This document shows positions 1 to 58,837 of a stretch of DNA of 58,837 nt, piece after piece. Numbering within the stretch: the stretch's first letter is position 1; the number at the start of each line of letters is the position of its first letter. The notes beneath the pieces were generated by a model. The model was not told the DNA's origin. It searched no databases and saw nothing but the letters and a program-made list of their open reading frames with translations. The stretch comes from a bacterium BMS3Abin11 (GTDB taxonomy: Bacteria > Pseudomonadota > Gammaproteobacteria > BMS3Bbin11). Position numbers and translations under genes: made by a program. The stretch covers positions 118,754-177,590 of the forward strand of contig BDTD01000009.1 of assembly GCA_002897635.1 (NCBI GenBank), in the 5' to 3' direction.

Positions 1-749
1 TTTCTGCCATTAGCATCGCGCACATCAGTCCAGCTATCCTTGCTATAATTTATTAAAAGGACACCGCTACCAGTGTTATTTTGATCGTTACTGGTATTAG
101 TTGCTTCGATAGTTTGTGCAATATTTGCAGATTTTACAGAAGCAGATATTTCTGACTTAGCCTTTATTTCTGAAGCCACCTCCTGCTCATTCGCTGGAGA
201 AACAGGTAATACATTTAAACCAGGATCAACAGCCGATTTATCCAGATTAAGGGTGCTTGTACCAACAGGGACTTCTTCAAGGCCTGGTTTTTCATCTACT
301 ACTGGTGGGCCTGAACTGCTGTCAGCTAGCGGGAGCTCATCATAGGGTACCAGCACCCAAACCGCACTCAAAACAATGACAGCTACAATGCTTGCTACAG
401 CAACTAGCCACACTACCCTGCTTTTCTTATTTGTTTCGCTTTCAGCAGGCATGCTTACCGGTGTCGGTATTGTATCCTTAGTGCGAATCAATCTGGCAAA
501 TGCCATCAAAATATCATTTTCAGGCACACCAACCAGCCTGGCATAGTTTCTCAAATACCCCCTGACATAGGTTTCTTCAGGCATTTTGGAATAGTCATCT
601 TCATCCAGTGCAAGCACCTGAGATGGTGTCAGCCTTATTTCGTAAGCAATATCTTCCGGACGAAGGTTTTTTTCCTCCCGTGCAATTTGCAAGAGCCTTC
701 CCGGCCCCGGCACTCGGTTCTTACCATTTGGGAATATTTCTTCATTCAC
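1..749 (-). CDS. rodZ: RodZ, cytoskeletal cell-shape protein (3' end outside window)
   Basis: RodZ links the MreB cytoskeleton to the elongation machinery at the inner membrane. About 249 residues are visible: an N-terminal helix-turn-helix of the HTH_25 type (about residues 15-75, with LLQIAREEKNLRPEDIA), a polar linker, one membrane segment near residues 112-134, a Ser/Thr/Asn-rich periplasmic stretch, and the beginning of the C-terminal DUF4115 domain (NYSKDSWTDVRDANG), which runs off the window edge. The chosen start is GTG at 749: the frame is closed by a stop just upstream, and the nearby ATG codons are in other frames. It starts 17 nt after the pilW stop, in the classic rlmN-pilW-rodZ order. 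The family is certain; the start codon is less so. Confidence 0.9.
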   Translation of the reverse strand, partial: MNEEIFPNGKNRVPGPGRLLQIAREEKNLRPEDIAYEIRLTPSQVLALDEDDYSKMPEETYVRGYLRNYARLVGVPENDILMAFARLIRTKDTIPTPVSMPAESETNKKSRVVWLVAVASIVAVIVLSAVWVLVPYDELPLADSSSGPPVVDEKPGLEEVPVGTSTLNLDKSAVDPGLNVLPVSPANEQEVASEIKAKSEISASVKSANIAQTIEATNTSNDQNNTGSGVLLINYSKDSWTDVRDANGR

Positions 750-766
750 AGCTGTGTTCTCATGTA

Positions 767-1513
767 TTAGTGATCAAGCTTTATTGCCTGGCTGGATCGT
801 GGGTACATGCTACGTAATTTTAGGGCATAGCTTGCCGCTGCATTCTTGTCTCTCAAAGTCATTTCAGTCTGATATGCGATATATAGAATTTCTGGACCTC
901 CTCTGGTAGCAATCTGAAAATAGCGCTGATACCAACCACGCGTTTCCAGTGGTTTACCATTTCTATAGCTTATTTTGGCCATTTGCAGCAGAGCATCAGG
1001 GTAATTCGGGTTAATTCTTAATGACTGGCGCATTGCATTTTCAGCTTCTTTGTATTTCTCCTGTTTATTGAAGCAGGCCCCTACATTCATCAGCAGCCTG
1101 GCCCTTGCTGTATACAGCACATTGTTTAGCAGGGACCGATAAAGTACTTCTGCTTTCTTGTATTTCTCATCTCGACATAAGCGGTTCGCATAATCATGCT
1201 GGGCGCTCGGCAAGGGATTCGGTTCAGCTATCGCCTTCTTGAAATAACGTTCTGATTCCTCCGGTTTCTTCAACCGTATCTGAATCAACGCCATGATGTA
1301 ATTTGCTGATTTGTTATTCTTGTCAAGATCCAGAGACTTTTTGACCTCCTCAATGGCAACATCCAGCTGGCCACGCTGCAAATAATTACCCGCCAGATCA
1401 GCATGGATTTGTGCCCTCTCTTCAGGGGGTTTGACATCTGGCTTAGGAAATGCGCTTTCTGTGACGCAACCACTGAGTAAAATCAGAAAGATAATGATTA
1501 AGGAAATTCTCAA
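767..1513 (-). CDS. pilW: Type IV pilus biogenesis/stability lipoprotein PilW (PilF)
   Basis: PilW/PilF is an outer-membrane lipoprotein pilotin that helps the PilQ secretin assemble. The N-terminus is a lipoprotein signal peptide with lipobox LLSGC, the lipidated cysteine being about residue 16. The rest (248 aa) is made of TPR repeats, for example [20 protein letters not shown] and [18 protein letters not shown]. The start codon is TTG and overlaps the rlmN stop (TTGA), so the two genes are probably translationally coupled. The order rlmN-pilW-rodZ is typical of gammaproteobacteria and supports the assignment. Confidence 0.93.
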
Positions 1514-2643
1514 TGTAAGTCCCCTGCCAGTTGTATCTGATGGAATCGTTCTGAACGTCGTGTTCTATCTCTGAATTCACCAGATAGTTGACCACAGGCA
1601 GCAGCAATTTCCTCGCCTCGAGTTTTTCGTGTGACTGTCATAATCTCATTCTGCATCAAAATATCGCGAAAACGGTTTATACGCGACAGTGGCGAACTTT
1701 TATAGCCACTGTTTGCAAACGGGTTAAACGGGATTAGATTAATCTTACAGGGAACATTCGCTACAAGTTTTGCCAGCTTCCTGGCATGCAGGTCGGTATC
1801 ATTCACATCGGCCAGCATAACGTATTCAAAAGTGACCTTCTGATGTGGCAGGCCTTTTGTATAATCACGGCATGCCTGCATCAATTTTAAAACAGGGTAT
1901 CTCCTGTTAATGGGAACCAGTTTGTTTCGTAATTCATCGTCCGGAGCATGCAGGGAAACTGCAAGGCTTACCGGGCAATCCTTACTCAAACTTTGCATTT
2001 CTGGTAATAAGCCTGAGGTGCTTAAGGTGACCCGTCGTTTTGACAGGCCGTAAGCGAAATCTTCCTGCATCAAAGTCATTGCCTGAATAACATTATTGTA
2101 ATTCAATAGCGGCTCACCCATACCCATCATGACAACATTGGTGACAGGTCGTTTATTGTCGGTACTTACCAGTAGCTGATTTGCCAGACGCAGCTGTCCG
2201 ATTATCTCTGCCGCCGTCAGGTTGCGGTTAAACCCCTGTCTGGCTGTGGCACAGAAACTGCAGTTTAGTGCACAGCCTACCTGTGAGGAAACACATAAAG
2301 TCCCGCGACCAGATTCCGGTATAAAGACGGTTTCAATGCTGTTGCCGTCCTCCAGTCTCAACAACCACTTACGTGTGCCATCTTCCGATATCTGATCGTT
2401 AATAATTTCAGGCACTACGAATGCCGCCTGGCTCGTAAGACTGGTCCGAAGCGACTTGCTCAGGTTTGTCATTGCAGAAAAATCATAGACCCCCTGCTGA
2501 TGCACCCATTTCAGTACCTGGGTCGCACGAAATGCTTTCTCACCCATAGAGGCAAAATACGCCTCCAGTGCCTGACGGTCATGTCCTATCAGGTTCAGCA
2601 GAGGTGCTTGTGCAGGTGAAATATCAGTCACTGGTGATTCCAT
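1510..2643 (-). CDS. rlmN: Dual-specificity rRNA/tRNA adenine-C2 methyltransferase RlmN
   Basis: RlmN methylates C2 of A2503 in 23S rRNA and A37 in some tRNAs by a radical SAM mechanism. The cluster motif CALNCSFC gives C124, C128 and C131. The two mechanistic cysteines are C117 ([10 protein letters not shown]) and C350 ([12 protein letters not shown]). [12 protein letters not shown] is the SAM-binding GGE-like motif. The open frame continues to 2715, but those extra 24 residues are not family-like. I chose ATG 2643 ([11 protein letters not shown]), which gives 377 aa, the usual length. It overlaps pilW downstream. Confidence 0.95.
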
Positions 2644-2772
2644 TTCTAAATTCCGGTGCGTTCTGTTAACGGGAAAAAGCACTAACCCGGAAAATATATT
2701 AATAACAGCGCCCAACTCATTGAAAATATAAATAGTCTTTCACAGGAAAAAAAGAACTTTAGGGCGTGTATT

Positions 2773-4107
2773 CTACCTGTCTGGCGCAAGGTGGGCAATT
2801 AATCTGGCACCTTCGATGCCAGTAATTTGTGCATAAACCAGATCCCCCGGAACCGGATTTCCCCCCTGGACTACCACCGGCAGGTATTCTGCTGACCGAC
2901 CAAATGACTGATGAGGGTGATTTTTTTCTGGTTTTTCTATCAGTACCGATACCCGATGCTGCTTTTTAAGTGCACCGATAAACAGTTTATCGCGTACTTT
3001 CTCACCTGTTTCAATGAGGATGCGTGTTCGTTTTTTTCGAATATCATGGGAAATCTGACGGGGAATCCGTGCCGCAGGGACGCCTGGCCGGTCAGAATAG
3101 CTGAAAACATGCGGAAAAGCGATATTCAGGCGCTCAATCATCGAGATACTATCTTCAAAGGCCTGCTCTGATTCAGTCGGGAAGCCAGTCATGATGTCAG
3201 CACCGTAGACTGCATTCGGGATTCTTTCTGCAAGCGCAGCCACCCTCTCATACATCAATTCTGCCGTGTAGCGTCTTTTCATACGTTTTAGAATAAGTGT
3301 GTTACCACTTTGCAATGAGAGATGAAAATGCGAGCATATTTTCTCTTCACCGGCCAGCACCTCAATCAGTTCTGTATCCAGGTAAGACGGGTCAATCGAG
3401 CTGATACGCAACCTGAAGTCGCCAGAAATACTGCAAACCTCACGTAACAGGGTTGCCAGATTATAGTGCTGCTGATCGTTATCAAGCCCATTGCCATAAC
3501 TACCTATATCCACCCCACAGAGGACAATTTCACGATAGCCATTTAACACCAGCCTTTCTATCTGCCGCCGAATCAAGGTAATGGGAATGGAACGGGAAGG
3601 CCCGCGTGCTGTATGTATTATGCAATAAGTGCAGCCCTGATTGCAGCCCTGCTGCACCTGCACAAATGCGCGTGTGTGGCCATCGCAGCTTTCAATAATA
3701 CTTTCCGGCAGTGATACATGCTCATTTACATCACCGACCAGTACAGGCGGCAACTTGCCCAGCATGAGGTCCGGCAAAAGATCATGCAAATCCAGTTTTC
3801 GATCATTACCCAGTACCAGATCAACACCGGGGATATCCGCGCAGGCCTCTGGTGAAATTTGTGCATAGCAGCCAGTTACTACAATCAGCGACTGGGGGTT
3901 CTGCCGGATCAGGCGACGCACCGTTTGTCGGGCCTGTCTATCTGCTTCCCTGGTAACCGTGCAAGTATTGATGATATACAGATCAGCATGATCAGTATGT
4001 CCCACCTGCTGCCAGTCTATATTCTGCAAAGAATGGCCTATCAGGCCGGATTCAAACAGATTGACCTTACAACCAAGTGTCGTCGTGGCGAATGAATATT
4101 GCTTCAA
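2773..4107 (-). CDS. mtaB: MtaB-like tRNA (t6A37) methylthiotransferase
   Basis: A radical SAM methylthiotransferase of the MiaB/RimO/MtaB group, which adds a methylthio group to modified A37 of ANN-decoding tRNAs. Three N-terminal cysteines bind the auxiliary cluster (C13 in LGCKVN, C49 in INTCTV, C80 in VTGCYAQ). The radical SAM motif is CNQGCTYC (C155, C159, C162), and a TRAM-like C-terminal stretch follows (LPVVVQGGNPVPGDLVYAQI). The motif TTLGCKVNLFES and TARGPSRSIP fit MtaB (YqeV) better than MiaB. The start is TTG with AGG a few bases upstream. It lies between the isc operon and rlmN, separated from iscX by a perfect palindrome. Confidence 0.85.
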   Translation of the reverse strand: MKQYSFATTTLGCKVNLFESGLIGHSLQNIDWQQVGHTDHADLYIINTCTVTREADRQARQTVRRLIRQNPQSLIVVTGCYAQISPEACADIPGVDLVLGNDRKLDLHDLLPDLMLGKLPPVLVGDVNEHVSLPESIIESCDGHTRAFVQVQQGCNQGCTYCIIHTARGPSRSIPITLIRRQIERLVLNGYREIVLCGVDIGSYGNGLDNDQQHYNLATLLREVCSISGDFRLRISSIDPSYLDTELIEVLAGEEKICSHFHLSLQSGNTLILKRMKRRYTAELMYERVAALAERIPNAVYGADIMTGFPTESEQAFEDSISMIERLNIAFPHVFSYSDRPGVPAARIPRQISHDIRKKRTRILIETGEKVRDKLFIGALKKQHRVSVLIEKPEKNHPHQSFGRSAEYLPVVVQGGNPVPGDLVYAQITGIEGARLIAHLAPDR

Positions 4108-4145
4108 AAGTAGACCTACATACCGTATATACTGTTTACGAGTAT

Positions 4146-4190
4146 ATTAGGTTTTATGTTTTAGGAGTTACGTAAAACATAAAACCTAAT
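4146..4190. repeat. Perfect 18-bp AT-rich palindrome between mtaB and iscX
   Basis: Two perfectly complementary 18-nt arms (4146-4163 and 4173-4190) flank a 9-nt loop. The arms carry the core TAGGTTTTATGTTTTA. No T-run follows on either strand, so it is not a textbook intrinsic terminator. It may still separate the isc transcript from mtaB-rlmN, or be a repeat remnant. Confidence 0.6.
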
Positions 4191-4203
4191 ACGTAATCCG
4201 TTC

Positions 4204-4404
4204 CTATTCCCGTTCCTCAATCCAGGCCATCTGGATTGCTTCAAGAATTCTCTCACTACAATGTTCGGGATCATCATCAAAGCCATCCAGAGCCATCACC
4301 ATTTCCATCAGCTGAGGAAAAGCAAGGGCCAACGGATCAACGTCAGGGCTGTTGTCAGCCAGTTCGATTGCAATATCAAGGGTATCCGTCCATTTCATCG
4401 ACAT
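4204..4404 (-). CDS. iscX: IscX, iron-sulfur assembly regulator
   Basis: IscX (YfhJ) is a small acidic protein that binds IscS and iron and modulates Fe-S assembly. The 66-aa product has the family opening MKWTDTLDIAIEL and the conserved acidic end (FDDDPEHCSERILEAIQMAW). An AGGAG seven bases upstream supports ATG 4404 as the start. It is the last gene of the isc operon, as in E. coli, and follows fdx after a strong hairpin. Confidence 0.93.
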   Translation of the reverse strand: MSMKWTDTLDIAIELADNSPDVDPLALAFPQLMEMVMALDGFDDDPEHCSERILEAIQMAWIEERE

Positions 4405-4419
4405 TTCATATCTCCTGCT

Positions 4420-4460
4420 AGTGCTCCTTCAACCTGTCATTATCAGGTTGAAGGAGCACT
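4420..4460 (-). other. Perfect 17-bp hairpin between fdx and iscX
   Basis: Arms at 4420-4436 and 4444-4460 (AGTGCTCCTTCAACCTG and its complement) are perfectly paired around a 7-nt loop. The upstream arm overlaps the fdx stop codon. No poly-T follows, so it may act as an mRNA-stabilising or partial-attenuation element setting iscX levels. That role is inference. Confidence 0.55.
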
Positions 4461-4800
4461 ATTGGTTCTCAGACACCTGGTTAATAGTGTATTTGGGGAT
4501 TTCTATGACCAGATCTTCATCGGCGACGATAGCCTGACAGGAAAGGCGCGAGTCGGGTTCCAGACCCCAGGCCTTGTCCAGCATATCATCTTCATCATCC
4601 GTTGGCTCATTCAGGGAATCAAAACCTTTCTGTACAATGACATGGCAGGTGGTGCAGGCGCAGGCCTTTTCACAGGCGTGCTCAATCTCTATGCCGCTTG
4701 CCAATGCTGCATCCAGAATAGTCACCCCGGGCTCTACTTCTATTTCTATCCCCTGCGGGCAAACCTCATCGTTCGGCAGAAACGTCAATTTTGTCATCAT
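4459..4800 (-). CDS. fdx: ISC-type [2Fe-2S] ferredoxin
   Basis: Adrenodoxin-like ferredoxin that supplies electrons during ISC cluster assembly. The cluster ligands are visible as C43-x5-C49-x2-C52 (CEKACACTTC) and C88 (RLSCQA). The length of 113 aa is normal. The ATG directly abuts the hscA stop (TAGATG), which implies coupled translation. It sits in the conserved order hscB-hscA-fdx-iscX. Confidence 0.96.
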   Translation of the reverse strand: MMTKLTFLPNDEVCPQGIEIEVEPGVTILDAALASGIEIEHACEKACACTTCHVIVQKGFDSLNEPTDDEDDMLDKAWGLEPDSRLSCQAIVADEDLVIEIPKYTINQVSENQ

Positions 4801-6681
4801 CTACTCGCTGAATTCATTAATATTATGTCCTGCCATCGCTTCCCGGATACTGGCGTCCATGCGACGCGCAGCAAAGGGTCCTGACAATTCATTCAACTCA
4901 TTGATTGCCTGTTTGATGTTATCTGCGTCACCCTTTTCTTTAATTTGCTGAAGCGACTTCATGCACTCCATCAGAGCGCTGCGCTCACTTTTATTCAGAT
5001 GGATGTTACCATTTATAGCCAGGGCACTTTCCAGTGCACTGATAGCGCGATCTGCTTCTACCCGCCGCTCTACCAGCTGGCGAGCCTGGATATCATCGCC
5101 GGCATGTGCAATAGAATCACGTAGCATTTGTTCAACTTCTTCATCGGTCAGCCCATACGAAGGCTTCACATTCACCTGGGTTTCAGTGCCTGTGGTCGCC
5201 TCACGGGCACTGACACTTAACAGGCCATCTGCATCGACCTGAAAGCATACTTTTACACGTCCACTGCCAGCAGTCATGGGAGGAATCCCTCGTAACTCAA
5301 AGCGCGCCAGTGAGCGACAATCAGATACCAGCTCACGTTCCCCCTGTACAACATGTATTGACATCGCTGTCTGCCCATCTTTATAAGTGGTAAATTCCTG
5401 AGCGCGGCTAACCGGTATAGTCGCGTTTCGCGGAATAATCTTTTCGACCATACCCCCCATGATCTCAATACCGAGAGAAAGAGGGATGACATCAAGCAAT
5501 AGCATGTCATCAGCAGCACGATTTCCGATTAGAATGTCGGCCTGTATGGCGGCCCCTATGGCGACAACCTGTTCAGGATCTACATCGGTATACAGTTTTT
5601 TAGCAAAAAACGATTCCACTTTTTGTTGCACACTGAGTACGCGAGTCGATCCACCAACCATCACAATGCCATCGAGATCATCTTTCTCCAGGCCGGCATC
5701 TCGTAGGGCTCGCCGACAGGGGAAAAGTGTTTTATCAACAACTGGAGCAATAATGTCATTCATAGTTGCACGATTGAGGGTAATTTCACTGCTTGAATTA
5801 TCTGGCAGCCTGAGAGTAATAGTGGCCGTGGAATCTTCCGTCAGTGACTCTTTGGCTTTACGGGCAGCGGCCAGTACCAGACGTAGAAATCGACTATTCA
5901 TCGAGAATTCGCTGCTATCCAGGTGCTCAAGAACCCACTCCGCGATCAACCTGTCCATATCATCGCCACCCAATGCGGAATCACCTGCGGTGGCAAGAAC
6001 TTCGAATACACCCTTATTCAAACGTAAGATAGAAATATCGAAAGTCCCACCACCGAGATCGTATATCGCGTAAATGCCTTCATTGCCCTGATCCAGACCG
6101 TATGCAACTGCGGCAGCTGTTGGCTCATTAAGCAGACGCATGACATTCAGTCCAGCCAGCTTTGCTGCGTCCTTTGTGGCCTGCCTTTGTGCATCATCAA
6201 AATATGCGGGGACAGTGATTACAGCACCAGCAAGTTCACCGCCGAGTGAGATTTCCGCACGTTTCTTTAATGCAGTAAGGATCTCAGCACTGACTTCTAT
6301 CGCGCTACGAGGACCATCTACGGTTAAAATTCTTGGCACATTGGCTGATTCGTCATCAAACTCGTAGGGCAGATGACCTCTTAAAGACTTTATATCCGCA
6401 ATCTTGCGTCCGATCATACGCTTTGCCGATGCGATGGTATTCATCGGGTCTTTTACAGCCGCATCCAGTGCTGGATAACCAATATCCGGCCCATCATCCT
6501 TGCGAAAACGTACAACGGATGGCAGCAAGCCTCTGCCTTCTTCATCTAACAGCACTTTTGCCCTGCCACTACGCACCGTAGCAACTAGAGAGTTTGTTGT
6601 GCCCAGGTCTATACCTACCGCATTTCGATGCTCATGTGGATTGGTGGATTTACCTGGTTCACTAATTTGTAGAAGTGCCAT
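4801..6681 (-). CDS. hscA: HscA, specialised Hsp70 chaperone for Fe-S transfer
   Basis: HscA is the DnaK-like ATPase that, with HscB, releases [2Fe-2S] clusters from IscU to target proteins. The nucleotide-binding domain shows [26 protein letters not shown] and [11 protein letters not shown]. The substrate-binding domain and helical lid follow. At 626 aa it has the usual length. It is 47 nt downstream of hscB. Its usual partner gene iscU is not in this operon, although HscA function depends on the IscU LPPVK motif, so iscU is presumably elsewhere. Confidence 0.96.
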
Positions 6682-6728
6682 CGATGATCTCTCGACTGTT
6701 AATCTTTTCGTTTAGAATGGCTAAATAG

Positions 6729-7277
6729 TCAGAATAATGCTTCTTCGGCATCATCAATTTCAGCTCGCATACGACTAAGAAACTGTAATTCTCGTACCAG
6801 GTGCCGTGCCTTATCCAGAACGGGGCCCTGATCGCTCATATTATCCAGTATCTTTCCAATACTTGCTTCTCTTTCAGCATACTCGTTGTTCACTTTTTCG
6901 GACAGTCTGCGAAGTGCATCCATTGCAGATGCACCAGATGACTGAGCATTTTCCAGGTCTTCGCGTAATTCGATCTGCTGCATTAAAAATTCGGGATCCA
7001 TGCGAGTATCAAGCTCTTCATCGGTGCTGACATTTAATAATGACAGCATATATCGCCCACGTGAAACTGCATCAACCAGGGTTGTATAGGCTTCGTTGAT
7101 ATGCGCCGCATATTGAGCAGACAATCGACGCTCCTGTTCGCTTGCACTGGCAAAATTATCAGGATGGAATTTTTTCTGCAGCTCACGAAAACGATCACGT
7201 AATTGATTTTGATCGAGTGTATACGACGATGCTATACCAAATAGATCGAAGAAGTTATTTTCTAACTGTCGCAGCAT
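6729..7277 (-). CDS. hscB: HscB, J-domain co-chaperone
   Basis: HscB (Hsc20) brings IscU to HscA and stimulates its ATPase. The N-terminal J domain carries the essential HPD motif at residues 38-40 (KKFHPDNFAS). The C-terminal three-helix domain holds the IscU-binding surface (residues about 90-180, with MDPEFLMQQIELREDLE). The 182-aa length is close to other HscB proteins. The gene lies between iscA and hscA, as usual. Confidence 0.95.
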   Translation of the reverse strand: MLRQLENNFFDLFGIASSYTLDQNQLRDRFRELQKKFHPDNFASASEQERRLSAQYAAHINEAYTTLVDAVSRGRYMLSLLNVSTDEELDTRMDPEFLMQQIELREDLENAQSSGASAMDALRRLSEKVNNEYAEREASIGKILDNMSDQGPVLDKARHLVRELQFLSRMRAEIDDAEEALF

Positions 7278-7331
7278 GATATGAAATATGCGTAACTTAT
7301 GGGTAGGAAAAGCAGTACAGCAATGGATCGA

Positions 7332-7655
7332 CTAGACGGTAAAACTTTCCCCGCAGCCGCAGGCATCTTTGACATTCGGGTTATTGAACTCGAAACCCTC
7401 ATTCAAGCCATCCCGCTTATAATCAAGCTCTGTACCATCTAGATAAATCAGGCTTTTTTTGTCTACAACGATATTGACGCCAGCTGACTCGAAGACCTCA
7501 TCGGACTCTTCAATTTTATCAACAAACTCAAGTACATAAGAAAGCCCTGAGCAACCGGAGGTTTTAACAGCCAGTCTCAGACCGGCTGCACCGCCTCTTT
7601 TTTCAATAAAATTATGGATATGATCCGCCGCATTTTCAGTTAGACTTATAGCCAT
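7332..7655 (-). CDS. iscA: IscA, A-type Fe-S carrier
   Basis: A-type carrier protein that binds Fe or Fe-S clusters and delivers them to apo-proteins. The three ligand cysteines match E. coli numbering: C35 (TSGCSG), C99 and C101 (ACGCGESF). Length is 107 aa. The GGAG ribosome-binding site lies nine bases before ATG. It follows iscS after only 45 nt, a place normally occupied by iscU. Confidence 0.96.
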
Positions 7656-7700
7656 CTTAGTTCTCCGATTTAGTCGTGCACATTTTCTGTCGAAACAAAA

Positions 7701-8912
7701 CTAGTGTGCAAGCCACTCTACCTTAGTCAGATCAACACCTTCTTTATACATATCCCATAGAGGAGACAATTCACGCAATCTGTCAATATTTTCACGCACC
7801 AGTTGTATCGCCCTGTCTATATCCTGTTCGGTGGTAAAGCGGCCAATGCTAAATCGTATGGAACTATGTGCCAGTTCATCATTCCTGCCCAGTGCACGCA
7901 GCACGTAGGACGGTTCCAGACTGGCCGATGTACAGGCTGAACCCGATGATACGGCGAGACCTTTAAGTGCCATGATCAGCGATTCGCCTTCAACATAATT
8001 AAAACTGATATTGATGTTTCCAGCAACGCGATGCTGAAGATCTCCGTTAACATAGACTTCTTCTATGTCGCTGAAGCCCTCAAGTAAACGTGTACGCAGT
8101 TTCAGTATCCTTGCTGTTTCCTCGGCCATTTCATCATGTGCAATACGAAACGCCTCACCCATGCCGACAATCTGATGCACAGGCAGTGTACCTGAACGCA
8201 TGCCGCGTTCATGGCCACCACCATGCATCTGCGCCTCAATTCTAATGCGTGGCTTACGTCTCACAAAAAGGGCGCCCACCCCTTTAGGACCGTATATCTT
8301 GTGAGCAGAAAGTGAAAGCATATCAATATCCATTGCTTTGACATCCACAGGGGTTTTACCGGCACTCTGGGCCGCATCGCTATGAAAGATAACTTTATGC
8401 CGGTGAGCAATCTTCGCCATCGCAGCAATATCCTGAATAACACCAATTTCGTTATTCACATGCATAATACTTATCAAAATTGTATCCGGACGGATAGCCG
8501 CTTCCAGTTTACCAAGATCAAGGAGTCCACTATCCTCGGGGGCCAGATAGGTCACTTCAAAACCTTCACGCTCAAGCTGGCGACAGGTGTCCAGTACTGC
8601 TTTGTGTTCTGTCTTGCAGGTAATAATATGCTTGCCTTTCTTGCTATAGAAATGCGCTGCACCTTTGATTGCCAGGTTATCAGATTCTGTCGCGCCCGAT
8701 GTCCAGATTATTTCCCTGGGATCCGCATTGATCAGGTTGGCAACCTGTTTACGTGCCAGCTCAACGGCGGCCTCTGCCTCCCAGCCATAAGAATGTGAGC
8801 GAGAAGCAGGGTTGCCAAATTCACCATCCATGGTCATGTAATGCATCATCTTTTCAGCCACCCGTTTGTCAACCGGGGTAGTCGCAGAGTAATCAAGGTA
8901 TATTGGTTTCAT
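7701..8912 (-). CDS. iscS: Cysteine desulfurase IscS
   Basis: PLP enzyme that removes sulfur from cysteine as an enzyme persulfide for Fe-S clusters, tRNA thiolation and related routes. The PLP lysine is K205 ([11 protein letters not shown]). The persulfide cysteine is C327 in the loop [13 protein letters not shown]. The C-terminus ends WLAH, which resembles the IscU/IscX-interacting tail of E. coli IscS. Length 403 aa is typical of the IscS rather than the SufS group. It is 33 nt downstream of iscR. Confidence 0.97.
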
Positions 8913-8945
8913 TTCTGTTCGATTTGTAGTGTTAGTCCATTACGT

Positions 8946-9407
8946 TTATATAGAGCTTATAGTAACCTTTTTCTTTTCTTCCTGGCGACTGGCCACTTCC
9001 TGTACGTTAGGCTGGTTAACTAGATCACTGAGTGTGATATTGTAAAGAAATTCGTGAATGCGGGTACTGAGGTCTTCCCACAGATAGTGGGTAAGACAGC
9101 GGCTGTCTTTATCACAGTTTTTCTCACCACCACAACGTGTTGCATCAACGGTTTCATTGATTGCTGTGACGATTTCTGCGACATGGATATTTTCCGGCTC
9201 AGTCGCGAGACGGTAGCCGCCACCTGGCCCACGTGTACTCGTCACCAGACCTTTTCGCCGCAGGCGGGCAAACAATTGTTCCAGGTAAGAAAGTGAAATT
9301 CCCTGCCTGCCCGCTATGTCTGAAAGCGTTACAGGGCCATTTTCATAATGGATAGCAAGATCAAGCATTGCCGTTACTGCATAACGGCCTTTCGTAGTCA
9401 GTTTCAT
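8946..9407 (-). CDS. iscR: IscR, Fe-S-sensing transcription regulator (Rrf2 family)
   Basis: IscR binds a [2Fe-2S] cluster and, in that state, represses its own operon from type 1 sites. The winged-helix N-terminus ([20 protein letters not shown]) and ligands C92, C98, C104 and H107 ([19 protein letters not shown]) match E. coli IscR. The product is 153 aa. A matching operator-promoter lies just upstream at 9464-9497, so autoregulation is likely. Confidence 0.97.
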
Positions 9408-9463
9408 AGTGATAACTCGTGCGTTAAAATAATGATATAATTCGAGATATGTTATAATGATCT

Positions 9464-9497
9464 ATTATCTAATACTTGACTGTTTTAGTCAAGTATT
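9464..9497 (-). promoter_or_regulatory. isc promoter with IscR type 1 operator
   Basis: A palindrome at 9471-9497 has 11-nt arms (AATACTTGACT and its complement) around 5 nt and fits the IscR type 1 consensus. On the minus strand the same bases supply a -35 box TTGACT (9492-9487). A 17-bp spacer leads to a -10 box GATAAT (9469-9464). Holo-IscR binding here would block RNA polymerase, giving classic feedback control of iscRSA-hscBA-fdx-iscX. Confidence 0.85.
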
Positions 9498-9521
9498 ACC
9501 AATTATTCTTTCTCACCATAT

Positions 9522-10286
9522 TCACTCGTTTTTTATTCCACCGGAACTGAGTTCATCAACATCAAGCTCAGGCAGTTCATCCAGGCCATCTGCCATTCCC
9601 GCCTGCTCCAACTTTCCATCGATTAAATTAATCCGCGAATCAACTGCATGTAAATGTTCAAGTATGCGATTGACCGCCTGCGCTACAGGGTCTGCAGAGT
9701 TTTGTGTTTCACCATAAGCGGTAAAACCTATTTTCTGAGCCTGCTCCTTACGTTTTTCTACGACACTTTCATCCGGTTCGGTGACGATATGACCGGGAAT
9801 ACCGACTACAGTAGCCATGGCCGGTACATCTTTGACCACCACTGAATTTGAGCCAATTTTTGCACTGGCGCCAATTGTTATCGGCCCAAGTATCTTGGCC
9901 CCGGCACCGATGACAACATTATCTTCCAGTGTCGGGTGGCGTTTGCCTTTTTTCCAACTCGTTCCACCTAATGTAACGCCATGATACAACGTACAGTCAT
10001 TACCAATTTCTGCCGTCTCACCGATCACCACACCCATGCCATGATCAATGAAAAAGCGGCAGCCAATGATGGCACCTGGATGAATTTCAATTCCAGTTAG
10101 CCAGCGAAAAAGATTGGATAATACTCGCGCCAGCCATTTGAGCCCGTGACGCCACAGGAAAGAGCTCATGCGATGCCCCCAGAGTGCATGCAAACCTGGA
10201 TAGGCGGTGAGTACTTCGAGCGTATTCCTGGCTGCAGGATCACGCTCGAAAACACATTGAATATCATCTCTTAGTCTTTGTAACAT
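9522..10286 (-). CDS. cysE: Serine O-acetyltransferase
   Basis: CysE makes O-acetylserine, the carbon acceptor for sulfide in cysteine synthesis. The C-terminal left-handed beta helix of hexapeptide repeats is clear ([46 protein letters not shown]). Two catalytic histidines are in FIDHGMG and LYHGVTLGG. The 254-aa product is of the short class and has an extended acidic tail. It follows cysG after one base and precedes iscR, so cysteine supply and cysteine desulfuration are neighbours. Confidence 0.94.
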
Positions 10287-10287
10287 A

Positions 10288-11718
10288 TCACTTAATCTGT
10301 TTTTTATTACTGTTGTTATACCAATTTAATTTTTCATGCAGTTTGACTACATGCCCAACAATAATCAGGGTTGGGGCTTTCACTTCATACAGCCGTACGA
10401 GTTCCGGCAGGCTGTCAAGATCACCAATATAAACCTTTTGCTCCGGTGTTGTACCCTGCTGAATTAGCGCTGCGGGTGTAGTCGGTGGCATATCATGCGC
10501 TATCAGCTCCTTACAAATGACATTGACTGCCTGTAGCCCCATATAAAATACAATAGTCTGATTGGGCTGAGCCAGGGCCGGCCAGTTGAGATTGCAAGTA
10601 CCATCTTTTAGGTGGCCAGTGACAAACGTGCATGCCTGAGAATAATCTCTGTGAGTCAGAGGGATACCGGAGTATGTGGAGCAACCTGAAGCCGCAGTGA
10701 TAGCCGGCACCACCTGAAATGGAATCCCCTCTTCCATCAGGCCCTCTATCTCTTCACCACCACGACCGAAAATGAACGGGTCACCGCCCTTCAGGCGCAA
10801 TACTCGATGCCCCTCCTTCGCCAGCCGAATCAGCAACTGGTTGATGTCTTCCTGTTGTATAACATGGTTATTACGTTCTTTACCCGCATAGATGCGTTTT
10901 GCATCCCGACGCACCATATCCAGAATTGGTTCAGACACCAGCCTGTCATAGACGACAATATCGGCCTGCTGCATAAGGCGCAATGCGCGGAAAGTGAGCA
11001 AATCAGGATCGCCCGGGCCAGCGCCCACCAGATAGACCTGCCCAACATCATCCTGTGCGGCCCCTGCTTTACTTATTTCCTCTGTTAACGCCGATCTTGC
11101 CTCATCATCACGACCGGCGTAAACCAGCTCTGCAATACGCCCCTGCAATATTCTTTCCCAGAAAAAACGCCGGGATTCAATATTGGTAAAATGTTTTTTT
11201 ACTGTTACGCGGTATTCCTCTACCAGGCTTGCCAGACGGCCCATGGCTGAAGGTATAAACGATTCCAGGCGCCCGCGTAGCAGACGCGCCAGCACGGGTG
11301 AGGCACCACCCGTTGATATGGCAACCTGCACCGGGGAACGATCAATGATCGATGGCATAATAAAGCTGCACAGATCCGGATTATCTACTACATTGACCGG
11401 AATACCTGCATCCTGAGCTATAAACGATACGCGTTCATTCACCTTTCGATTATCAGTTGCTGCGATAATAACAGCCTGGCTGTTAATATCTGAATCTTCA
11501 AAGTCACGCTTATGATGTGTAATTTTATTGTCTGCTACTTTTGCATTAAGCTCTTCACAAAGACCCGGTGCTATGACCGTTATGCTAGCGCCGGCCTTAT
11601 ACAGCAGCACTACTTTTCGGGCCGCAACCTGACCCCCGCCAACAACCAGGCAGTTACGTTCCTTCATGTTTAGAAATATGGGTAAAAAGTCCACATCGGG
11701 CTCCAACTGAGCATGCAT
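10288..11718 (-). CDS. cysG: Siroheme synthase CysG (trifunctional)
   Basis: CysG turns uroporphyrinogen III into siroheme, the cofactor of sulfite and nitrite reductases. The N-terminal half is the precorrin-2 dehydrogenase/ferrochelatase ([20 protein letters not shown]-binding). The C-terminal half is the SAM uroporphyrinogen methyltransferase ([36 protein letters not shown]). At 476 aa it is a full-length fusion. The context with cysE suggests sulfur assimilation; in a sulfur oxidiser siroheme would also feed Dsr-type enzymes. Confidence 0.95.
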
Positions 11719-11817
11719 TGAACAAATAACCGAGTAATTTTATCAAATACTACAGGTTCAGGTCTAAATTCTCTTTGAATTATTTTTTGTAACTACCGAG
11801 GCTAAAACGAATCTGCC

Positions 11818-11888
11818 TGTGTAGGTGCGAATTCATTCGCACTTGTGATTTACATACTTTTGTGTGCGAATGAATTCGCACCTACACA
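11818..11888. repeat. REP-like palindromic repeat, family A, copy 1
   Basis: Perfect 25-bp arms (11818-11842 and 11864-11888) contain GTAGGTGCGAATTCATTCGC. It is the most symmetrical of four related copies; the others are at 16245, 29639 and 32899. It lies in the 357-nt gap upstream of cysG. Confidence 0.8.
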
Positions 11889-11916
11889 ATAGAGTCATGT
11901 TGTTTTGAAATTCTAA

Positions 11917-12075
11917 GGAACCTCTGATTAATTCTGGACGAAGTAGATTGCGATCTAAAATATTCAGGTTTGAGGCGCAAATCACACGTAATAGCTAGCT
12001 ATTGCGAAGGTTTGCAACGAAAAAACTGGATATTTTAGGCGTAAGATACGAGTTCATGAATTGATCAGAGGTTCC
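11917..12075. mobile_element. 159-bp MITE-like element with terminal inverted repeats
   Basis: Ends GGAACCTCTGATTAATTC and GAATTGATCAGAGGTTCC form an 18-bp inverted repeat with one mismatch. CTAA flanks both sides (11913-11916 and 12076-12079), consistent with a 4-bp target duplication. Internally CTAAAATAT pairs with ATATTTTAG, and AATAGCTAGCTATT is a palindrome, so the whole element can fold back. No transposase is encoded. Lone similar ends occur at 51481 and 53191. Confidence 0.7.
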
Positions 12076-12615
12076 CTAATTCTGTTGCCGGCAACTTGTC
12101 ACTTCGATACTTTCAAAATGTTCTTTCAACCAACGATGCACCAAATGAGATGTATAGCGCTTAAGGTCTTTCTCCACGCCATCCCGATTCACAATTTGCG
12201 CTGTCATTTCCAGTCTAACCTTGTTCGGAGTAAAGTGCTCGGCAAGCTTTTTCTGCGCTGATGGCTTCCCAGGACGCACCCTGGGCATGGTGTAAAGCAG
12301 GTTTTGCATGGCGTCAAAACGTAAACTGTTAAAAATGGGGCGCAAGCGTTTACGAACCTCCTCCCACACCAGCTTTGTTGCTAACCAGGCAATATTATCT
12401 GCCGCATCAAGTAAATCTGCGTCAATACCTCTTGCAGCCTCCTGAAAATACTCCATCGCAGGGTAATAGCCGAGGTGGTTCTCTTTCTCATAACTTGCCA
12501 CCTGCTTTGCCATCTCCATCCCAACCACAGCGGCTGCAGCTGCTGCTGAATGACTATCCAGGTCCTCCAGCTTCACTGTGATAAGAATGCTTAAAGATAC
12601 ATTAGTGATTTTCAT
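12076..12615 (-). CDS. Hypothetical protein
   Basis: A 179-aa protein that I do not recognise. It begins MKITNVSLSILITVKLEDLD and contains an alanine-rich stretch (HSAAAAAAVVGMEMAKQ), then mostly helical, charged sequence. No membrane segment or known catalytic motif is visible. ATG 12615 is preferred over a TTG 15 nt upstream. The stop codon TAG lies in the CTAA target duplication of the MITE, so the original C-terminus could have been altered by that insertion. Three further unknown or Sel1-type genes lie upstream on the same strand. Confidence 0.6.
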   Translation of the reverse strand: MKITNVSLSILITVKLEDLDSHSAAAAAAVVGMEMAKQVASYEKENHLGYYPAMEYFQEAARGIDADLLDAADNIAWLATKLVWEEVRKRLRPIFNSLRFDAMQNLLYTMPRVRPGKPSAQKKLAEHFTPNKVRLEMTAQIVNRDGVEKDLKRYTSHLVHRWLKEHFESIEVTSCRQQN

Positions 12616-12624
12616 TAATATCTG

Positions 12625-12678
12625 TTTCAAGTTTCAGGTTTCAGGTTTCAGGTTTATTAGGACTTGAAACTTGAAACT
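12625..12678. repeat. Short tandem and inverted repeat (GTTTCAG units)
   Basis: Three tandem GTTTCAG units are followed by GACTTGAAACTTGAAAC, which can pair back with AAGTTTCAGGTTTC. It separates two hypothetical genes and may end or attenuate transcription. Confidence 0.5.
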
Positions 12679-13114
12679 ATTTTTCTTCCAACTTCGCCAC
12701 CATCCCCAACAACGGCTCACTAACCGGCTTGATACGCTTACGCATAACCGAACCAAGACATTCAGCACCACCAAACAAAGGATCCAGCAATGTCTCACTC
12801 ATTTGAGCCAGGCCAAGCATGGCCAATACACGATCTTTACTATCCGGAAAAAGCGTGTTTATCTCCCTGACCTCATCAGTAAGATGACTAAATTCTTCAC
12901 TACTATCCCCATCAAAAACTTCTGAGTTGAACATTTGAAGATATTCAATACTACGAAAGCTGCGTGACAAACCCAGACTATCGAACTTTTGGCCAATGGC
13001 ATTGAATAGTGTGACCACAACATTCTGCTGTGATGGCCTCTTTAGTGCCAGTTTAATAATGTGGAAGAATGACTGACCATTTTCGCTGTGGCACCAGAGG
13101 TAGCATTGCGCCAC
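12677..13114 (-). CDS. Hypothetical protein
   Basis: A 145-aa unrecognised protein starting at GTG with AGGGG eight bases upstream. The sequence is mainly helical (FSHLTDEVREINTLF, LAMLGLAQMSETLLDPLFGG) and soluble, with no motif I can name. The gene is 21 nt downstream of another small unknown gene, and both follow a Sel1-repeat gene. This suggests a three-gene operon. Confidence 0.6.
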   Translation of the reverse strand: MAQCYLWCHSENGQSFFHIIKLALKRPSQQNVVVTLFNAIGQKFDSLGLSRSFRSIEYLQMFNSEVFDGDSSEEFSHLTDEVREINTLFPDSKDRVLAMLGLAQMSETLLDPLFGGAECLGSVMRKRIKPVSEPLLGMVAKLEEK

Positions 13115-13135
13115 GCTGTTCCCCTGTTCAATAAG

Positions 13136-13375
13136 TTATGCAAGATGCAGACTAAGGTCTGCATAACTTTCATGTTTATCTACTTTATGCGGTAAATCAT
13201 CCGCCGCCGTAATCAAAAACCCGGGATAGTAGGCGGATTTATGTGAGGCTTTTTCCCACAACAGGAGACGGTTATCCTCAGATAATACACCCGGTTGAAG
13301 CAATAAGCTCACCGTACAGATGTCTTCTTGTCCAAATAATGGGCAGGACGCATTGTTAAAACCCTGCCTTCGCAT
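13136..13375 (-). CDS. Small hypothetical protein
   Basis: A 79-aa protein starting at the ATG inside the end of the Sel1 gene (about 20 nt overlap, MRRQGFNNASCPLFGQED). A longer open frame to 13426 adds only Arg-rich residues out of frame with Sel1 and is unlikely to be translated. No family is recognised. Its overlap upstream and short gap downstream argue that it belongs to one operon. Confidence 0.5.
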   Translation of the reverse strand: MRRQGFNNASCPLFGQEDICTVSLLLQPGVLSEDNRLLLWEKASHKSAYYPGFLITAADDLPHKVDKHESYADLSLHLA

Positions 13376-13781
13376 ACCATTCCTTCGCCTTCTCAGGATC
13401 TTTCTCAACTCCATTACCTTCTTCATAGATCATCGCCAGCGTAGTCTGTGAGCCGGCCAGGCCCTGTTCTGCCGCCAGGGTGAACCATTCAACCGCTTTT
13501 TCCATATCCTTTTCCACGCAATCGCCTTCCATATACATAAATCCGATACCGTGCTGGGCAATGGCATGGCCTTCCTCAGCGGCCTTGAGCATCCATTTCA
13601 CCGCGGTATCTGGATCACGGCCAACTCCCAGACCATTCTGGAACATAATCGCTACCCGGTGCATGGCTTCAGTATTGCCATTTTCGGCCAGCGGTGACAA
13701 AAACCGCATAGCTGTTGAAAAATGCTTGGACTCAAATGCCGACATACCACTGGCGAAATCCATGTCATCCTGGTCACTCAT
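13356..13781 (-). CDS. Sel1-like repeat protein
   Basis: Three Sel1-type repeats fill this 141-aa protein: EAMHRVAIMFQNGLGVGRD, AIAQHGIGFMYMEGDCVEKD and AGSQTTLAMIYEEGNGVEKD. Each is followed by an AVKWM/AVEWF/AKEWY helix. Such solenoids mediate protein-protein contacts and are often regulatory or stress linked. There is no signal peptide, so it is probably cytoplasmic. GGAG precedes the ATG. It heads a small operon of unknown genes. Confidence 0.85.
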   Translation of the reverse strand: MSDQDDMDFASGMSAFESKHFSTAMRFLSPLAENGNTEAMHRVAIMFQNGLGVGRDPDTAVKWMLKAAEEGHAIAQHGIGFMYMEGDCVEKDMEKAVEWFTLAAEQGLAGSQTTLAMIYEEGNGVEKDPEKAKEWYAKAGF

Positions 13782-14222
13782 ACAACTACTCCGTAAATAT
13801 TTATAGAGCCCTGAATAATAACAGATTGTACAAACCGGATATTCCCAATAAACGTATGGCCACTAAAGCAAAAGAAAGACTTTTCTCACCACGGAGGACA
13901 AAGAGGCCACAAAGAAAGAAAAGATCTTTATTTGTATTTAAAAAATAAATCTAGTTCCCAGCACTCAGCCTGGTCCAACATTCATGATAGTAAACCCACT
14001 GTAATATTAACAACTTACACTCTGTATCCTCTGTATCCTCTGTGATAAATAGTTCTTCTTATTTATCGGAAGCTCCCGACTAAGAACCAAATTCCAACTG
14101 GACAAAATACCCGTTTTAGGCCAAAATAAGGGTTTAATAATTTACTAAAGTTTTACGAGATGCGTAGGTTCAGGCTTCTCACTAACTATTGATAAAGTAT
14201 TTAAGGACATAGGGGATTTTTC
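13782..14222. other. 441-nt intergenic region with degenerate repeats
   Basis: I see no gene here. It holds CACCACGGAGGACAAAGAGG near 13888 and tandem CTCTGTATC units near 14020, which look like members of a common, partly complementary intergenic repeat. The final 60 nt should contain the promoter of the small gene at 14223, but no clear boxes stand out. Confidence 0.5.
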
Positions 14223-14417
14223 ATGAACAAAGAATATTATGATGCGGTAGTCAAGATGGAAGAAATGGGTGTAAACAACGAATACATCCTGGGTTGGCAG
14301 GGTGGTTATTTGTGCAACGTCAAGCGTGAAGAACAGCGCCTGACCGAAGCCTACGAAGCCGGCTACGGCGACGGTCTGGAAAAAACCCAGGATAACTTTG
14401 GTAACTGGACGAATTAA
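14223..14417 (+). CDS. Small conserved-looking soluble protein
   Basis: A 64-aa protein rich in Tyr, Gly and Glu (EYILGWQGGYLCNVKREEQR, EAYEAGYGDGLEKTQDN). It has one cysteine and no membrane segment. The two G/Y-rich turns weakly recall ribosome modulation factor (YQAG repeats), but the similarity is too slight to name it. It is a stand-alone gene with its own strong intrinsic terminator, so it is likely expressed as a short abundant mRNA. Confidence 0.7.
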   Translation: MNKEYYDAVVKMEEMGVNNEYILGWQGGYLCNVKREEQRLTEAYEAGYGDGLEKTQDNFGNWTN

Positions 14418-14456
14418 GTTCGTTTCAGAAAAGCCGGGCATCAAAGAAAACCAGAA

Positions 14457-14482
14457 GGGAGCGCAACACGCTCCCTTTTTTT
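14457..14482 (+). terminator. Intrinsic terminator of the 14223 gene
   Basis: Stem GGGAGCG / CGCTCCC around loop CAACA is followed at once by seven Ts. It is 40 nt after the stop codon. Confidence 0.93.
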
Positions 14483-14541
14483 GTCAGTTAGAGATTACTT
14501 CGTTATTCTGTTCCTCAATGACGACATCTAGAATGTATCCT

Positions 14542-15108
14542 TCATTCTTCCACCTCATCTTCAGGAAACAAATTTGCGATTCCTCTTTTCAGTATCTTGA
14601 TCGCATCAGGGGCTTCAATATCAATAATCTGCGTTGTCACCCATTTTTTCTGTCGCTCACCCATCACAGCCGTCACACTTTCACCAAAATAACGCAGCAT
14701 TGGAAATGATGGACCGCTTTCGTCGCTATAACTGAATTTTGCATACTCGTTCATACGCAAGTTCAGGGTGTTGATCAAATCAGGCTTGTATTCTCCATTA
14801 CCGAGAAAGTCCTCCATATTGTCCTGCATGGTTTGCGCCATCGCTTTTGCCATCGCAGAAATAAAGACGTTGCGTTCCTTTTCATCCATACGTCCATACA
14901 TCATGCGATCGGTGATGTGAATGAGAAAAGCCGCAAATTCCCAGATTATTGCCAGTCGTTGAACCTGGGTATCGGTCTGAAAATCATTATTTTCAAGGTC
15001 AAGCACGGCCTGAGCACATATACGCCAGGCAATGAAGCCGACAACACCCGCTATCTCTTCAGGTGTACGATCACGATTTTTGGCACTCCATTTACTACGA
15101 ATTCTCAC
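14542..15108 (-). CDS. Hypothetical helical protein
   Basis: A 188-aa unrecognised soluble protein. GGAG lies six bases before its GTG start. It opens MRIRSKWSAKNRDRTPEEIA and is predicted mostly helical, with no transmembrane segment (IWEFAAFLIHITDRMMYGRM is amphipathic). It ends acidic (FPEDEVEE). It is convergent with the 14223 gene and divergent from the 15186 gene. No function can be assigned. Confidence 0.65.
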   Translation of the reverse strand: MRIRSKWSAKNRDRTPEEIAGVVGFIAWRICAQAVLDLENNDFQTDTQVQRLAIIWEFAAFLIHITDRMMYGRMDEKERNVFISAMAKAMAQTMQDNMEDFLGNGEYKPDLINTLNLRMNEYAKFSYSDESGPSFPMLRYFGESVTAVMGERQKKWVTTQIIDIEAPDAIKILKRGIANLFPEDEVEE

Positions 15109-15185
15109 AATAGACTCCCGTTATTTTTTAAGTTTGTTATTCTACAATAACTACCATCATCGTTGGATACCGGCACAGGTTGTGT

Positions 15186-16229
15186 ATGGAATTAAAATTG
15201 AATGAATTACAGCAGCATGTGCAGCATAACTGCCACATTTCTGATGCGAGCCATGCCGGGAGCTACACGCTTTGTATTTATTTACTGAAAATGCGTGAGT
15301 TCTACCGCTGGGAACATGCCCTTGGCTTCGATGATCGCATTGCTAACGATGACATTGGCAGTTGGCTAACGGAGCGTGAATCTCTTTGGGAATCCCTTGA
15401 GGGAACATCATTCAATAACCTGAGTATTGGCGATGAAAAATATGAGCCATTTGATATTGATGGCATCAACAACGCTCTACAGAAAAAAGATCTCGTTTAC
15501 AGCGCCGGTTATATACAGCGCGGAAAACCACACTTCTTCCTTGCCGATGTCACTGCTGTTCATCAGCATGAGGGCTACCGGATTATCATATGTGGAAAAG
15601 AACATGCCCGCGAGCTATCTGCACCTCCTGCCCTGAGCCAGGGAAAAACTATTTTTATCCGTAGTGAGTCATTACGTCGAACTGTATGGGAAAAGGTAGA
15701 AGAAAGCCTGTGGAACAAACAACGGTCTCCCCTGGTTCGCGCTATCGCCTGCTATGACTTTGAGAACGATTTGCTGGAAAGCCTGACACAACTGTGTGAC
15801 AGGGAGATCAAAACTCTGGTTGCACACGAAATAGGTGAGATCATGGCCGGGGAACTACTCGGAGAAACATGGCAGAAAATGATCAGTGTGGCAGACCATC
15901 CACCGCTTGAGCTAATGTTGCGCTCAATCAGGGATAACCTGGCAGACTGCCTGATGACCATCCCGGATATCATTAAGAATGTTGAGCCAGCACGACTGCA
16001 TTTTTATATTGCCAACATCGGAAATATGCGGAAATCTCAGTTTCCTGCCCTGCGTGAGGCCTATGACAAATGGTTAGAAGATGATTCAACAGAGTATCTT
16101 GAGAAGGTATGCCTGCAAGGTCAGGATCATTGGTTATCAGTAGCAACAAATCTTCAGGATCTGTTTCTGAAAGAAAGTAAAATAGACAGTGATAAGTTCC
16201 AGGAAATTATCGAATCCAGAACTCTTTAA
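15186..16229 (+). CDS. Conserved hypothetical protein, possibly Sfum_1244 family
   Basis: A 347-aa soluble protein. The N-terminus (LNELQQHVQHNCHISDASHA, then CIYLLKMREFYRWE) is as I remember for the uncharacterised Sfum_1244 family, which has no known function. The start is taken as ATG 15186 with AGG upstream; a TTG two codons earlier is possible. There is no signal peptide. The C-terminal half includes LVAHEIGEIMAGELLG, an HEIGE sequence resembling a zinc-protease HExxE helix, but without further support. A REP-like repeat follows the stop. Confidence 0.65.
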   Translation: MELKLNELQQHVQHNCHISDASHAGSYTLCIYLLKMREFYRWEHALGFDDRIANDDIGSWLTERESLWESLEGTSFNNLSIGDEKYEPFDIDGINNALQKKDLVYSAGYIQRGKPHFFLADVTAVHQHEGYRIIICGKEHARELSAPPALSQGKTIFIRSESLRRTVWEKVEESLWNKQRSPLVRAIACYDFENDLLESLTQLCDREIKTLVAHEIGEIMAGELLGETWQKMISVADHPPLELMLRSIRDNLADCLMTIPDIIKNVEPARLHFYIANIGNMRKSQFPALREAYDKWLEDDSTEYLEKVCLQGQDHWLSVATNLQDLFLKESKIDSDKFQEIIESRTL

Positions 16230-16244
16230 GATAACTGAACTACC

Positions 16245-16322
16245 TGTAGGTGCGAATTCATTCGCACAATATAGCTAATCAGGCATATTTTCTGACATTG
16301 TCCGAATTTGTCGGGCCTACAA
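16245..16322. repeat. REP-like palindromic repeat, family A, copy 2
   Basis: Left arm TGTAGGTGCGAATTCATTCG is identical to the other copies. The right arm TTGTCCGAATTTGTCGGGCC then CTACAA is an imperfect complement. It lies between two plus-strand genes. Confidence 0.8.
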
Positions 16323-16340
16323 TTTTGCACCGACGTAATT

Positions 16341-16952
16341 ATGAGCATAAACAGTAAACCAACCTGCAAAGAACTCACATCCATCCGTGAAATGATCCCC
16401 AATACCTTTATCTTCGAAAAGATGAACGCACTGCCAGCTGACCTGTGTGACGATATGATCCGGCGTTTTGAGGCCAGTGAAGAGGACCAGTATCCCGGAC
16501 ATATTGGCCAGACTGTGACCAGCAATCAAAGCATTAAGAAAACCACAGACCTGGTGGTCAGCGGCAAACCGCAATGGAAGGATATCGATCGTGCCCTGTT
16601 TCAATCAATGGGCAGGGCAATTCTTGAGTTCAGGGAAAAATACATCTACTTCAAAGGTCCCTTCAAAGACATGGGCTACAATCTTCAGCGTTATATACCC
16701 GGAGAGTTTTATCACTGGCATATCGATGGCGGCAGCCATGACTTCAGCCAGCGGCAACTAGTTGCACTCTGGTACCTGAACGATGTGGAAGGTCCTGGCG
16801 GAGAAACGGAATTTCTATTTCAAAATGCGAAAATTAAACCTGAGCGGGGGAAACTGGTTCTGTTTCCGCCTTTCTGGACGCATGAACATCGGGCGGTGGA
16901 ACTTAAGAAAGGGGTTAAATATATTGCTACAACCTGGATAGTCTTTGCTTAA
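16341..16952 (+). CDS. 2-oxoglutarate/Fe(II) oxygenase, prolyl-4-hydroxylase type
   Basis: A 203-aa dioxygenase of the P4Hc fold. The facial triad is visible as HWHIDGG (H-x-D) and the distal His in WTHEHRAVE. The 2OG carboxylate lysine is in KKGVKYIATTW. The start is ATG 16341; the longer frame upstream runs through the repeat. The substrate is unknown, and protein or small-molecule hydroxylation are both possible. A second Fe/2OG enzyme is encoded at 21740. Confidence 0.85.
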   Translation: MSINSKPTCKELTSIREMIPNTFIFEKMNALPADLCDDMIRRFEASEEDQYPGHIGQTVTSNQSIKKTTDLVVSGKPQWKDIDRALFQSMGRAILEFREKYIYFKGPFKDMGYNLQRYIPGEFYHWHIDGGSHDFSQRQLVALWYLNDVEGPGGETEFLFQNAKIKPERGKLVLFPPFWTHEHRAVELKKGVKYIATTWIVFA

Positions 16953-17004
16953 AAGCAGATTAAGGATGAAAGATTAAGGAAAAAGCCGAACCCATCATTT
17001 ATTT

Positions 17005-20000
17005 TTAACCTTCAAGGCCTAAACTATCCGCCCCCAAAGTCCCCTCCAGAAGCAATATGTAGTCAGCATTTTGAACATAATTCAATCGCTCACGTGCCTT
17101 AGCCAGACGATCAGTGATTTTCATTTCTTCTATCACGTCCGCATACCCAGGTTGATCAATAAAATCTTCCAGGTAAGAAATATGGCGCTGCCAGAGGTTG
17201 GCCTCTCTGTTTCGCCTGGTCTTGAGGCGTTCCTGGTACCAGTCTGATTGCAGCAAATAATCACGCGTGAACATGGCACGAATATCCGGGTGCTGTACCT
17301 TCTTGTTCTGATACTCTCCTTCTGCCATGATATACAATAAGGCTCGTATCGGTGGGCATGCATCTTCTATGCTTCCATCATCCAGATATTGCTGCGCAAC
17401 ATTACGTTGTGCCTCGACGATATTATCTATGCCGTCGATAAACACTTCAATTCCCTGTGTCTCCGGTTTTAGTATGGCTTCGGTAAAAACAGCCTTGGGA
17501 TTATCAAATATCTTGCCGAGGAAGCTATGCACAAATCGATCGGTAATTCGATAACCCAGTCTGCTTGCTAGCACTATACGCCCTTCATGCTCAAAATCTT
17601 CCAGTTGCTCAAGATGACCATTGTCTATCATCACCTCAGGGCTACGCTGCACATCCGAAAGACGAGACCAGATTTCCGGTATCAGCAAACTGATATCATG
17701 GTCTACCCTGACATCCGGCCCAACATGTCCGGCTGAACTCGAATAACCGGCATAACCGGTCAGGATGTAGGAAACCAGAGCATTATTAAGATCTATTGTT
17801 GGTCGCAGGGCGTTAAATGGGCCTTTGGTCAGGGCACCTTCACTCCCCGCACCGGTGGTTGAGGGAGACTTGCCTGTCAGACTGCAGATAAAATCCATGA
17901 ACAGTTCAGGCAATTCCTGGTAATGAATCGGGTTGTAAACAGCAAGTGGCCGCATACCCGGTTGCGGCGGATTATTGCGGCGGCCTGTTAAGATGGCATC
18001 TACTGGATGGCACATGGGCTGGTCCAGTTTCAATCTACGGTGGAAGCGTGCGCCCATTTCTGCAATATAATTGCGAATGGGGTCAGTCAGATCCTGTCTA
18101 TCCTGTAAATATCGGGGGTTTTTACTGGGCTTGCCGTCGATCAATCTCGGGTGAGCTGATGAGACGACATATCCTGATTGATCCTCATAAGCCTGCTGCA
18201 GGCGTTTTTTCATTGGTGCTGAAAAATTATTAAATGTCAGGACATCTTCGACTACCTCAGCCAGTTTATCGCCCTTCAACGGCTCGTAGTTAGCAAGATA
18301 ATTGCCCGGTTTTGCAATATCAGCTTCTGCCTGCTTATCAAAGCCGGGAATAATGGCATCATCCGGACGCTGAAACAGGCGGTATTCGCAATTCGTCACC
18401 AGTTTTACACTGTGCTCTCCACGCACACTACCCTGACAACCTGCTATACATCTCATAGGCACGACAACAGACGCGGTTATATCATCTTCCACCTGTATTT
18501 TTTCAGTGGCAATAAAATCCTGCCTGACCTTAAAAATACGCCATTTACCGACCTCATCGAAACCCATGCGTAGGTAGGAGGCAATAATGCGACGATCATA
18601 TATTTTGACCTCGTGCCCAGCCGCACCGTCGATCTCATCAACAGAAATATAATCACGCCAGTTTTCTCCCCAGTAATCACGGTAAAAACGTTTGATGATA
18701 AATACAAGTGCCAGAATTCTCGGCGGAATGTCCGCCAGCCATTCATTGTATTCATCTTTATAGCTCGGTGAGGGAGTCAGTAATTTTATGACGGAGCCAA
18801 GACTACGCCTGGGGCTGATGGGTCGCCGTTTGGGGTCTTTGTCTTCATGTTCAAAACCCGGCTTGTAACGATCACGGTAATCATGCAGGTAAATTTCTTC
18901 AACACGATCCAGATCAGTCTGCAAATCGTCGACGAACAACGGCCCATATATCACCGTATCATCGATTGATTTGGAAATTTCAGATTTCCCTCCACCTGAG
19001 ACAGTACAGGGTTTATGGCAAAGTGTGCCTTCCGGATCTGTTCCTATTAAGCGCCAGGAAGGTGCACTAGGGTGCTTATGCATTTCAACCTTATAGCCAT
19101 TTGGCTGAATATAGGTTTTGCCCGGCTGCAGACGTATGGTTTTTGTTTCGCCATTGACTTCCCACTGAATGGTCTGCTCTTCAAGATCCATACGCAAATC
19201 CTGATGAACATAGATAATATTGGGAAAATTTTTATCGATACCATAGCCCTCAGGCTGTATATCCATAATCGCACCATAGCGCTCGACCACATCCTTAAAG
19301 CTGTAGCCCGGCTCACGCGTACGGGAGTCTACGCCGAATTCAATACCATGATTCCGTCGCGGGAAAGCCAACGCACCACCAGCATGCTCCTCTTCCGCCA
19401 GACCAAACAAATTGGCAGAAAAACCAATCTGGGTTTTTACTTCTTTTTTACAATAACCGTAATAATTATCAGCCAGCAGGGTAACGATGACCCCGCTTTC
19501 ATCACGTGCGGTGATCTTGAACGACATACCGTTATTATATAATTCACCCTCGTCCTTCCAACACATCTGTTCATCACGTTGACGAGAATTCGCGTCATCA
19601 AAATGTGGCAAACCAACCGCTTTCTTAGTTAATTGCGGTAAGTGAGGGGCAAGAATCACGCAGCCAGTATGTCCGGTCCAGTGTTCGACATCCAGAGCGG
19701 CATCAAACTCTGCCAGAAATGGATTACCGCCATTGCCGAATATGGACTCAACAAAGTCCAGATTACTGATCAAATTACCGGGTGCGAAGAAGCGTATTTC
19801 CAGATTTTTTTCGGCATCCTGTGCCGGCACTTCTGGACAGACTACCGGGCGCAATAACAAAGAAATAAACATCTTTGCGGGATTTTCGAGATTGGCTGTA
19901 AATGGAATTATCAGTAACTCATCCGGCGGAGACAATGCTGCCTTCAGTAATATCGCAAAAGTCTCCAGCGGTACCGCCTTCTTATCACCAGGGATAGGTA

Positions 20001-20469
20001 AACCACCTTCTGCAATATGGAATGAACCCTCGGTAGTACGCCTGTCACTGGCAGGATTGTGCAAAACACCCTGCTTAACACGGTAGCTATTGATGATATC
20101 CGAATGAAATTCATCTTCACCCAACGGTATAGATAATTCCCTTGCAACACCATGACGGTCAAGAACAAAGGTCATGCCCGGCAATCGTGGTATTTGATCT
20201 GCAGGTAAATCCTTCAGATAACGCTCTAAAAATGACTGGATTCTTTGATCAGAGGGACAGAAATAATCGGTCAGCAGGCGGTTTTTTTCCCGGTAGCTTT
20301 TCAATAAATCCTGTGCCGTATGGAGAAATTCCTCATTATCACCGGCGACGATCGGTTGCCCGGATGAGGCCAGTTTCAGATTGATATAAAGCTGTAGCTT
20401 CTGACGCTCTTTTTCTTCATCTCTATCATCATCCTGTTGCCTAAAACCGATGGAACGTTCTAAATCCAT
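17005..20469 (-). CDS. Very large protein, possible PPi-dependent PEP carboxykinase
   Basis: A 1154-aa cytosolic protein without membrane segments. Its length and two conserved-looking blocks recall the pyrophosphate-type PEPCK family (Propionibacterium, Entamoeba), which interconverts oxaloacetate + PPi and PEP + Pi + CO2. The blocks are the P-loop-like CTVSGGGKSEISKS near residue 493 and SLTGKSPSTTGAGSEGALTK near residue 868. I recall this only by pattern, so the assignment is tentative. ATG 20469 is preferred to the upstream GTG 20490 because GGAGAAAAC precedes it. It is followed by no close gene; upstream lies an aspartic protease gene ending 5 nt before that GTG. Confidence 0.5.
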   Translation of the reverse strand: MDLERSIGFRQQDDDRDEEKERQKLQLYINLKLASSGQPIVAGDNEEFLHTAQDLLKSYREKNRLLTDYFCPSDQRIQSFLERYLKDLPADQIPRLPGMTFVLDRHGVARELSIPLGEDEFHSDIINSYRVKQGVLHNPASDRRTTEGSFHIAEGGLPIPGDKKAVPLETFAILLKAALSPPDELLIIPFTANLENPAKMFISLLLRPVVCPEVPAQDAEKNLEIRFFAPGNLISNLDFVESIFGNGGNPFLAEFDAALDVEHWTGHTGCVILAPHLPQLTKKAVGLPHFDDANSRQRDEQMCWKDEGELYNNGMSFKITARDESGVIVTLLADNYYGYCKKEVKTQIGFSANLFGLAEEEHAGGALAFPRRNHGIEFGVDSRTREPGYSFKDVVERYGAIMDIQPEGYGIDKNFPNIIYVHQDLRMDLEEQTIQWEVNGETKTIRLQPGKTYIQPNGYKVEMHKHPSAPSWRLIGTDPEGTLCHKPCTVSGGGKSEISKSIDDTVIYGPLFVDDLQTDLDRVEEIYLHDYRDRYKPGFEHEDKDPKRRPISPRRSLGSVIKLLTPSPSYKDEYNEWLADIPPRILALVFIIKRFYRDYWGENWRDYISVDEIDGAAGHEVKIYDRRIIASYLRMGFDEVGKWRIFKVRQDFIATEKIQVEDDITASVVVPMRCIAGCQGSVRGEHSVKLVTNCEYRLFQRPDDAIIPGFDKQAEADIAKPGNYLANYEPLKGDKLAEVVEDVLTFNNFSAPMKKRLQQAYEDQSGYVVSSAHPRLIDGKPSKNPRYLQDRQDLTDPIRNYIAEMGARFHRRLKLDQPMCHPVDAILTGRRNNPPQPGMRPLAVYNPIHYQELPELFMDFICSLTGKSPSTTGAGSEGALTKGPFNALRPTIDLNNALVSYILTGYAGYSSSAGHVGPDVRVDHDISLLIPEIWSRLSDVQRSPEVMIDNGHLEQLEDFEHEGRIVLASRLGYRITDRFVHSFLGKIFDNPKAVFTEAILKPETQGIEVFIDGIDNIVEAQRNVAQQYLDDGSIEDACPPIRALLYIMAEGEYQNKKVQHPDIRAMFTRDYLLQSDWYQERLKTRRNREANLWQRHISYLEDFIDQPGYADVIEEMKITDRLAKARERLNYVQNADYILLLEGTLGADSLGLEG

Positions 20470-20495
20470 GTTTTCTCCAAAAGAATCCACTTTCT

Positions 20496-21053
20496 TTACT
20501 GATTATAATTTTGACGTCGCTGATCATTAGTAAATGGCCTGAGTATTAAGCTATCCCCGCGCTGCGTGAATTCAATTCTCTTCAGTACACTCATACCCAG
20601 CAACACTTCCCTGCCTTTCAAGCCCGGATTGATACTAGCTCGAACGTTATTCACCTGAATCGGGCCAATTGACACACTGTCCAGTATTGTTGAATAGGCT
20701 GTAACCATCCCATTTGCCGTGCTGTAGCGTCTCTCTGGCCCTCTGGGCAGAGACAATCTATCGGCTACATATAAAGGGATAGCCACATCCGTGGCACCTG
20801 TATCAAGCAAAAACTGCACATTAACTCCGTTCATTTTACCACTGGTCACGTAGTGGCCATAGCGATTACGCTTAAGAACCACCTCAGTCACCCCAGATTT
20901 ATCGACCCTGCTGTAGACCGACTGATTGGGGTTCTGCTCCTTATTGAGGAAATAATTGAAGTAGATCATCAACATGGCAAAACCCAGCAGCCAGGCTGAA
21001 AATATCATCCATTTACCAATCCGGCGATTACCCTGTTTTTCAGAATTTTTCAT
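20496..21053 (-). CDS. Membrane-anchored retropepsin-like aspartic protease
   Basis: A 185-aa protein of the TIGR02281 clan AA type. One N-terminal transmembrane helix (WMIFSAWLLGFAMLMIYFNY) anchors a periplasmic retropepsin domain. The catalytic motif is FLLDTGATDVAIP (DTG with one aspartate, so active as a dimer). The flap-like region FNGMV appears as STANGMVTAY, and the second conserved block is VLLGMSVLKRIEF. The substrate is unknown. It ends just upstream of the large 1154-aa gene and probably shares its transcript. Confidence 0.88.
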   Translation of the reverse strand: MKNSEKQGNRRIGKWMIFSAWLLGFAMLMIYFNYFLNKEQNPNQSVYSRVDKSGVTEVVLKRNRYGHYVTSGKMNGVNVQFLLDTGATDVAIPLYVADRLSLPRGPERRYSTANGMVTAYSTILDSVSIGPIQVNNVRASINPGLKGREVLLGMSVLKRIEFTQRGDSLILRPFTNDQRRQNYNQ

Positions 21054-21095
21054 TTAATATCTTATAGATGTCCCTATACTTTCGTAGGAGCATCA

Positions 21096-21380
21096 TTAGG
21101 CCACCGTTTGGCCCTTGAATGGCCGGTTAGCCACAAGATCTCGCTTTTGCTGCGGACTTAGCTTTTTAATCTGGATTTCTCGTCGTAGAGCTCCACCCTT
21201 ATCCTCAATCTGCTCGCTGTAAACGAGCTTTACAGGTAATCTTGAACGAGTATATTTCGCCCCCTTCCCCATATTGTGCAGAGCAATCCTAGTATCAACA
21301 TTGTTTGTGATGCCAGTATAGAGGCTGTTATCAGCACATTGCACAATGTAGACCGTCCAGATTTTATCTTCTGGCTTCAG
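21096..21380 (-). CDS. GIY-YIG nuclease-like protein (non-standard start)
   Basis: A YhbQ-type single-domain GIY-YIG protein of about 94 aa. The second motif half is CADNSLYTGITNNVDTRIAL, and the catalytic Arg/Glu region follows (KYTRSRLPVKLVYSE, RREIQIKKLS). The first half of the motif (WTVYIVQC) lies upstream of the only conventional start, GTG 21344. The frame is closed by TGA directly before CAG-CTG. I placed the start at CTG 21380, which forms a CTGA overlap with the stop of the upstream gene, analogous to ATGA coupling. The family is secure, the start is inference. Confidence 0.7.
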   Translation of the reverse strand: MKPEDKIWTVYIVQCADNSLYTGITNNVDTRIALHNMGKGAKYTRSRLPVKLVYSEQIEDKGGALRREIQIKKLSPQQKRDLVANRPFKGQTVA

Positions 21381-21706
21381 CTGTCAACTCCAGAAATGAC
21401 ATGCTCATTCATATCGCCGGTGACGGACAGGTGTAACTCGGTAGTATCCGGTAATCGGCTCAGGATATAGGCAGACATCATTACCCCGGTTTTTTGATCA
21501 TCTGTATTCAATGCCGTCAGTAACTTATCCGCCACAATCTGACAGCGTTGATGTTGATCAGGGCTTTCAACCCATATCTGGCTCATCTGCCAGCCCTTGC
21601 TCATGTCATTATCCAGATGGCTGAAGAAATCTTCTGCTTCTGTCACTATATAATCGGGAATTTCAATTGGATATGTTTGGTCTTCCAGGAAAACTTTAAG
21701 TATCAT
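21377..21706 (-). CDS. Hypothetical protein
   Basis: A 109-aa protein, MILKVFLEDQTYPIEIPDYI at the N-terminus, then acidic helical sequence. It has no membrane segment and no motif that I recognise. It overlaps the GIY-YIG gene by 4 nt and is divergent from the PiuC-like oxygenase gene, whose ATG is 33 nt away. The two genes therefore share a very short promoter region. Confidence 0.65.
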   Translation of the reverse strand: MILKVFLEDQTYPIEIPDYIVTEAEDFFSHLDNDMSKGWQMSQIWVESPDQHQRCQIVADKLLTALNTDDQKTGVMMSAYILSRLPDTTELHLSVTGDMNEHVISGVDS

Positions 21707-21739
21707 AAGTGCTCACTTTTTATAAAATTCAACTGTCAT

Positions 21740-22411
21740 ATGTTACTACGCATCAAGGGCCTCATTCCATCAGACAAACTGGCAATCGTCAGAGAAATTC
21801 TGGATTCCGCCGAATTTATCGATGGCAGGCTTTCTGCCGGCAAGGAAGCTGTCAGCGTTAAAGATAACGAAGAACTGCCGCAAAACCACCCCGAAATGGC
21901 AAGACTCAACAATATTGTCATGGGACATTTAGTGAATCATCCGATATATAAATACGGTGTCCTGCCACATCGCATTGCCGCTCCATTCTATGCCCGCTAC
22001 ACAGCCGGTAAACAGTATGGGAAACATGTAGACGACCCGATTATGGGGGCCGGAGACAGTTATCGTACAGATGTATCCATCACTGTTTTCCTCAATGAAC
22101 CCGATGAATATGATGGCGGAGAACTGACGGTCTCCAGCCAATACGGTGAAGTCAGAAATAAGTTTCCTGCCGGTGATGCGATTCTTTACCCTTCCGGCAG
22201 CCTGCACCAGATACAACCCATCAGCAAAGGCACCCGCCTGGTTGCTGTAACATGGGCACAGAGCATGATACGGGATACAGGACAGCGGGAATTACTTTAC
22301 AACCTGAGTCAGGCACGTGATGAACTGATTAGAAATGACCCAAAAAACCCGGTTACTCAGAAAGTCAGCACCAGCTACATCAATCTAATCAGGATGTGGG
22401 CTGAAGTCTGA
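21740..22411 (+). CDS. PKHD-type Fe(II)/2OG hydroxylase (PiuC/YbiX family)
   Basis: A 223-aa dioxygenase. Iron ligands are H and D in QYGKHVDDPIM and the distal His in SGSLHQIQPI; the 2OG arginine follows in SKGTRLVAVTW. The C-terminal helix (RELLYNLSQARDELIRNDP) matches the PiuC/YbiX family, often linked to iron uptake. The start is ATG 21740 (MLLRIKGLIPSDKL), as in family members; the frame upstream is not family-like. No siderophore receptor is adjacent, so the iron link is not supported locally. Confidence 0.9.
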   Translation: MLLRIKGLIPSDKLAIVREILDSAEFIDGRLSAGKEAVSVKDNEELPQNHPEMARLNNIVMGHLVNHPIYKYGVLPHRIAAPFYARYTAGKQYGKHVDDPIMGAGDSYRTDVSITVFLNEPDEYDGGELTVSSQYGEVRNKFPAGDAILYPSGSLHQIQPISKGTRLVAVTWAQSMIRDTGQRELLYNLSQARDELIRNDPKNPVTQKVSTSYINLIRMWAEV

Positions 22412-22447
22412 AATAAAGTTTCAAGGGCGCCCCTCGTTTTTTTCGTA

Positions 22448-22520
22448 CTGCGTCGTCCCGGTGCCATTGTTTTAGAGACAAATGGAGTTATATGATCGCT
22501 CTGGGACGACGTTCCTACAA
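22448..22520. repeat. Palindromic intergenic repeat, family B
   Basis: Arms CGTCGTCCC (22452-22460) and GGGACGACG (22503-22511) flank an inner stem CCATTG/CAAATGG, ending GTTCCTACAA. The end resembles the repeat at 45093. Confidence 0.6.
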
Positions 22521-22548
22521 TCAATTATTCCTGCTCCGGTATCTCCAT

Positions 22549-22571
22549 AAAAAAGGCCGCCTATGCGACCC
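22549..22571 (-). terminator. Intrinsic terminator of the 22597 gene
   Basis: On the minus strand, GGTCGC-ATAG-GCGGCC (one G-U pair) is followed by six Ts, 26 nt after the stop codon. Confidence 0.75.
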
Positions 22572-22596
22572 TTTAAGCAATACTGTGTTTCCTGAA

Positions 22597-22800
22597 CTAC
22601 CGTTCTGAACCTCGTTCTTTATGAGCATCGTTCATTACACCAACAGCGATCTCGTGGTAGGCATCTTTGTAGCCATCAAGAACAGCGCCTGACTCAGGTG
22701 TGTAATAATCTTTCGCATCGAAACCGTTAGCATGTTCGTTTTCGATAAATTTCTTCTGCATATCCAGCATTTTCTGGATTTTTTCCTGCTTAGTGCTCAT
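22597..22800 (-). CDS. Small hypothetical protein next to DsrC-like gene
   Basis: A 67-aa charged helical protein (KIQKMLDMQKKFIENEHANG, then DYYTPESGAVLDGYKDAYHE). No cysteine and no membrane segment are present. GGAG precedes the ATG, and an intrinsic terminator follows. It lies 140 nt after the DsrC-like gene on the same strand. The family is not recognised; a role with the DsrC-like protein is only a guess from position. Confidence 0.65.
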   Translation of the reverse strand: MSTKQEKIQKMLDMQKKFIENEHANGFDAKDYYTPESGAVLDGYKDAYHEIAVGVMNDAHKERGSER

Positions 22801-22940
22801 TTGATTGTCTCCATCGAGTAATCACACAAATTTAGTAGCTAGAATATAGCTTTCTGTGTCCATTAGCGCCATATCCCAAAGGGGCTAGCCTTGCTAGTTT
22901 CCAATCCTGCCCGGGGTGGATAAGCTATTAATAACCACTT

Positions 22941-23279
22941 TTAATAACCGCCTTTTCGACGACTCTCTGGCAGACCACCAATGCGGCCAGCCTGTTTGCT
23001 TGGGCCACCAGGGAACAGGTCAAACAGTTCTTTGGAGCTAATTTTCTCACCCCATACCTTGCCCATGTCTTTATTCATATTGCGCGTATTTGGCTGATTT
23101 CCACCATTTTCAATAAATTCTGAACGCAGATATTTAACCACATCCCAATGACGATCAGTCATCTCGATACCTTCATCTTCAGCAATATGTGCGCCGAGAC
23201 TTTCGCTCCAGTCATTAATGTCGGTGAGATACCCGGTTGCCGTTGTATCAATAGTTTTGCCTTCAAATTCGATTGCCAT
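22941..23279 (-). CDS. DsrC/TusE-family protein lacking both cysteines
   Basis: Members of this family carry sulfur as a persulfide on a C-terminal arm. The fold region is clear (GYLTDINDWSESLGAHIAED, TDRHWDVVKYLRSEFIENGG, LFPGGPSKQAGRIGGLP). The usual end is KQAC...PKPTGCV, but here it reads KQAGRIGGLPESRRKGGY. Both redox cysteines are absent, and the whole protein has none. ATG 23279 (MAIEFEGK), with AGGAG upstream, gives 112 aa, the normal DsrC length. It cannot be a standard sulfur carrier; a regulatory or structural paralogue (Rsp-like) is more likely. It lies next to the Cas6-like gene. Confidence 0.85.
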   Translation of the reverse strand: MAIEFEGKTIDTTATGYLTDINDWSESLGAHIAEDEGIEMTDRHWDVVKYLRSEFIENGGNQPNTRNMNKDMGKVWGEKISSKELFDLFPGGPSKQAGRIGGLPESRRKGGY

Positions 23280-23400
23280 CATCTGCTCCTGCTTTGTTAA
23301 ATCAGTCAAATATAACCAAACATTAATATTGTCGAATACTCAGGCGTATTCGTCAATTAATCTGTTTAATCTGCCCATAAACGGATCCTGATAACCTTGA

Positions 23401-24081
23401 TCAGGATTCCCTGGCATGTTTAATCCCTTTATGTGGCACAAACAGCCCACAACCCAATAGACGCCCCTCTCCGATACCCGCTTCCTGTAGTCTAATAGCT
23501 TCCATCGGCCCCAGATCTGCGACCATTAGACTGCGTGTCATGATGTCGCCATCAGGTGTCTTAAATGTCTGGGCTTTGCCGCTAAGTAATTTTCGTGGAG
23601 GTATGCTGAGTTTACTTAGCTCTGCGACGGCATTCTGTAAAAATTCTTCTTCATTCACGTCGGGACGAGTAATAATGTAACGGGAAAACTGGACTTCGTA
23701 TAGACTGAGCAATTTTACAGAAGACTTGCCTACTTTCAATGTCTTACCATCCACATCTAATGTTTTACCTTCCAGTTCCAGTGCCTCCTCAACCAGTAAA
23801 CCGGGTATGCGCAGAATCAGCTTTGTCCGTTTGCTGAGATGGATAAGGGAATCTGCTTCTTCAGGTCTGTTCCAACCGTTCATGGATTCGCCACCATGTA
23901 TCTGATGTATGCCGGCATGTGGTTCATCAGCAAGCCAGGGCAATATTTCCCGGATAGCCAGACTCAATCCCCAGACATTGTCATTGGCCAGGCATTTACA
24001 ATCGAGCTTGAAACTCAGATCGACGACATTGTCAGGAATCTTGAGTTTGTTGTCTTTATCGGCGTTTTCAGTCCAGTACAT
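23401..24081 (-). CDS. Orphan Cas6-like RNA endonuclease (Cmx6 type)
   Basis: A 226-aa protein resembling the Cas6/Cmx6 variant (TIGR02807) of type I CRISPR systems, which cuts repeat RNA hairpins. Support: VVDLSFKLDCKC at the start; the IHQIHGGES His-containing loop; LILRIPGLLVEEALELEGKT; and the C-terminal glycine-rich RLQEAGIGEGRLLGCGLFVP. There are no other cas genes and no CRISPR array in the window. It follows a 62-aa gene and precedes the DsrC-like gene on the same strand. It is either a remnant or, more likely given its intact frame, a domesticated RNA-processing protein. Confidence 0.75.
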   Translation of the reverse strand: MYWTENADKDNKLKIPDNVVDLSFKLDCKCLANDNVWGLSLAIREILPWLADEPHAGIHQIHGGESMNGWNRPEEADSLIHLSKRTKLILRIPGLLVEEALELEGKTLDVDGKTLKVGKSSVKLLSLYEVQFSRYIITRPDVNEEEFLQNAVAELSKLSIPPRKLLSGKAQTFKTPDGDIMTRSLMVADLGPMEAIRLQEAGIGEGRLLGCGLFVPHKGIKHARES

Positions 24082-24141
24082 ATTAGCCCAGATATTTCAC
24101 AGGAAACCGTTGTTGAAGAAAGATCGGTTGGAACATCCGGT

Positions 24142-24330
24142 CTACCCTCTGGAAGTGAACGATGCTTCGAGTTGTTCTTCCCAGTTGTCCGGCGTATCAA
24201 AAAATGGTGGCTTGACGTCCATACGAAAAAACATCTCACGTTTTCCACCACCATTTTTCACTACAGCGATTAACTCATCAAAGGATGTCAGTTCATTATT
24301 CTGTAACAACACTTCACTCAACCACAACAT
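24142..24330 (-). CDS. Small hypothetical protein upstream of Cas6-like gene
   Basis: A 62-aa protein (MLWLSEVLLQNNELTSFDEL, then IAVVKNGGGKREMFFRMDVK and PPFFDTPDNWEEQLEASF). GAGG ten bases before ATG indicates real translation. The family is unknown. It ends 60 nt before the Cas6-like start and probably shares its transcript. Confidence 0.6.
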   Translation of the reverse strand: MLWLSEVLLQNNELTSFDELIAVVKNGGGKREMFFRMDVKPPFFDTPDNWEEQLEASFTSRG

Positions 24331-24434
24331 CCTTATTCCTCATGCTTTGTCAGTAATGACGCTATTTTATACGATTTCAAGTCAAAAACTAACTGGCAAA
24401 TCTTCGCTGGATTGCGCTTATCCTGTAAATAATC

Positions 24435-25286
24435 TTAATTCGATGTATGTACCGGCATAATATTTTCCAGAAAAGTAATCAACTCTTTTGCATGCAGCTT
24501 GATTTTGCCTACAGACTCGTGCCCTCCACCTTCAATTAAGAGTAGCTCAGGCTTTTTGCCTTTTACGTTTTCACGAATTAGATGCACATCGGTTACCGGG
24601 ACAGTCTTATCCGCTGTGCCATGCACCAGCAGCACTGGACATTGAACATAGCGCAATCGGTTCATTGGTGCGATATCATTAAAACGATGTCCAATCACCC
24701 ATTCCACATAGCGTAACACCCATGATTTAATAATTTCCGGTATCCAGAAACGGTCAAGATAGCTGCGCATCATTGAATCCGGATGGGCAAAGGCTGCAAT
24801 ACTGATTACGGCAGAGATATCATTTCGCCGTGAAGCTGTTAGCAACATAGCCGCAGCTCCCACGGAATGCCCCAGCAGGGCCAGCCTTCCCGTTGATTCT
24901 TTCTTGTGTGTTTTGAGCCAGTCGATAGCGGCATCCACATCTTCGGCAAATCTCGGCATGGAGGAAAAACCTGCCGAGTCACTTCGTCCATGATTACGTG
25001 CATCCAGTAATAAAACATTTAACCCGGCCCTGTGCAGTGGAGCTACCAGGGGCAGCATTAATTCCGCATTTCCTCCCCAGCCATGCAGGATAATTATGCT
25101 TGAATCAGAACCTGCCAGCGGCAGCCACCAGGAAAATAACCGTTTATCTGCAACGGTGGGAAGCCAGATTTCCTTGTATGCCAGATCGTAATCTTCAGGG
25201 CTGCCACGCTCGACCCGTCGTGGCGCCCGAAAACCGAGATGTATCGCCAGCAGGCTTGCGCCGACGGCGACGACGGCTATTATCAA
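24435..25286 (-). CDS. Alpha/beta hydrolase, membrane anchored
   Basis: A serine hydrolase of the BAAT/prolyl oligopeptidase-like fold. The oxyanion region is IIILHGWGGNAEL, the nucleophile elbow GHSVGAAAM (Ser), the acid in LLVHGTADKTVPV, and the His in EGGGHESVG. The N-terminus is a hydrophobic helix (MIIAVVAVGASLLAIHLGF). The start is TTG; the hydrophobic frame continues upstream with IFIIIFLAAF, so the true start may be a little earlier but no ATG or GTG is available. The substrate is unknown. Confidence 0.8.
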   Translation of the reverse strand: MIIAVVAVGASLLAIHLGFRAPRRVERGSPEDYDLAYKEIWLPTVADKRLFSWWLPLAGSDSSIIILHGWGGNAELMLPLVAPLHRAGLNVLLLDARNHGRSDSAGFSSMPRFAEDVDAAIDWLKTHKKESTGRLALLGHSVGAAAMLLTASRRNDISAVISIAAFAHPDSMMRSYLDRFWIPEIIKSWVLRYVEWVIGHRFNDIAPMNRLRYVQCPVLLVHGTADKTVPVTDVHLIRENVKGKKPELLLIEGGGHESVGKIKLHAKELITFLENIMPVHTSN

Positions 25287-25425
25287 AAATGCTGCAAGAA
25301 AAATAATTATGAAGATTTCCCTTTTTCCATTTTAAGGTGGGCCTTTTCCGTCACCATAAACAGCCAGTGCAATGGCGTGGTCCATCGTTAAGCCTTTTTT
25401 AAGGTACCCTGTTAATCGGTGCATT

Positions 25426-26373
25426 CTACTGATTATGACCACAGCCAGTAGCTGGGTGTCTCACCGCACCTTTAAACAGCGGCAAGCCTTCACGCGGGTC
25501 TTCCATTAACTTCTCCATATAGGGTGTGAGTAAGCTTTCAGTCTGTTCCCTGGCACTGATTAGTACTGCATTACCACCCTCAGTGGTCGGCCAGCGCATG
25601 TGCGCTAGCTCAGGCTCGATGACAATCACCACAGAACCACAACCACAGGGGCAGCGATGGAAACTTAGTGGTTGATCGGTAAGATACCAGGGCTTTACCC
25701 GGAACAGCAGACGATCAATGATTTCCAGCATCCCCCAGGACTCTTTCAGCGCCTGGTTAAAGTCGTCCTCCGCACCAAAGGTCTGCGACACATGATGCAC
25801 GATAACAACATCCAGATCATACTTGCAACAGATGGCATCCGTCGGCGCAAAATCAACTAATGCTCCATCGCAATAATATTGACCTTCTATTTTTTTAGGC
25901 TCATAAAGAATGGGCATCGTTGCACTGGCAACCATACGTGGAGCCAGTTCACCTTCAGAAAATACTTCCTTCGTCCCTGTAGCCAGATTAACCGCCAGCG
26001 CCTGAAATGGATATATGCATTCCTCAAAGCTGTTTACAGACAGGTTTTCCAGCGTAAATTGTGTTGCCGCAGAGGTATCAGACAATCCAGTATAGCCACG
26101 GCCTTTGTGCACAGCCATCTGCCAGAAGAATTGTAGAGCTGTATCGGGTGTCCAGAATGATCGGCTATGGACACCCGCCAGGCTTTTGCTCCAGCTCTCC
26201 ATTGACGTTCCACTGGCAAAAAATCCACCAACCAGGGCACCGGCACTACAGCCGACACTGGCATGAACCGGGATGCCAAGCCCCTGAATCGCCTGCATGA
26301 ATCCGGTGTGCGCATACACGCCGCGTATGCCGCCGGAGCTAAGAACAATGCCAATGCGAGCAGATCCCGGCAT
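25426..26373 (-). CDS. Patatin-like phospholipase
   Basis: A cytosolic patatin-fold acyl hydrolase of the RssA/NTE type. The anion hole is SSGGIRGVYAHTG, the nucleophile serine is in VGCSAGALVGG (GxSxG variant GCSAG), and the catalytic aspartate is in YCDGALVDFAP. The 315-aa length is typical. GAGGGG precedes the ATG. It is immediately downstream of a small membrane gene and the cyclopropane synthase gene, which suggests membrane lipid turnover. Confidence 0.92.
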   Translation of the reverse strand: MPGSARIGIVLSSGGIRGVYAHTGFMQAIQGLGIPVHASVGCSAGALVGGFFASGTSMESWSKSLAGVHSRSFWTPDTALQFFWQMAVHKGRGYTGLSDTSAATQFTLENLSVNSFEECIYPFQALAVNLATGTKEVFSEGELAPRMVASATMPILYEPKKIEGQYYCDGALVDFAPTDAICCKYDLDVVIVHHVSQTFGAEDDFNQALKESWGMLEIIDRLLFRVKPWYLTDQPLSFHRCPCGCGSVVIVIEPELAHMRWPTTEGGNAVLISAREQTESLLTPYMEKLMEDPREGLPLFKGAVRHPATGCGHNQ

Positions 26374-26407
26374 CTTGAAACCCCTCTTTCTCTATAGTGC
26401 TGCTGAC

Positions 26408-26722
26408 TCAATCATGATGGCCTCCACAACACTCTTTCTTCGTATCACCAGTTTTGCTGGCTCTCGCATTCACTATATTGTAGAGAGGGATCCAGATCAA
26501 TGCGAAATACCAGCCATAGGCCCAGGCCTCTACCAATCCGATTAGAAAGCTTTTCATGCTAATCCATTCGAAACCGGGAAACAGAACCTGCCATGCAGTA
26601 TACATGGCATATTGGGGAAATAGCAGGTCAAAACCGACACATAATGCAAAAGTAATTGCCAAAAACAGGCTGGTGGCATGGCCGACAGCCGATAATGAGA
26701 TTCGAGTTCTCACAGTATTCAT
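26408..26722 (-). CDS. DUF5676-like small membrane protein
   Basis: A 104-aa protein with hydrophobic helices (ATSLFLAITFALCVGFDLLF and LVEAWAYGWYFALIWIPLYN) and a Cys/His-rich end (KKECCGGHHD) that could bind metal. The pattern resembles the DUF5676 family. GGAGG six bases before ATG 26722 selects this start over the codon two residues earlier. Function unknown. Confidence 0.75.
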   Translation of the reverse strand: MNTVRTRISLSAVGHATSLFLAITFALCVGFDLLFPQYAMYTAWQVLFPGFEWISMKSFLIGLVEAWAYGWYFALIWIPLYNIVNARASKTGDTKKECCGGHHD

Positions 26723-26752
26723 TTTCAACCTCCATCACCCATAACGGGTGTA

Positions 26753-28111
26753 TTAAGTAAGGAATGTTGGCCCTTGCCTTTCTTTGTGATTGGTGTAGAT
26801 ATCGTCCCTGCATAAAGGCACGGGCTGCACCTGATGGCGGTGGCCAACTAACACCTGATGCAGGCCAATGTCGCCTTCATCAAAGTAGTACGCACAGCCG
26901 GTCATATATAAACGCCATAAACGATACGTCACCTCGCTGGAATGATGTATTGCCTGCTCACGATGCCGTTCCAGATTTGCTATCCATTTACGCAATGTGA
27001 GAGCATAGTGCCTGCGTAAACATTCTACATCCAGTGTTTCAAAACCTGCATTTTCCATTGCCTCGATAACGGTGCTAATTCGAGCCAGTTCACCATCCGG
27101 AAAGATATAACGATTCATAAAACGTGTCAGTGGTGTACGCTGCCAGCCGGTTTCACTGGTGATGCCATGATTCAGAAACAGTCCATCAGGTTTCAATACG
27201 CTTTTAACCTTATTAAAATAGGTTGGAAAGTTTTTGATCCCAATATGCTCAAACATACCGACACTGACTACTCGGTCGTAGCAACCTTCATCGGGTAGAT
27301 CCCGATAATCACGTAATTCAATCTGTATCTGTTGTTCCAGGCCTTCGTCTCGCACCCTGTTTACTGCAAAATGCTGTTGTTCTTCGCTTAGTGTTATGCC
27401 ATGGACAGTAACGCCATAATGCCGGGCAGCATGTATGGCCAGAGCACCCCAACCACAACCAATATCAAGTAGGGCCTGACCCGGTTGTAAACGTAGCTTT
27501 CGGCACAGGATATCCAGTTTATCGGTCTGCGCATCAGCGAGAGACTGTTGTTCAGTATGGAAATACGCGCAGGAATACACCATTTCAGGATCAAGCCAGA
27601 GTCGATAGAATTCATTACTGACATCGTAGTGATGTGAGATACTGGCTTTGGAATTGCGATGCGCAGTTAATTTGGCGCGCCACTTTTTAATTGAAGCATT
27701 CCTGTGCTCCCCGGGCAGGCGCAGAGCCTTGAACATCAGGTTTAGCCGAGTCCCCAGTGACAGATCCCGGCTACTCAGGTGCGTCCTGAGATCAAACAAA
27801 GACTCAAAATCACCTTCCACATCAATATCATTGGTCAAATAGGAATCTGCCAGACGTAATAAATTACGGTGGAGCAACAGGTCTCCTAAAGCAGCGGGCG
27901 TTCTAAAAATGATGATACAGAGTGCGCTGGGCGTTCCATGTGCCAGTGTGCCGTCCCACAGCCTGATAGCAACAGACCCGTTATACCCAGTCATAATCGT
28001 AGAGATAATTTCTGCACCGAGTTTAGCGCTATAATCTGATGACATTACTGCTGAACTCCCTGGCAGCGCAGTATCCACAAGTGGTTCCTGCTTTTTCTCT
28101 GAAGAAATCAT
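26753..28111 (-). CDS. cfa: Cyclopropane-fatty-acyl-phospholipid synthase
   Basis: Adds a methylene from SAM across double bonds of membrane phospholipid acyl chains. The SAM site is LLDIGCGWGALAIHAARHYG with GITLSEEQ following. The active-site region includes YSCAYFHTEQQSLADAQ and VSVGMFEHIGIKNF. At 452 aa it is full length, with the N-terminal lipid-binding domain. GGAGG lies seven bases before ATG. It belongs to a cluster with a small membrane protein and a patatin. Confidence 0.93.
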   Translation of the reverse strand: MISSEKKQEPLVDTALPGSSAVMSSDYSAKLGAEIISTIMTGYNGSVAIRLWDGTLAHGTPSALCIIIFRTPAALGDLLLHRNLLRLADSYLTNDIDVEGDFESLFDLRTHLSSRDLSLGTRLNLMFKALRLPGEHRNASIKKWRAKLTAHRNSKASISHHYDVSNEFYRLWLDPEMVYSCAYFHTEQQSLADAQTDKLDILCRKLRLQPGQALLDIGCGWGALAIHAARHYGVTVHGITLSEEQQHFAVNRVRDEGLEQQIQIELRDYRDLPDEGCYDRVVSVGMFEHIGIKNFPTYFNKVKSVLKPDGLFLNHGITSETGWQRTPLTRFMNRYIFPDGELARISTVIEAMENAGFETLDVECLRRHYALTLRKWIANLERHREQAIHHSSEVTYRLWRLYMTGCAYYFDEGDIGLHQVLVGHRHQVQPVPLCRDDIYTNHKERQGPTFLT

Positions 28112-28359
28112 TTCAGTGCCTCCTCGCTTAATAAAACTAAATTCAATGACCTTTTTATTAGCTTAACTTCGAGTCTACAACCTGTACGTTAGGCACAGGT
28201 CAAGCTTGCATAATACATTTTTCTGGAAAAAATGTAGAATGGACTACGTAAGCAGAGAAAATCTATGATTCGAGTCCTTAACCGCAGAGGTTGAGGAGAG
28301 TCGCAACGGATCTTATGCAGAAGCCAAAAACGTCAACATATTGAAAGAAGAATAAAAAA
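28112..28359. other. Divergent intergenic region between cfa and FAD oxidoreductase
   Basis: A 248-nt region that should hold two promoters in opposite directions. I see no clear operator and no convincing -35/-10 pair. Confidence 0.4.
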
Positions 28360-29544
28360 ATGAAGAAAAATATCGTTATTATCGGCAATGGTTTTGCATC
28401 GTTGTTTTTGATCGGATACTTCCTGGTGCTGCCTGTTTTTCCTTTCTTCATCTCCTTCTTCCGGAGAGTTTACTCGCGTTATGACATCATGCTAATTGGC
28501 AACGGCCAATTCATCTACTTTCCTGCCATACCAGAATTTATCATAGGGAAAAAATCAAAAAAAGGCATCACTATAGACATTCGTTCCTTCCTGAAGCGAA
28601 GAAACATTCGCTTCATCGATGACATGGTAACCGACATCCAGGATGGCGGCAGAACCGTGATTACAACAAAGGGAAGTTATAGCAACGATGCCCTGTTCAT
28701 CGGTACCGGCCCGGCATTCATGGTGGACGACATTCCTGGTACCCGTGAACATACTTATTCACCCTGCAGCGGGCCGGATACGATGGAAGCATTTGTCGAG
28801 AAACTAAACAGCCTGTCGGAAGGTATCGTCTACGTCGGCTTCAAGCTCAATAAACGTGACGGATTTGTCGCCGGTCGTGGTGGACAGATGTATGAATGTG
28901 CCACCCTGCTGGATTTTGCCCTGAAAAGAAGAGGTGTCAGGGACAAGTTTGAAATTCACCTGTTCTCACCCAACCTCGAACCGGGTGCTACCGGTGCGAT
29001 AACTGACCGATTGCTGGAGCGTGGCATTATTCTCGATTATGGTTATGAACCGGCAGAGTTTGTAAAAGGTGGATTACGGGACACTGATGGCACTACCAGG
29101 AAGGCCGACCTTGTACTGTTTACACCCGGTATAATCGCACCTGAGTGGGTAGATAAATCCTGCCTGCCAGTCTCGGTCGGCGGGCATATCGACGTCGACA
29201 GATACGGACAGGTTAAGGGTCTGGATAATGTGTTTGCCGCGGGCGATTGCAGTAACCATGAAAACCCCCCGCCCTGGGTCCCGCATCAGGCCCACATGGC
29301 GCAGCTACGCTCTGAATCAGCAGCTAAAAACCTGAAATCTGTGTTGGAAGGGAATGAGCCTTCCGATACCTATCGATTTGAGCTTTCCTGCATTCTGAAC
29401 ATGGAAAACGACGGCATGTGGTTGCACGCCGCCAGTGATGACAAACCACCATTCTGGGGCATTTTCCCCAAACACTCGAAGAAGCTCATTACCGTTAAAA
29501 ATATGTTTGAGCATATTTATCTGTTTTATTTGCGTTATCTGTAG
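28360..29544 (+). CDS. FAD/NAD(P)-dependent oxidoreductase, NDH-2/SQR-like
   Basis: A two-dinucleotide-binding-domain flavoprotein of 394 aa. The N-terminal FAD motif is IVIIGNGFAS, and the second FAD-binding block is VFAAGDCSNHENPP. The gene resembles sulfide:quinone oxidoreductase or type II NADH dehydrogenase, as in FIGTGPAFMVDDIPG and YECATLLDFALKRRGVRDKF. A strongly hydrophobic stretch (FLIGYFLVLPVFPFFISFF) follows the Gly motif directly, which is unusual and could tie it to the membrane. The cysteines do not form a clear SQR triad, so the electron donor is uncertain. Confidence 0.75.
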   Translation: MKKNIVIIGNGFASLFLIGYFLVLPVFPFFISFFRRVYSRYDIMLIGNGQFIYFPAIPEFIIGKKSKKGITIDIRSFLKRRNIRFIDDMVTDIQDGGRTVITTKGSYSNDALFIGTGPAFMVDDIPGTREHTYSPCSGPDTMEAFVEKLNSLSEGIVYVGFKLNKRDGFVAGRGGQMYECATLLDFALKRRGVRDKFEIHLFSPNLEPGATGAITDRLLERGIILDYGYEPAEFVKGGLRDTDGTTRKADLVLFTPGIIAPEWVDKSCLPVSVGGHIDVDRYGQVKGLDNVFAAGDCSNHENPPPWVPHQAHMAQLRSESAAKNLKSVLEGNEPSDTYRFELSCILNMENDGMWLHAASDDKPPFWGIFPKHSKKLITVKNMFEHIYLFYLRYL

Positions 29545-29638
29545 AAAAACAACTGTCTCTCGCAGGGTTCGCAGAGAACGCATGGAGGTCAAAAGCTTTT
29601 TCCCACATGGGTTGATTGATGTCGGCGCGAATTGTTTT

Positions 29639-29708
29639 TGTAGGTGCGAATTCATTCGCACACGAACCTCCATCGTCGCCACTTTGTCCGAATTAATTCG
29701 AACCTACA
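29639..29708. repeat. REP-like palindromic repeat, family A, copy 3
   Basis: Left arm TGTAGGTGCGAATTCATTCG and right arm TTTGTCCGAATTAATTCGAA then CCTACA flank a short spacer. Sequences CGCAGGGTTCGCAGAGAACG and CCTGCGTTCGCTGCGAACTC flank it and are themselves partly complementary. Confidence 0.8.
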
Positions 29709-29788
29709 ATTATTTTTCTTTTGGTTTCCCTGCGTTCGCTGCGAACTCCGCGAGTGAATAGCATTTCAGAAGTTGTCCTGATACAGGA

Positions 29789-30112
29789 CTACGGACGCCC
29801 ACCAATTTGCTTTTTGTATTTGTCTAATTTGTCATCAAACGATTTCATCATTGTGCCATATGCACGACTGTTCTGATTTTCCATCTCAGTTTGCTCTGCC
29901 GATTTAACTTCCGGCGCACACCCTGGTGATTCCTGGTTGGATTCATCACAGTTATCAGGGCTGTCTTTTACGTCGTCCAGTTTTTCTAATGTAGTTTTGT
30001 AATCAACAGAATCCAACAAGTGATCAGGTGCGTTATTTACTAATGTCTTTTGCCATAAAATACCACCAATGGCCAGGGCAATCAGTAGTGAAATTAGAGT
30101 AAAGTTTCGCAT
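29789..30112 (-). CDS. Hypothetical single-pass or secreted protein
   Basis: A 107-aa protein with a hydrophobic N-terminus (FTLISLLIALAIGGILW) that is a signal anchor or signal peptide, followed by an acidic hydrophilic domain with two cysteines (DNCDESNQESPGCAPE) likely forming a periplasmic disulfide. The C-terminus is Lys-rich (DDKLDKYKKQIGG). The family is unknown. Confidence 0.65.
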   Translation of the reverse strand: MRNFTLISLLIALAIGGILWQKTLVNNAPDHLLDSVDYKTTLEKLDDVKDSPDNCDESNQESPGCAPEVKSAEQTEMENQNSRAYGTMMKSFDDKLDKYKKQIGGRP

Positions 30113-30139
30113 GAGAACTCCTTACTGTTCATGACAACA

Positions 30140-30177
30140 GGGGACCTCTATTAACTCATGAATAAATAGAGGTGCCC
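30140..30177. repeat. Short palindrome with TAGAGGTGCCCTTAAT end
   Basis: Arms GGGGACCTCTATT and AATAGAGGTGCCC match at 12 of 13 positions. The same right-hand motif TAGAGGTGCCCTTAAT recurs at 47551-47566. Confidence 0.5.
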
Positions 30178-30208
30178 TTAATAGAGATGCCCAGTATACA
30201 TTACTTCA

Positions 30209-30386
30209 TTATACTTCCGTCAATCTTCCCAGCCTGTAGTCCTCAATGGCCCGTTTGATTGCTTCTTTAGTATTCATCACAAAGGACCCATATTGTGTTA
30301 CCGGCTCATGCAAAGGTCTGGCTGCCAGAAGTATGGTTTTCACTCCCTCTTTATCGGCTACAGGGTTCTGATCTGGGTACTCATAT
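30209..30386 (-). pseudogene. Pirin C-terminal remnant
   Basis: The minus strand encodes YEYPDQNPVADKEGVKTILL, then AARPLHEPVTQYGSFVMNTK and EAIKRAIEDYRLGRLTEV before a TAA. This is the C-terminal end of a YhaK/YhhW-type pirin (GKPLxEPVxxxGPFVMN pattern). No start and no N-terminal metal-binding domain exist upstream, because the frame meets the end of the yqjG-like gene. The missing part was probably deleted. In E. coli a pirin gene (yhaK) also neighbours yqjG and a LysR gene. Confidence 0.8.
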
Positions 30387-31388
30387 AATCTTCTTAATCT
30401 TTGTTGACCTGTTCATATTTCTGTTTAAATTCTGGCGCTGATGAGGCCTTGAAAAATCAACTATCGGCCCTGCCGGAATAATGCCGGCAGGATTGATTGT
30501 ACGATGACTGCCGTAGTAATGGGTTTTGATGTAATCCATATCGACAGTGGCGGCTATGCCCGGTTGCTGATAGAGACCCCTGAGATAGCCAGATAGATTA
30601 GGATAATCCTCAATTCGACGTAGATTGGTTTTAAAGTGGCCATAGTAGACAGTATCAAAGCGCAACAAAGTCGTGAATAAACGCCAGTCCACTTCGGTGA
30701 TTGCATCACCTGTCAGATAACGTTGTCCAGACAGGCGCAGCTCCAGCCAGTCCAGAGTATCGAACAACTCGGCATTGGCCTTTTCATATGCTGCCTGAGT
30801 GGTGGCAAAACCCGCCCGATAAACACCATTGTTGACGGTGCGATAGATTCGTTCATTGAGTTGATCAATTTCAGACTGCAGTGCATCAGGATAATAATCA
30901 TCGTAATTTTCGGTTAGATGATTAAATGCGCTGTTGAACATACGAATAATCTCAGCTGATTCATTATTGACAATCGTCTGACGCTGTTTGTCCCACAATA
31001 CCGGAACAGTCACACGCCCAGTGTAATCACTGTTTGCTCGGGTATAGACTTCATGTAGAGTATGCAAACCATAGAGGCCATCGCCCTGCTCATTGAAAAT
31101 CCACCCTTCTTCCAACATCAGTGGTTCAACGATTGAGACAGTTATCATATTTTTCAATCCCTTCAACTGGCGAAAAATCAGTGTACGATGGGCCCAGGGA
31201 CAGGCCAGTGATACGTATAGGTGGTAACGACCCGATTCGGCAGGAAAACCACCCTCACCACTGGATCCTGCCTGTCCATCAACGGTAACCCAGTTGCGAA
31301 ACTGGCTTTCCTGCCGAACAAACTCGCCGTTGTGACTTTTGGTGTCATACCACTGATCAGACCATTTACCTTTTACTAATAATCCCAT
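30381..31388 (-). CDS. yqjG: Glutathionyl-hydroquinone reductase YqjG (Xi-class GST)
   Basis: Reduces glutathionyl-hydroquinones with glutathione. The catalytic cysteine is C63 in LACPWAHRTLIF, at the same position as in E. coli YqjG. The C-terminal helical GST domain includes VNNGVYRAGFATTQAAYEKA. At 335 aa the protein is a few residues longer than usual; its last residues (STKIKKII) lie at the junction with a pirin remnant and may be altered by that deletion. DoxX and a LysR regulator are neighbours. Confidence 0.92.
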   Translation of the reverse strand: MGLLVKGKWSDQWYDTKSHNGEFVRQESQFRNWVTVDGQAGSSGEGGFPAESGRYHLYVSLACPWAHRTLIFRQLKGLKNMITVSIVEPLMLEEGWIFNEQGDGLYGLHTLHEVYTRANSDYTGRVTVPVLWDKQRQTIVNNESAEIIRMFNSAFNHLTENYDDYYPDALQSEIDQLNERIYRTVNNGVYRAGFATTQAAYEKANAELFDTLDWLELRLSGQRYLTGDAITEVDWRLFTTLLRFDTVYYGHFKTNLRRIEDYPNLSGYLRGLYQQPGIAATVDMDYIKTHYYGSHRTINPAGIIPAGPIVDFSRPHQRQNLNRNMNRSTKIKKII

Positions 31389-31414
31389 AATCCTGTCTCC
31401 TGATTAATGTCTCA

Positions 31415-31864
31415 TTACGAATTCAAATTGCGCACTATCAAGTTATCCAGGGACCAGCATCCTGCACCCTGTATAAGTAGCGCTATGCTGATACCCAGCA
31501 GAGCCAGAGCGAATTCGTAACCACTGTTAGTTAGAAACAGTCCATTTGGCAGATGTACCGAGACTATTGCTACCAGCATGGTAATTGCAAGCAACATAGA
31601 TGCGGGACGAACTGCCAGTCCCAGCAACAGAGCCAGGCCACCAAAAAACTCAGCGCCACCTGTCAGCAATGCCATCAACAAACCGGGCTCCAGTCCCATG
31701 GAAGCCATAAACTGCCCCGTACCCTCAAGTCCGTATCCCCCAAACCAGCCAAACAGTTTCTGCGCACCGTGTGCGGAAAAAATGACGCCTGCGGCCAGGC
31801 GTAATGGTAGTGCGGATGCAGAATCAGCCGGTTTGAATATTTTGTATACTAAATCAGTGTTCAT
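31415..31864 (-). CDS. DoxX-family membrane protein (YqjF-like)
   Basis: A 149-aa inner-membrane protein with four helices. Family motifs are PLRLAAGVIFSAHGAQKLFG and GGLALLLGLAVRPASMLLAI. GGAG before ATG 31864 supports this start. YqjF-type DoxX proteins are linked to redox or thiol stress. It ends 26 nt before the yqjG-like gene and is divergent from a LysR gene, as expected for a LysR-controlled operon. Confidence 0.9.
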   Translation of the reverse strand: MNTDLVYKIFKPADSASALPLRLAAGVIFSAHGAQKLFGWFGGYGLEGTGQFMASMGLEPGLLMALLTGGAEFFGGLALLLGLAVRPASMLLAITMLVAIVSVHLPNGLFLTNSGYEFALALLGISIALLIQGAGCWSLDNLIVRNLNS

Positions 31865-31980
31865 GTCATTCTCCAATTGTTTTGTTCGTAATATTTAAAC
31901 TGTTATTGATAATATATACTTGATTTATAAATTAAAAAGCGATAGTTTTTAAACAATATATTCAATATTTTTGAACATTT

Positions 31981-32886
31981 ATGAACCCACTAACTCTGGA
32001 AGCCTTACAGGTACTGGATGCCATTGATCGTAAAGGCAGTTTTGCCTCTGCTGCTACCTCGCTGAATCGAGTACCCTCTGCCCTGTCTTATACTGTTCAT
32101 AAGCTTGAGCAGGATCTTGGTGTTAGTCTATTTCAAAAACAGGGACGACGCTCGGTACTAACCAACGCCGGCCAGCATTTGATGCTACAGGGGCGAGAGT
32201 TGCTGACCGCTGCAGATGCCTTGACTGATAGCACAATACAGGTTGCTACCGGATGGGAACCACGACTGAGAATCGCACTGGACACCATCATTCCAGCTGA
32301 GTTGATCTTCCCATTGATCAATCGGCTATATGAAATACAGCCTAATATTGAAATCGATTTAACTGAAGAAGTACTGGGTGGCACCTGGGAGGCACTGGAC
32401 TATGGAAGAGTCGATCTGGCAATCGGTGCTGTAGGGAGCCCCCCCGGTCATAAAGGGATACGCTGCTTCGACTGGCTTACTGTTAAATCTGTATTTGTCT
32501 CCACGCCGGATCATCCAGTTTGCCAGCACCCCCAACCACTAAGTGACAACATCGTTATGCAGTACCGCTCGGTAATCATCCGTGACAGTTCTCGCCACGA
32601 AGCTCCTCTTAGCCGCGGCATATTAAACAAAGAAAATTTTATCCATGTAGAAAGCATGGAGCAGAAAATTCAGGCACATCGACTGGGACTGGGTATAGGT
32701 TTTGTCCCTCACTTCCGCGTAGAGCAGTATCTTGAGCGCGGTGAACTGGTCAGCCTGATTGTAGAAAATCCATATACTGAAGTACCATTACAGATTGGCT
32801 GGAAAATAAGCAACCGTGGCCAGGCACGCAACTGGCTGGTGGAGCAGCTTAAACAAATCAGAGTGGATGACCAGAGGTCTACCTGA
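31981..32886 (+). CDS. LysR-family transcriptional regulator (YhaJ-like)
   Basis: A 301-aa LysR regulator. The winged helix-turn-helix is at residues 4-62 (FASAATSLNRVPSALSYTVH, KLEQDLGVSLFQKQGRRSVL). The periplasmic-binding-protein-like effector domain follows. It is divergent from the doxX-yqjG genes with a 116-nt AT-rich gap, where it probably binds. In E. coli YhaJ senses aromatic quinone-like compounds and controls yqjF, so a similar role is likely. Confidence 0.9.
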   Translation: MNPLTLEALQVLDAIDRKGSFASAATSLNRVPSALSYTVHKLEQDLGVSLFQKQGRRSVLTNAGQHLMLQGRELLTAADALTDSTIQVATGWEPRLRIALDTIIPAELIFPLINRLYEIQPNIEIDLTEEVLGGTWEALDYGRVDLAIGAVGSPPGHKGIRCFDWLTVKSVFVSTPDHPVCQHPQPLSDNIVMQYRSVIIRDSSRHEAPLSRGILNKENFIHVESMEQKIQAHRLGLGIGFVPHFRVEQYLERGELVSLIVENPYTEVPLQIGWKISNRGQARNWLVEQLKQIRVDDQRST

Positions 32887-32898
32887 CAACAATGGCTT

Positions 32899-32969
32899 TG
32901 TAGGTGCGAATTCATTCGCACAACCAGGTTTAATCCACCACCATTTTGTCCGAATTTGTCGAACCTGCA
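32899..32969. repeat. REP-like palindromic repeat, family A, copy 4
   Basis: Left arm TGTAGGTGCGAATTCATTCG, right arm TTTGTCCGAATTTGTCGAAC then CTGCAA. It lies 16 nt after the LysR stop and upstream of the FNR-type promoter of the ubiquinone genes. Confidence 0.8.
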
Positions 32970-33006
32970 ATATTTACATATCCCTTCAATATTTAGTAAG
33001 GAGGGT

Positions 33007-33048
33007 TTGATCTACATCAATGAAAAATATACAGTCAGCCTGTATAAT
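33007..33048 (+). promoter_or_regulatory. FNR/ANR-type class II promoter of yhcC-ubiUVD
   Basis: A perfect FNR palindrome TTGATCTACATCAA lies at 33007-33020 and a perfect -10 box TATAAT at 33043-33048. With the box centred at 33013.5, a start site at 33055 gives exactly -41.5, the class II activator position. No good -35 is seen, as expected for an activated promoter. The leader would be 27 nt. Confidence 0.85.
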
Positions 33049-33081
33049 TTGACGGCTATGATTGATTTCAGGCACCTGTAA

Positions 33082-34077
33082 ATGACTGCAACAATTACTA
33101 CTGCAATAAACTCGGACAACCTCAGACAGATAACGCTGTCCCGTTTTGTAAATACCTTTGGTCAGGCGATGTTGCAACGTTATGGCGAACGTGTGCATAA
33201 AATTGCAATTAATGCTGCCTTCACCTGCCCTAACCTTGATGGCAGTAAGGGTCGGGGTGGCTGTACTTTTTGTAATAATATGTCGTTCAACCCCAATGGA
33301 CGAAAACCGTCGGCTATCACAGAACAGATAGCCGCTGGCCGGGAGGTTATTCGCAAGCGTACCGGAGCAAAAAAATACCTGGCCTATTTTCAGGCCTATA
33401 CCAATACCTATGCCGACATCAACAGGCTCAGGGATCTCTATGACACCGCCCTGTCCGAGCCGGACGTCATCGGTCTTGCTATCGGCACTCGTCCTGATTG
33501 TGCACCGGAGCCGGTACTGGACTTGCTGGCTGATTATCAGCAACAAGGTCATGAAATTTGGCTGGAACTGGGATTACAATCCTCCTTCGATGAAACACTC
33601 ATACGCGTCAACCGTGGCCATGGTTTTGCAGAATATAAAACAGCACTGCTGAATGCGCGCAAACGGGGTCTGCAGGTCTGTACACATCTCATCGTTGGCC
33701 TGCCTGGTGAAACCAAGATACATTGCAATATTACGCTGGAACGCGTACTGGAACTGGGCGTGGATGGACTGAAACTCCACCCATTACATGTAGTGAAAGG
33801 GACACAGCTGGCCAATGAATGGCGACGCGGTGAATATCAGCCATTGTTGCTGGACGAATACATAGACATCGCAGCAGACCTCATCCGTCAAACACCCGCA
33901 GAGATCATCTTCCATCGCTTAACCGGCACCGCGGCAGCAAAAATACTGCTGGCACCTGAGTGGTGCTCTAAAAAATGGCTGGTCCTCAACCGACTGACTG
34001 AAACCCTGCAGCAACGCTCATACTGCCCACCCTACGCCGGGCAAATACTGGCTGATTCCCCAATGGTGCTGCAATGA
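33082..34077 (+). CDS. yhcC: Radical SAM protein of the YhcC family
   Basis: A 331-aa radical SAM protein of the TIGR01212 type. The N-terminal cluster motif is spread as CPNLDGSKGRGGCTFCNNMS (C-x11-C-x2-C, typical of this family). Other blocks are YFQAYTNTYAD, GTRPDCAPEPVLDLL and ELGLQSSFDETL. Function is unproven. It leads the FNR-controlled unit and overlaps ubiU by 4 nt (ATGA), which suggests a part in anaerobic ubiquinone synthesis or in repairing its Fe-S proteins; that is inference. Confidence 0.9.
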   Translation: MTATITTAINSDNLRQITLSRFVNTFGQAMLQRYGERVHKIAINAAFTCPNLDGSKGRGGCTFCNNMSFNPNGRKPSAITEQIAAGREVIRKRTGAKKYLAYFQAYTNTYADINRLRDLYDTALSEPDVIGLAIGTRPDCAPEPVLDLLADYQQQGHEIWLELGLQSSFDETLIRVNRGHGFAEYKTALLNARKRGLQVCTHLIVGLPGETKIHCNITLERVLELGVDGLKLHPLHVVKGTQLANEWRRGEYQPLLLDEYIDIAADLIRQTPAEIIFHRLTGTAAAKILLAPEWCSKKWLVLNRLTETLQQRSYCPPYAGQILADSPMVLQ

Positions 34078-35069
34078 AACTTGTCTGCCCGGCAGGTAAC
34101 CTGCCTTCACTGAAAGCCGCCGTCGATAATGGCGCCGATGCGGTTTATATCGGATTTCGCGACAGCACCAGTGCGCGCCATTTCGCTGGACTAAACTTTA
34201 CCCATATACAGATCGAAAAAGGTCTGCAATATGCCAGGGATCATCAGGTAAAGGTCTTTGTTGCCATCAATACCTATCCCTACCCTTCTGACTTCACACG
34301 TTGGCAACGTGCTGTAGACGTGGCTGCCGGGCTGGGTGTAGATGCACTGATCCTGGCTGATATCGGCGTCATGGATTATGCATGCGAGCGTTGGCCGGAG
34401 TTAAATCTACACCTGTCTGTGCAGAGCTCATCCACCAGCCATGAAGCAATTCGTTTCTATGCCGAACAGTTTGGCATTCGTCGAGCGGTAATACCACGCG
34501 TCCTGTCACTAAAGCAGGTGGCCAAATTGATAGAGAACAGCCCGGTGCCAATTGAAGTATTCGGCTTTGGCAGTCTCTGTGTCATGGTCGAGGGGCGCTG
34601 CCTCCTTTCTTCCTACGTCACGGGACAGGGACCAAACAATTTTGGAGCCTGCTCTCCCGCGTCATTTGTGCGCTGGCAGGAAACAGACAGAGGACTTGAA
34701 ACCCGCCTCAATGAAGTCCTCATCGACCAGGTAGGCAAAGACGAGAATGCTGGTTATCCAACCGTCTGCAAGGGCCGCTTTGAGGTAATGGGCAAAACAA
34801 GTTACGCGATTGAAGCCCCGACCAGCCTGAACACCCTGCCGATATTGCCAGAACTATTACGCATAGGTGCTGCAGCCATCAAGATTGAAGGGCGGCAGCG
34901 CAGTCCCGCCTATGTCAAACAGGTGACTCGCATAATGCGTGAAGCCATCGATGCCTGCGAAGCAGACCCTGATCACTTCACACCAAAGCAGGAATGGATG
35001 ACACAGCTTGCTGCCTTATCTGAGGGTATGCAAACGACGCTGGGGGCCTACGAGCGAACCTGGCAATGA
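34074..35069 (+). CDS. ubiU: UbiU, O2-independent ubiquinone hydroxylation protein
   Basis: A U32-family protein that, with UbiV, hydroxylates ubiquinone precursors without oxygen using prephenate. The start KLVCPAGNLPSLKAAVDNGA is diagnostic. Four cysteines bind the [4Fe-4S] cluster: GSLC, EGRC, FGAC and YPTVC. At 331 aa it has the normal length. It is translationally coupled on both sides (ATGA overlaps). Confidence 0.95.
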   Translation: MKLVCPAGNLPSLKAAVDNGADAVYIGFRDSTSARHFAGLNFTHIQIEKGLQYARDHQVKVFVAINTYPYPSDFTRWQRAVDVAAGLGVDALILADIGVMDYACERWPELNLHLSVQSSSTSHEAIRFYAEQFGIRRAVIPRVLSLKQVAKLIENSPVPIEVFGFGSLCVMVEGRCLLSSYVTGQGPNNFGACSPASFVRWQETDRGLETRLNEVLIDQVGKDENAGYPTVCKGRFEVMGKTSYAIEAPTSLNTLPILPELLRIGAAAIKIEGRQRSPAYVKQVTRIMREAIDACEADPDHFTPKQEWMTQLAALSEGMQTTLGAYERTWQ

Positions 35070-35989
35070 CTCCTGACACCACCACCGTTCAAAAACCCCG
35101 CAAACGCCTGTCACTAGGTCCCATCCTCTACTATTGGCCCAGAGACCAGTTGCGCAGCTTCTATAATATGGTTGCAGAATCAGCTATAGACATTGTTTAC
35201 CTCGGCGAAACCGTGTGTTCAAAGCGTCGTTCATTGAATACCGAAGGCTGGCTGGAAATGGCCGATATGTTGACCAGGGCTGGCAAGGAAGTTGTGCTGT
35301 CGAGCCTGTCACTCCTCGAGGCTGCATCGGAACTGGCAACGCTAAAAAGAATCTGCGCAAACAGGCGTTTTCGTGTCGAAGCCAACGACATGGCAGCAGT
35401 ACAGATGCTGGCAGGCAAGTCCGGGTTCATCGCCGGCACAACGCTGAATATCTATAATACACATACACTGGAAAAGCTGGCCAGCCTCGGTGCCGAACGG
35501 TGGGTCATGCCAGTTGAACAATCGCGTGAAATTCTGCATGAATTCCGTCAGCAAATGGAATCCAGTATGGAGATTGAGGTCTTCGCATGGGGACGTTTGC
35601 CACTGGCCTTTTCGGCTCGCTGCTATACAGCCCGAAACTACAAGCTGCCCAAGGATGACTGTCAATTTCGCTGTCTCGATGATCCAGATGGGATGCTGCT
35701 CCGCACCCGTGAAGACGATTCATTTCTGATACTCAATGGCATCCAGACACAGTCTGCCCTGACCCAGAATCTTGTACATGAACTCAAAGATCCAGACATC
35801 GATATTTTTCGTATCAGCCCGCAGTCACTGCATACAGGGAAAATCATCAAAATATTTCATGATTGCCTGACCGGTAAGCAGGATATCGACCAGGCGGTGG
35901 TCGTGCTGGAATCACTCATGCCAACTGGCCCCTGCAACGGCTACTGGTACGGTGAAGCTGGAATGCTGGCGGGTTGCAGTACAGCATGA
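35066..35989 (+). CDS. ubiV: UbiV, partner of UbiU
   Basis: The second U32-family subunit of the UbiUV complex. The motif [15 protein letters not shown] carries the first cluster cysteine, and [20 protein letters not shown] then C carries the other three. [20 protein letters not shown] is typical of UbiV. Length is 307 aa. It starts within the ubiU stop and its own stop overlaps the ubiD ATG. Confidence 0.95.
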
Positions 35990-37518
35990 CCCGACCTTTG
36001 AAATTCTTTCGTGACAGGATCAGATCATCGCTGGAAGTGCATGACAAACCGGTCTATCACGATCAGCGGGAATTTCTTGCAGCACTGGAACGATCCGGCG
36101 ACCTGAAACGAATCCGCCAGCAGGTCAGACCACAACTCGAAATTACCGAAGTCTGTCATCGTACCCTGAAACAGGATGGGCCTGCTCTGCTGTTCGAAAA
36201 CCCGGGTCCCGGTGAAATGCCAGTGGTCGGCAATCTCTTCGGCAGTACGCGTCGAATCGCACAGGCCATTGGCCTGAATGACATCAATGATCTACGTGAA
36301 ATTGGCCATCAGCTGGCATTTCTGAAGACGCCCGCATTACCGACCGGTCTCGGTGATGCGATGAACAAGTTACCGCAGTTTCACCGTCTTGCCCACGTCA
36401 ATCCGAAAGTCATTGAAGACCCACCCTGCCAACAAGTGGTCATTGAGGGTGATGATGTTGATCTGGCGCAGCTGCCCATACAGACCTGCTGGCCGGAAGA
36501 TGCGGGACCCTTGATTACCTTTGGCCTGGTTATTACCCGCGGACCGGCCAAACCAAGGCTGAATATAGGTATCTACCGACAACAGGTCATCGGTCGCAAC
36601 CAGGTCATCATGCGCTGGCTACCCCATCGTGGTGGCGCCATCGACTTTCGTGAATGGAAGCAGGCACATCCCGGCGAACGTTTTCCGGTTGCTGTCGCCA
36701 TAGGCTCAGATCCTGCCACGACACTGGCCGCAGTCACACCGATACCGGACACACTCTCGGAGTACCAGTTTGCCGGCCTGTTACGAGGTGCCAAATCACG
36801 TGTTAGTCGCTGCCTGACACACGACTTGCAGGTACCGGCAACAGCCGAGATAATTCTCGAAGGTTATATTGAACCTGATGTCGAGATGGACGAAGGACCC
36901 TTCGGGGACCACACCGGCTATTACAACTCGGTCGAGAAATTTCCTGTCTTCACTATCGAGCGAATTACTCACCGGCATAAGCCTGTCTATCAGGCGACCT
37001 ATATGGGCAAGCCCCCCGAGGATGAACCCTCTATCCTGGCGGCCGCACTAAACGAAATGTTCATTCCGTTGCTGCAGGAACAGTTTCCAGAGATTATTGA
37101 TTTCTACCTGCCACCCGAAGCCTGTTCCTATCGGCTAGCCATCGTCAGTATCAAAAAGGCCTATCCCGGTCATGCACGCCGCATCATGTTTGGTATCTGG
37201 TCGTGGCTGCGACAGTTCACCTATACAAAGTTTATTATTATCACAGACGATGACATTGATGTACGAAACTGGAACGAAGTGATCTGGGCTATGACCACGC
37301 GTATGGATCCGATTCGCGATACCGTACAGGTGGAAAATACACCCGTCGACTACCTCGATTTTGCCAGTCCTGTATCCGGCCTGGGCTCAAAAATGGGTTT
37401 CGATGCCACCCGAAAATGGCCGGGCGAGTGTGACAGAACATGGGGCCGCCCAATACACATGACAGATGAGGTACGCAAACGAGTTGATGCCCTGTGGAAT
37501 GAACTGGGAATAAGCTAA
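35986..37518 (+). CDS. ubiD: UbiD, 4-hydroxy-3-polyprenylbenzoate decarboxylase
   Basis: Prenyl-FMN-dependent decarboxylase that removes the carboxyl group of the ubiquinone precursor. Visible blocks are [60 protein letters not shown] (catalytic Glu region) and [23 protein letters not shown] 35986 forms an ATGA overlap with ubiV and gives 510 aa. The partner ubiX is not in the window. Confidence 0.95.
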
Positions 37519-38000
37519 GATAATAGTCGTTCGTATAACGGTAAGGCCTTCTGCGCTATGCAGCTGACCTGTCTGGGCAACCAGAAAGAATCGACATCAA
37601 ACCCGTCCAGAAAATTTTTGACCTCCAGTCCGAGTTCCGTATCTCCTTCTGTTCGTAGCCGACGCTGGAAAAACAGGGTATCGGTGTCCATTGTACGCGC
37701 AGCGAGCTGCAGGAATGCATGCAGACTACCGGAGATAGACAGATCCGGCACATCTTCTGCCCGACCAGCTTTTAGCCTGCCCTGTTGCAAGCTCATACAG
37801 AAAATCAGTTGCATATCCTGAACGTGGATGCGTACAGTGCGATCCTGAAGGAAATCCAGTTCGCCGTCTCGCAAGGCCTCGGCAAAAACCCGGTTTAGAA
37901 CGCTAACGACCGCCGTGCTATGCACCCTGACCGGGATGATAGCTACTGGCAACGACAGCAACCGAAGAATCAATGGTGTATTTTCAGAAGAAACAATCAT
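37515..38000 (-). CDS. ubiT: UbiT, SCP2-domain ubiquinone accessory factor
   Basis: UbiT is the anaerobic counterpart of UbiJ and is thought to bind the isoprenoid intermediates. The SCP2 domain has [20 protein letters not shown] and [20 protein letters not shown], close to E. coli UbiT. ATG 38000 gives 161 aa. It is convergent with ubiD and their stops overlap by 4 nt. An FNR-type box lies 35 nt upstream. Confidence 0.93.
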
Positions 38001-38034
38001 TAGGGCATTTTCACTGCAGTGACACCTGATTACC

Positions 38035-38048
38035 TTGATCCAGGTCAA
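38035..38048 (-). promoter_or_regulatory. FNR/ANR-type box upstream of ubiT
   Basis: TTGAT-CCAG-GTCAA matches the FNR palindrome with one mismatch. Class II spacing would place the -10 at GAAAAT (38012-38007) and transcription at about 38000, the start codon itself. This hints at a leaderless mRNA or at a different spacing. Confidence 0.65.
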
Positions 38049-38629
38049 CAACATGACATAGTACTATACTACTGAACTGGATCTGACCCGTGTTTCTCCC
38101 GATTAATTCTCTTTTTTTCAATCGTTAATTTACAGCGATTTCTACAATGATATCATTACAATACGTGTAATCTTAGTAGTTAACTCGCTTGACCATAGCA
38201 GCCAAAGCGAAAAGCGCTGCTTCAGTCCTCGCCAGGTAATCCGACTAAATTTTCAATAACGCCATGGAGTGCTCGTGCTCTCTAGGCATGTAAACAGAGT
38301 ACTTTTAATCTGGGAACAGGTCAATTATTTTATTATCTAAACTCCGTCCCCCTATCTCTCCATGCTGAGCCAAAATATTGCATAAAAAAGATGATAAACT
38401 GCTTGTAGTTCGTTAAAATTAGACGCCTTACACAAAATTGAGCAAGGATTTTCCTATTACAAACTGTCCTCACGCCAGCTTTGGGTATACTCCTGTGATG
38501 CTTGACCCATTCCAAGTAAACACTTCCAACTAAACAAGAACAATACTGTAACCCTTCAGAACGATTACGTGTGCAGGATTTTTATTCTCAATTTACCAAT
38601 AGCATCCAAAAGCTTAATTTCTTGAAGCC
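38049..38629. other. 581-nt intergenic region
   Basis: No convincing gene or RNA is seen between ubiT and the glycosyltransferase at 38630. Short open frames lack ribosome-binding sites and family features. The region is AT-rich towards the right and probably holds the promoter of the glycosyltransferase. Confidence 0.4.
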
Positions 38630-40078
38630 ATGAAACCTTCCTCTTATCGAAAAAATTTCACAATACTACAAATCAATATCTCTGATAAACGTGGAGGTTC
38701 TGCACTTGTTTCATGGAATCTGCATCACGCTTATACCGATATTGGACTTAATTCACATCTGGTAACTGGAAAAACTTTTACCTCTTCCTCTGATGTCATA
38801 CGGATGCCTAACAGGGAACAGATGAACTTTATTTCTAAAAATCTGGTAGAAATTGCGGCCAAAATTCAGAGCAAACAGCGGACAATTCGTGGCGCCTGGA
38901 GTATTGCGGAAATTTTTAAGTGGTTTGCGGAACCGGGACGGCAATGGAATCTCTACCTGGGGCGCGAGGACTTCAATTATGCGGGCATATGGAAGCTATT
39001 TGAGCGACTCGGGTTTTTACCGGACATCATACATTGTCACAACCTTCAAGGAGGCTATTTCGATCTCCGCGCCCTGCCCTGGCTATCAAGTCTTCGCCCC
39101 ACAATTTTAACCATGCACGATAGTTGGTTGTTGGGTGGTCACTGTTCCCATTCTATGGATTGTGGACGATGGAAAACTGGCTGCGGGTCATGTCCAGATT
39201 TAGATAGTTATCCATCTATTCGTCATGACGGTACGGCCTATAACTGGAGACGTAAGAGGAATATTTTTTCAAAAAGTTGCCTTTACATAGCGACGCCATC
39301 TACCTGGCTAATGGATAGAGTCAAGGAATCCATGCTGGCTACCTCTGTCATTGACAGTCATGTTATCCCGAATGGTGTTGATACAAATATATTCAAACCA
39401 GCCGATAAACGAATAATACGTCAGAATCTCGATCTTGTAGCTAACTGTTCCATAATACTTTTTGTGGGCAGTCCACGGAATCAGTTTAAAAATTTCGATA
39501 TGGTTAAACAAATAGCAGAGTCAGTGGCAGAAAAACTCCCCAGCAAAGACGTCATATTGATTGTTCTTGGCAAGTCAGGCGCAGGCGGTCATGCACAGCA
39601 TGGACGTCTCAAGATTTGGTTTGTACCCTACGAATATAATAGCGCCACCGTGGCACAGTATTACCAGTCTGCTGACGTACTTTTACAATGCTCTCAAGTT
39701 GATACTTTTCCAAATACTATTCTTGAAGCCATGGCTTGTGGTTTACCTGTTGTTGCAACAAGGGTCGGAGGCATACCCGAACAGGTTAATAGCATGAATA
39801 TTCGGGGGAACCTCAACAATCTGTCTATAAAAAAAGCCAATGGTATACTAATCGAGAATGAGGACAAGCTGGAGTTTATAGAAACAATTTCAACATTGCT
39901 CGAACATGGTCCACTTGCCCGGCAATTAGGACAGAACGGATTGCGAATGATCAGAAAACATTATGATCTTCAAACTCAACGTGATGCCTATTTAAACTGG
40001 TACCGGTATATTTTGAATACCCCTCCTCGCTCTCGGAATCAGACCGGCACATCCTTACTTCAAAATAATTTTAAATAA
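38630..40078 (+). CDS. Glycosyltransferase family 4
   Basis: A 482-aa GT-B glycosyltransferase. The N-terminal domain has LQINISDKRGGSALVSWNLH and TMHDSWLLGGHCSHSMDCG; a cysteine-rich insert follows (GRWKTGCGSCPDL). The C-terminal sugar-nucleotide domain has ILFVGSPRNQFKNFD and LQCSQVDTFPNTILEAMACG with the E-x7-E motif. The insert with HDSWxxGGHC is found in a subgroup making exopolysaccharide. It is followed by a decayed methyltransferase gene. Confidence 0.92.
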   Translation: MKPSSYRKNFTILQINISDKRGGSALVSWNLHHAYTDIGLNSHLVTGKTFTSSSDVIRMPNREQMNFISKNLVEIAAKIQSKQRTIRGAWSIAEIFKWFAEPGRQWNLYLGREDFNYAGIWKLFERLGFLPDIIHCHNLQGGYFDLRALPWLSSLRPTILTMHDSWLLGGHCSHSMDCGRWKTGCGSCPDLDSYPSIRHDGTAYNWRRKRNIFSKSCLYIATPSTWLMDRVKESMLATSVIDSHVIPNGVDTNIFKPADKRIIRQNLDLVANCSIILFVGSPRNQFKNFDMVKQIAESVAEKLPSKDVILIVLGKSGAGGHAQHGRLKIWFVPYEYNSATVAQYYQSADVLLQCSQVDTFPNTILEAMACGLPVVATRVGGIPEQVNSMNIRGNLNNLSIKKANGILIENEDKLEFIETISTLLEHGPLARQLGQNGLRMIRKHYDLQTQRDAYLNWYRYILNTPPRSRNQTGTSLLQNNFK

Positions 40079-40111
40079 ATAAGACATCCAGCAGGTGAAA
40101 TGTAATCAAAA

Positions 40112-40800
40112 ACGATACGTTGTATTGAAAAACAAAGATTGGTGTATCTTGATGCCATAGCAGACCCGAAATAATGGGACCAACATTGGGAATCAATGCT
40201 TACTCCAAACCACTGTGGACGTGGACAGAATGTACAGGCTTTAAAGCATGGCTATGATATTTCTGGTGTCGACAATGCTGAAGATACAATACGGGCTGTT
40301 CAGAAGCTCTTTCCCGATTTACCAATTCAACTCGGAGATGTAAGCAGCCTTAAGGTTGGCAATGGGTACTATCAAGCCTACATTTCACTGGGTATCATTG
40401 AACATCGCTATGAGGATCCGGAACCATTTCTCTAGGAGGCATCGCACTCATTTCCGCCCCCTTATTTCCACCCACTGCGGCGCCTTAAAGCACGATCAGG
40501 TTTTCACCGGGTTCCAAAATCACCCAATGACTTACAATTCTACTAATATGCTTTCACTAAAAAAGAGTTTAAACAGTCCTTGAGCTCTCAAGAATTTGAA
40601 GTTATCGAACGCTATAGCTACGATTCTTACAAAGGTATTACGGATGAGATTCCTAGGCTTAAGTGGCTTTTGAGTAAGCAGATCAGGTCGACAAATTTCG
40701 ATATTCTTTTCGTCAATATCTGTTTCGCTCAACCTATATATACAATAATCCGGGTCATATGCTCATGCTTATCGCAAGAAAACCGACCACGTAGAAATTT
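40112..40800 (+). pseudogene. Degraded SAM-dependent methyltransferase
   Basis: Pieces of a class I methyltransferase lie in three frames. The first is YLDAIADPK then an in-frame TAA (40172-40174) and WDQHWESMLTPNHCGRGQNV, followed by YQAYISLGIIEHRYEDPEPF. The frame then shifts (about 40430 and again near 40560), and SSQEFEVIERYSYDSYKGIT resumes. Start, stop and frame are all damaged, so no functional enzyme is expected. It probably once modified a glycan along with the flanking glycosyltransferases. Confidence 0.75.
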
Positions 40801-40820
40801 TCTAGCCGGAACCAGTTTAT

Positions 40821-41768
40821 CTATATACCAAAAATACGATGCAACCATGTTGTTTGGGCTGTTGCGATGTTGCTGAAATAATAATCAAACATTTCCCGGT
40901 AATCCTGGATACGTTGATCCCAGGTCCAGGAAGAAAGGATTGTTTCTCGTAAATGTTTTCCCATTACCCTGCACTGTTCGGGATTATTTGTAAGTGTATC
41001 CAGCGCCTCTACCAGTGAGTCCACATTCCTGTCGACAAGTAGACCATTTACACCACACTGGATAATTTCTTCCGCAGCACCCACACGTGTTGAGATTACA
41101 GGAATACCCATGGCACCGGCTTCAAGGAGAGGGTTCCAGCAACCTTCGCTCCTGGACATACAACAAAGGACATCAATTTGACTGTAAAAGTGTGGCATCT
41201 GATTCTTATGAAGCTGACCACTGTTATTATATTTCGCCGTAAGACAGACCACCCCAAGCCGTGCACAAGCTTCCTGAATCAAATCTAAACCTTTGTCACC
41301 ATTAGAGTCGGTTTTTCCAGCCCATCCGACTATAAAACCATTGTGGGCGGCGTGTAAATATTCATCCTTATTAAACATTAGTTCGTCTACGCCGTGCCTT
41401 ACCATCATAAGGGGGTTTTCCCCAACCAATGGTTTAAATATCTGGTATTGACGCTGGTTTACAACATGCAATATGCAACAACGCTTCTTGATACAGCTTT
41501 TATAATATTGCCTGGCACCGCCAGGATAGTTTAAAAATAACCAGTCACCCCGCAGTCCCATAATAACCTTTTTATGCTCGGAGAAGTTTAGTTGAAATGG
41601 ATCCAGTAGATATATCAAATCATAATCACTGTATAGCGTTTCGATGTTTCCATCATTCAGATAGGTGATATCAATTTTGTACTCAGAAATGCGTTTCTGG
41701 ATTTCCTGACAGTGTCGATCAAAGATCCAGCCGCGCATATCGGCGACCAGTAAAATAGTTTTTTTCAT
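40821..41768 (-). CDS. Glycosyltransferase family 4
   Basis: A 315-aa GT-B enzyme. The N-terminal part is short (TILLVADMRGWIFDRHCQEI). The donor domain has GFIVGWAGKTDSNGDKGLDL and MSRSEGCWNPLLEAGAMGIP, with the E-x7-E motif, then STRVGAAEEII. There is no ribosome-binding site upstream of the ATG; the 5' end of a group II intron begins a few bases away, so its natural leader may have been lost. Convergent with the decayed methyltransferase. Confidence 0.88.
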   Translation of the reverse strand: MKKTILLVADMRGWIFDRHCQEIQKRISEYKIDITYLNDGNIETLYSDYDLIYLLDPFQLNFSEHKKVIMGLRGDWLFLNYPGGARQYYKSCIKKRCCILHVVNQRQYQIFKPLVGENPLMMVRHGVDELMFNKDEYLHAAHNGFIVGWAGKTDSNGDKGLDLIQEACARLGVVCLTAKYNNSGQLHKNQMPHFYSQIDVLCCMSRSEGCWNPLLEAGAMGIPVISTRVGAAEEIIQCGVNGLLVDRNVDSLVEALDTLTNNPEQCRVMGKHLRETILSSWTWDQRIQDYREMFDYYFSNIATAQTTWLHRIFGI

Positions 41769-42275
41769 AGATGGGGTCAGGTCGCACGCCGTTACCGGCG
41801 ATTAATCTAGCGGGTTAAAGTCCCGTCCGGGGAATTGCTCATTCACCCCGGTAGTACTGCGGAGCAGTACGTAAGTAATTATGCGCTGTAAGTTCCGCGA
41901 AGGCAAAGCTACAGGCCGCAACGTAAGTGAATCTGTTTAGCCTCGTTAACCTAGTGAGGATGTTGACCCTCTGACTTGAAGGGGAAAACTGATACTGCCC
42001 GGCTGACAATGAGTGTTTCGGGTGGATCCTCCGGGGTTATAGGAGTGGCATGTAGCGGAAGATTGATCGTGCAGGACGGGAGATCCAGTACGGTGGTGTG
42101 TGCAGCGCCAACGGGGTCGTATAAGTCTTAACCGGCGAAATCGACACTGGCTGTACTGGAAGTCTGAGGGGTTCATAGTACCGTTTGAGGGTGAGCGACA
42201 ACATAACGCCATCCGAGGAAAGGGACTCTACTTTGTTCACGCTAACCGAAGAGTAAAAGGCGGAGATGATTGCAA

Positions 42276-43613
42276 ATGCTAGAAACATCTGAATACTCGA
42301 AAGAGACCGTCAGGGCACTCCAGAGGAAGCTATACCTCAAAGCCAAGCACCAAACCAGCTTCCGGTTTTACAGTCTGTATGACAAGGTCTATCGAAGTGA
42401 TGTACTGCAACTCGCTTATGATCTTGTCCGACAAAACAAAGGTAGCCCCGGCCTAGACGGGGAGACCTTTGAGTCAATAGAGCTGGGAATAGGAAGACGT
42501 GCTTATTTGCAGGAGATACAGGAAACGCTAGAAAGCAAAATCTATCGGGCTATGCCTGTAAAACGGGTAGAGATACCCAAGCCGAACGGGGAGACCCGTC
42601 CGTTAGGGATACTCTGCATCAAGGATCGGATCGTACAAATGGCTGCAAAGCTAGTGATGGAACCGATCTTTGAGGCAGATTTCAGCCTGCATTCTTACGG
42701 GTTTCGTCCTAAACGATCAGCCCATCAAGCGATGGATGACATCAAGACTGGCCTGTTGTATGGCCATATTCAGGTGATCGATGCTGATCTGAGTAAATAC
42801 TTTGACATGATCCCGCACGACAAGTTGTTGCGCACGGTTGCGGAACGGATCGTTGACGGTCAGTTGCTCAGCTTGCTTAAGCAGTGGTTGAAAGTGCGGG
42901 TCGTTAAAGTTGATAAGAGGAAAGAAATTGTCGTAGGCGGCGGGAAGAAAGCCCGAAGGGGAACACCTCAAGGGGGTGTGATCTCACCGCTGCTGGCGAA
43001 TGTCTATCTCAACATCCTTGACCGGATATGGGACAGAAACCGTCTGGCGGAAAAGTACAAAGCCCGGCTCGTCCGCTACGCGGATGATATGGTGATTCTT
43101 TGTGCAAGAGAGACCGTCCGACCTTATGCCATTCTGCAATCTATCCTCACTAAGCTTGATCTTAAGCTGAATGAAGATAAAACGCAGATCAGGAATGCCC
43201 GCGAGGAACACTTTGAGTTTCTGGGATTCAGTATTGGCGTCGTCAGGGCAAAACAGTCAGGGAAATACTTTCCACTGGTAGAGCCGTCAGACAAATCGAT
43301 ACAATCCATAAAACAGAAGGTCAGGTTTTACACTCGGCGGGGCATGAACCCTGTTCCGATAGACGACATTGTAGGCAAGCTCAATCAAACAGCCCGTGGC
43401 TGGAGCAACTACTTCCATTATGGCCATGGCCATCGTAAGATGAAGCAGGTCAAATATTACATGGAAGAACGTTTACGCTGTCATCTTCGGTATCGGCATA
43501 AGCTTACTAACCGAGGGGCGGCTTATCATCGTTTCCCACGGCGCTATATTTATGACCACCTTGGTTTGTATAAAGTGCCAATTACTCCTGCCTGGAAAGG
43601 TGTGCATGCTTGA
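42276..43613 (+). CDS. ltrA: Group II intron reverse transcriptase/maturase
   Basis: A 445-aa intron-encoded protein. The reverse transcriptase domains include RPLGILCIKDRIVQMAAKLV, SYGFRPKRSAHQAM, GTPQGGVISPLLANVYL and the catalytic LVRYADDMVIL near residue 270. A maturase X domain follows (LNQTARGWSNYFHYGHGHRK). No HNH endonuclease is attached. The start is ATG 42276; TTG 42270 is nearer GGAG and also possible. The frame is intact, so the intron may be active. Confidence 0.94.
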   Translation: MLETSEYSKETVRALQRKLYLKAKHQTSFRFYSLYDKVYRSDVLQLAYDLVRQNKGSPGLDGETFESIELGIGRRAYLQEIQETLESKIYRAMPVKRVEIPKPNGETRPLGILCIKDRIVQMAAKLVMEPIFEADFSLHSYGFRPKRSAHQAMDDIKTGLLYGHIQVIDADLSKYFDMIPHDKLLRTVAERIVDGQLLSLLKQWLKVRVVKVDKRKEIVVGGGKKARRGTPQGGVISPLLANVYLNILDRIWDRNRLAEKYKARLVRYADDMVILCARETVRPYAILQSILTKLDLKLNEDKTQIRNAREEHFEFLGFSIGVVRAKQSGKYFPLVEPSDKSIQSIKQKVRFYTRRGMNPVPIDDIVGKLNQTARGWSNYFHYGHGHRKMKQVKYYMEERLRCHLRYRHKLTNRGAAYHRFPRRYIYDHLGLYKVPITPAWKGVHA

Positions 43614-43630
43614 GGAAGAAGAACATCGGA

Positions 43631-43663
43631 AAGCCGTATGCGGGAGAACCGCGTGTCCGGTTT
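43631..43663 (+). ncRNA. Group II intron domain V
   Basis: The catalytic hairpin reads AAGCCGTATGCGGGAGAACC then GCGTGTCCGGTTT. It has the AGC triad at its base and a GNRA-like loop (GAGA). Confidence 0.85.
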
Positions 43664-43726
43664 GATGAGGGGAGGAAGATGTCTGTAGGTGTTTGTTTTA
43701 TCAGGCGTCTTTCTTCTACTCTAATA

Positions 43727-43981
43727 TTTATCAATGTATTAACCATCTAAATTGATTTTTATTTCTGAATTCTACTTCTGCAGCTGGCCGAAAATACAAT
43801 TCTAACTAGCTCTCAAGACGTCTGTTTTGGAGGAACCTAAAGTGTTCTTTGATTTTCTTATTTTGTCTGCCATATCTCGAGGGACTAAAAGACGTCTTCT
43901 ATTTGAAGCAAAATCATATGTTGTGTATGATGATGTGTATGTGTAATATATACATTATCGTTAAATATCGGAGGTATTCCC
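43727..43981. other. Upstream region of the interrupted small gene
   Basis: An AT-rich 255-nt leader. It ends with a strong ribosome-binding site GGAGGTATTCCC just before the GTG at 43982. No gene of its own is supported. Confidence 0.45.
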
Positions 43982-44184
43982 GTGGCCGCTCAAGCACAAG
44001 AACATTTAATAAGGAAACAATATCTGGTTTCTAAATCTAATGTCAGAAAACTAGAAAAGTTTGCATCGAAACAGGGTAAGTCAGCCGCACAGATTGTGCG
44101 TGAGGCTATTGATGCTTATGACCCCCTCGCCACAAACACTATGGATTCTCCAGAACTGATGGCACTAGTCTCTACCAAAATGAA

Positions 44185-44705
44185 CTACCCCGCAGCAAGC
44201 TGACGGGGTATCGGTGCTAGCCATTAGAATAGGGCCAATTGATGGTCACTATGGAGCTTTTGATATTCTCCACCCTGACCCTGTACATACTTACCTATCA
44301 TAGCTTCATCTCCATGCTTTCCAACTGTACTTGCAAAGTATCCATCGCTCCAAAACTCTCCGCCCCATAGCTTTCGCTTTACCTCCGGACAACGCCTGAA
44401 TATTTCTCGGACCGTCAGGCTCTTTATCATCTGCACTATCTTCTTTACGTTATACATTGGCACTGATTGAACCAAAAAATGGACGTGGTCCTCATCAGTA
44501 CCTATCTCCAGAAACTTTATTTCATAACGTTTCTCTATATCCAGACAAATATCCCGAAGCTCAGTATCAACTTTGGCATCAAATACTACCCTTCGGTACT
44601 TTGCAGGAAATACCAGGTGATACATTAATACCGTTACATTATGGCTCTTGTGTATATAATCACTCATTCACCTATATTCGCAGCAAGCTGCGGGGAATAG
44701 AACCC
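44185..44705 (-). mobile_element. IS200/IS605-family insertion sequence (tnpA only)
   Basis: About 520 bp containing one TnpA gene. Imperfect hairpins mark both ends: CCCCGCAGCAAGCTGACGGG on the left and TTCGCAGCAAGCTGCGGGGA on the right. There are no terminal inverted repeats or target duplications, as expected for this peel-and-paste family. It splits a ribbon-helix-helix gene. Confidence 0.85.
44224..44667 (-). CDS. tnpA: IS200/IS605 transposase TnpA (HUH Y1)
   Basis: A 147-aa Y1 single-strand transposase. The HUH metal motif is EDHVHFLVQ (H61, H63), and the nucleophilic tyrosine is Y127 (AMIGKYVQGQG). YHLVFPAKYRRVVF is the typical start. No TnpB is present. The gene is intact, so the element may still be mobile. 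Confidence 0.95.
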   Translation of the reverse strand: MSDYIHKSHNVTVLMYHLVFPAKYRRVVFDAKVDTELRDICLDIEKRYEIKFLEIGTDEDHVHFLVQSVPMYNVKKIVQMIKSLTVREIFRRCPEVKRKLWGGEFWSDGYFASTVGKHGDEAMIGKYVQGQGGEYQKLHSDHQLALF

Positions 44706-44792
44706 CAAGTGATTGAAGGAAGCCATCAAATCAACACAGAAAGCCAACAAGAAAGTCGCAACGACATTGAAAATATTGGAAGGTGAGCATTA

Positions 44793-44963
44793 ATGGCTGG
44801 CTGGAAGGATATTCTTGTCGATACGTTGAAATTGACCGATGAAGTTAAACGGCTTAATGAAAAGACCGAAAAACTATCTGATCGCACCCTTGATATCGAT
44901 AAAAGAGTAGTACGGCTGGAAACCATGGTTGAGCTGGCTCAAAAAAGCCTGCCTGCCAAATAA
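44793..44963 (+). CDS. Small coiled-coil protein paired with the RHH gene
   Basis: A 56-aa protein, MAGWKDILVDTLKLTDEVKR continuing LNEKTEKLSDRTLDIDKRVV and RLETMVELAQKSLPAK. Heptad hydrophobic residues indicate one long coiled coil. Its ATG overlaps the stop of the split RHH gene (TAATG), so the two were translated as a coupled pair. The arrangement resembles a toxin-antitoxin or small regulatory module, but no toxin family is recognised. Expression may now depend on the IS element. Confidence 0.7.
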   Translation: MAGWKDILVDTLKLTDEVKRLNEKTEKLSDRTLDIDKRVVRLETMVELAQKSLPAK

Positions 44964-45092
44964 CTTCTAAGATTAAAGGGCAGGCGTCTTACAAGCCTTA
45001 ACAAAAGCGGTAGTTATAATTTGCAACAGGCAAAGGTTTTAATATCTGTTTTTGACTCACAATCTCTTTGTGGATTGTCGAACACGGGTGAA

Positions 45093-45123
45093 AGAGAATC
45101 GCGCCGAGACGGCGCTCCTACAA
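45093..45123. repeat. Palindromic intergenic repeat (GCGCCG/CGGCGC)
   Basis: GAGAATCGCGCCGAGACGGC then GCTCCTACAA. The stem GCGCCG-AGA-CGGCGC is perfect. It lies in the 400-nt gap between the coiled-coil gene and the sulfur globule gene, where I see no real gene. Confidence 0.6.
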
Positions 45124-45303
45124 TGTACTTTTGATTCTGGTGTTGACCTTGAAACCCGTTCAGGCTTGCCGAGAAGCGCAGATCGAGTCGGGGATTTCGG
45201 GATGTGTTGTCTGAGGGCGAAAAACGAGATCGAATTCAAGTCATTGATAAAAAAGTAAACCACAGCAGAAAGGCAACACCAGCCGTGCGCCAGCACAATA
45301 AAC

Positions 45304-45328
45304 AAAAAAGGAGGCCACTGGCCCCCTC
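45304..45328 (-). terminator. Intrinsic terminator of the sulfur globule gene
   Basis: On the minus strand, AGGGGGCC-AGT-GGCCTCCT is an 8-bp stem (one G-T pair) followed by a T-run. It is about 40 nt after the stop codon. Confidence 0.85.
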
Positions 45329-45366
45329 TCTCGACAACAGATTAAACTGCAATCTATCGAATAAAT

Positions 45367-45720
45367 CTACTGCATTGGCATAGGAGCCGGCGCAACTGGA
45401 TAGGTCGGGTAGGCCGGATAAGCCGGAGCATATCCACCATAAGGAGCGCCGTAAGGAGTACCATAACCACCGCCATAAGGTGCGCCATAGCCATAAGGAG
45501 CACCATAACCACCACCGTAAGGAGCACCATAGTTGCCGTTGTTGTCCCAGGAATTGGACATTTCTTCCATCCAGTACATTGGGGTAAACACAGGCCAGTC
45601 ATTGTAGCCATTGCCACCCCAACCGTTATTGCCCCAGCCGTTATTACCCAAGAATGCACTTGCATTCAGCGATGCCGCCAGCAGTAATGCACCCATTGAA
45701 ATTGATAAGATATTCTTCAT
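45367..45720 (-). CDS. Sulfur globule protein
   Basis: Secreted Gly/Tyr/Pro/Asn-rich structural protein that coats sulfur globules in sulfur oxidisers (Sgp family of Allochromatium). The signal peptide is MKNILSISMGALLLAASLNA then SA. The mature part has Asn/Gly/Trp repeats (NNGWGNNGWGGNGYNDWP), a conserved block FTPMYWMEEM, and tandem YGAPYGGG repeats, ending Pro/Ala/Met-rich. GGAGG five bases upstream selects ATG 45720, not the codon 12 nt earlier; the product is 117 aa. Its own terminator suggests a single-gene transcript. Confidence 0.87.
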   Translation of the reverse strand: MKNILSISMGALLLAASLNASAFLGNNGWGNNGWGGNGYNDWPVFTPMYWMEEMSNSWDNNGNYGAPYGGGYGAPYGYGAPYGGGYGTPYGAPYGGYAPAYPAYPTYPVAPAPMPMQ

Positions 45721-45807
45721 AGCAACCTCCATTCATGTGTTGAAGTATCAGTATATTACTATTTACTTATATATTCAACAAGAACCTATGATATCTAATT
45801 TATTTTT

Positions 45808-45962
45808 TCAGATCGAGGACTCGACAAATTCAATACCATTTCCATCCGGATCATGGCAGAAAAGTGCATTCCGACCTGATTTACTCAAGCAGTAAGGTAT
45901 TGCTTCACTGTCACCAGCAGGCTTACGTGATGCAATCCTATATATAAATTCTCACAAGACAT
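45808..45962 (-). pseudogene. Glyoxalase/VOC-family remnant
   Basis: ATG 45962 with GAGG upstream opens SCENLYIGLHHVSLLV, the first strand of a VOC fold. The frame then shifts, and a fragment with SGRNALFCHDPDGNGIEFVE, the last strand, ends at TGA 45808. About half the domain is missing between, so it is an internal deletion plus a frameshift. Confidence 0.75.
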
Positions 45963-46015
45963 TTATTGCATCCTCTGGTTAGTTAAACCGGTAATCCTTT
46001 GCGCCTGTTCTTTGC

Positions 46016-46315
46016 TTAGGACCATAGAAAGCCACCCACTGCTATTACAGAAGAAGTGTAAGACAAATATCTCCAGCTACCTGACCATGTCCACAGATTC
46101 TCCCCGGGATAACGGTGCATGAAATAGACGGGTGGTATAAGAATCAGCAATGCTGCTGCATTGAAAGTGAGCCGATATCCGGGCATTAAATCCGGAAAAT
46201 GATTTGCAACAAGTTGTTTAAACCATAGTGAGGCAAATAATGAATGAATGGAGAAATACAACAACCACAGTATAATAAGGAGTTGTTGACTGTTTATTAT
46301 ATCCAGTAATGTCAT
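46016..46315 (-). pseudogene. Truncated membrane protein, NnrU/isoprenylcysteine-methyltransferase-like
   Basis: A 99-aa product from MTLLDIINSQQLLIILWLLY to AVGGFLWS, with three hydrophobic helices. The opening (YFSIHSLFASLWFKQLVANH, then RLTFNAAALLILIPPVYFMH) is like NnrU or related methyltransferase-family membrane proteins, which are about twice as long. The frame stops just where the VOC remnant region begins, so the 3' half was probably lost in the same deletion event. Confidence 0.6.
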
Positions 46316-46349
46316 AGAATTTTCCGAGACTAGCCCTGTTAATAAAAAA

Positions 46350-47231
46350 ATGAGTACCCGGACAGACAGAATAGCCGAAACGGTTCTGCGAACCAATGCC
46401 CGTCTGCCATTATCTGTATTACATGCTATCGGGAATATATTTGGCAGCTTGCTTGTGATTTTTCCGGGAAAACGTGTCGCAACCTGCAGAGCGAATATCG
46501 AAACCTGTTTTCCTGAACTTTCCCGTAACAGTCAAAGGCGCCTGGTGAGACAAAGTCTTCGCCAGATAAGCAAAGGACTTATGGAAGTTGGCAGACTCTG
46601 GCTTCAGCCAGTAGAGAAGAATCTGGCTATGATTAAATCAGTTTCAGGTGAAGAACATATTACAAAGTGCCTGGAGGAAGGGAGAGGGGTCATTCTGGCA
46701 GCACCACACATGGGCTCATGGGAACTGGCAGGAAGCTATGTTTCTTCCAGATACCCACTGACGACGATGTATCAAAAGCCCCCGCTAAAAGGACTGAGTA
46801 AACTTATCAAAGACGGCCGCGAGGGAAGTGGGGGCAATTATGTTCCAGCTGATAGTAACGGCATCAGGGCCATGCTGAAGGCACTTCGCAAGGGCGAGAT
46901 GGTTGGCCTGCTGCCTGACCAGGTTCCGTCACAGGGCGGAGTCATCGCCCCATTTTTTGACAACCCGGCTCTGACCATAAGCCTGCTTAGCAAGCTTTCC
47001 GGGGAAACGGATGCGACGGTTATTTTCGTCTTTGCTGAGCGACTTCCCTGGGCGCGTGGCTTTAAAATACAGTTTCTTCCCCCCGATGAACTCATTTCAA
47101 GCACCGCACTGGAAGAATCAGCAACACGTATAAACGCGCAGATAGAAAAATGTATTCGAATGGCACCAGATCAATATCTGTGGATATATAAGCGGTTTCA
47201 GAAAAATGGTGAACACTTTTATGATCAATAG
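46350..47231 (+). CDS. Lysophospholipid/lipid A acyltransferase (LpxL/HtrB family)
   Basis: A 293-aa inner-membrane acyltransferase that transfers acyl chains to lipid A or a related lipid. The catalytic motif is ILAAPHMGSWELAG (H-x4-E) and the second block LLPDQVPSQGGVIAPFF. The N-terminus is only weakly hydrophobic. No ribosome-binding site of note is seen. PhhB follows by 22 nt. The exact acceptor is unknown. Confidence 0.88.
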   Translation: MSTRTDRIAETVLRTNARLPLSVLHAIGNIFGSLLVIFPGKRVATCRANIETCFPELSRNSQRRLVRQSLRQISKGLMEVGRLWLQPVEKNLAMIKSVSGEEHITKCLEEGRGVILAAPHMGSWELAGSYVSSRYPLTTMYQKPPLKGLSKLIKDGREGSGGNYVPADSNGIRAMLKALRKGEMVGLLPDQVPSQGGVIAPFFDNPALTISLLSKLSGETDATVIFVFAERLPWARGFKIQFLPPDELISSTALEESATRINAQIEKCIRMAPDQYLWIYKRFQKNGEHFYDQ

Positions 47232-47253
47232 TAAAACTATCAAGGAGATTCAG

Positions 47254-47553
47254 ATGGAAGCTCTCGGTATCGCCGCAATACAACGACAACTAGGCAAGTT
47301 AAATGAGAACCTTAAGAGAAATACCTGGACGATAGAAAACGACAAATTGCACAAAGAATTCATCTTCCCTAACTTCATTGAAGCCTTTGGCTTTATGACT
47401 CGTGTGGCCATCATCGCAGAGAGTATGAATCACCATCCTGAGTGGTTTAATGTCTATAAGAAAGTTGTCATTGATCTTATTACACACGAGGCCGATGCCC
47501 TTACAGAACTGGACTTTCAACTTGCTGCCAGGCTGGAACAGCTTGATTTATAG
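47254..47553 (+). CDS. phhB: Pterin-4a-carbinolamine dehydratase
   Basis: Recycles the tetrahydropterin cofactor after aromatic hydroxylation. The family block is FGFMTRVAIIAESMNHHPEW and then FNVYKKVVIDLITHEA, with the conserved His residues. AAGGAG lies upstream of ATG 47254 (MEALGIAAIQ), giving 99 aa. No phenylalanine hydroxylase is nearby. The stop codon is part of the repeated motif TAGAGGTGCCCTTAAT. Confidence 0.93.
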   Translation: MEALGIAAIQRQLGKLNENLKRNTWTIENDKLHKEFIFPNFIEAFGFMTRVAIIAESMNHHPEWFNVYKKVVIDLITHEADALTELDFQLAARLEQLDL

Positions 47554-47561
47554 AGGTGCCC

Positions 47562-48167
47562 TTAATTCTCTATCCGGGATAACGGATCAGCTTTACGCTT
47601 TTCTATCAACAAAATGATCAGCAAAACAGGTGAAAACAACCATAACAAAGGGTCAATGAAATAATCCCAGCCATTGAAGGAGGATAAGATGCCCGCTTCG
47701 CCTGCAGCAACAACTGTCAAGAGAATCATGGCTATTTGTCGCTGTTTAAATATCCAGTAGAGAATTGAAAGTGACAGTAACAGTAGCGATATCTCAAAAC
47801 CGTATCCTAATACATAGGGATCAAATTGTGTAAGCCCGAGAGTTGCAGGAAACAACAGGGTTCCTGCTAGCAACATAAGAATATAAAGATGTATCCGCGT
47901 AGATGATGAAAGAAAGCCACAGCCTGCCAGCTTCCGTAGAATAAAGCCTGCCAGTAATATCAGACTCACGATACTCAACTCACCTGTTGCTCCATTTATC
48001 CATAACCATGGGTTGCTATCAACTACGGGTATGCTTAGCGACAGTATTAGAACAACTGCCACAATCAGCCAGCGCCATAGTGTTTGCCGGGTAATTAGAG
48101 AGGAAACCCATGTACCCAGAGCAAGAAAAATGAATGTAGTACTTATACTCATCATTATACCACTCAT
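47562..48167 (-). CDS. Hypothetical polytopic membrane protein
   Basis: A 201-aa protein with about six hydrophobic helices (for example TTFIFLALGTWVSSLI, LWRWLIVAVVLILSLSIPVV and PLLWLFSPVLLIILLIEKRK). The family is not recognised. It starts within the stop of the sialidase-like gene (ATGA), so it is the third member of the GT39-sialidase-membrane operon. Confidence 0.7.
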   Translation of the reverse strand: MSGIMMSISTTFIFLALGTWVSSLITRQTLWRWLIVAVVLILSLSIPVVDSNPWLWINGATGELSIVSLILLAGFILRKLAGCGFLSSSTRIHLYILMLLAGTLLFPATLGLTQFDPYVLGYGFEISLLLLSLSILYWIFKQRQIAMILLTVVAAGEAGILSSFNGWDYFIDPLLWLFSPVLLIILLIEKRKADPLSRIEN

Positions 48168-49309
48168 GGCAGCTGTTCCAGCCAGGCCTGATTAAAATGA
48201 ACATAGGCAATACGTTTTCGCTGCCAGGTATAAACCAGGTGAAATTCGCCATTTTTTGCGCGATACAAATATGGGTAGGAAAATTCCGATTTATTTCCAG
48301 CTTCATCTGGCCCGGATGATTCCAGCTGAAAACGTTTGTTCCAGCTAAGGCCTTTATCCATCGATACGGCCAGTGCGAGTTGATTTCGATCGTGTTTTAA
48401 ATCGTTATATGCAACCGCTAAAAGATCTTTATCACCAACCATAGATATTGCTGAGTTCGGATTGGGTAAATCTGTGTAAGTCGACTTTGACCACGCCTTT
48501 CCACCCTGCTTTCCATACGCGCGGACTACATACCTGATTGTATTAGTGTTACGCATCAACGCAATTAGACGGTCACTGCCCAAAGAAGCTATGGATGGCT
48601 GGATGGAATAACGACCATGGGTGATGCGGACTTTATCCAGCACGGCACCGTCTTGTGAGACACGTATTAATTCTGCGAATTTACCCGCCAGTTCATGGTA
48701 GGCAGGCAGGCCTATGGTGCCGTCCTGATAGAAAAATGGGCGACCTTTCACCAATGTACTGAGGTTTAGAAATGGCGATGTGATGAGGCGTTTTGCCCTG
48801 CCCCATGTCTGACCAGCATCATGTGAAACGGCAAGATTGATAGCACTGGTTGACCACCCCCCGATTGAAGTGCTGACAAAAAACATCCACACATTCTTTC
48901 CACCATCAGACAGCAACACCGGGTTACCGAGTTTTTTAATGTGGCGATCCGTGTCCTGTGCAAGTTTTGCACGACTGATCAACACCTCGGGTTTACTCCA
49001 TTCTGATTCAATAGCCTTTTTTGAGCCAAAGATAGCAACATCTCCAGAACCTTCGCGTGAGCCTCCGTACCAGACCGCCAGTAACTTATTGCCTGATACA
49101 GAGACTATTGCAGAAGCATGAACACTGGCAACTGCCCCGTGTTCAAAAATAAATGATTTTGAGAACTTCGGAGCCTGAGCCGTTTCAACAGGGAGTTCAT
49201 CAATCATCACCGACCAGCTGATTCGCCCTGACCAGAATTGCCATATCGCTATGATGGCAAGCGTTGCCACGGCAGAAAAGAAAAGCAGTGACCTCATTCT
49301 GGCAGACAT
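48164..49309 (-). CDS. Exo-alpha-sialidase-like beta-propeller protein
   Basis: A 381-aa protein with an N-terminal membrane anchor (SLLFFSAVATLAIIAIWQFW) and a sialidase-type six-bladed propeller. Asp-box-like repeats are SHDAGQTWG and SMDKGLSWN; early motif ASAIVSVSGNKLLAVWYGGS carries the FxxxS/AWYGGSxE pattern of the BNR_2 group. True sialidase activity is not assured, since other glycoside-binding roles use the fold. It overlaps the GT39 gene. Confidence 0.85.
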   Translation of the reverse strand: MSARMRSLLFFSAVATLAIIAIWQFWSGRISWSVMIDELPVETAQAPKFSKSFIFEHGAVASVHASAIVSVSGNKLLAVWYGGSREGSGDVAIFGSKKAIESEWSKPEVLISRAKLAQDTDRHIKKLGNPVLLSDGGKNVWMFFVSTSIGGWSTSAINLAVSHDAGQTWGRAKRLITSPFLNLSTLVKGRPFFYQDGTIGLPAYHELAGKFAELIRVSQDGAVLDKVRITHGRYSIQPSIASLGSDRLIALMRNTNTIRYVVRAYGKQGGKAWSKSTYTDLPNPNSAISMVGDKDLLAVAYNDLKHDRNQLALAVSMDKGLSWNKRFQLESSGPDEAGNKSEFSYPYLYRAKNGEFHLVYTWQRKRIAYVHFNQAWLEQLP

Positions 49310-50970
49310 TGTCTGGCCGTAGATCTTACCAGGATGATTTCAGTACCAAGAGAATCCAGATCCCGTTTGAGAAAAGCACGCTTCCAGTCTTCTTTCGTAG
49401 CATCTTCGTGTGCAATACGTATCCAGGAACCACGTGAGGAAAGCACGCGGTAACGGCCAAGTTCTGTCCAGCTGTGATTGAGTTTATCCAGTTGCATCCT
49501 GGCTGTAATAAAGTGCTTAACCGGACTGAATATAAGGATCCCCTTACAACTATCACGCTGTTTTGCAGGCAATGACCAGAGGTGTGATGTATCCCGCATC
49601 CCCTTTCCTGCTACAATCGGCAGCATAGCTGGTTGTGGCCCGGCAAACAGAACTACGTACTCTCCTTTCACTTTTTCTACAAGCCCGTCAGGAATCCTGT
49701 TTATACCCAGTGCTGGATAAACCATACCGACTATACCTACCCAGAAAAGTATAGATATAAACGACATCTGCAATAGATTATTTGCGCGCCACCAGTACAA
49801 AACAAACGCAAGCATAAACAGTATTGGGACGATCAGGAAAAGCTGCCAGCCTCTGAACCAGATGACAAGAGTGATAAGTAAAACACCGACAAGGAGTGAT
49901 AACACCCCGCCCAACCTTAACCAGATTCGATATTCCTGCAGTTTCTGCTGTTCAATTATTAGCATACTTACCAGCAATGAAAGTGGGATCATGCAGCCAT
50001 ACAGGTAACGACTAAAACTCTTAAAGAAGAAGAAGGGAAGAATGGAAAGGATCAACCAGATAATCAGAAATTTTTTTCTGTTGATTCCATCGCTGATTCT
50101 GTCATCGAATATCGGCACCTGCGTCTGTCTGTACCAAAAAATGGCCAGCACTACCGGTGACCATGGCAAAGCCATGATAAATAGACTTAATACTGGACTG
50201 AGAGAGAAATTAAACAGCTCGCGCTCAGCGACTTCAGATGCAAAGGTCTTCGACAGCAGCTCAGGATACTGTACAGCAAGATAGGCAAACCAGGGAACGG
50301 CAACCAGTAAAAAAACCAGTACTCCCGCCAACCCGGCTAGCCATGATCGGCGAAGGAATGAACTGGAACCGGGAGTTGCTATAATCAGAGCGGCAAATGC
50401 AGCAAAATAAAAGAAAAATGCCACCGGCCCTTTAAGTAGGAAAGCCAGTCCAAGCACTGCACCAGAAATAATGATATTGGCCACCCGACCGTGGAGCCGC
50501 CAGTAGATCAAAAACAAAATAGCCAGCCCCGACAATGCGGCAACCGGTATATCCAGCATCAAACGCCGCCCATCAATCATGACGCCCAGACTGCCCAGAA
50601 TTATGAGGCCTGAAAAAAGCATGGCCCTTTTATTTTTGAACAAAGACCATGCCAGCAAACCGACAACAACTGAAAATAATGCCGCGAATAACACCCCTAT
50701 TATGCGTCCGGAAAAGAGAGAGACTCCAAGAGTCTCGTAGCTGATCTTGCCTAACCAGTAAATAAGAGGCGGTTTTTTCAGGCGGGGTTCACCATCCAGC
50801 CAGGGTAACCAGCCATGGCCACCCTCAATCATGTGCATGGGTGTACGCAGGCTAAGCAAATACTCATCCTTACCTGTTACGCCGGTAACCTCTGTGATCC
50901 CGGGTAATAAAACAGCCACAGCCAGCAAGAATAAGAATAGTGCCAATAGAGATGGCCTGGGTAGTATCAT
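49294..50970 (-). CDS. GT39/ArnT-like membrane glycosyltransferase
   Basis: A 558-aa polytopic GT-C glycosyltransferase that uses a polyprenyl-phosphate sugar in the periplasm. The catalytic acidic pair is in VTGKDEYLLSLRTPMHMIEG, and KKPPLIYWLGKISYETLGVS is the typical second loop. About twelve hydrophobic helices follow. The acceptor could be lipid A or another envelope glycan. The gene starts the operon with the sialidase-like and membrane proteins. Confidence 0.88.
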   Translation of the reverse strand: MILPRPSLLALFLFLLAVAVLLPGITEVTGVTGKDEYLLSLRTPMHMIEGGHGWLPWLDGEPRLKKPPLIYWLGKISYETLGVSLFSGRIIGVLFAALFSVVVGLLAWSLFKNKRAMLFSGLIILGSLGVMIDGRRLMLDIPVAALSGLAILFLIYWRLHGRVANIIISGAVLGLAFLLKGPVAFFFYFAAFAALIIATPGSSSFLRRSWLAGLAGVLVFLLVAVPWFAYLAVQYPELLSKTFASEVAERELFNFSLSPVLSLFIMALPWSPVVLAIFWYRQTQVPIFDDRISDGINRKKFLIIWLILSILPFFFFKSFSRYLYGCMIPLSLLVSMLIIEQQKLQEYRIWLRLGGVLSLLVGVLLITLVIWFRGWQLFLIVPILFMLAFVLYWWRANNLLQMSFISILFWVGIVGMVYPALGINRIPDGLVEKVKGEYVVLFAGPQPAMLPIVAGKGMRDTSHLWSLPAKQRDSCKGILIFSPVKHFITARMQLDKLNHSWTELGRYRVLSSRGSWIRIAHEDATKEDWKRAFLKRDLDSLGTEIILVRSTARQCLPE

Positions 50971-51025
50971 ACGAAGAATCTAAATAAAAAAAGGCTGGCT
51001 AAACTGCACTGGTTCTTTGTGGGTG

Positions 51026-51460
51026 TTAGTGAAGTAGTGAGTCGATCAACTGGTCTTCATAATCTGCACGGTTACTCATGGCTTCACCAAGCATAGCCAG
51101 GTCATTCTGCAAATTCGTAAAATCAAGAGAATGGTCGTACTCATCATATTTGTCATTAAAAGCTATTGCGATATCAGTGGTATCTTCTATCGAAGCATAA
51201 ACCCTTGCTGCTATCGAAAGCACTTGCTTACGACGTTCGCCACCATCCATAAGGCGGTCATAGATTGCAAAATGCCCAGTCGCTATATAGTCAATCATCT
51301 TCTGACAGAAGTCCCTTATCTTCTGGTCTACAGGGTCATTTGACTGATATGGATCAAGTCCTGCCACATGACAGAACAGCACAAGCATTTCCTGCCTTTC
51401 ATTAAGCAGCTTATGTATCTGATCCCGGGTGAAATCCCGTTTTTCAGCCAATGCAATCAT
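51026..51460 (-). CDS. rsd: Rsd/AlgQ-family regulator of sigma70
   Basis: A 144-aa helical protein that binds sigma70 and favours alternative sigma factors. Family blocks are RDQIHKLLNERQEMLVLFCH and the FCQKMIDYIATGHFAIYDRL region. The length is slightly shorter than E. coli Rsd (158 aa). It stands alone between envelope genes. A MITE-like end lies 21 nt upstream. Confidence 0.88.
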   Translation of the reverse strand: MIALAEKRDFTRDQIHKLLNERQEMLVLFCHVAGLDPYQSNDPVDQKIRDFCQKMIDYIATGHFAIYDRLMDGGERRKQVLSIAARVYASIEDTTDIAIAFNDKYDEYDHSLDFTNLQNDLAMLGEAMSNRADYEDQLIDSLLH

Positions 51461-51480
51461 TTCTTATTACCCATAATACA

Positions 51481-51498
51481 AGGGAACCTCTGATCAAT
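51481..51498. repeat. Solo MITE-like end
   Basis: AGGGAACCTCTGATCAAT matches the terminal repeat of the 159-bp element at 11917. The other end was not found nearby. Confidence 0.55.
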
Positions 51499-51596
51499 AT
51501 CTCTCCAGGCATTCTTAGACTGCTATCTTCTCACTATTCTCATTTGGCGTAAAATTTGCCTGATAGTTTATCCCATCAACAAAGAGAGGCATATCA

Positions 51597-52388
51597 TCAT
51601 GGTTCCTCTTTATAACTATCCAGCACTCTGCTTCTTGTATCTTTATTGATGAACAGAGTATCGGCAAAGCGTAATTGTCCATTTGTTGCCCGGTATAAAT
51701 CATAAATATCAAAAAATGTATAAGCATATTGTTCCAGATACTCCCATAAATCCAGCAATAAGGGATTTTTTTCATAGTGAGGAACAAACAGAGTTTCAGT
51801 GTAGATCACTGACACCCTGCTTTCCTGCAAGGCCTTTTCTGCCCCCCTTAAAGCCATCAACTCACCTCCCTGTATATCAAACTTCAATATATCTATGTGG
51901 TTGATACCGTTTTGCTGCAGCATTTTATCAATTGTCAGGACATCCACTTCCACTGTGCATCGGGAGTCAGCTGCTTTGCTGTAATATCTTCTTTCACCTT
52001 TCGCTCTCGGTAATAGTGAACTGGTCGCATCATTTTCATTGACGTAGAAAGTCTTCTTGCCATTCACATCAGAAATAGCACTTTCGTATACATGTATCGA
52101 TGGGTCTGATGAGAATCTTGAACGAAGAATTTTTACATTATCGGGGAAAGGCTCAAAACAATATATGCTTGAATCAGGAAACAGTGCCCTGTAACGAGCA
52201 ACTGTCTCTCCTTTGTGCGCACCCACATCAAATATTACCGGCTGCGAAATGCCCATCCTGTTGATAAATTCTTTCTGTGCATAGAAAGGATCAGCAGGGA
52301 ATGTTCCTGTTGCCGGTCGAATTCTACGCAGCTCCATACCAAAAGAATTCAGAACAGATTTCGTAAAATGTTTTACCATTGATTTCAT
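51597..52388 (-). CDS. FkbM-family methyltransferase
   Basis: A 263-aa SAM methyltransferase. The SAM site is PVIFDVGAHKGETVARYRAL, with CFEPFPDNVKIL following; IDILKFDIQGGELMALRGAE is the family signature block. Such enzymes O-methylate sugars in surface glycans. The gene is the last of a glycan cluster and lies 35 nt after a GT2 gene. Confidence 0.92.
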   Translation of the reverse strand: MKSMVKHFTKSVLNSFGMELRRIRPATGTFPADPFYAQKEFINRMGISQPVIFDVGAHKGETVARYRALFPDSSIYCFEPFPDNVKILRSRFSSDPSIHVYESAISDVNGKKTFYVNENDATSSLLPRAKGERRYYSKAADSRCTVEVDVLTIDKMLQQNGINHIDILKFDIQGGELMALRGAEKALQESRVSVIYTETLFVPHYEKNPLLLDLWEYLEQYAYTFFDIYDLYRATNGQLRFADTLFINKDTRSRVLDSYKEEP

Positions 52389-52422
52389 TTCTGGTCCGGA
52401 AAATATATTATGGAGTCCCTGA

Positions 52423-53190
52423 TCAATTCGGGTATCGTGGTTTACGGAAAAACTGGGGTAGACGGGACAAAACTTTCCTAACTATAAATAAAGGTGTCAC
52501 CGACAGGCCATTCTTTTTACACGCACGATATGCCTCTAGATTGCCTTTAACTACATTACTGATACGATTATTCGTCACACCACCCATGCGCATTTTCACC
52601 ATTACACCGGGAAGGTACTGAGTTTTAATTTTGTTAACCACCATGAAACGCATAGTCAAATCAAAGTCTGATTGTATTTTCAGATCAAGATCAAACTTGC
52701 CATAACGGGAATAACAATCTCTTTTTACAAAAAAGGACGGATGTGCCGGCATCCATCCCTTCTCAAACAGGCCTTCCTTATAAGGCTGTGATTTCCAGTA
52801 GCGAACCAGGCCATACGGTTTATCCTTTGCCACAAGGACAATATCACCATAGACGGCATCGAGATCAACATCATTTTCGAAGGCAGCGACGACACGACTG
52901 ATGACACTATTATTTTCATACCAGTCATCAGAATTAAGAGTCCCGACCACAGCACCGGTAGCGAGATCAATGCCCTTATTCATGGCATCATAAATCCCAT
53001 CATCAGATTCAGAAACGGTAGCTGCGAGCTTCTCTCTATAACGATCTATTACATCCAAAGTGCCATCCGTTGACCCGCCGTCAATGACTATATGCTCAAT
53101 ATCTTCGTAATCCTGATCAATAACAGATTTAATCGTATCCTCTATAGTATCGACGGCGTTAAGGACAACGGTAATGACAGAAACTTTCAT
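52423..53190 (-). CDS. Glycosyltransferase family 2
   Basis: A 255-aa GT-A enzyme. The nucleotide-sugar region is MKVSVITVVLNAVDTIEDTI, IVIDGGSTDGTLDVIDRY and the DxD-like GTLNSDDWYENNS. The frame is open upstream to 53286, but MKVSVITV is the family start. The sequence directly before the ATG is a MITE-like end rather than a ribosome-binding site, so the leader may have been changed by insertion. Confidence 0.93.
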   Translation of the reverse strand: MKVSVITVVLNAVDTIEDTIKSVIDQDYEDIEHIVIDGGSTDGTLDVIDRYREKLAATVSESDDGIYDAMNKGIDLATGAVVGTLNSDDWYENNSVISRVVAAFENDVDLDAVYGDIVLVAKDKPYGLVRYWKSQPYKEGLFEKGWMPAHPSFFVKRDCYSRYGKFDLDLKIQSDFDLTMRFMVVNKIKTQYLPGVMVKMRMGGVTNNRISNVVKGNLEAYRACKKNGLSVTPLFIVRKVLSRLPQFFRKPRYPN

Positions 53191-53206
53191 AGGGAATCTC
53201 TGATTA
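53191..53206. repeat. MITE-like end at a glycosyltransferase start
   Basis: AGGGAATCTCTGATTA differs by a few bases from the terminal repeat at 11917 and 51481. It directly abuts the GT2 start codon and reaches the 3' end of the upstream FkbM gene. Confidence 0.4.
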
Positions 53207-54010
53207 GGCGCTAAGCCGCTGAACACCCTTGCTAGCGATGATAATGCCGTCAGGTTGATGCGGTGTGTCAGGCTCATCATACTCAATCATATAATTCCTA
53301 TCAGACAGCATCTTGATGCACAGCTGGTGAATATTATTGCCATGTGTACCGATAATAATTGTCTTTACGTCTGACTGCTCAAGAACCGAATTTCCACCCG
53401 TTAATATATCCACTTCCAGCCCCTGGACATCCATCGACATCACATCAATCTGACGCCCCACCCGTTTGACTAGTGTATCTAATGTAATAGTATCAACTTC
53501 TGACTTCCTGCCCATGCCTGCCGCGTAGCGCTTCACGCCCATACTGCCTAAACCTGCCTTGATCAGGTCTCTTATCTTCATAGATATCTGAGCTAACTTT
53601 CCCTTTCGATCATTCATCACCAGCAGCTGACTCTCATAGCCCTTTTCAAGAAAACTGACACGTCCATCCGTGGCACCAACCGCTGTCGGATGAATAACAA
53701 AATCTTGAATAGATAAATTGTTGAGTTTTATATTGTCCAGGAAACAACTACGAAATGATTTCAGTGGTTCAACTGCGTGGACATGTAGTTGTGGTGAAAG
53801 TTTTTTCGCCAGGATTGCATAATAACCGATTGCCGTGCCGATGTTAACGAAGCAGCCATCAGCAGGGATCGATGAGATGATCTTGATAAACAAATCCTCT
53901 TCATCAGCCTCATGAACATTTTTTATCCGGTAACGCTGACGTTGAGCTGGCATCAGGTGATCGTCGTAGACGCACACACCATTATCAAATTTATGAATTT
54001 TTTCTGTCAT
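53204..54010 (-). CDS. FkbM-family methyltransferase
   Basis: A 268-aa SAM methyltransferase, second FkbM type in this cluster. The SAM region is CFVNIGTAIGYYAILAKKLS with VHAVEPLKSFRSCFLDNIKL; the family block is IDVMSMDVQGLEVDILTGGN. GGTAIGY replaces the usual GANxG, a minor variant. ATG 54010 is preferred to the TTG just upstream. Its C-terminus touches the MITE-like end. Confidence 0.88.
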   Translation of the reverse strand: MTEKIHKFDNGVCVYDDHLMPAQRQRYRIKNVHEADEEDLFIKIISSIPADGCFVNIGTAIGYYAILAKKLSPQLHVHAVEPLKSFRSCFLDNIKLNNLSIQDFVIHPTAVGATDGRVSFLEKGYESQLLVMNDRKGKLAQISMKIRDLIKAGLGSMGVKRYAAGMGRKSEVDTITLDTLVKRVGRQIDVMSMDVQGLEVDILTGGNSVLEQSDVKTIIIGTHGNNIHQLCIKMLSDRNYMIEYDEPDTPHQPDGIIIASKGVQRLSA

Positions 54011-54045
54011 CAATTCTTCTCTCTTTAGAAGAGTCTAATGTGCGG

Positions 54046-54080
54046 TCATTGTGAGAAACGCAGTGAAGAAGCAATCTCTA
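54046..54080. repeat. Degenerate copy of the common GTCATTGCGAG intergenic repeat
   Basis: GTCATTGTGAGAAACGCAGT then GAAGAAGCAATCTCT. It resembles the widespread bacterial repeat with ends GTCATTGCGAG and GAAGCAATCTC. Confidence 0.5.
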
Positions 54081-54108
54081 TGTGTATGATTATATGGGTA
54101 ATGACGAG

Positions 54109-54840
54109 TTAATCAGATATTCTTTTATATTTCTGGTAAATTCCTAGTGCCTTTTGGAAGAGTTCACTATTTTCCTCTAAATCCACTAAATTTTTAAGCA
54201 CCTCTTTATCTTTATCAGGTCGATACAGGTGGGTTACTTTACCTTTATCCAGTTGTCTGTTCCTGACATCTATTTCATTCAAAACAGCGGCATTCATTTC
54301 ATCATCCTGCTCCGGGTAAAGATTAAACATGGTAGAAAATTTCTTATTTACCTGCTCGATAATTTCACCATAGTGCTTTGTAACCATGTCGAAGTGTGCG
54401 ACTACAAAAGCATCTTTTAATGAGTACAGATCATTATAAAACCGATAGTAGTCTTCAAGTGCTTCATCGACCGGGATAAAATCATGCCGTACAATAAGAG
54501 AACGAACTGCCTCTAACGGGTGACGGATTAACAGAATCACCGGTATTTTATATTTAATTGAACGTATTATCTGAGCCTGCACATGTAAATGGTGAGCGAT
54601 TTCATTCCACTGCATCTCATTGACGTGCTTGAAGGCATACACCGCAAAGGTATTTGCCGAACGGGGGTAGCCTTCTATAGTGATTCGGGTATTGCGTGTC
54701 ACCATCAGTTTTCTATTGACAGGGCTTAACTTATACAGACTATAAAATATCCAGGGATATCTGGCAGTGCTCTGACGGACACGAAAGCGTTTATTCCTGA
54801 ACCAGGTGACAAGAGATTTCATTCTTTTAATCTGCTGCAT
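54109..54840 (-). CDS. Sulfotransferase-like protein
   Basis: A 243-aa protein with PAPS-type sulfotransferase features. The 5'-phosphosulfate loop is ITIEGYPRSANTFAVYAFKH and the 3'-phosphate block VILLIRHPLEAVRSLIVRHD. It probably sulfates a surface glycan. It overlaps the end of the Wzx gene by 14 nt, which suggests coupled expression. The first Met may be MQQ or, six codons later, MKS. Confidence 0.82.
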   Translation of the reverse strand: MQQIKRMKSLVTWFRNKRFRVRQSTARYPWIFYSLYKLSPVNRKLMVTRNTRITIEGYPRSANTFAVYAFKHVNEMQWNEIAHHLHVQAQIIRSIKYKIPVILLIRHPLEAVRSLIVRHDFIPVDEALEDYYRFYNDLYSLKDAFVVAHFDMVTKHYGEIIEQVNKKFSTMFNLYPEQDDEMNAAVLNEIDVRNRQLDKGKVTHLYRPDKDKEVLKNLVDLEENSELFQKALGIYQKYKRISD

Positions 54841-56200
54841 TCTGTTGCCGGGCCCTTCGTCGTTTTATCAATTCATCCTTTAAATCATACAGACCTGACA
54901 GTCCCGCATAAATACGAATATTAAGCTTGTATCGAATTACCAGTAGCATGAATACATTGACAAGTATCAGCCCAGATGACGAGGCAACAGCCATACCCAG
55001 CCCACCATACCGCTGGGTCAGCCATAGACCCGTTAGTAATGTTAAAAAACCCGCCACAAGATTAATTATCATCGCACTTCTCTGATTATCCGTCATATTT
55101 AATACAAATCCACCAGAACCTGCCCAGACATGAAATAACCAGCCAACCGCAAGTACCATCATGATGCCCCAGTTACCAGCATAATAATCACCAAACAGAA
55201 ACCCTGGCAACCAGTTACCAAATAACAGTAGTACAAGGAAAATTGCAGACGAGCACAGGGTAGTTAAACCCGCTGAGATACGTAGCATGCGTTCCATCTT
55301 CTTAATATCTTCCTTCGCATACAACTCAGATATTAAAGGTGGCAGGACACTATTTACAATGACCAGCGGGAAACTGACCAACAGGGCAAGCTTGGCGACA
55401 AGAGCAAAAGCAGCGACATCTTCTGGAGGCCGTAAATAACCCATGATCCAAATTTCTGCATGCGTCAGTAATATCAGTGCCATGCTTGATATCCAGAATG
55501 GCCAGGCCATTCTAAAAAGTCGCTTAATAGAACCTTCAGCCATTACATCCCGGACTTTTAGCCGTTTAAGCAGTTTCAATACAGCAAGAACCGCAAGAAT
55601 AAAACCTGAAATTATGAACAGGCTAATCACTTGCCTGAGAGTAATCGCTATTGAGGCATACCACGCGATACTGAGGGCAAATGATACGATTAGAATATTA
55701 CCCAGACCCGTCAGTGCGCCGCCGTAAAAAATTGCTGCTGCAATATGATGAAAACCCCGGCAGGTTTCTGCCAGCAGGCTAATCATCACCGTAACTATCA
55801 GCCACAGTGCAACCAGCGGCATAAGCTCTCCCAGCAATGGGCCATGTGACAGTTTCCCAGCCATCCAGATACCAAAGGGGCTGACAAGAACCAGTGCGGT
55901 GACAAGAATAGTCAAAGTGCCTGCAAGAAAAACAAGACGGATATGAGACAGAGCGCGTGCGTAGTCCGTGTTTGCTATGGCATCAGGAATGGTACGCAAC
56001 AATGTTTTTCCAAAACCAAAATCTGCAATGACTGCAGCAACGGTAACCATACTTAAGGCCAACATGAATAGTCCCGTTTCCTCAGGTGACAGCAGACGCG
56101 CTACAAGAGCATTGACCAGTACCACGCCAACAGCTACAGCACTACGGCCGACAACGGCAATGATTCCACCGTGCATCAGACGTTGACTGAGGGATTTCAT
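54827..56200 (-). CDS. Wzx-like polysaccharide flippase
   Basis: A 457-aa MOP-superfamily membrane protein with about 12-14 helices. It flips lipid-linked oligosaccharide units across the inner membrane. Opening GGIIAVVGRSAVAVGVVLVN then ALVARLLSPEETGLFMLALS is typical (PEExG motif). No Wzy polymerase is in the window. It begins the sulfotransferase-FkbM-GT2-FkbM run. Confidence 0.9.
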   Translation of the reverse strand: MKSLSQRLMHGGIIAVVGRSAVAVGVVLVNALVARLLSPEETGLFMLALSMVTVAAVIADFGFGKTLLRTIPDAIANTDYARALSHIRLVFLAGTLTILVTALVLVSPFGIWMAGKLSHGPLLGELMPLVALWLIVTVMISLLAETCRGFHHIAAAIFYGGALTGLGNILIVSFALSIAWYASIAITLRQVISLFIISGFILAVLAVLKLLKRLKVRDVMAEGSIKRLFRMAWPFWISSMALILLTHAEIWIMGYLRPPEDVAAFALVAKLALLVSFPLVIVNSVLPPLISELYAKEDIKKMERMLRISAGLTTLCSSAIFLVLLLFGNWLPGFLFGDYYAGNWGIMMVLAVGWLFHVWAGSGGFVLNMTDNQRSAMIINLVAGFLTLLTGLWLTQRYGGLGMAVASSSGLILVNVFMLLVIRYKLNIRIYAGLSGLYDLKDELIKRRRARQQNAAD

Positions 56201-56501
56201 GATAAATTCTGGCTGGATAGAAAAATATCGATTAAGTCTCGTAAATAAAGTAGTGAATAGACTTCAGAACTCCTTTATTGTCTAGAAACAGGAGGCAGGG
56301 AAAACGGTTTCAATGTGAAAAACGAAAAATCTGTAGAATTCGTTCTTTAGGGAGTTCTTGCGAATGCACTTTTGTTGATTAGTATTAAGTGCTAAATAAG
56401 AAATATCAAAACCACCCTTCCAGATTTAAGTGACCATTCGTCAATTGCCATCTTACCATCCGGGGCAGTAAATATACCCTTATTTTAGTAGATGCCCAAT
56501 T
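56201..56501. other. 301-nt intergenic region
   Basis: Nothing recognisable is seen between wzx and recQ. It should contain the wzx promoter (minus strand, right side) and the recQ 3' end signal, but no clear terminator is present. Confidence 0.4.
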
Positions 56502-58442
56502 CTATGGAAAGACAGGAATTGTGGGTTCCGTACCTTCGATATCCACATCAGACATTATGTGTTCACGAACCACTTCAATTACACGTTCACCATAGTGGTC
56601 CAGCTTGTGCTGACCGATTCCTGGGATGTCCAGTAATGAAGCCGTATCCTCGGGCCGATGCTGTGCAATAGCTGCCAGTGTAGCGTCGTGAAAAATGACA
56701 TAGGGTGGCACACCTTGTGCATCAGCGAACTCTTTGCGTAAGCTGCGTAAATCACAAAACAACGGTTGGTCTTCGTCCAATACCTCGGTAATCTGGCGTT
56801 TCTTTCTTCTGTTAGTGGTTTTATCTGCTACGCGTTGCCGTCTAAGTTTAAGTCCTGCCTCGCCTCGCAATAGCGGCCGGCATTTTTCAGTCAGGCGCAA
56901 TGTGCCATAACCTTCGGGATCCACTTCCAGATATCCCAGTGCGATCAGTTGGCGGTACAGTGTCCGCCAGTGTTGAATGCTGTCGTCAGTACCAATACCG
57001 AAGGTAGTTAGTGCATCATGGCCATTAGCCTGAATACGCTCATCCTGCTTGCCACGCAGGATATTGACCAGATAGTTGACGCCGAATCTTTGACCACTTC
57101 GATATACACAGGATAGCGCCATCTGTGCGGGTTTGCTGGCATCCCATAGTTCAGGGGGCGTCAGGCAGTTATCACAATTGCCACAGGGTTCGTCCAGAGT
57201 TTCACCAAAGTAGGCAAGTAGTGTCTGGCGTCTACATAATACTGATTCACATAGACCAAGCATGGCTTCAAGCTTCTGCATAGAAACTCGTTTAAATGTT
57301 TCAGCCGCCTCACTCGATTGAACCATCTGGCGCAGCGAAATGACATCCTGCAGTCCATAGTTCATCCAGGTGTTTGCTGGCAGGTCATCACGTCCGGCAC
57401 GGCCAGTTTCCTGATAATAGGCTTCTATACTCTTAGGCAGGCTGAGATGGGCAACAAAACGAACATCAGGTTTATCGATACCCATACCAAAGGCAATGGT
57501 AGCGACGATAATTATCTCCTCGTCTCGCAAGAATCGGTTCTGGTGGTGTTGGCGCAAACTGTCACTAAGGCCGGCGTGATACGGTAGTGCAATACGCCCT
57601 CTTGCCGTCAACCATTCCGCTATTTTTTCTACCTTCTTACGCGATAGACAATAAACAATGCCTGAATCGTGAGGATGCTCTTTTTCAAGGAACTGCCATA
57701 ATTGATCCCGGCCATTCTTCCCCTCAATAATCTGGTAGCAGATGTTTTTGCGATCGAAGCTGCTGATAAAAGTATTGGCATGGTGTAGATCCAGCTGGCT
57801 TTTGATTTCATTGCGCGTCATTTCATCTGCGGTAGCTGTGAGCGCAATGCGCGGTACATTGCAAAAACGCTGATGCAACAGTGACAATCGTTGATATTCC
57901 GGGCGAAAATCATGTCCCCATTGCGACACACAATGCGCCTCGTCAATAGCAAATAGCGCTATCTGGCATCGCTCCAATAGACTGAGAGTATATTCATTAA
58001 GTAGGCGTTCTGGTGCGATATACAACAGATCAAGCTCATTATTTAGCAGAGCACTCTCAATTTCTCTTTGGCTCTCACGGCCAAGAGTTGAATTGATAAA
58101 TGCACTGGAAATACCGAGTTGATTCAGCGTATCAACCTGATCTTTCATCAGTGCAATCAGTGGTGAAATGACAATGCCTGTGCCGGGCCGGCAAATAGCT
58201 GGAATCTGGTAGCACAGAGACTTACCGCCACCTGTGGGCATCAAGGCCAGGGCATCCCTGCCTTCTAGCAAGGTTTGAATAATATCTTCCTGGTTATGGC
58301 GGAATTCATCATAACCGAAAGTTTTGCGTAAGATTTCCAGTGCCTGTTCCATGGCGGAGGAGAATGCCTTTATGTGATGTGGACTGCAAGTGCAGTTTTC
58401 TCTTCTTTTGTACTCGTACACGCTGAGAGTATCACCCTTCAT
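56502..58442 (-). CDS. recQ: ATP-dependent DNA helicase RecQ
   Basis: A 3'-5' DNA helicase for recombination and fork repair. Walker A is LMPTGGGKSLCYQIPA, DEAH box FAIDEAHCVSQWGHDFRPEY, and the zinc site is CRRQTLLAYFGETLDEPCGN then CDNC. An HRDC domain closes the protein (PPYVIFHDATLAAIAQHRPE). AAGGA precedes ATG 58442 (646 aa), but family members usually begin near MEQALEILRKTFGYDEFR, ATG 58352, so the extra 30 residues may be untranslated. Confidence 0.95.
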   Translation of the reverse strand: MKGDTLSVYEYKRRENCTCSPHHIKAFSSAMEQALEILRKTFGYDEFRHNQEDIIQTLLEGRDALALMPTGGGKSLCYQIPAICRPGTGIVISPLIALMKDQVDTLNQLGISSAFINSTLGRESQREIESALLNNELDLLYIAPERLLNEYTLSLLERCQIALFAIDEAHCVSQWGHDFRPEYQRLSLLHQRFCNVPRIALTATADEMTRNEIKSQLDLHHANTFISSFDRKNICYQIIEGKNGRDQLWQFLEKEHPHDSGIVYCLSRKKVEKIAEWLTARGRIALPYHAGLSDSLRQHHQNRFLRDEEIIIVATIAFGMGIDKPDVRFVAHLSLPKSIEAYYQETGRAGRDDLPANTWMNYGLQDVISLRQMVQSSEAAETFKRVSMQKLEAMLGLCESVLCRRQTLLAYFGETLDEPCGNCDNCLTPPELWDASKPAQMALSCVYRSGQRFGVNYLVNILRGKQDERIQANGHDALTTFGIGTDDSIQHWRTLYRQLIALGYLEVDPEGYGTLRLTEKCRPLLRGEAGLKLRRQRVADKTTNRRKKRQITEVLDEDQPLFCDLRSLRKEFADAQGVPPYVIFHDATLAAIAQHRPEDTASLLDIPGIGQHKLDHYGERVIEVVREHIMSDVDIEGTEPTIPVFP

Positions 58443-58724
58443 GGGCTAATTCCTTCATTTTTATTGTATTTCTAAATTTATTCTGAGTTTTTATCATCCA
58501 TGGACGAGTTCATTTATGAAGGCCATCCATAGATCGGTTAAACCCGCACCCCGAAGCAGACTTTCTCGTAGCTAGATTGAACTTACCGCCAAAAGATGAG
58601 ATAGGATAGACATAATGATTCCCCCAAAGGGAGCCGATCTCCGTCCTACGTGGGTTAGCTACAAAAGCAGCCAGTGCCATAATATGAATGTATTACCCAT
58701 TCATTAACAGGATCGGAGATCGAC
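58443..58724 (+). ncRNA. IS110-type left end with possible bridge RNA
   Basis: A 280-nt stretch precedes the IS110 transposase ATG. CGATCTCCG (58639) can pair with CGGAGATCG near 58714, and other short stems occur. IS110 elements encode a bridge RNA in this position that guides insertion. The exact RNA ends cannot be read from the sequence, and part of the region may belong to the recQ leader. Confidence 0.45.
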
Positions 58725-58837
58725 ATGACACAATCTAATATACTTTTTATCGGTATGGACGTCCATAAGGAATCCATTGTTGTTTCATTAGCAGATGATG
58801 ATAGAAGCGAAGTGCGTCGCTATGGCTCTATTGGAGG
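58725..58837 (+). CDS. IS110-family transposase (N-terminus only)
   Basis: The first 37 residues are visible: MTQSNILFIGMDVHKESIVV then SLADDDRSEVRRYGSIGG. The GMDVHKES motif holds the first aspartate of the DEDD RuvC-like site of IS110 recombinases. The rest lies beyond the window. Confidence 0.92.
   Translation, partial: MTQSNILFIGMDVHKESIVVSLADDDRSEVRRYGSIG

What the first reader, a model, noticed from the sequence alone, without database searches (positions are those of the whole stretch)
23401..24081. Orphan Cas6-like protein outside any CRISPR locus
The sequence keeps the ferredoxin-like strands, a histidine-bearing loop and the C-terminal GxGxxxGxG loop of Cas6/Cmx6, with an intact frame, but no array or effector genes are present. 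It sits with a cysteine-less DsrC-like gene and two small unknown genes. A domesticated hairpin-RNA endonuclease with a host role is possible.
Basis: partly seen in the sequence, partly recalled or inferred. Interest (0 to 1): 0.7.

Follow-up and report, generated by a model that had tools for sequence, protein, structure and literature searches.

The report
Cas6 relative tied to sulfur oxidation
A relative of the CRISPR RNA-cutting enzyme Cas6 turns out to be carried, almost without exception, by the gammaproteobacteria that burn sulfur with the reverse Dsr pathway, usually right beside the dsr genes and independently of CRISPR, which suggests that a CRISPR enzyme was recruited to serve sulfur metabolism.

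Summary
The ORF at 23401-24081 (-) is a real Cas6 homologue (Pfam PF09559, E 2.9e-55; NCBIfam cas6_cmx6 above cut-off), with no cas gene or CRISPR array in the 58.8-kb window. In 369 sampled Gammaproteobacteria genomes, PF09559 (118) and dsrA of the reverse Dsr pathway (119) coincide in 111 (one genome per family: 51 both, 3 and 4 exceptions, 98 neither; p 1.7e-32). Its distribution is independent of cas1 (p 0.13). In 48 of 60 loci cas6 lies beside and divergent from dsrABEFHCMK, in a conserved cluster: TauD-like, 62-aa, cas6, cysteine-less DsrC-like (RspA type), 67-aa. The host genome carries a type I-C effector operon elsewhere (a type that uses Cas5, not Cas6). And the putative catalytic histidine, kept in 71 of 72 relatives, is asparagine in exactly this protein. 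Best explanation: an RNA-binding endoribonuclease that processes or regulates dsr transcripts; the substrate is unknown. Hairpins recur in the dsrA-dsrB and dsrC-dsrM spacers but are not specific to Cas6-bearing genomes. I found no report of this link in the literature held.

The parts
23401..24081 (-). cas6-like gene (PF09559/Cmx6 family), 226 aa; H-to-N change at residue 35 (codon AAT)
22941..23309 (-). rspA-type gene: DsrC/TusE-family protein without cysteines, C-terminus RKGGY instead of the PTGC(V/I) of DsrC
   Evidence: downstream neighbour of cas6 in about 50 of 60 loci
22597..22800 (-). 67-aa conserved small protein of unknown function (p67/p74 family)
24142..24330 (-). 62-aa conserved small protein of unknown function (p62), immediately upstream of cas6; motif DvKPpf.DTP.nWEdrLEaaF
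   Evidence: no Pfam or NCBIfam family above cut-off
21377..21706 (-). 109-aa conserved protein of unknown function (p109), recurrent a little further downstream
21740..22411 (+). Fe2+-dependent dioxygenase (PKHD/YbiX type), converging on the cluster; recurrent neighbour (start inferred from the model match at residue 65 of the listed ORF)

Best explanation
It is a Cas6-family RNA-binding protein that was recruited, in an ancestor of many gammaproteobacteria, into the reverse-Dsr sulfur oxidation system, where it acts on RNA as a post-transcriptional regulator or processor of dsr transcripts, together with the cysteine-less DsrC-like protein (RspA type) and the small proteins p62 and p67. Shown here: Cas6 homology; independence from CRISPR; near-perfect genomic coupling to dsr; conserved divergent gene order next to dsrA; retention of the Cas6 active-site histidine and glycine-rich loop across the family; purifying selection. 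Inferred: that it binds or cuts RNA, that the RNA is the dsr mRNA or an RNA made beside it, and that RspA, p62 and p67 work with it. Candidate targets are the strong hairpins in the dsrA-dsrB and dsrC-dsrM spacers. In the window's own lineage, where cas6 is away from dsr and residue 35 is asparagine, the protein would more likely bind than cut, or would cut weakly.
For: Homology; all eight significant fold matches of a low-confidence model are Cas6. Coupling: Cas6 and dsrA in 111 genomes, of 118 with Cas6 and 119 with dsrA, p 7e-75; one genome per family 51/3/4/98, p 1.7e-32. Second sample of 398 Pseudomonadota: 5 genomes with Cas6, exactly the 5 class members that have dsrA, the 4 new ones with cas6 beside dsrA. 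No link to cas1: 50/68/85/166, p 0.13. Neighbourhood. Kept even in genomes of 1.0-1.1 Mb. dN/dS 0.05-0.21. H35 in 71 of 72. Hairpins in the A-B and C-M spacers rather than the other dsr spacers. In Allochromatium vinosum dsrEFH and dsrC mRNA are more abundant than dsrA (PMC3397948, citing Grimm 2010) although the genes are transcribed as one unit (PMC3368242), which fits segmental processing.
Against: No RNA substrate is demonstrated. The hairpins also occur in Cas6-less dsr operons (C-M 4 of 8 against 34 of 51, p 0.44; A-B 4 of 20 against 26 of 53, p 0.03) and are missing in reduced AT-rich genomes that keep Cas6 (L051-L053, L075, L096). The window protein (N35) and one further relative, L119 (Y), lack the presumed catalytic histidine. 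Alphaproteobacterial and other dsrA carriers do without the gene. dsrC has a promoter of its own (PMC3368242), which alone could explain part of the unequal transcript levels.
Confidence: 0.5

Rival explanations
1. The protein serves sulfur oxidation but acts on another RNA, for example a small regulatory RNA of the cluster or tRNA (TusE/DsrC relatives belong to the tRNA thiolation relay), rather than on the dsr mRNA.
For: Same coupling data; DsrC/TusE relationship of the neighbour; hairpins in dsr spacers are not Cas6-specific.
Against: No conserved structured RNA stands out in the cas6-rspA spacer (mean z -0.4); no Rfam family there.
Confidence: 0.2
2. The Cas6 fold has been recruited as a non-catalytic scaffold or protein-binding partner of the Dsr proteins (for example of RspA or DsrC), with no RNA work left.
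For: Histidine lost in the window protein and in L119; clade-specific invariants (W3, GNGWxRP, R85, K164, H217-K218) that CRISPR Cas6 lacks.
Against: The histidine is kept in 71 of 72 members at about 43% mean identity, hard to explain without catalysis; the glycine-rich loop is kept throughout.
Confidence: 0.2
3. The gene in this particular genome is a decaying remnant: it is away from the dsr genes, has lost the active-site histidine and will drift, whatever the family does elsewhere.
For: N35; cas6 on contig C9, dsrA on contig C25; dN/dS against the closest relative 0.21 compared with 0.05-0.10 for more distant pairs.
Against: Frame intact, cluster p62-cas6-rspA-p67 intact in the window, rspA 94% identical to that of the nearest relative; a single substitution may also be an assembly error.
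Confidence: 0.15
4. It is simply the crRNA-processing Cas6 of a CRISPR system elsewhere in the genome.
For: The genome carries cas5c-cas8c-cas7c-cas3c at G000:C20 and no other Cas6 of the two Pfam families tested.
Against: No association with cas1 over 369 genomes; 68 of 118 carriers have no cas1; no array or cas gene at 60 loci; type I-C systems process crRNA with Cas5; relatives keep Cas6 without the I-C cas7.
Confidence: 0.04

Closest known systems
Type I-MYXAN CRISPR Cas6/Cmx6, e.g. on cyanobacterial plasmids (NC_011737.1, NZ_CP023280.1)
   Same: Same Pfam/NCBIfam family, histidine after strand 1 (the family; not the window protein), C-terminal GxGxxxGxG loop
   Different: Only 24-27% identical to the window protein; CRISPR ones sit with cas3-cas8-cas7-cas5-cas1; the dsr-linked ones have W3, the GNGWxRP insert, R85, K164, H217-K218 and no cas neighbours
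Cas6 of type I-B CRISPR-associated transposon, PDB 8fcj/8fcu
   Same: Closest solved structure by sequence (E 9e-26) and fold; also Asn at the histidine position, as in the window protein
   Different: Works in a transposon-bearing Cascade complex with guide RNA; no link to sulfur genes
RspA-type DsrC homologues (DsrC family without cysteines; class name from my own knowledge)
   Same: The downstream neighbour is a DsrC-family protein without C-terminal cysteines in 47 of 50 loci
   Different: True DsrC of the same operons has them in 46 of 47; the pairing with a Cas6 homologue is the new element
Alvin_2107 family globule sulfur oxidation protein (NF049856) and Sfum_1244 family (NF045620)
   Same: Recurrent further neighbours of the cas6 cluster (20 and 26 of 68 loci)
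   Different: Not adjacent and not part of the core cluster

Membership tests
Cas6 protein family (PF09559 / TIGR02807) | Profile match above curated cut-off over the whole domain | tested here: met
   187.6 bits vs 26.7; 109.6 vs 98.85
Cas6 protein family (PF09559 / TIGR02807) | C-terminal glycine-rich loop | tested here: met
   GIGEGRLLGCGLF; G202, G204, G210, G212 (nearly) invariant
Catalytically active Cas6 endoribonuclease | Catalytic histidine after first strand (location per PMC3150331) | tested here: not met
   N35 in the window protein; present in the 71 other aligned family members. So the window protein is filed as a Cas6 homologue, not as a proven active Cas6
Cas6 protein family (PF09559 / TIGR02807) | Two ferredoxin-like domains | tested here: inconclusive
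   Predicted strand/helix order fits and the 8 significant fold matches are Cas6, but mean pLDDT is 50.7
CRISPR-Cas component (crRNA maturation) | Encoded with cas genes and an array | tested here: not met
   None in the window or at 60+ orthologous loci; no association with cas1
CRISPR-Cas component (crRNA maturation) | Cleaves CRISPR repeat RNA | not testable with these tools
   needs purified protein
Reverse-Dsr accessory gene | Present when dsrA is present, absent when it is absent (Gammaproteobacteria) | tested here: met
   111 / 7 / 8 / 243; 51 / 3 / 4 / 98 by family; own genome has dsrA
Reverse-Dsr accessory gene | Physical linkage with dsr | tested here: met
   48 of 60 loci with the dsr operon on the divergent side; NOT met in the window's own genome, where dsr is on contig C25
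DsrC / TusE sulfur carrier (neighbour gene) | One or two C-terminal cysteines | tested here: not met
   No cysteine in window:22941-23309; 47 of 50 orthologues lack C-terminal Cys, so it is not filed as DsrC or TusE

The most novel reading that the evidence does not exclude
A CRISPR RNA-processing enzyme family has been domesticated as a standard, stably kept part of reverse-Dsr sulfur oxidation in Gammaproteobacteria, where it cleaves hairpins in the dsr polycistronic mRNA to set the unequal supply of DsrAB, DsrEFH and DsrC, with a cysteine-less DsrC paralogue as partner or sensor.
Probability: 0.3. Interest if true: 0.9.

Novelty: new variant of a known kind. Interest (0 to 1): 0.78.

Why it matters
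Stable non-CRISPR roles of Cas6 are not an established subject, yet this family is present in about a third of the gammaproteobacterial genomes sampled and is automatically named 'CRISPR-associated' by annotation pipelines. The coupling with dsr is nearly all-or-none and gives a directly testable entry into how the dsr operon, central to the sulfur cycle, is controlled. It also warns against counting PF09559/TIGR02807 hits as CRISPR systems.

Tried and rejected
Close-relative scan of genome contigs gave one locus only (L001), because I queried a single protein instead of an alignment. Viral contigs and phages: no relatives, so no phage origin is visible. Correlation of Cas6 distances with those of DsrA/DsrB/DsrE was weak (0.27-0.34), but so was that of DsrE with DsrA (0.10), so the test is uninformative. 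Hairpins in the dsrA-dsrB and dsrC-dsrM spacers looked at first like the Cas6 substrate; the control on Cas6-less operons weakened this, so they are kept only as candidates. The first impression 'no CRISPR in this genome' was wrong: a cas3_core match below cut-off led to a real type I-C operon. Literature searches for Cas6 with dsr, Cmx6, Alvin_1247-1250 and stand-alone Cas6 found nothing on this link; subscription papers are not held.

Full report
What is there. The ORF at window 23401-24081 (-) encodes 226 aa and is a clear member of the Cas6 homology family PF09559 (E 2.9e-55) and of NCBIfam cas6_cmx6 (above cut-off). A profile of its relatives finds the Cas6 subunit of the type I-B CRISPR-associated transposon (8fcj) at E 9e-26, and the eight significant fold matches of a low-confidence model are all Cas6 structures. 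Around it on the same strand lie a 62-aa gene (24142-24330), a DsrC-family gene without cysteines (22941-23309) and a 67-aa gene (22597-22800). The window holds no array and no homologue of the Cas1, 2, 3, 5, 7 or 8 of the CRISPR loci used for comparison; the same detector finds arrays in two of those genuine CRISPR loci.

CRISPR in the host genome. The genome (2.67 Mb, 99.9% complete) has no cas1, no PF10040 Cas6 and no DevR-type cas7, but a below-cut-off cas3 match led to an effector operon cas5c-cas8c-cas7c-cas3c on contig C20 at 337-6371 (Cas8c E 1e-180). No array lies on the first 20 kb of that contig, but the operon is close to the contig's end and the rest of the genome was not scanned for arrays. 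By established knowledge type I-C systems process crRNA with Cas5 and lack Cas6. The operon's cas7 was not found in the other seven genomes of the same genus and family that were searched, six of which carry the Cas6 gene.

Link to sulfur oxidation. PF09559 occurs, nearly always once, in 118 of 369 Gammaproteobacteria genomes, in at least 54 family-level groups, including genomes of 1.0-1.1 Mb. cas1 is distributed independently of it (50 both, 68 Cas6 only, 85 cas1 only, 166 neither; p 0.13). dsrA is not: 111 both, 7 Cas6 only, 8 dsrA only, 243 neither (genomes with partial dsrA hits counted as carriers). Taking one genome per family the numbers are 51, 3, 4 and 98 (p 1.7e-32). The p-values ignore deeper relatedness, but the pattern is nearly all-or-none. 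Several exceptions are incomplete genomes, and in one (G127, L069) cas6 lies within 1 kb of a contig end on the side where dsr is expected. A second, differently drawn sample of 398 Pseudomonadota gave 5 genomes with PF09559, all in the class and all with dsrA; these are the only class members there with dsrA over cut-off, while some 47 dsrA carriers outside the class have no PF09559. So the coupling is specific to Gammaproteobacteria.

Neighbourhood. In 60 loci of up to 16.6 kb, the dsrABEFHCMK genes lie on the divergent side in 48. The order is: dsr operon leftwards; then rightwards a TauD-family dioxygenase (43 of 60; PF02668), p62 (48 of 60), a 237-aa protein in 23 loci, cas6, the cysteine-less DsrC-like gene, p67 or p74. 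In the four additional genomes of the second sample cas6 is beside dsrA, with the DsrC-like gene, a 189-aa protein and the TauD-like gene in three and with the TauD-like gene in the fourth. Of 50 downstream DsrC-like proteins 47 lack cysteine in the last 15 residues, while 46 of 47 DsrC of the operon have it. In the window's own genome the cluster p62-cas6-rspA-p67 is intact but separate from dsr, which is on contig C25; in several congeners the DsrC-like gene is not adjacent either.

Active site. The histidine at column 35, right after strand 1, is where Cas6 has its catalytic histidine (location described in PMC3150331). It is conserved in 71 of 72 proteins of the family and in all six CRISPR Cas6 compared. 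The window protein is the exception: asparagine (AAT; relatives CAT or CAC). One further relative from the second sample, L119, has tyrosine, and the CAST Cas6 8fcj also has asparagine. The dsr-linked family has invariant residues that CRISPR Cas6 lacks (W3, GNGWxRP, R85, K164, H217-K218); W3 and the insert are absent from the four shorter proteins of the second sample, while R85 and K218 are kept there. A tree separates the 76 dsr-linked proteins from the 7 CRISPR/CAST ones (support 1.0 for the latter), with CRISPR sampled mainly from cyanobacterial plasmids. Pairwise dN/dS within the genus is 0.05-0.21.

Possible targets. Among the dsr spacers, dsrA-dsrB and dsrC-dsrM are more structured than shuffled sequence (mean z -1.4 and -2.5), often through GC-rich stems of 8-12 bp, while B-E, E-F, F-H, H-C and M-K are little or not. 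Published work notes higher transcript levels of dsrEFH and dsrC than of dsrA in Allochromatium vinosum (PMC3397948), although the cluster is transcribed as one unit with extra promoters for dsrC and dsrS (PMC3368242). Processing at those two spacers would fit. However, such hairpins are also found in Cas6-less operons, and AT-rich reduced genomes with Cas6 lack them. They are candidates, not demonstrated substrates.

Interpretation. The safe statement is that this Cas6 homologue belongs to the reverse-Dsr sulfur oxidation gene set of Gammaproteobacteria and not to CRISPR. The most likely mechanism, at about even odds, is RNA binding and cleavage that controls dsr expression together with the DsrC-like protein; binding without cleavage is likely for the window protein itself. 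I found no description of this link in the literature held, but many journals are missing there. I therefore file it as a new variant of a known kind: a known enzyme family in a non-CRISPR, metabolic setting.

Noticed in passing
window 41817-43725 (+): Group II intron: Rfam D1-D4-6 at 41817-42046 and domain V region at 43629-43725, with a reverse transcriptase/maturase-like ORF at 42270-43613 between them.
   Followed up: partly
L141 337-6371 (own genome, contig C20): Type I-C effector operon cas5c-cas8c-cas7c-cas3c without cas4, cas1 or cas2 recognised nearby, close to a contig end among genes that look like a RhuM-type protein, an AAA ATPase and toxin-antitoxin genes (by eye); its cas7 is absent in the congeners searched.
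   Followed up: partly
dsrA-dsrB and dsrC-dsrM spacers, e.g. L045, L064, L066, L089, L120: Recurrent GC-rich hairpins in two specific spacers of the dsr operon across gammaproteobacteria, also in some Cas6-less operons.
   Followed up: partly
L033 (closest relative): The nearest relative keeps H35 but has E instead of the otherwise invariant Q199, so both members of this sub-lineage have a unique change at an otherwise fixed site.
   Followed up: no
L119 9480-10082: dsr-linked Cas6 homologue with ATYPF in place of the DH motif: a second loss of the presumed catalytic histidine.
   Followed up: no
window 21096-21344 (-): Small GIY-YIG-like endonuclease ORF next to the cluster (recognised by eye from its sequence, not searched).
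   Followed up: no
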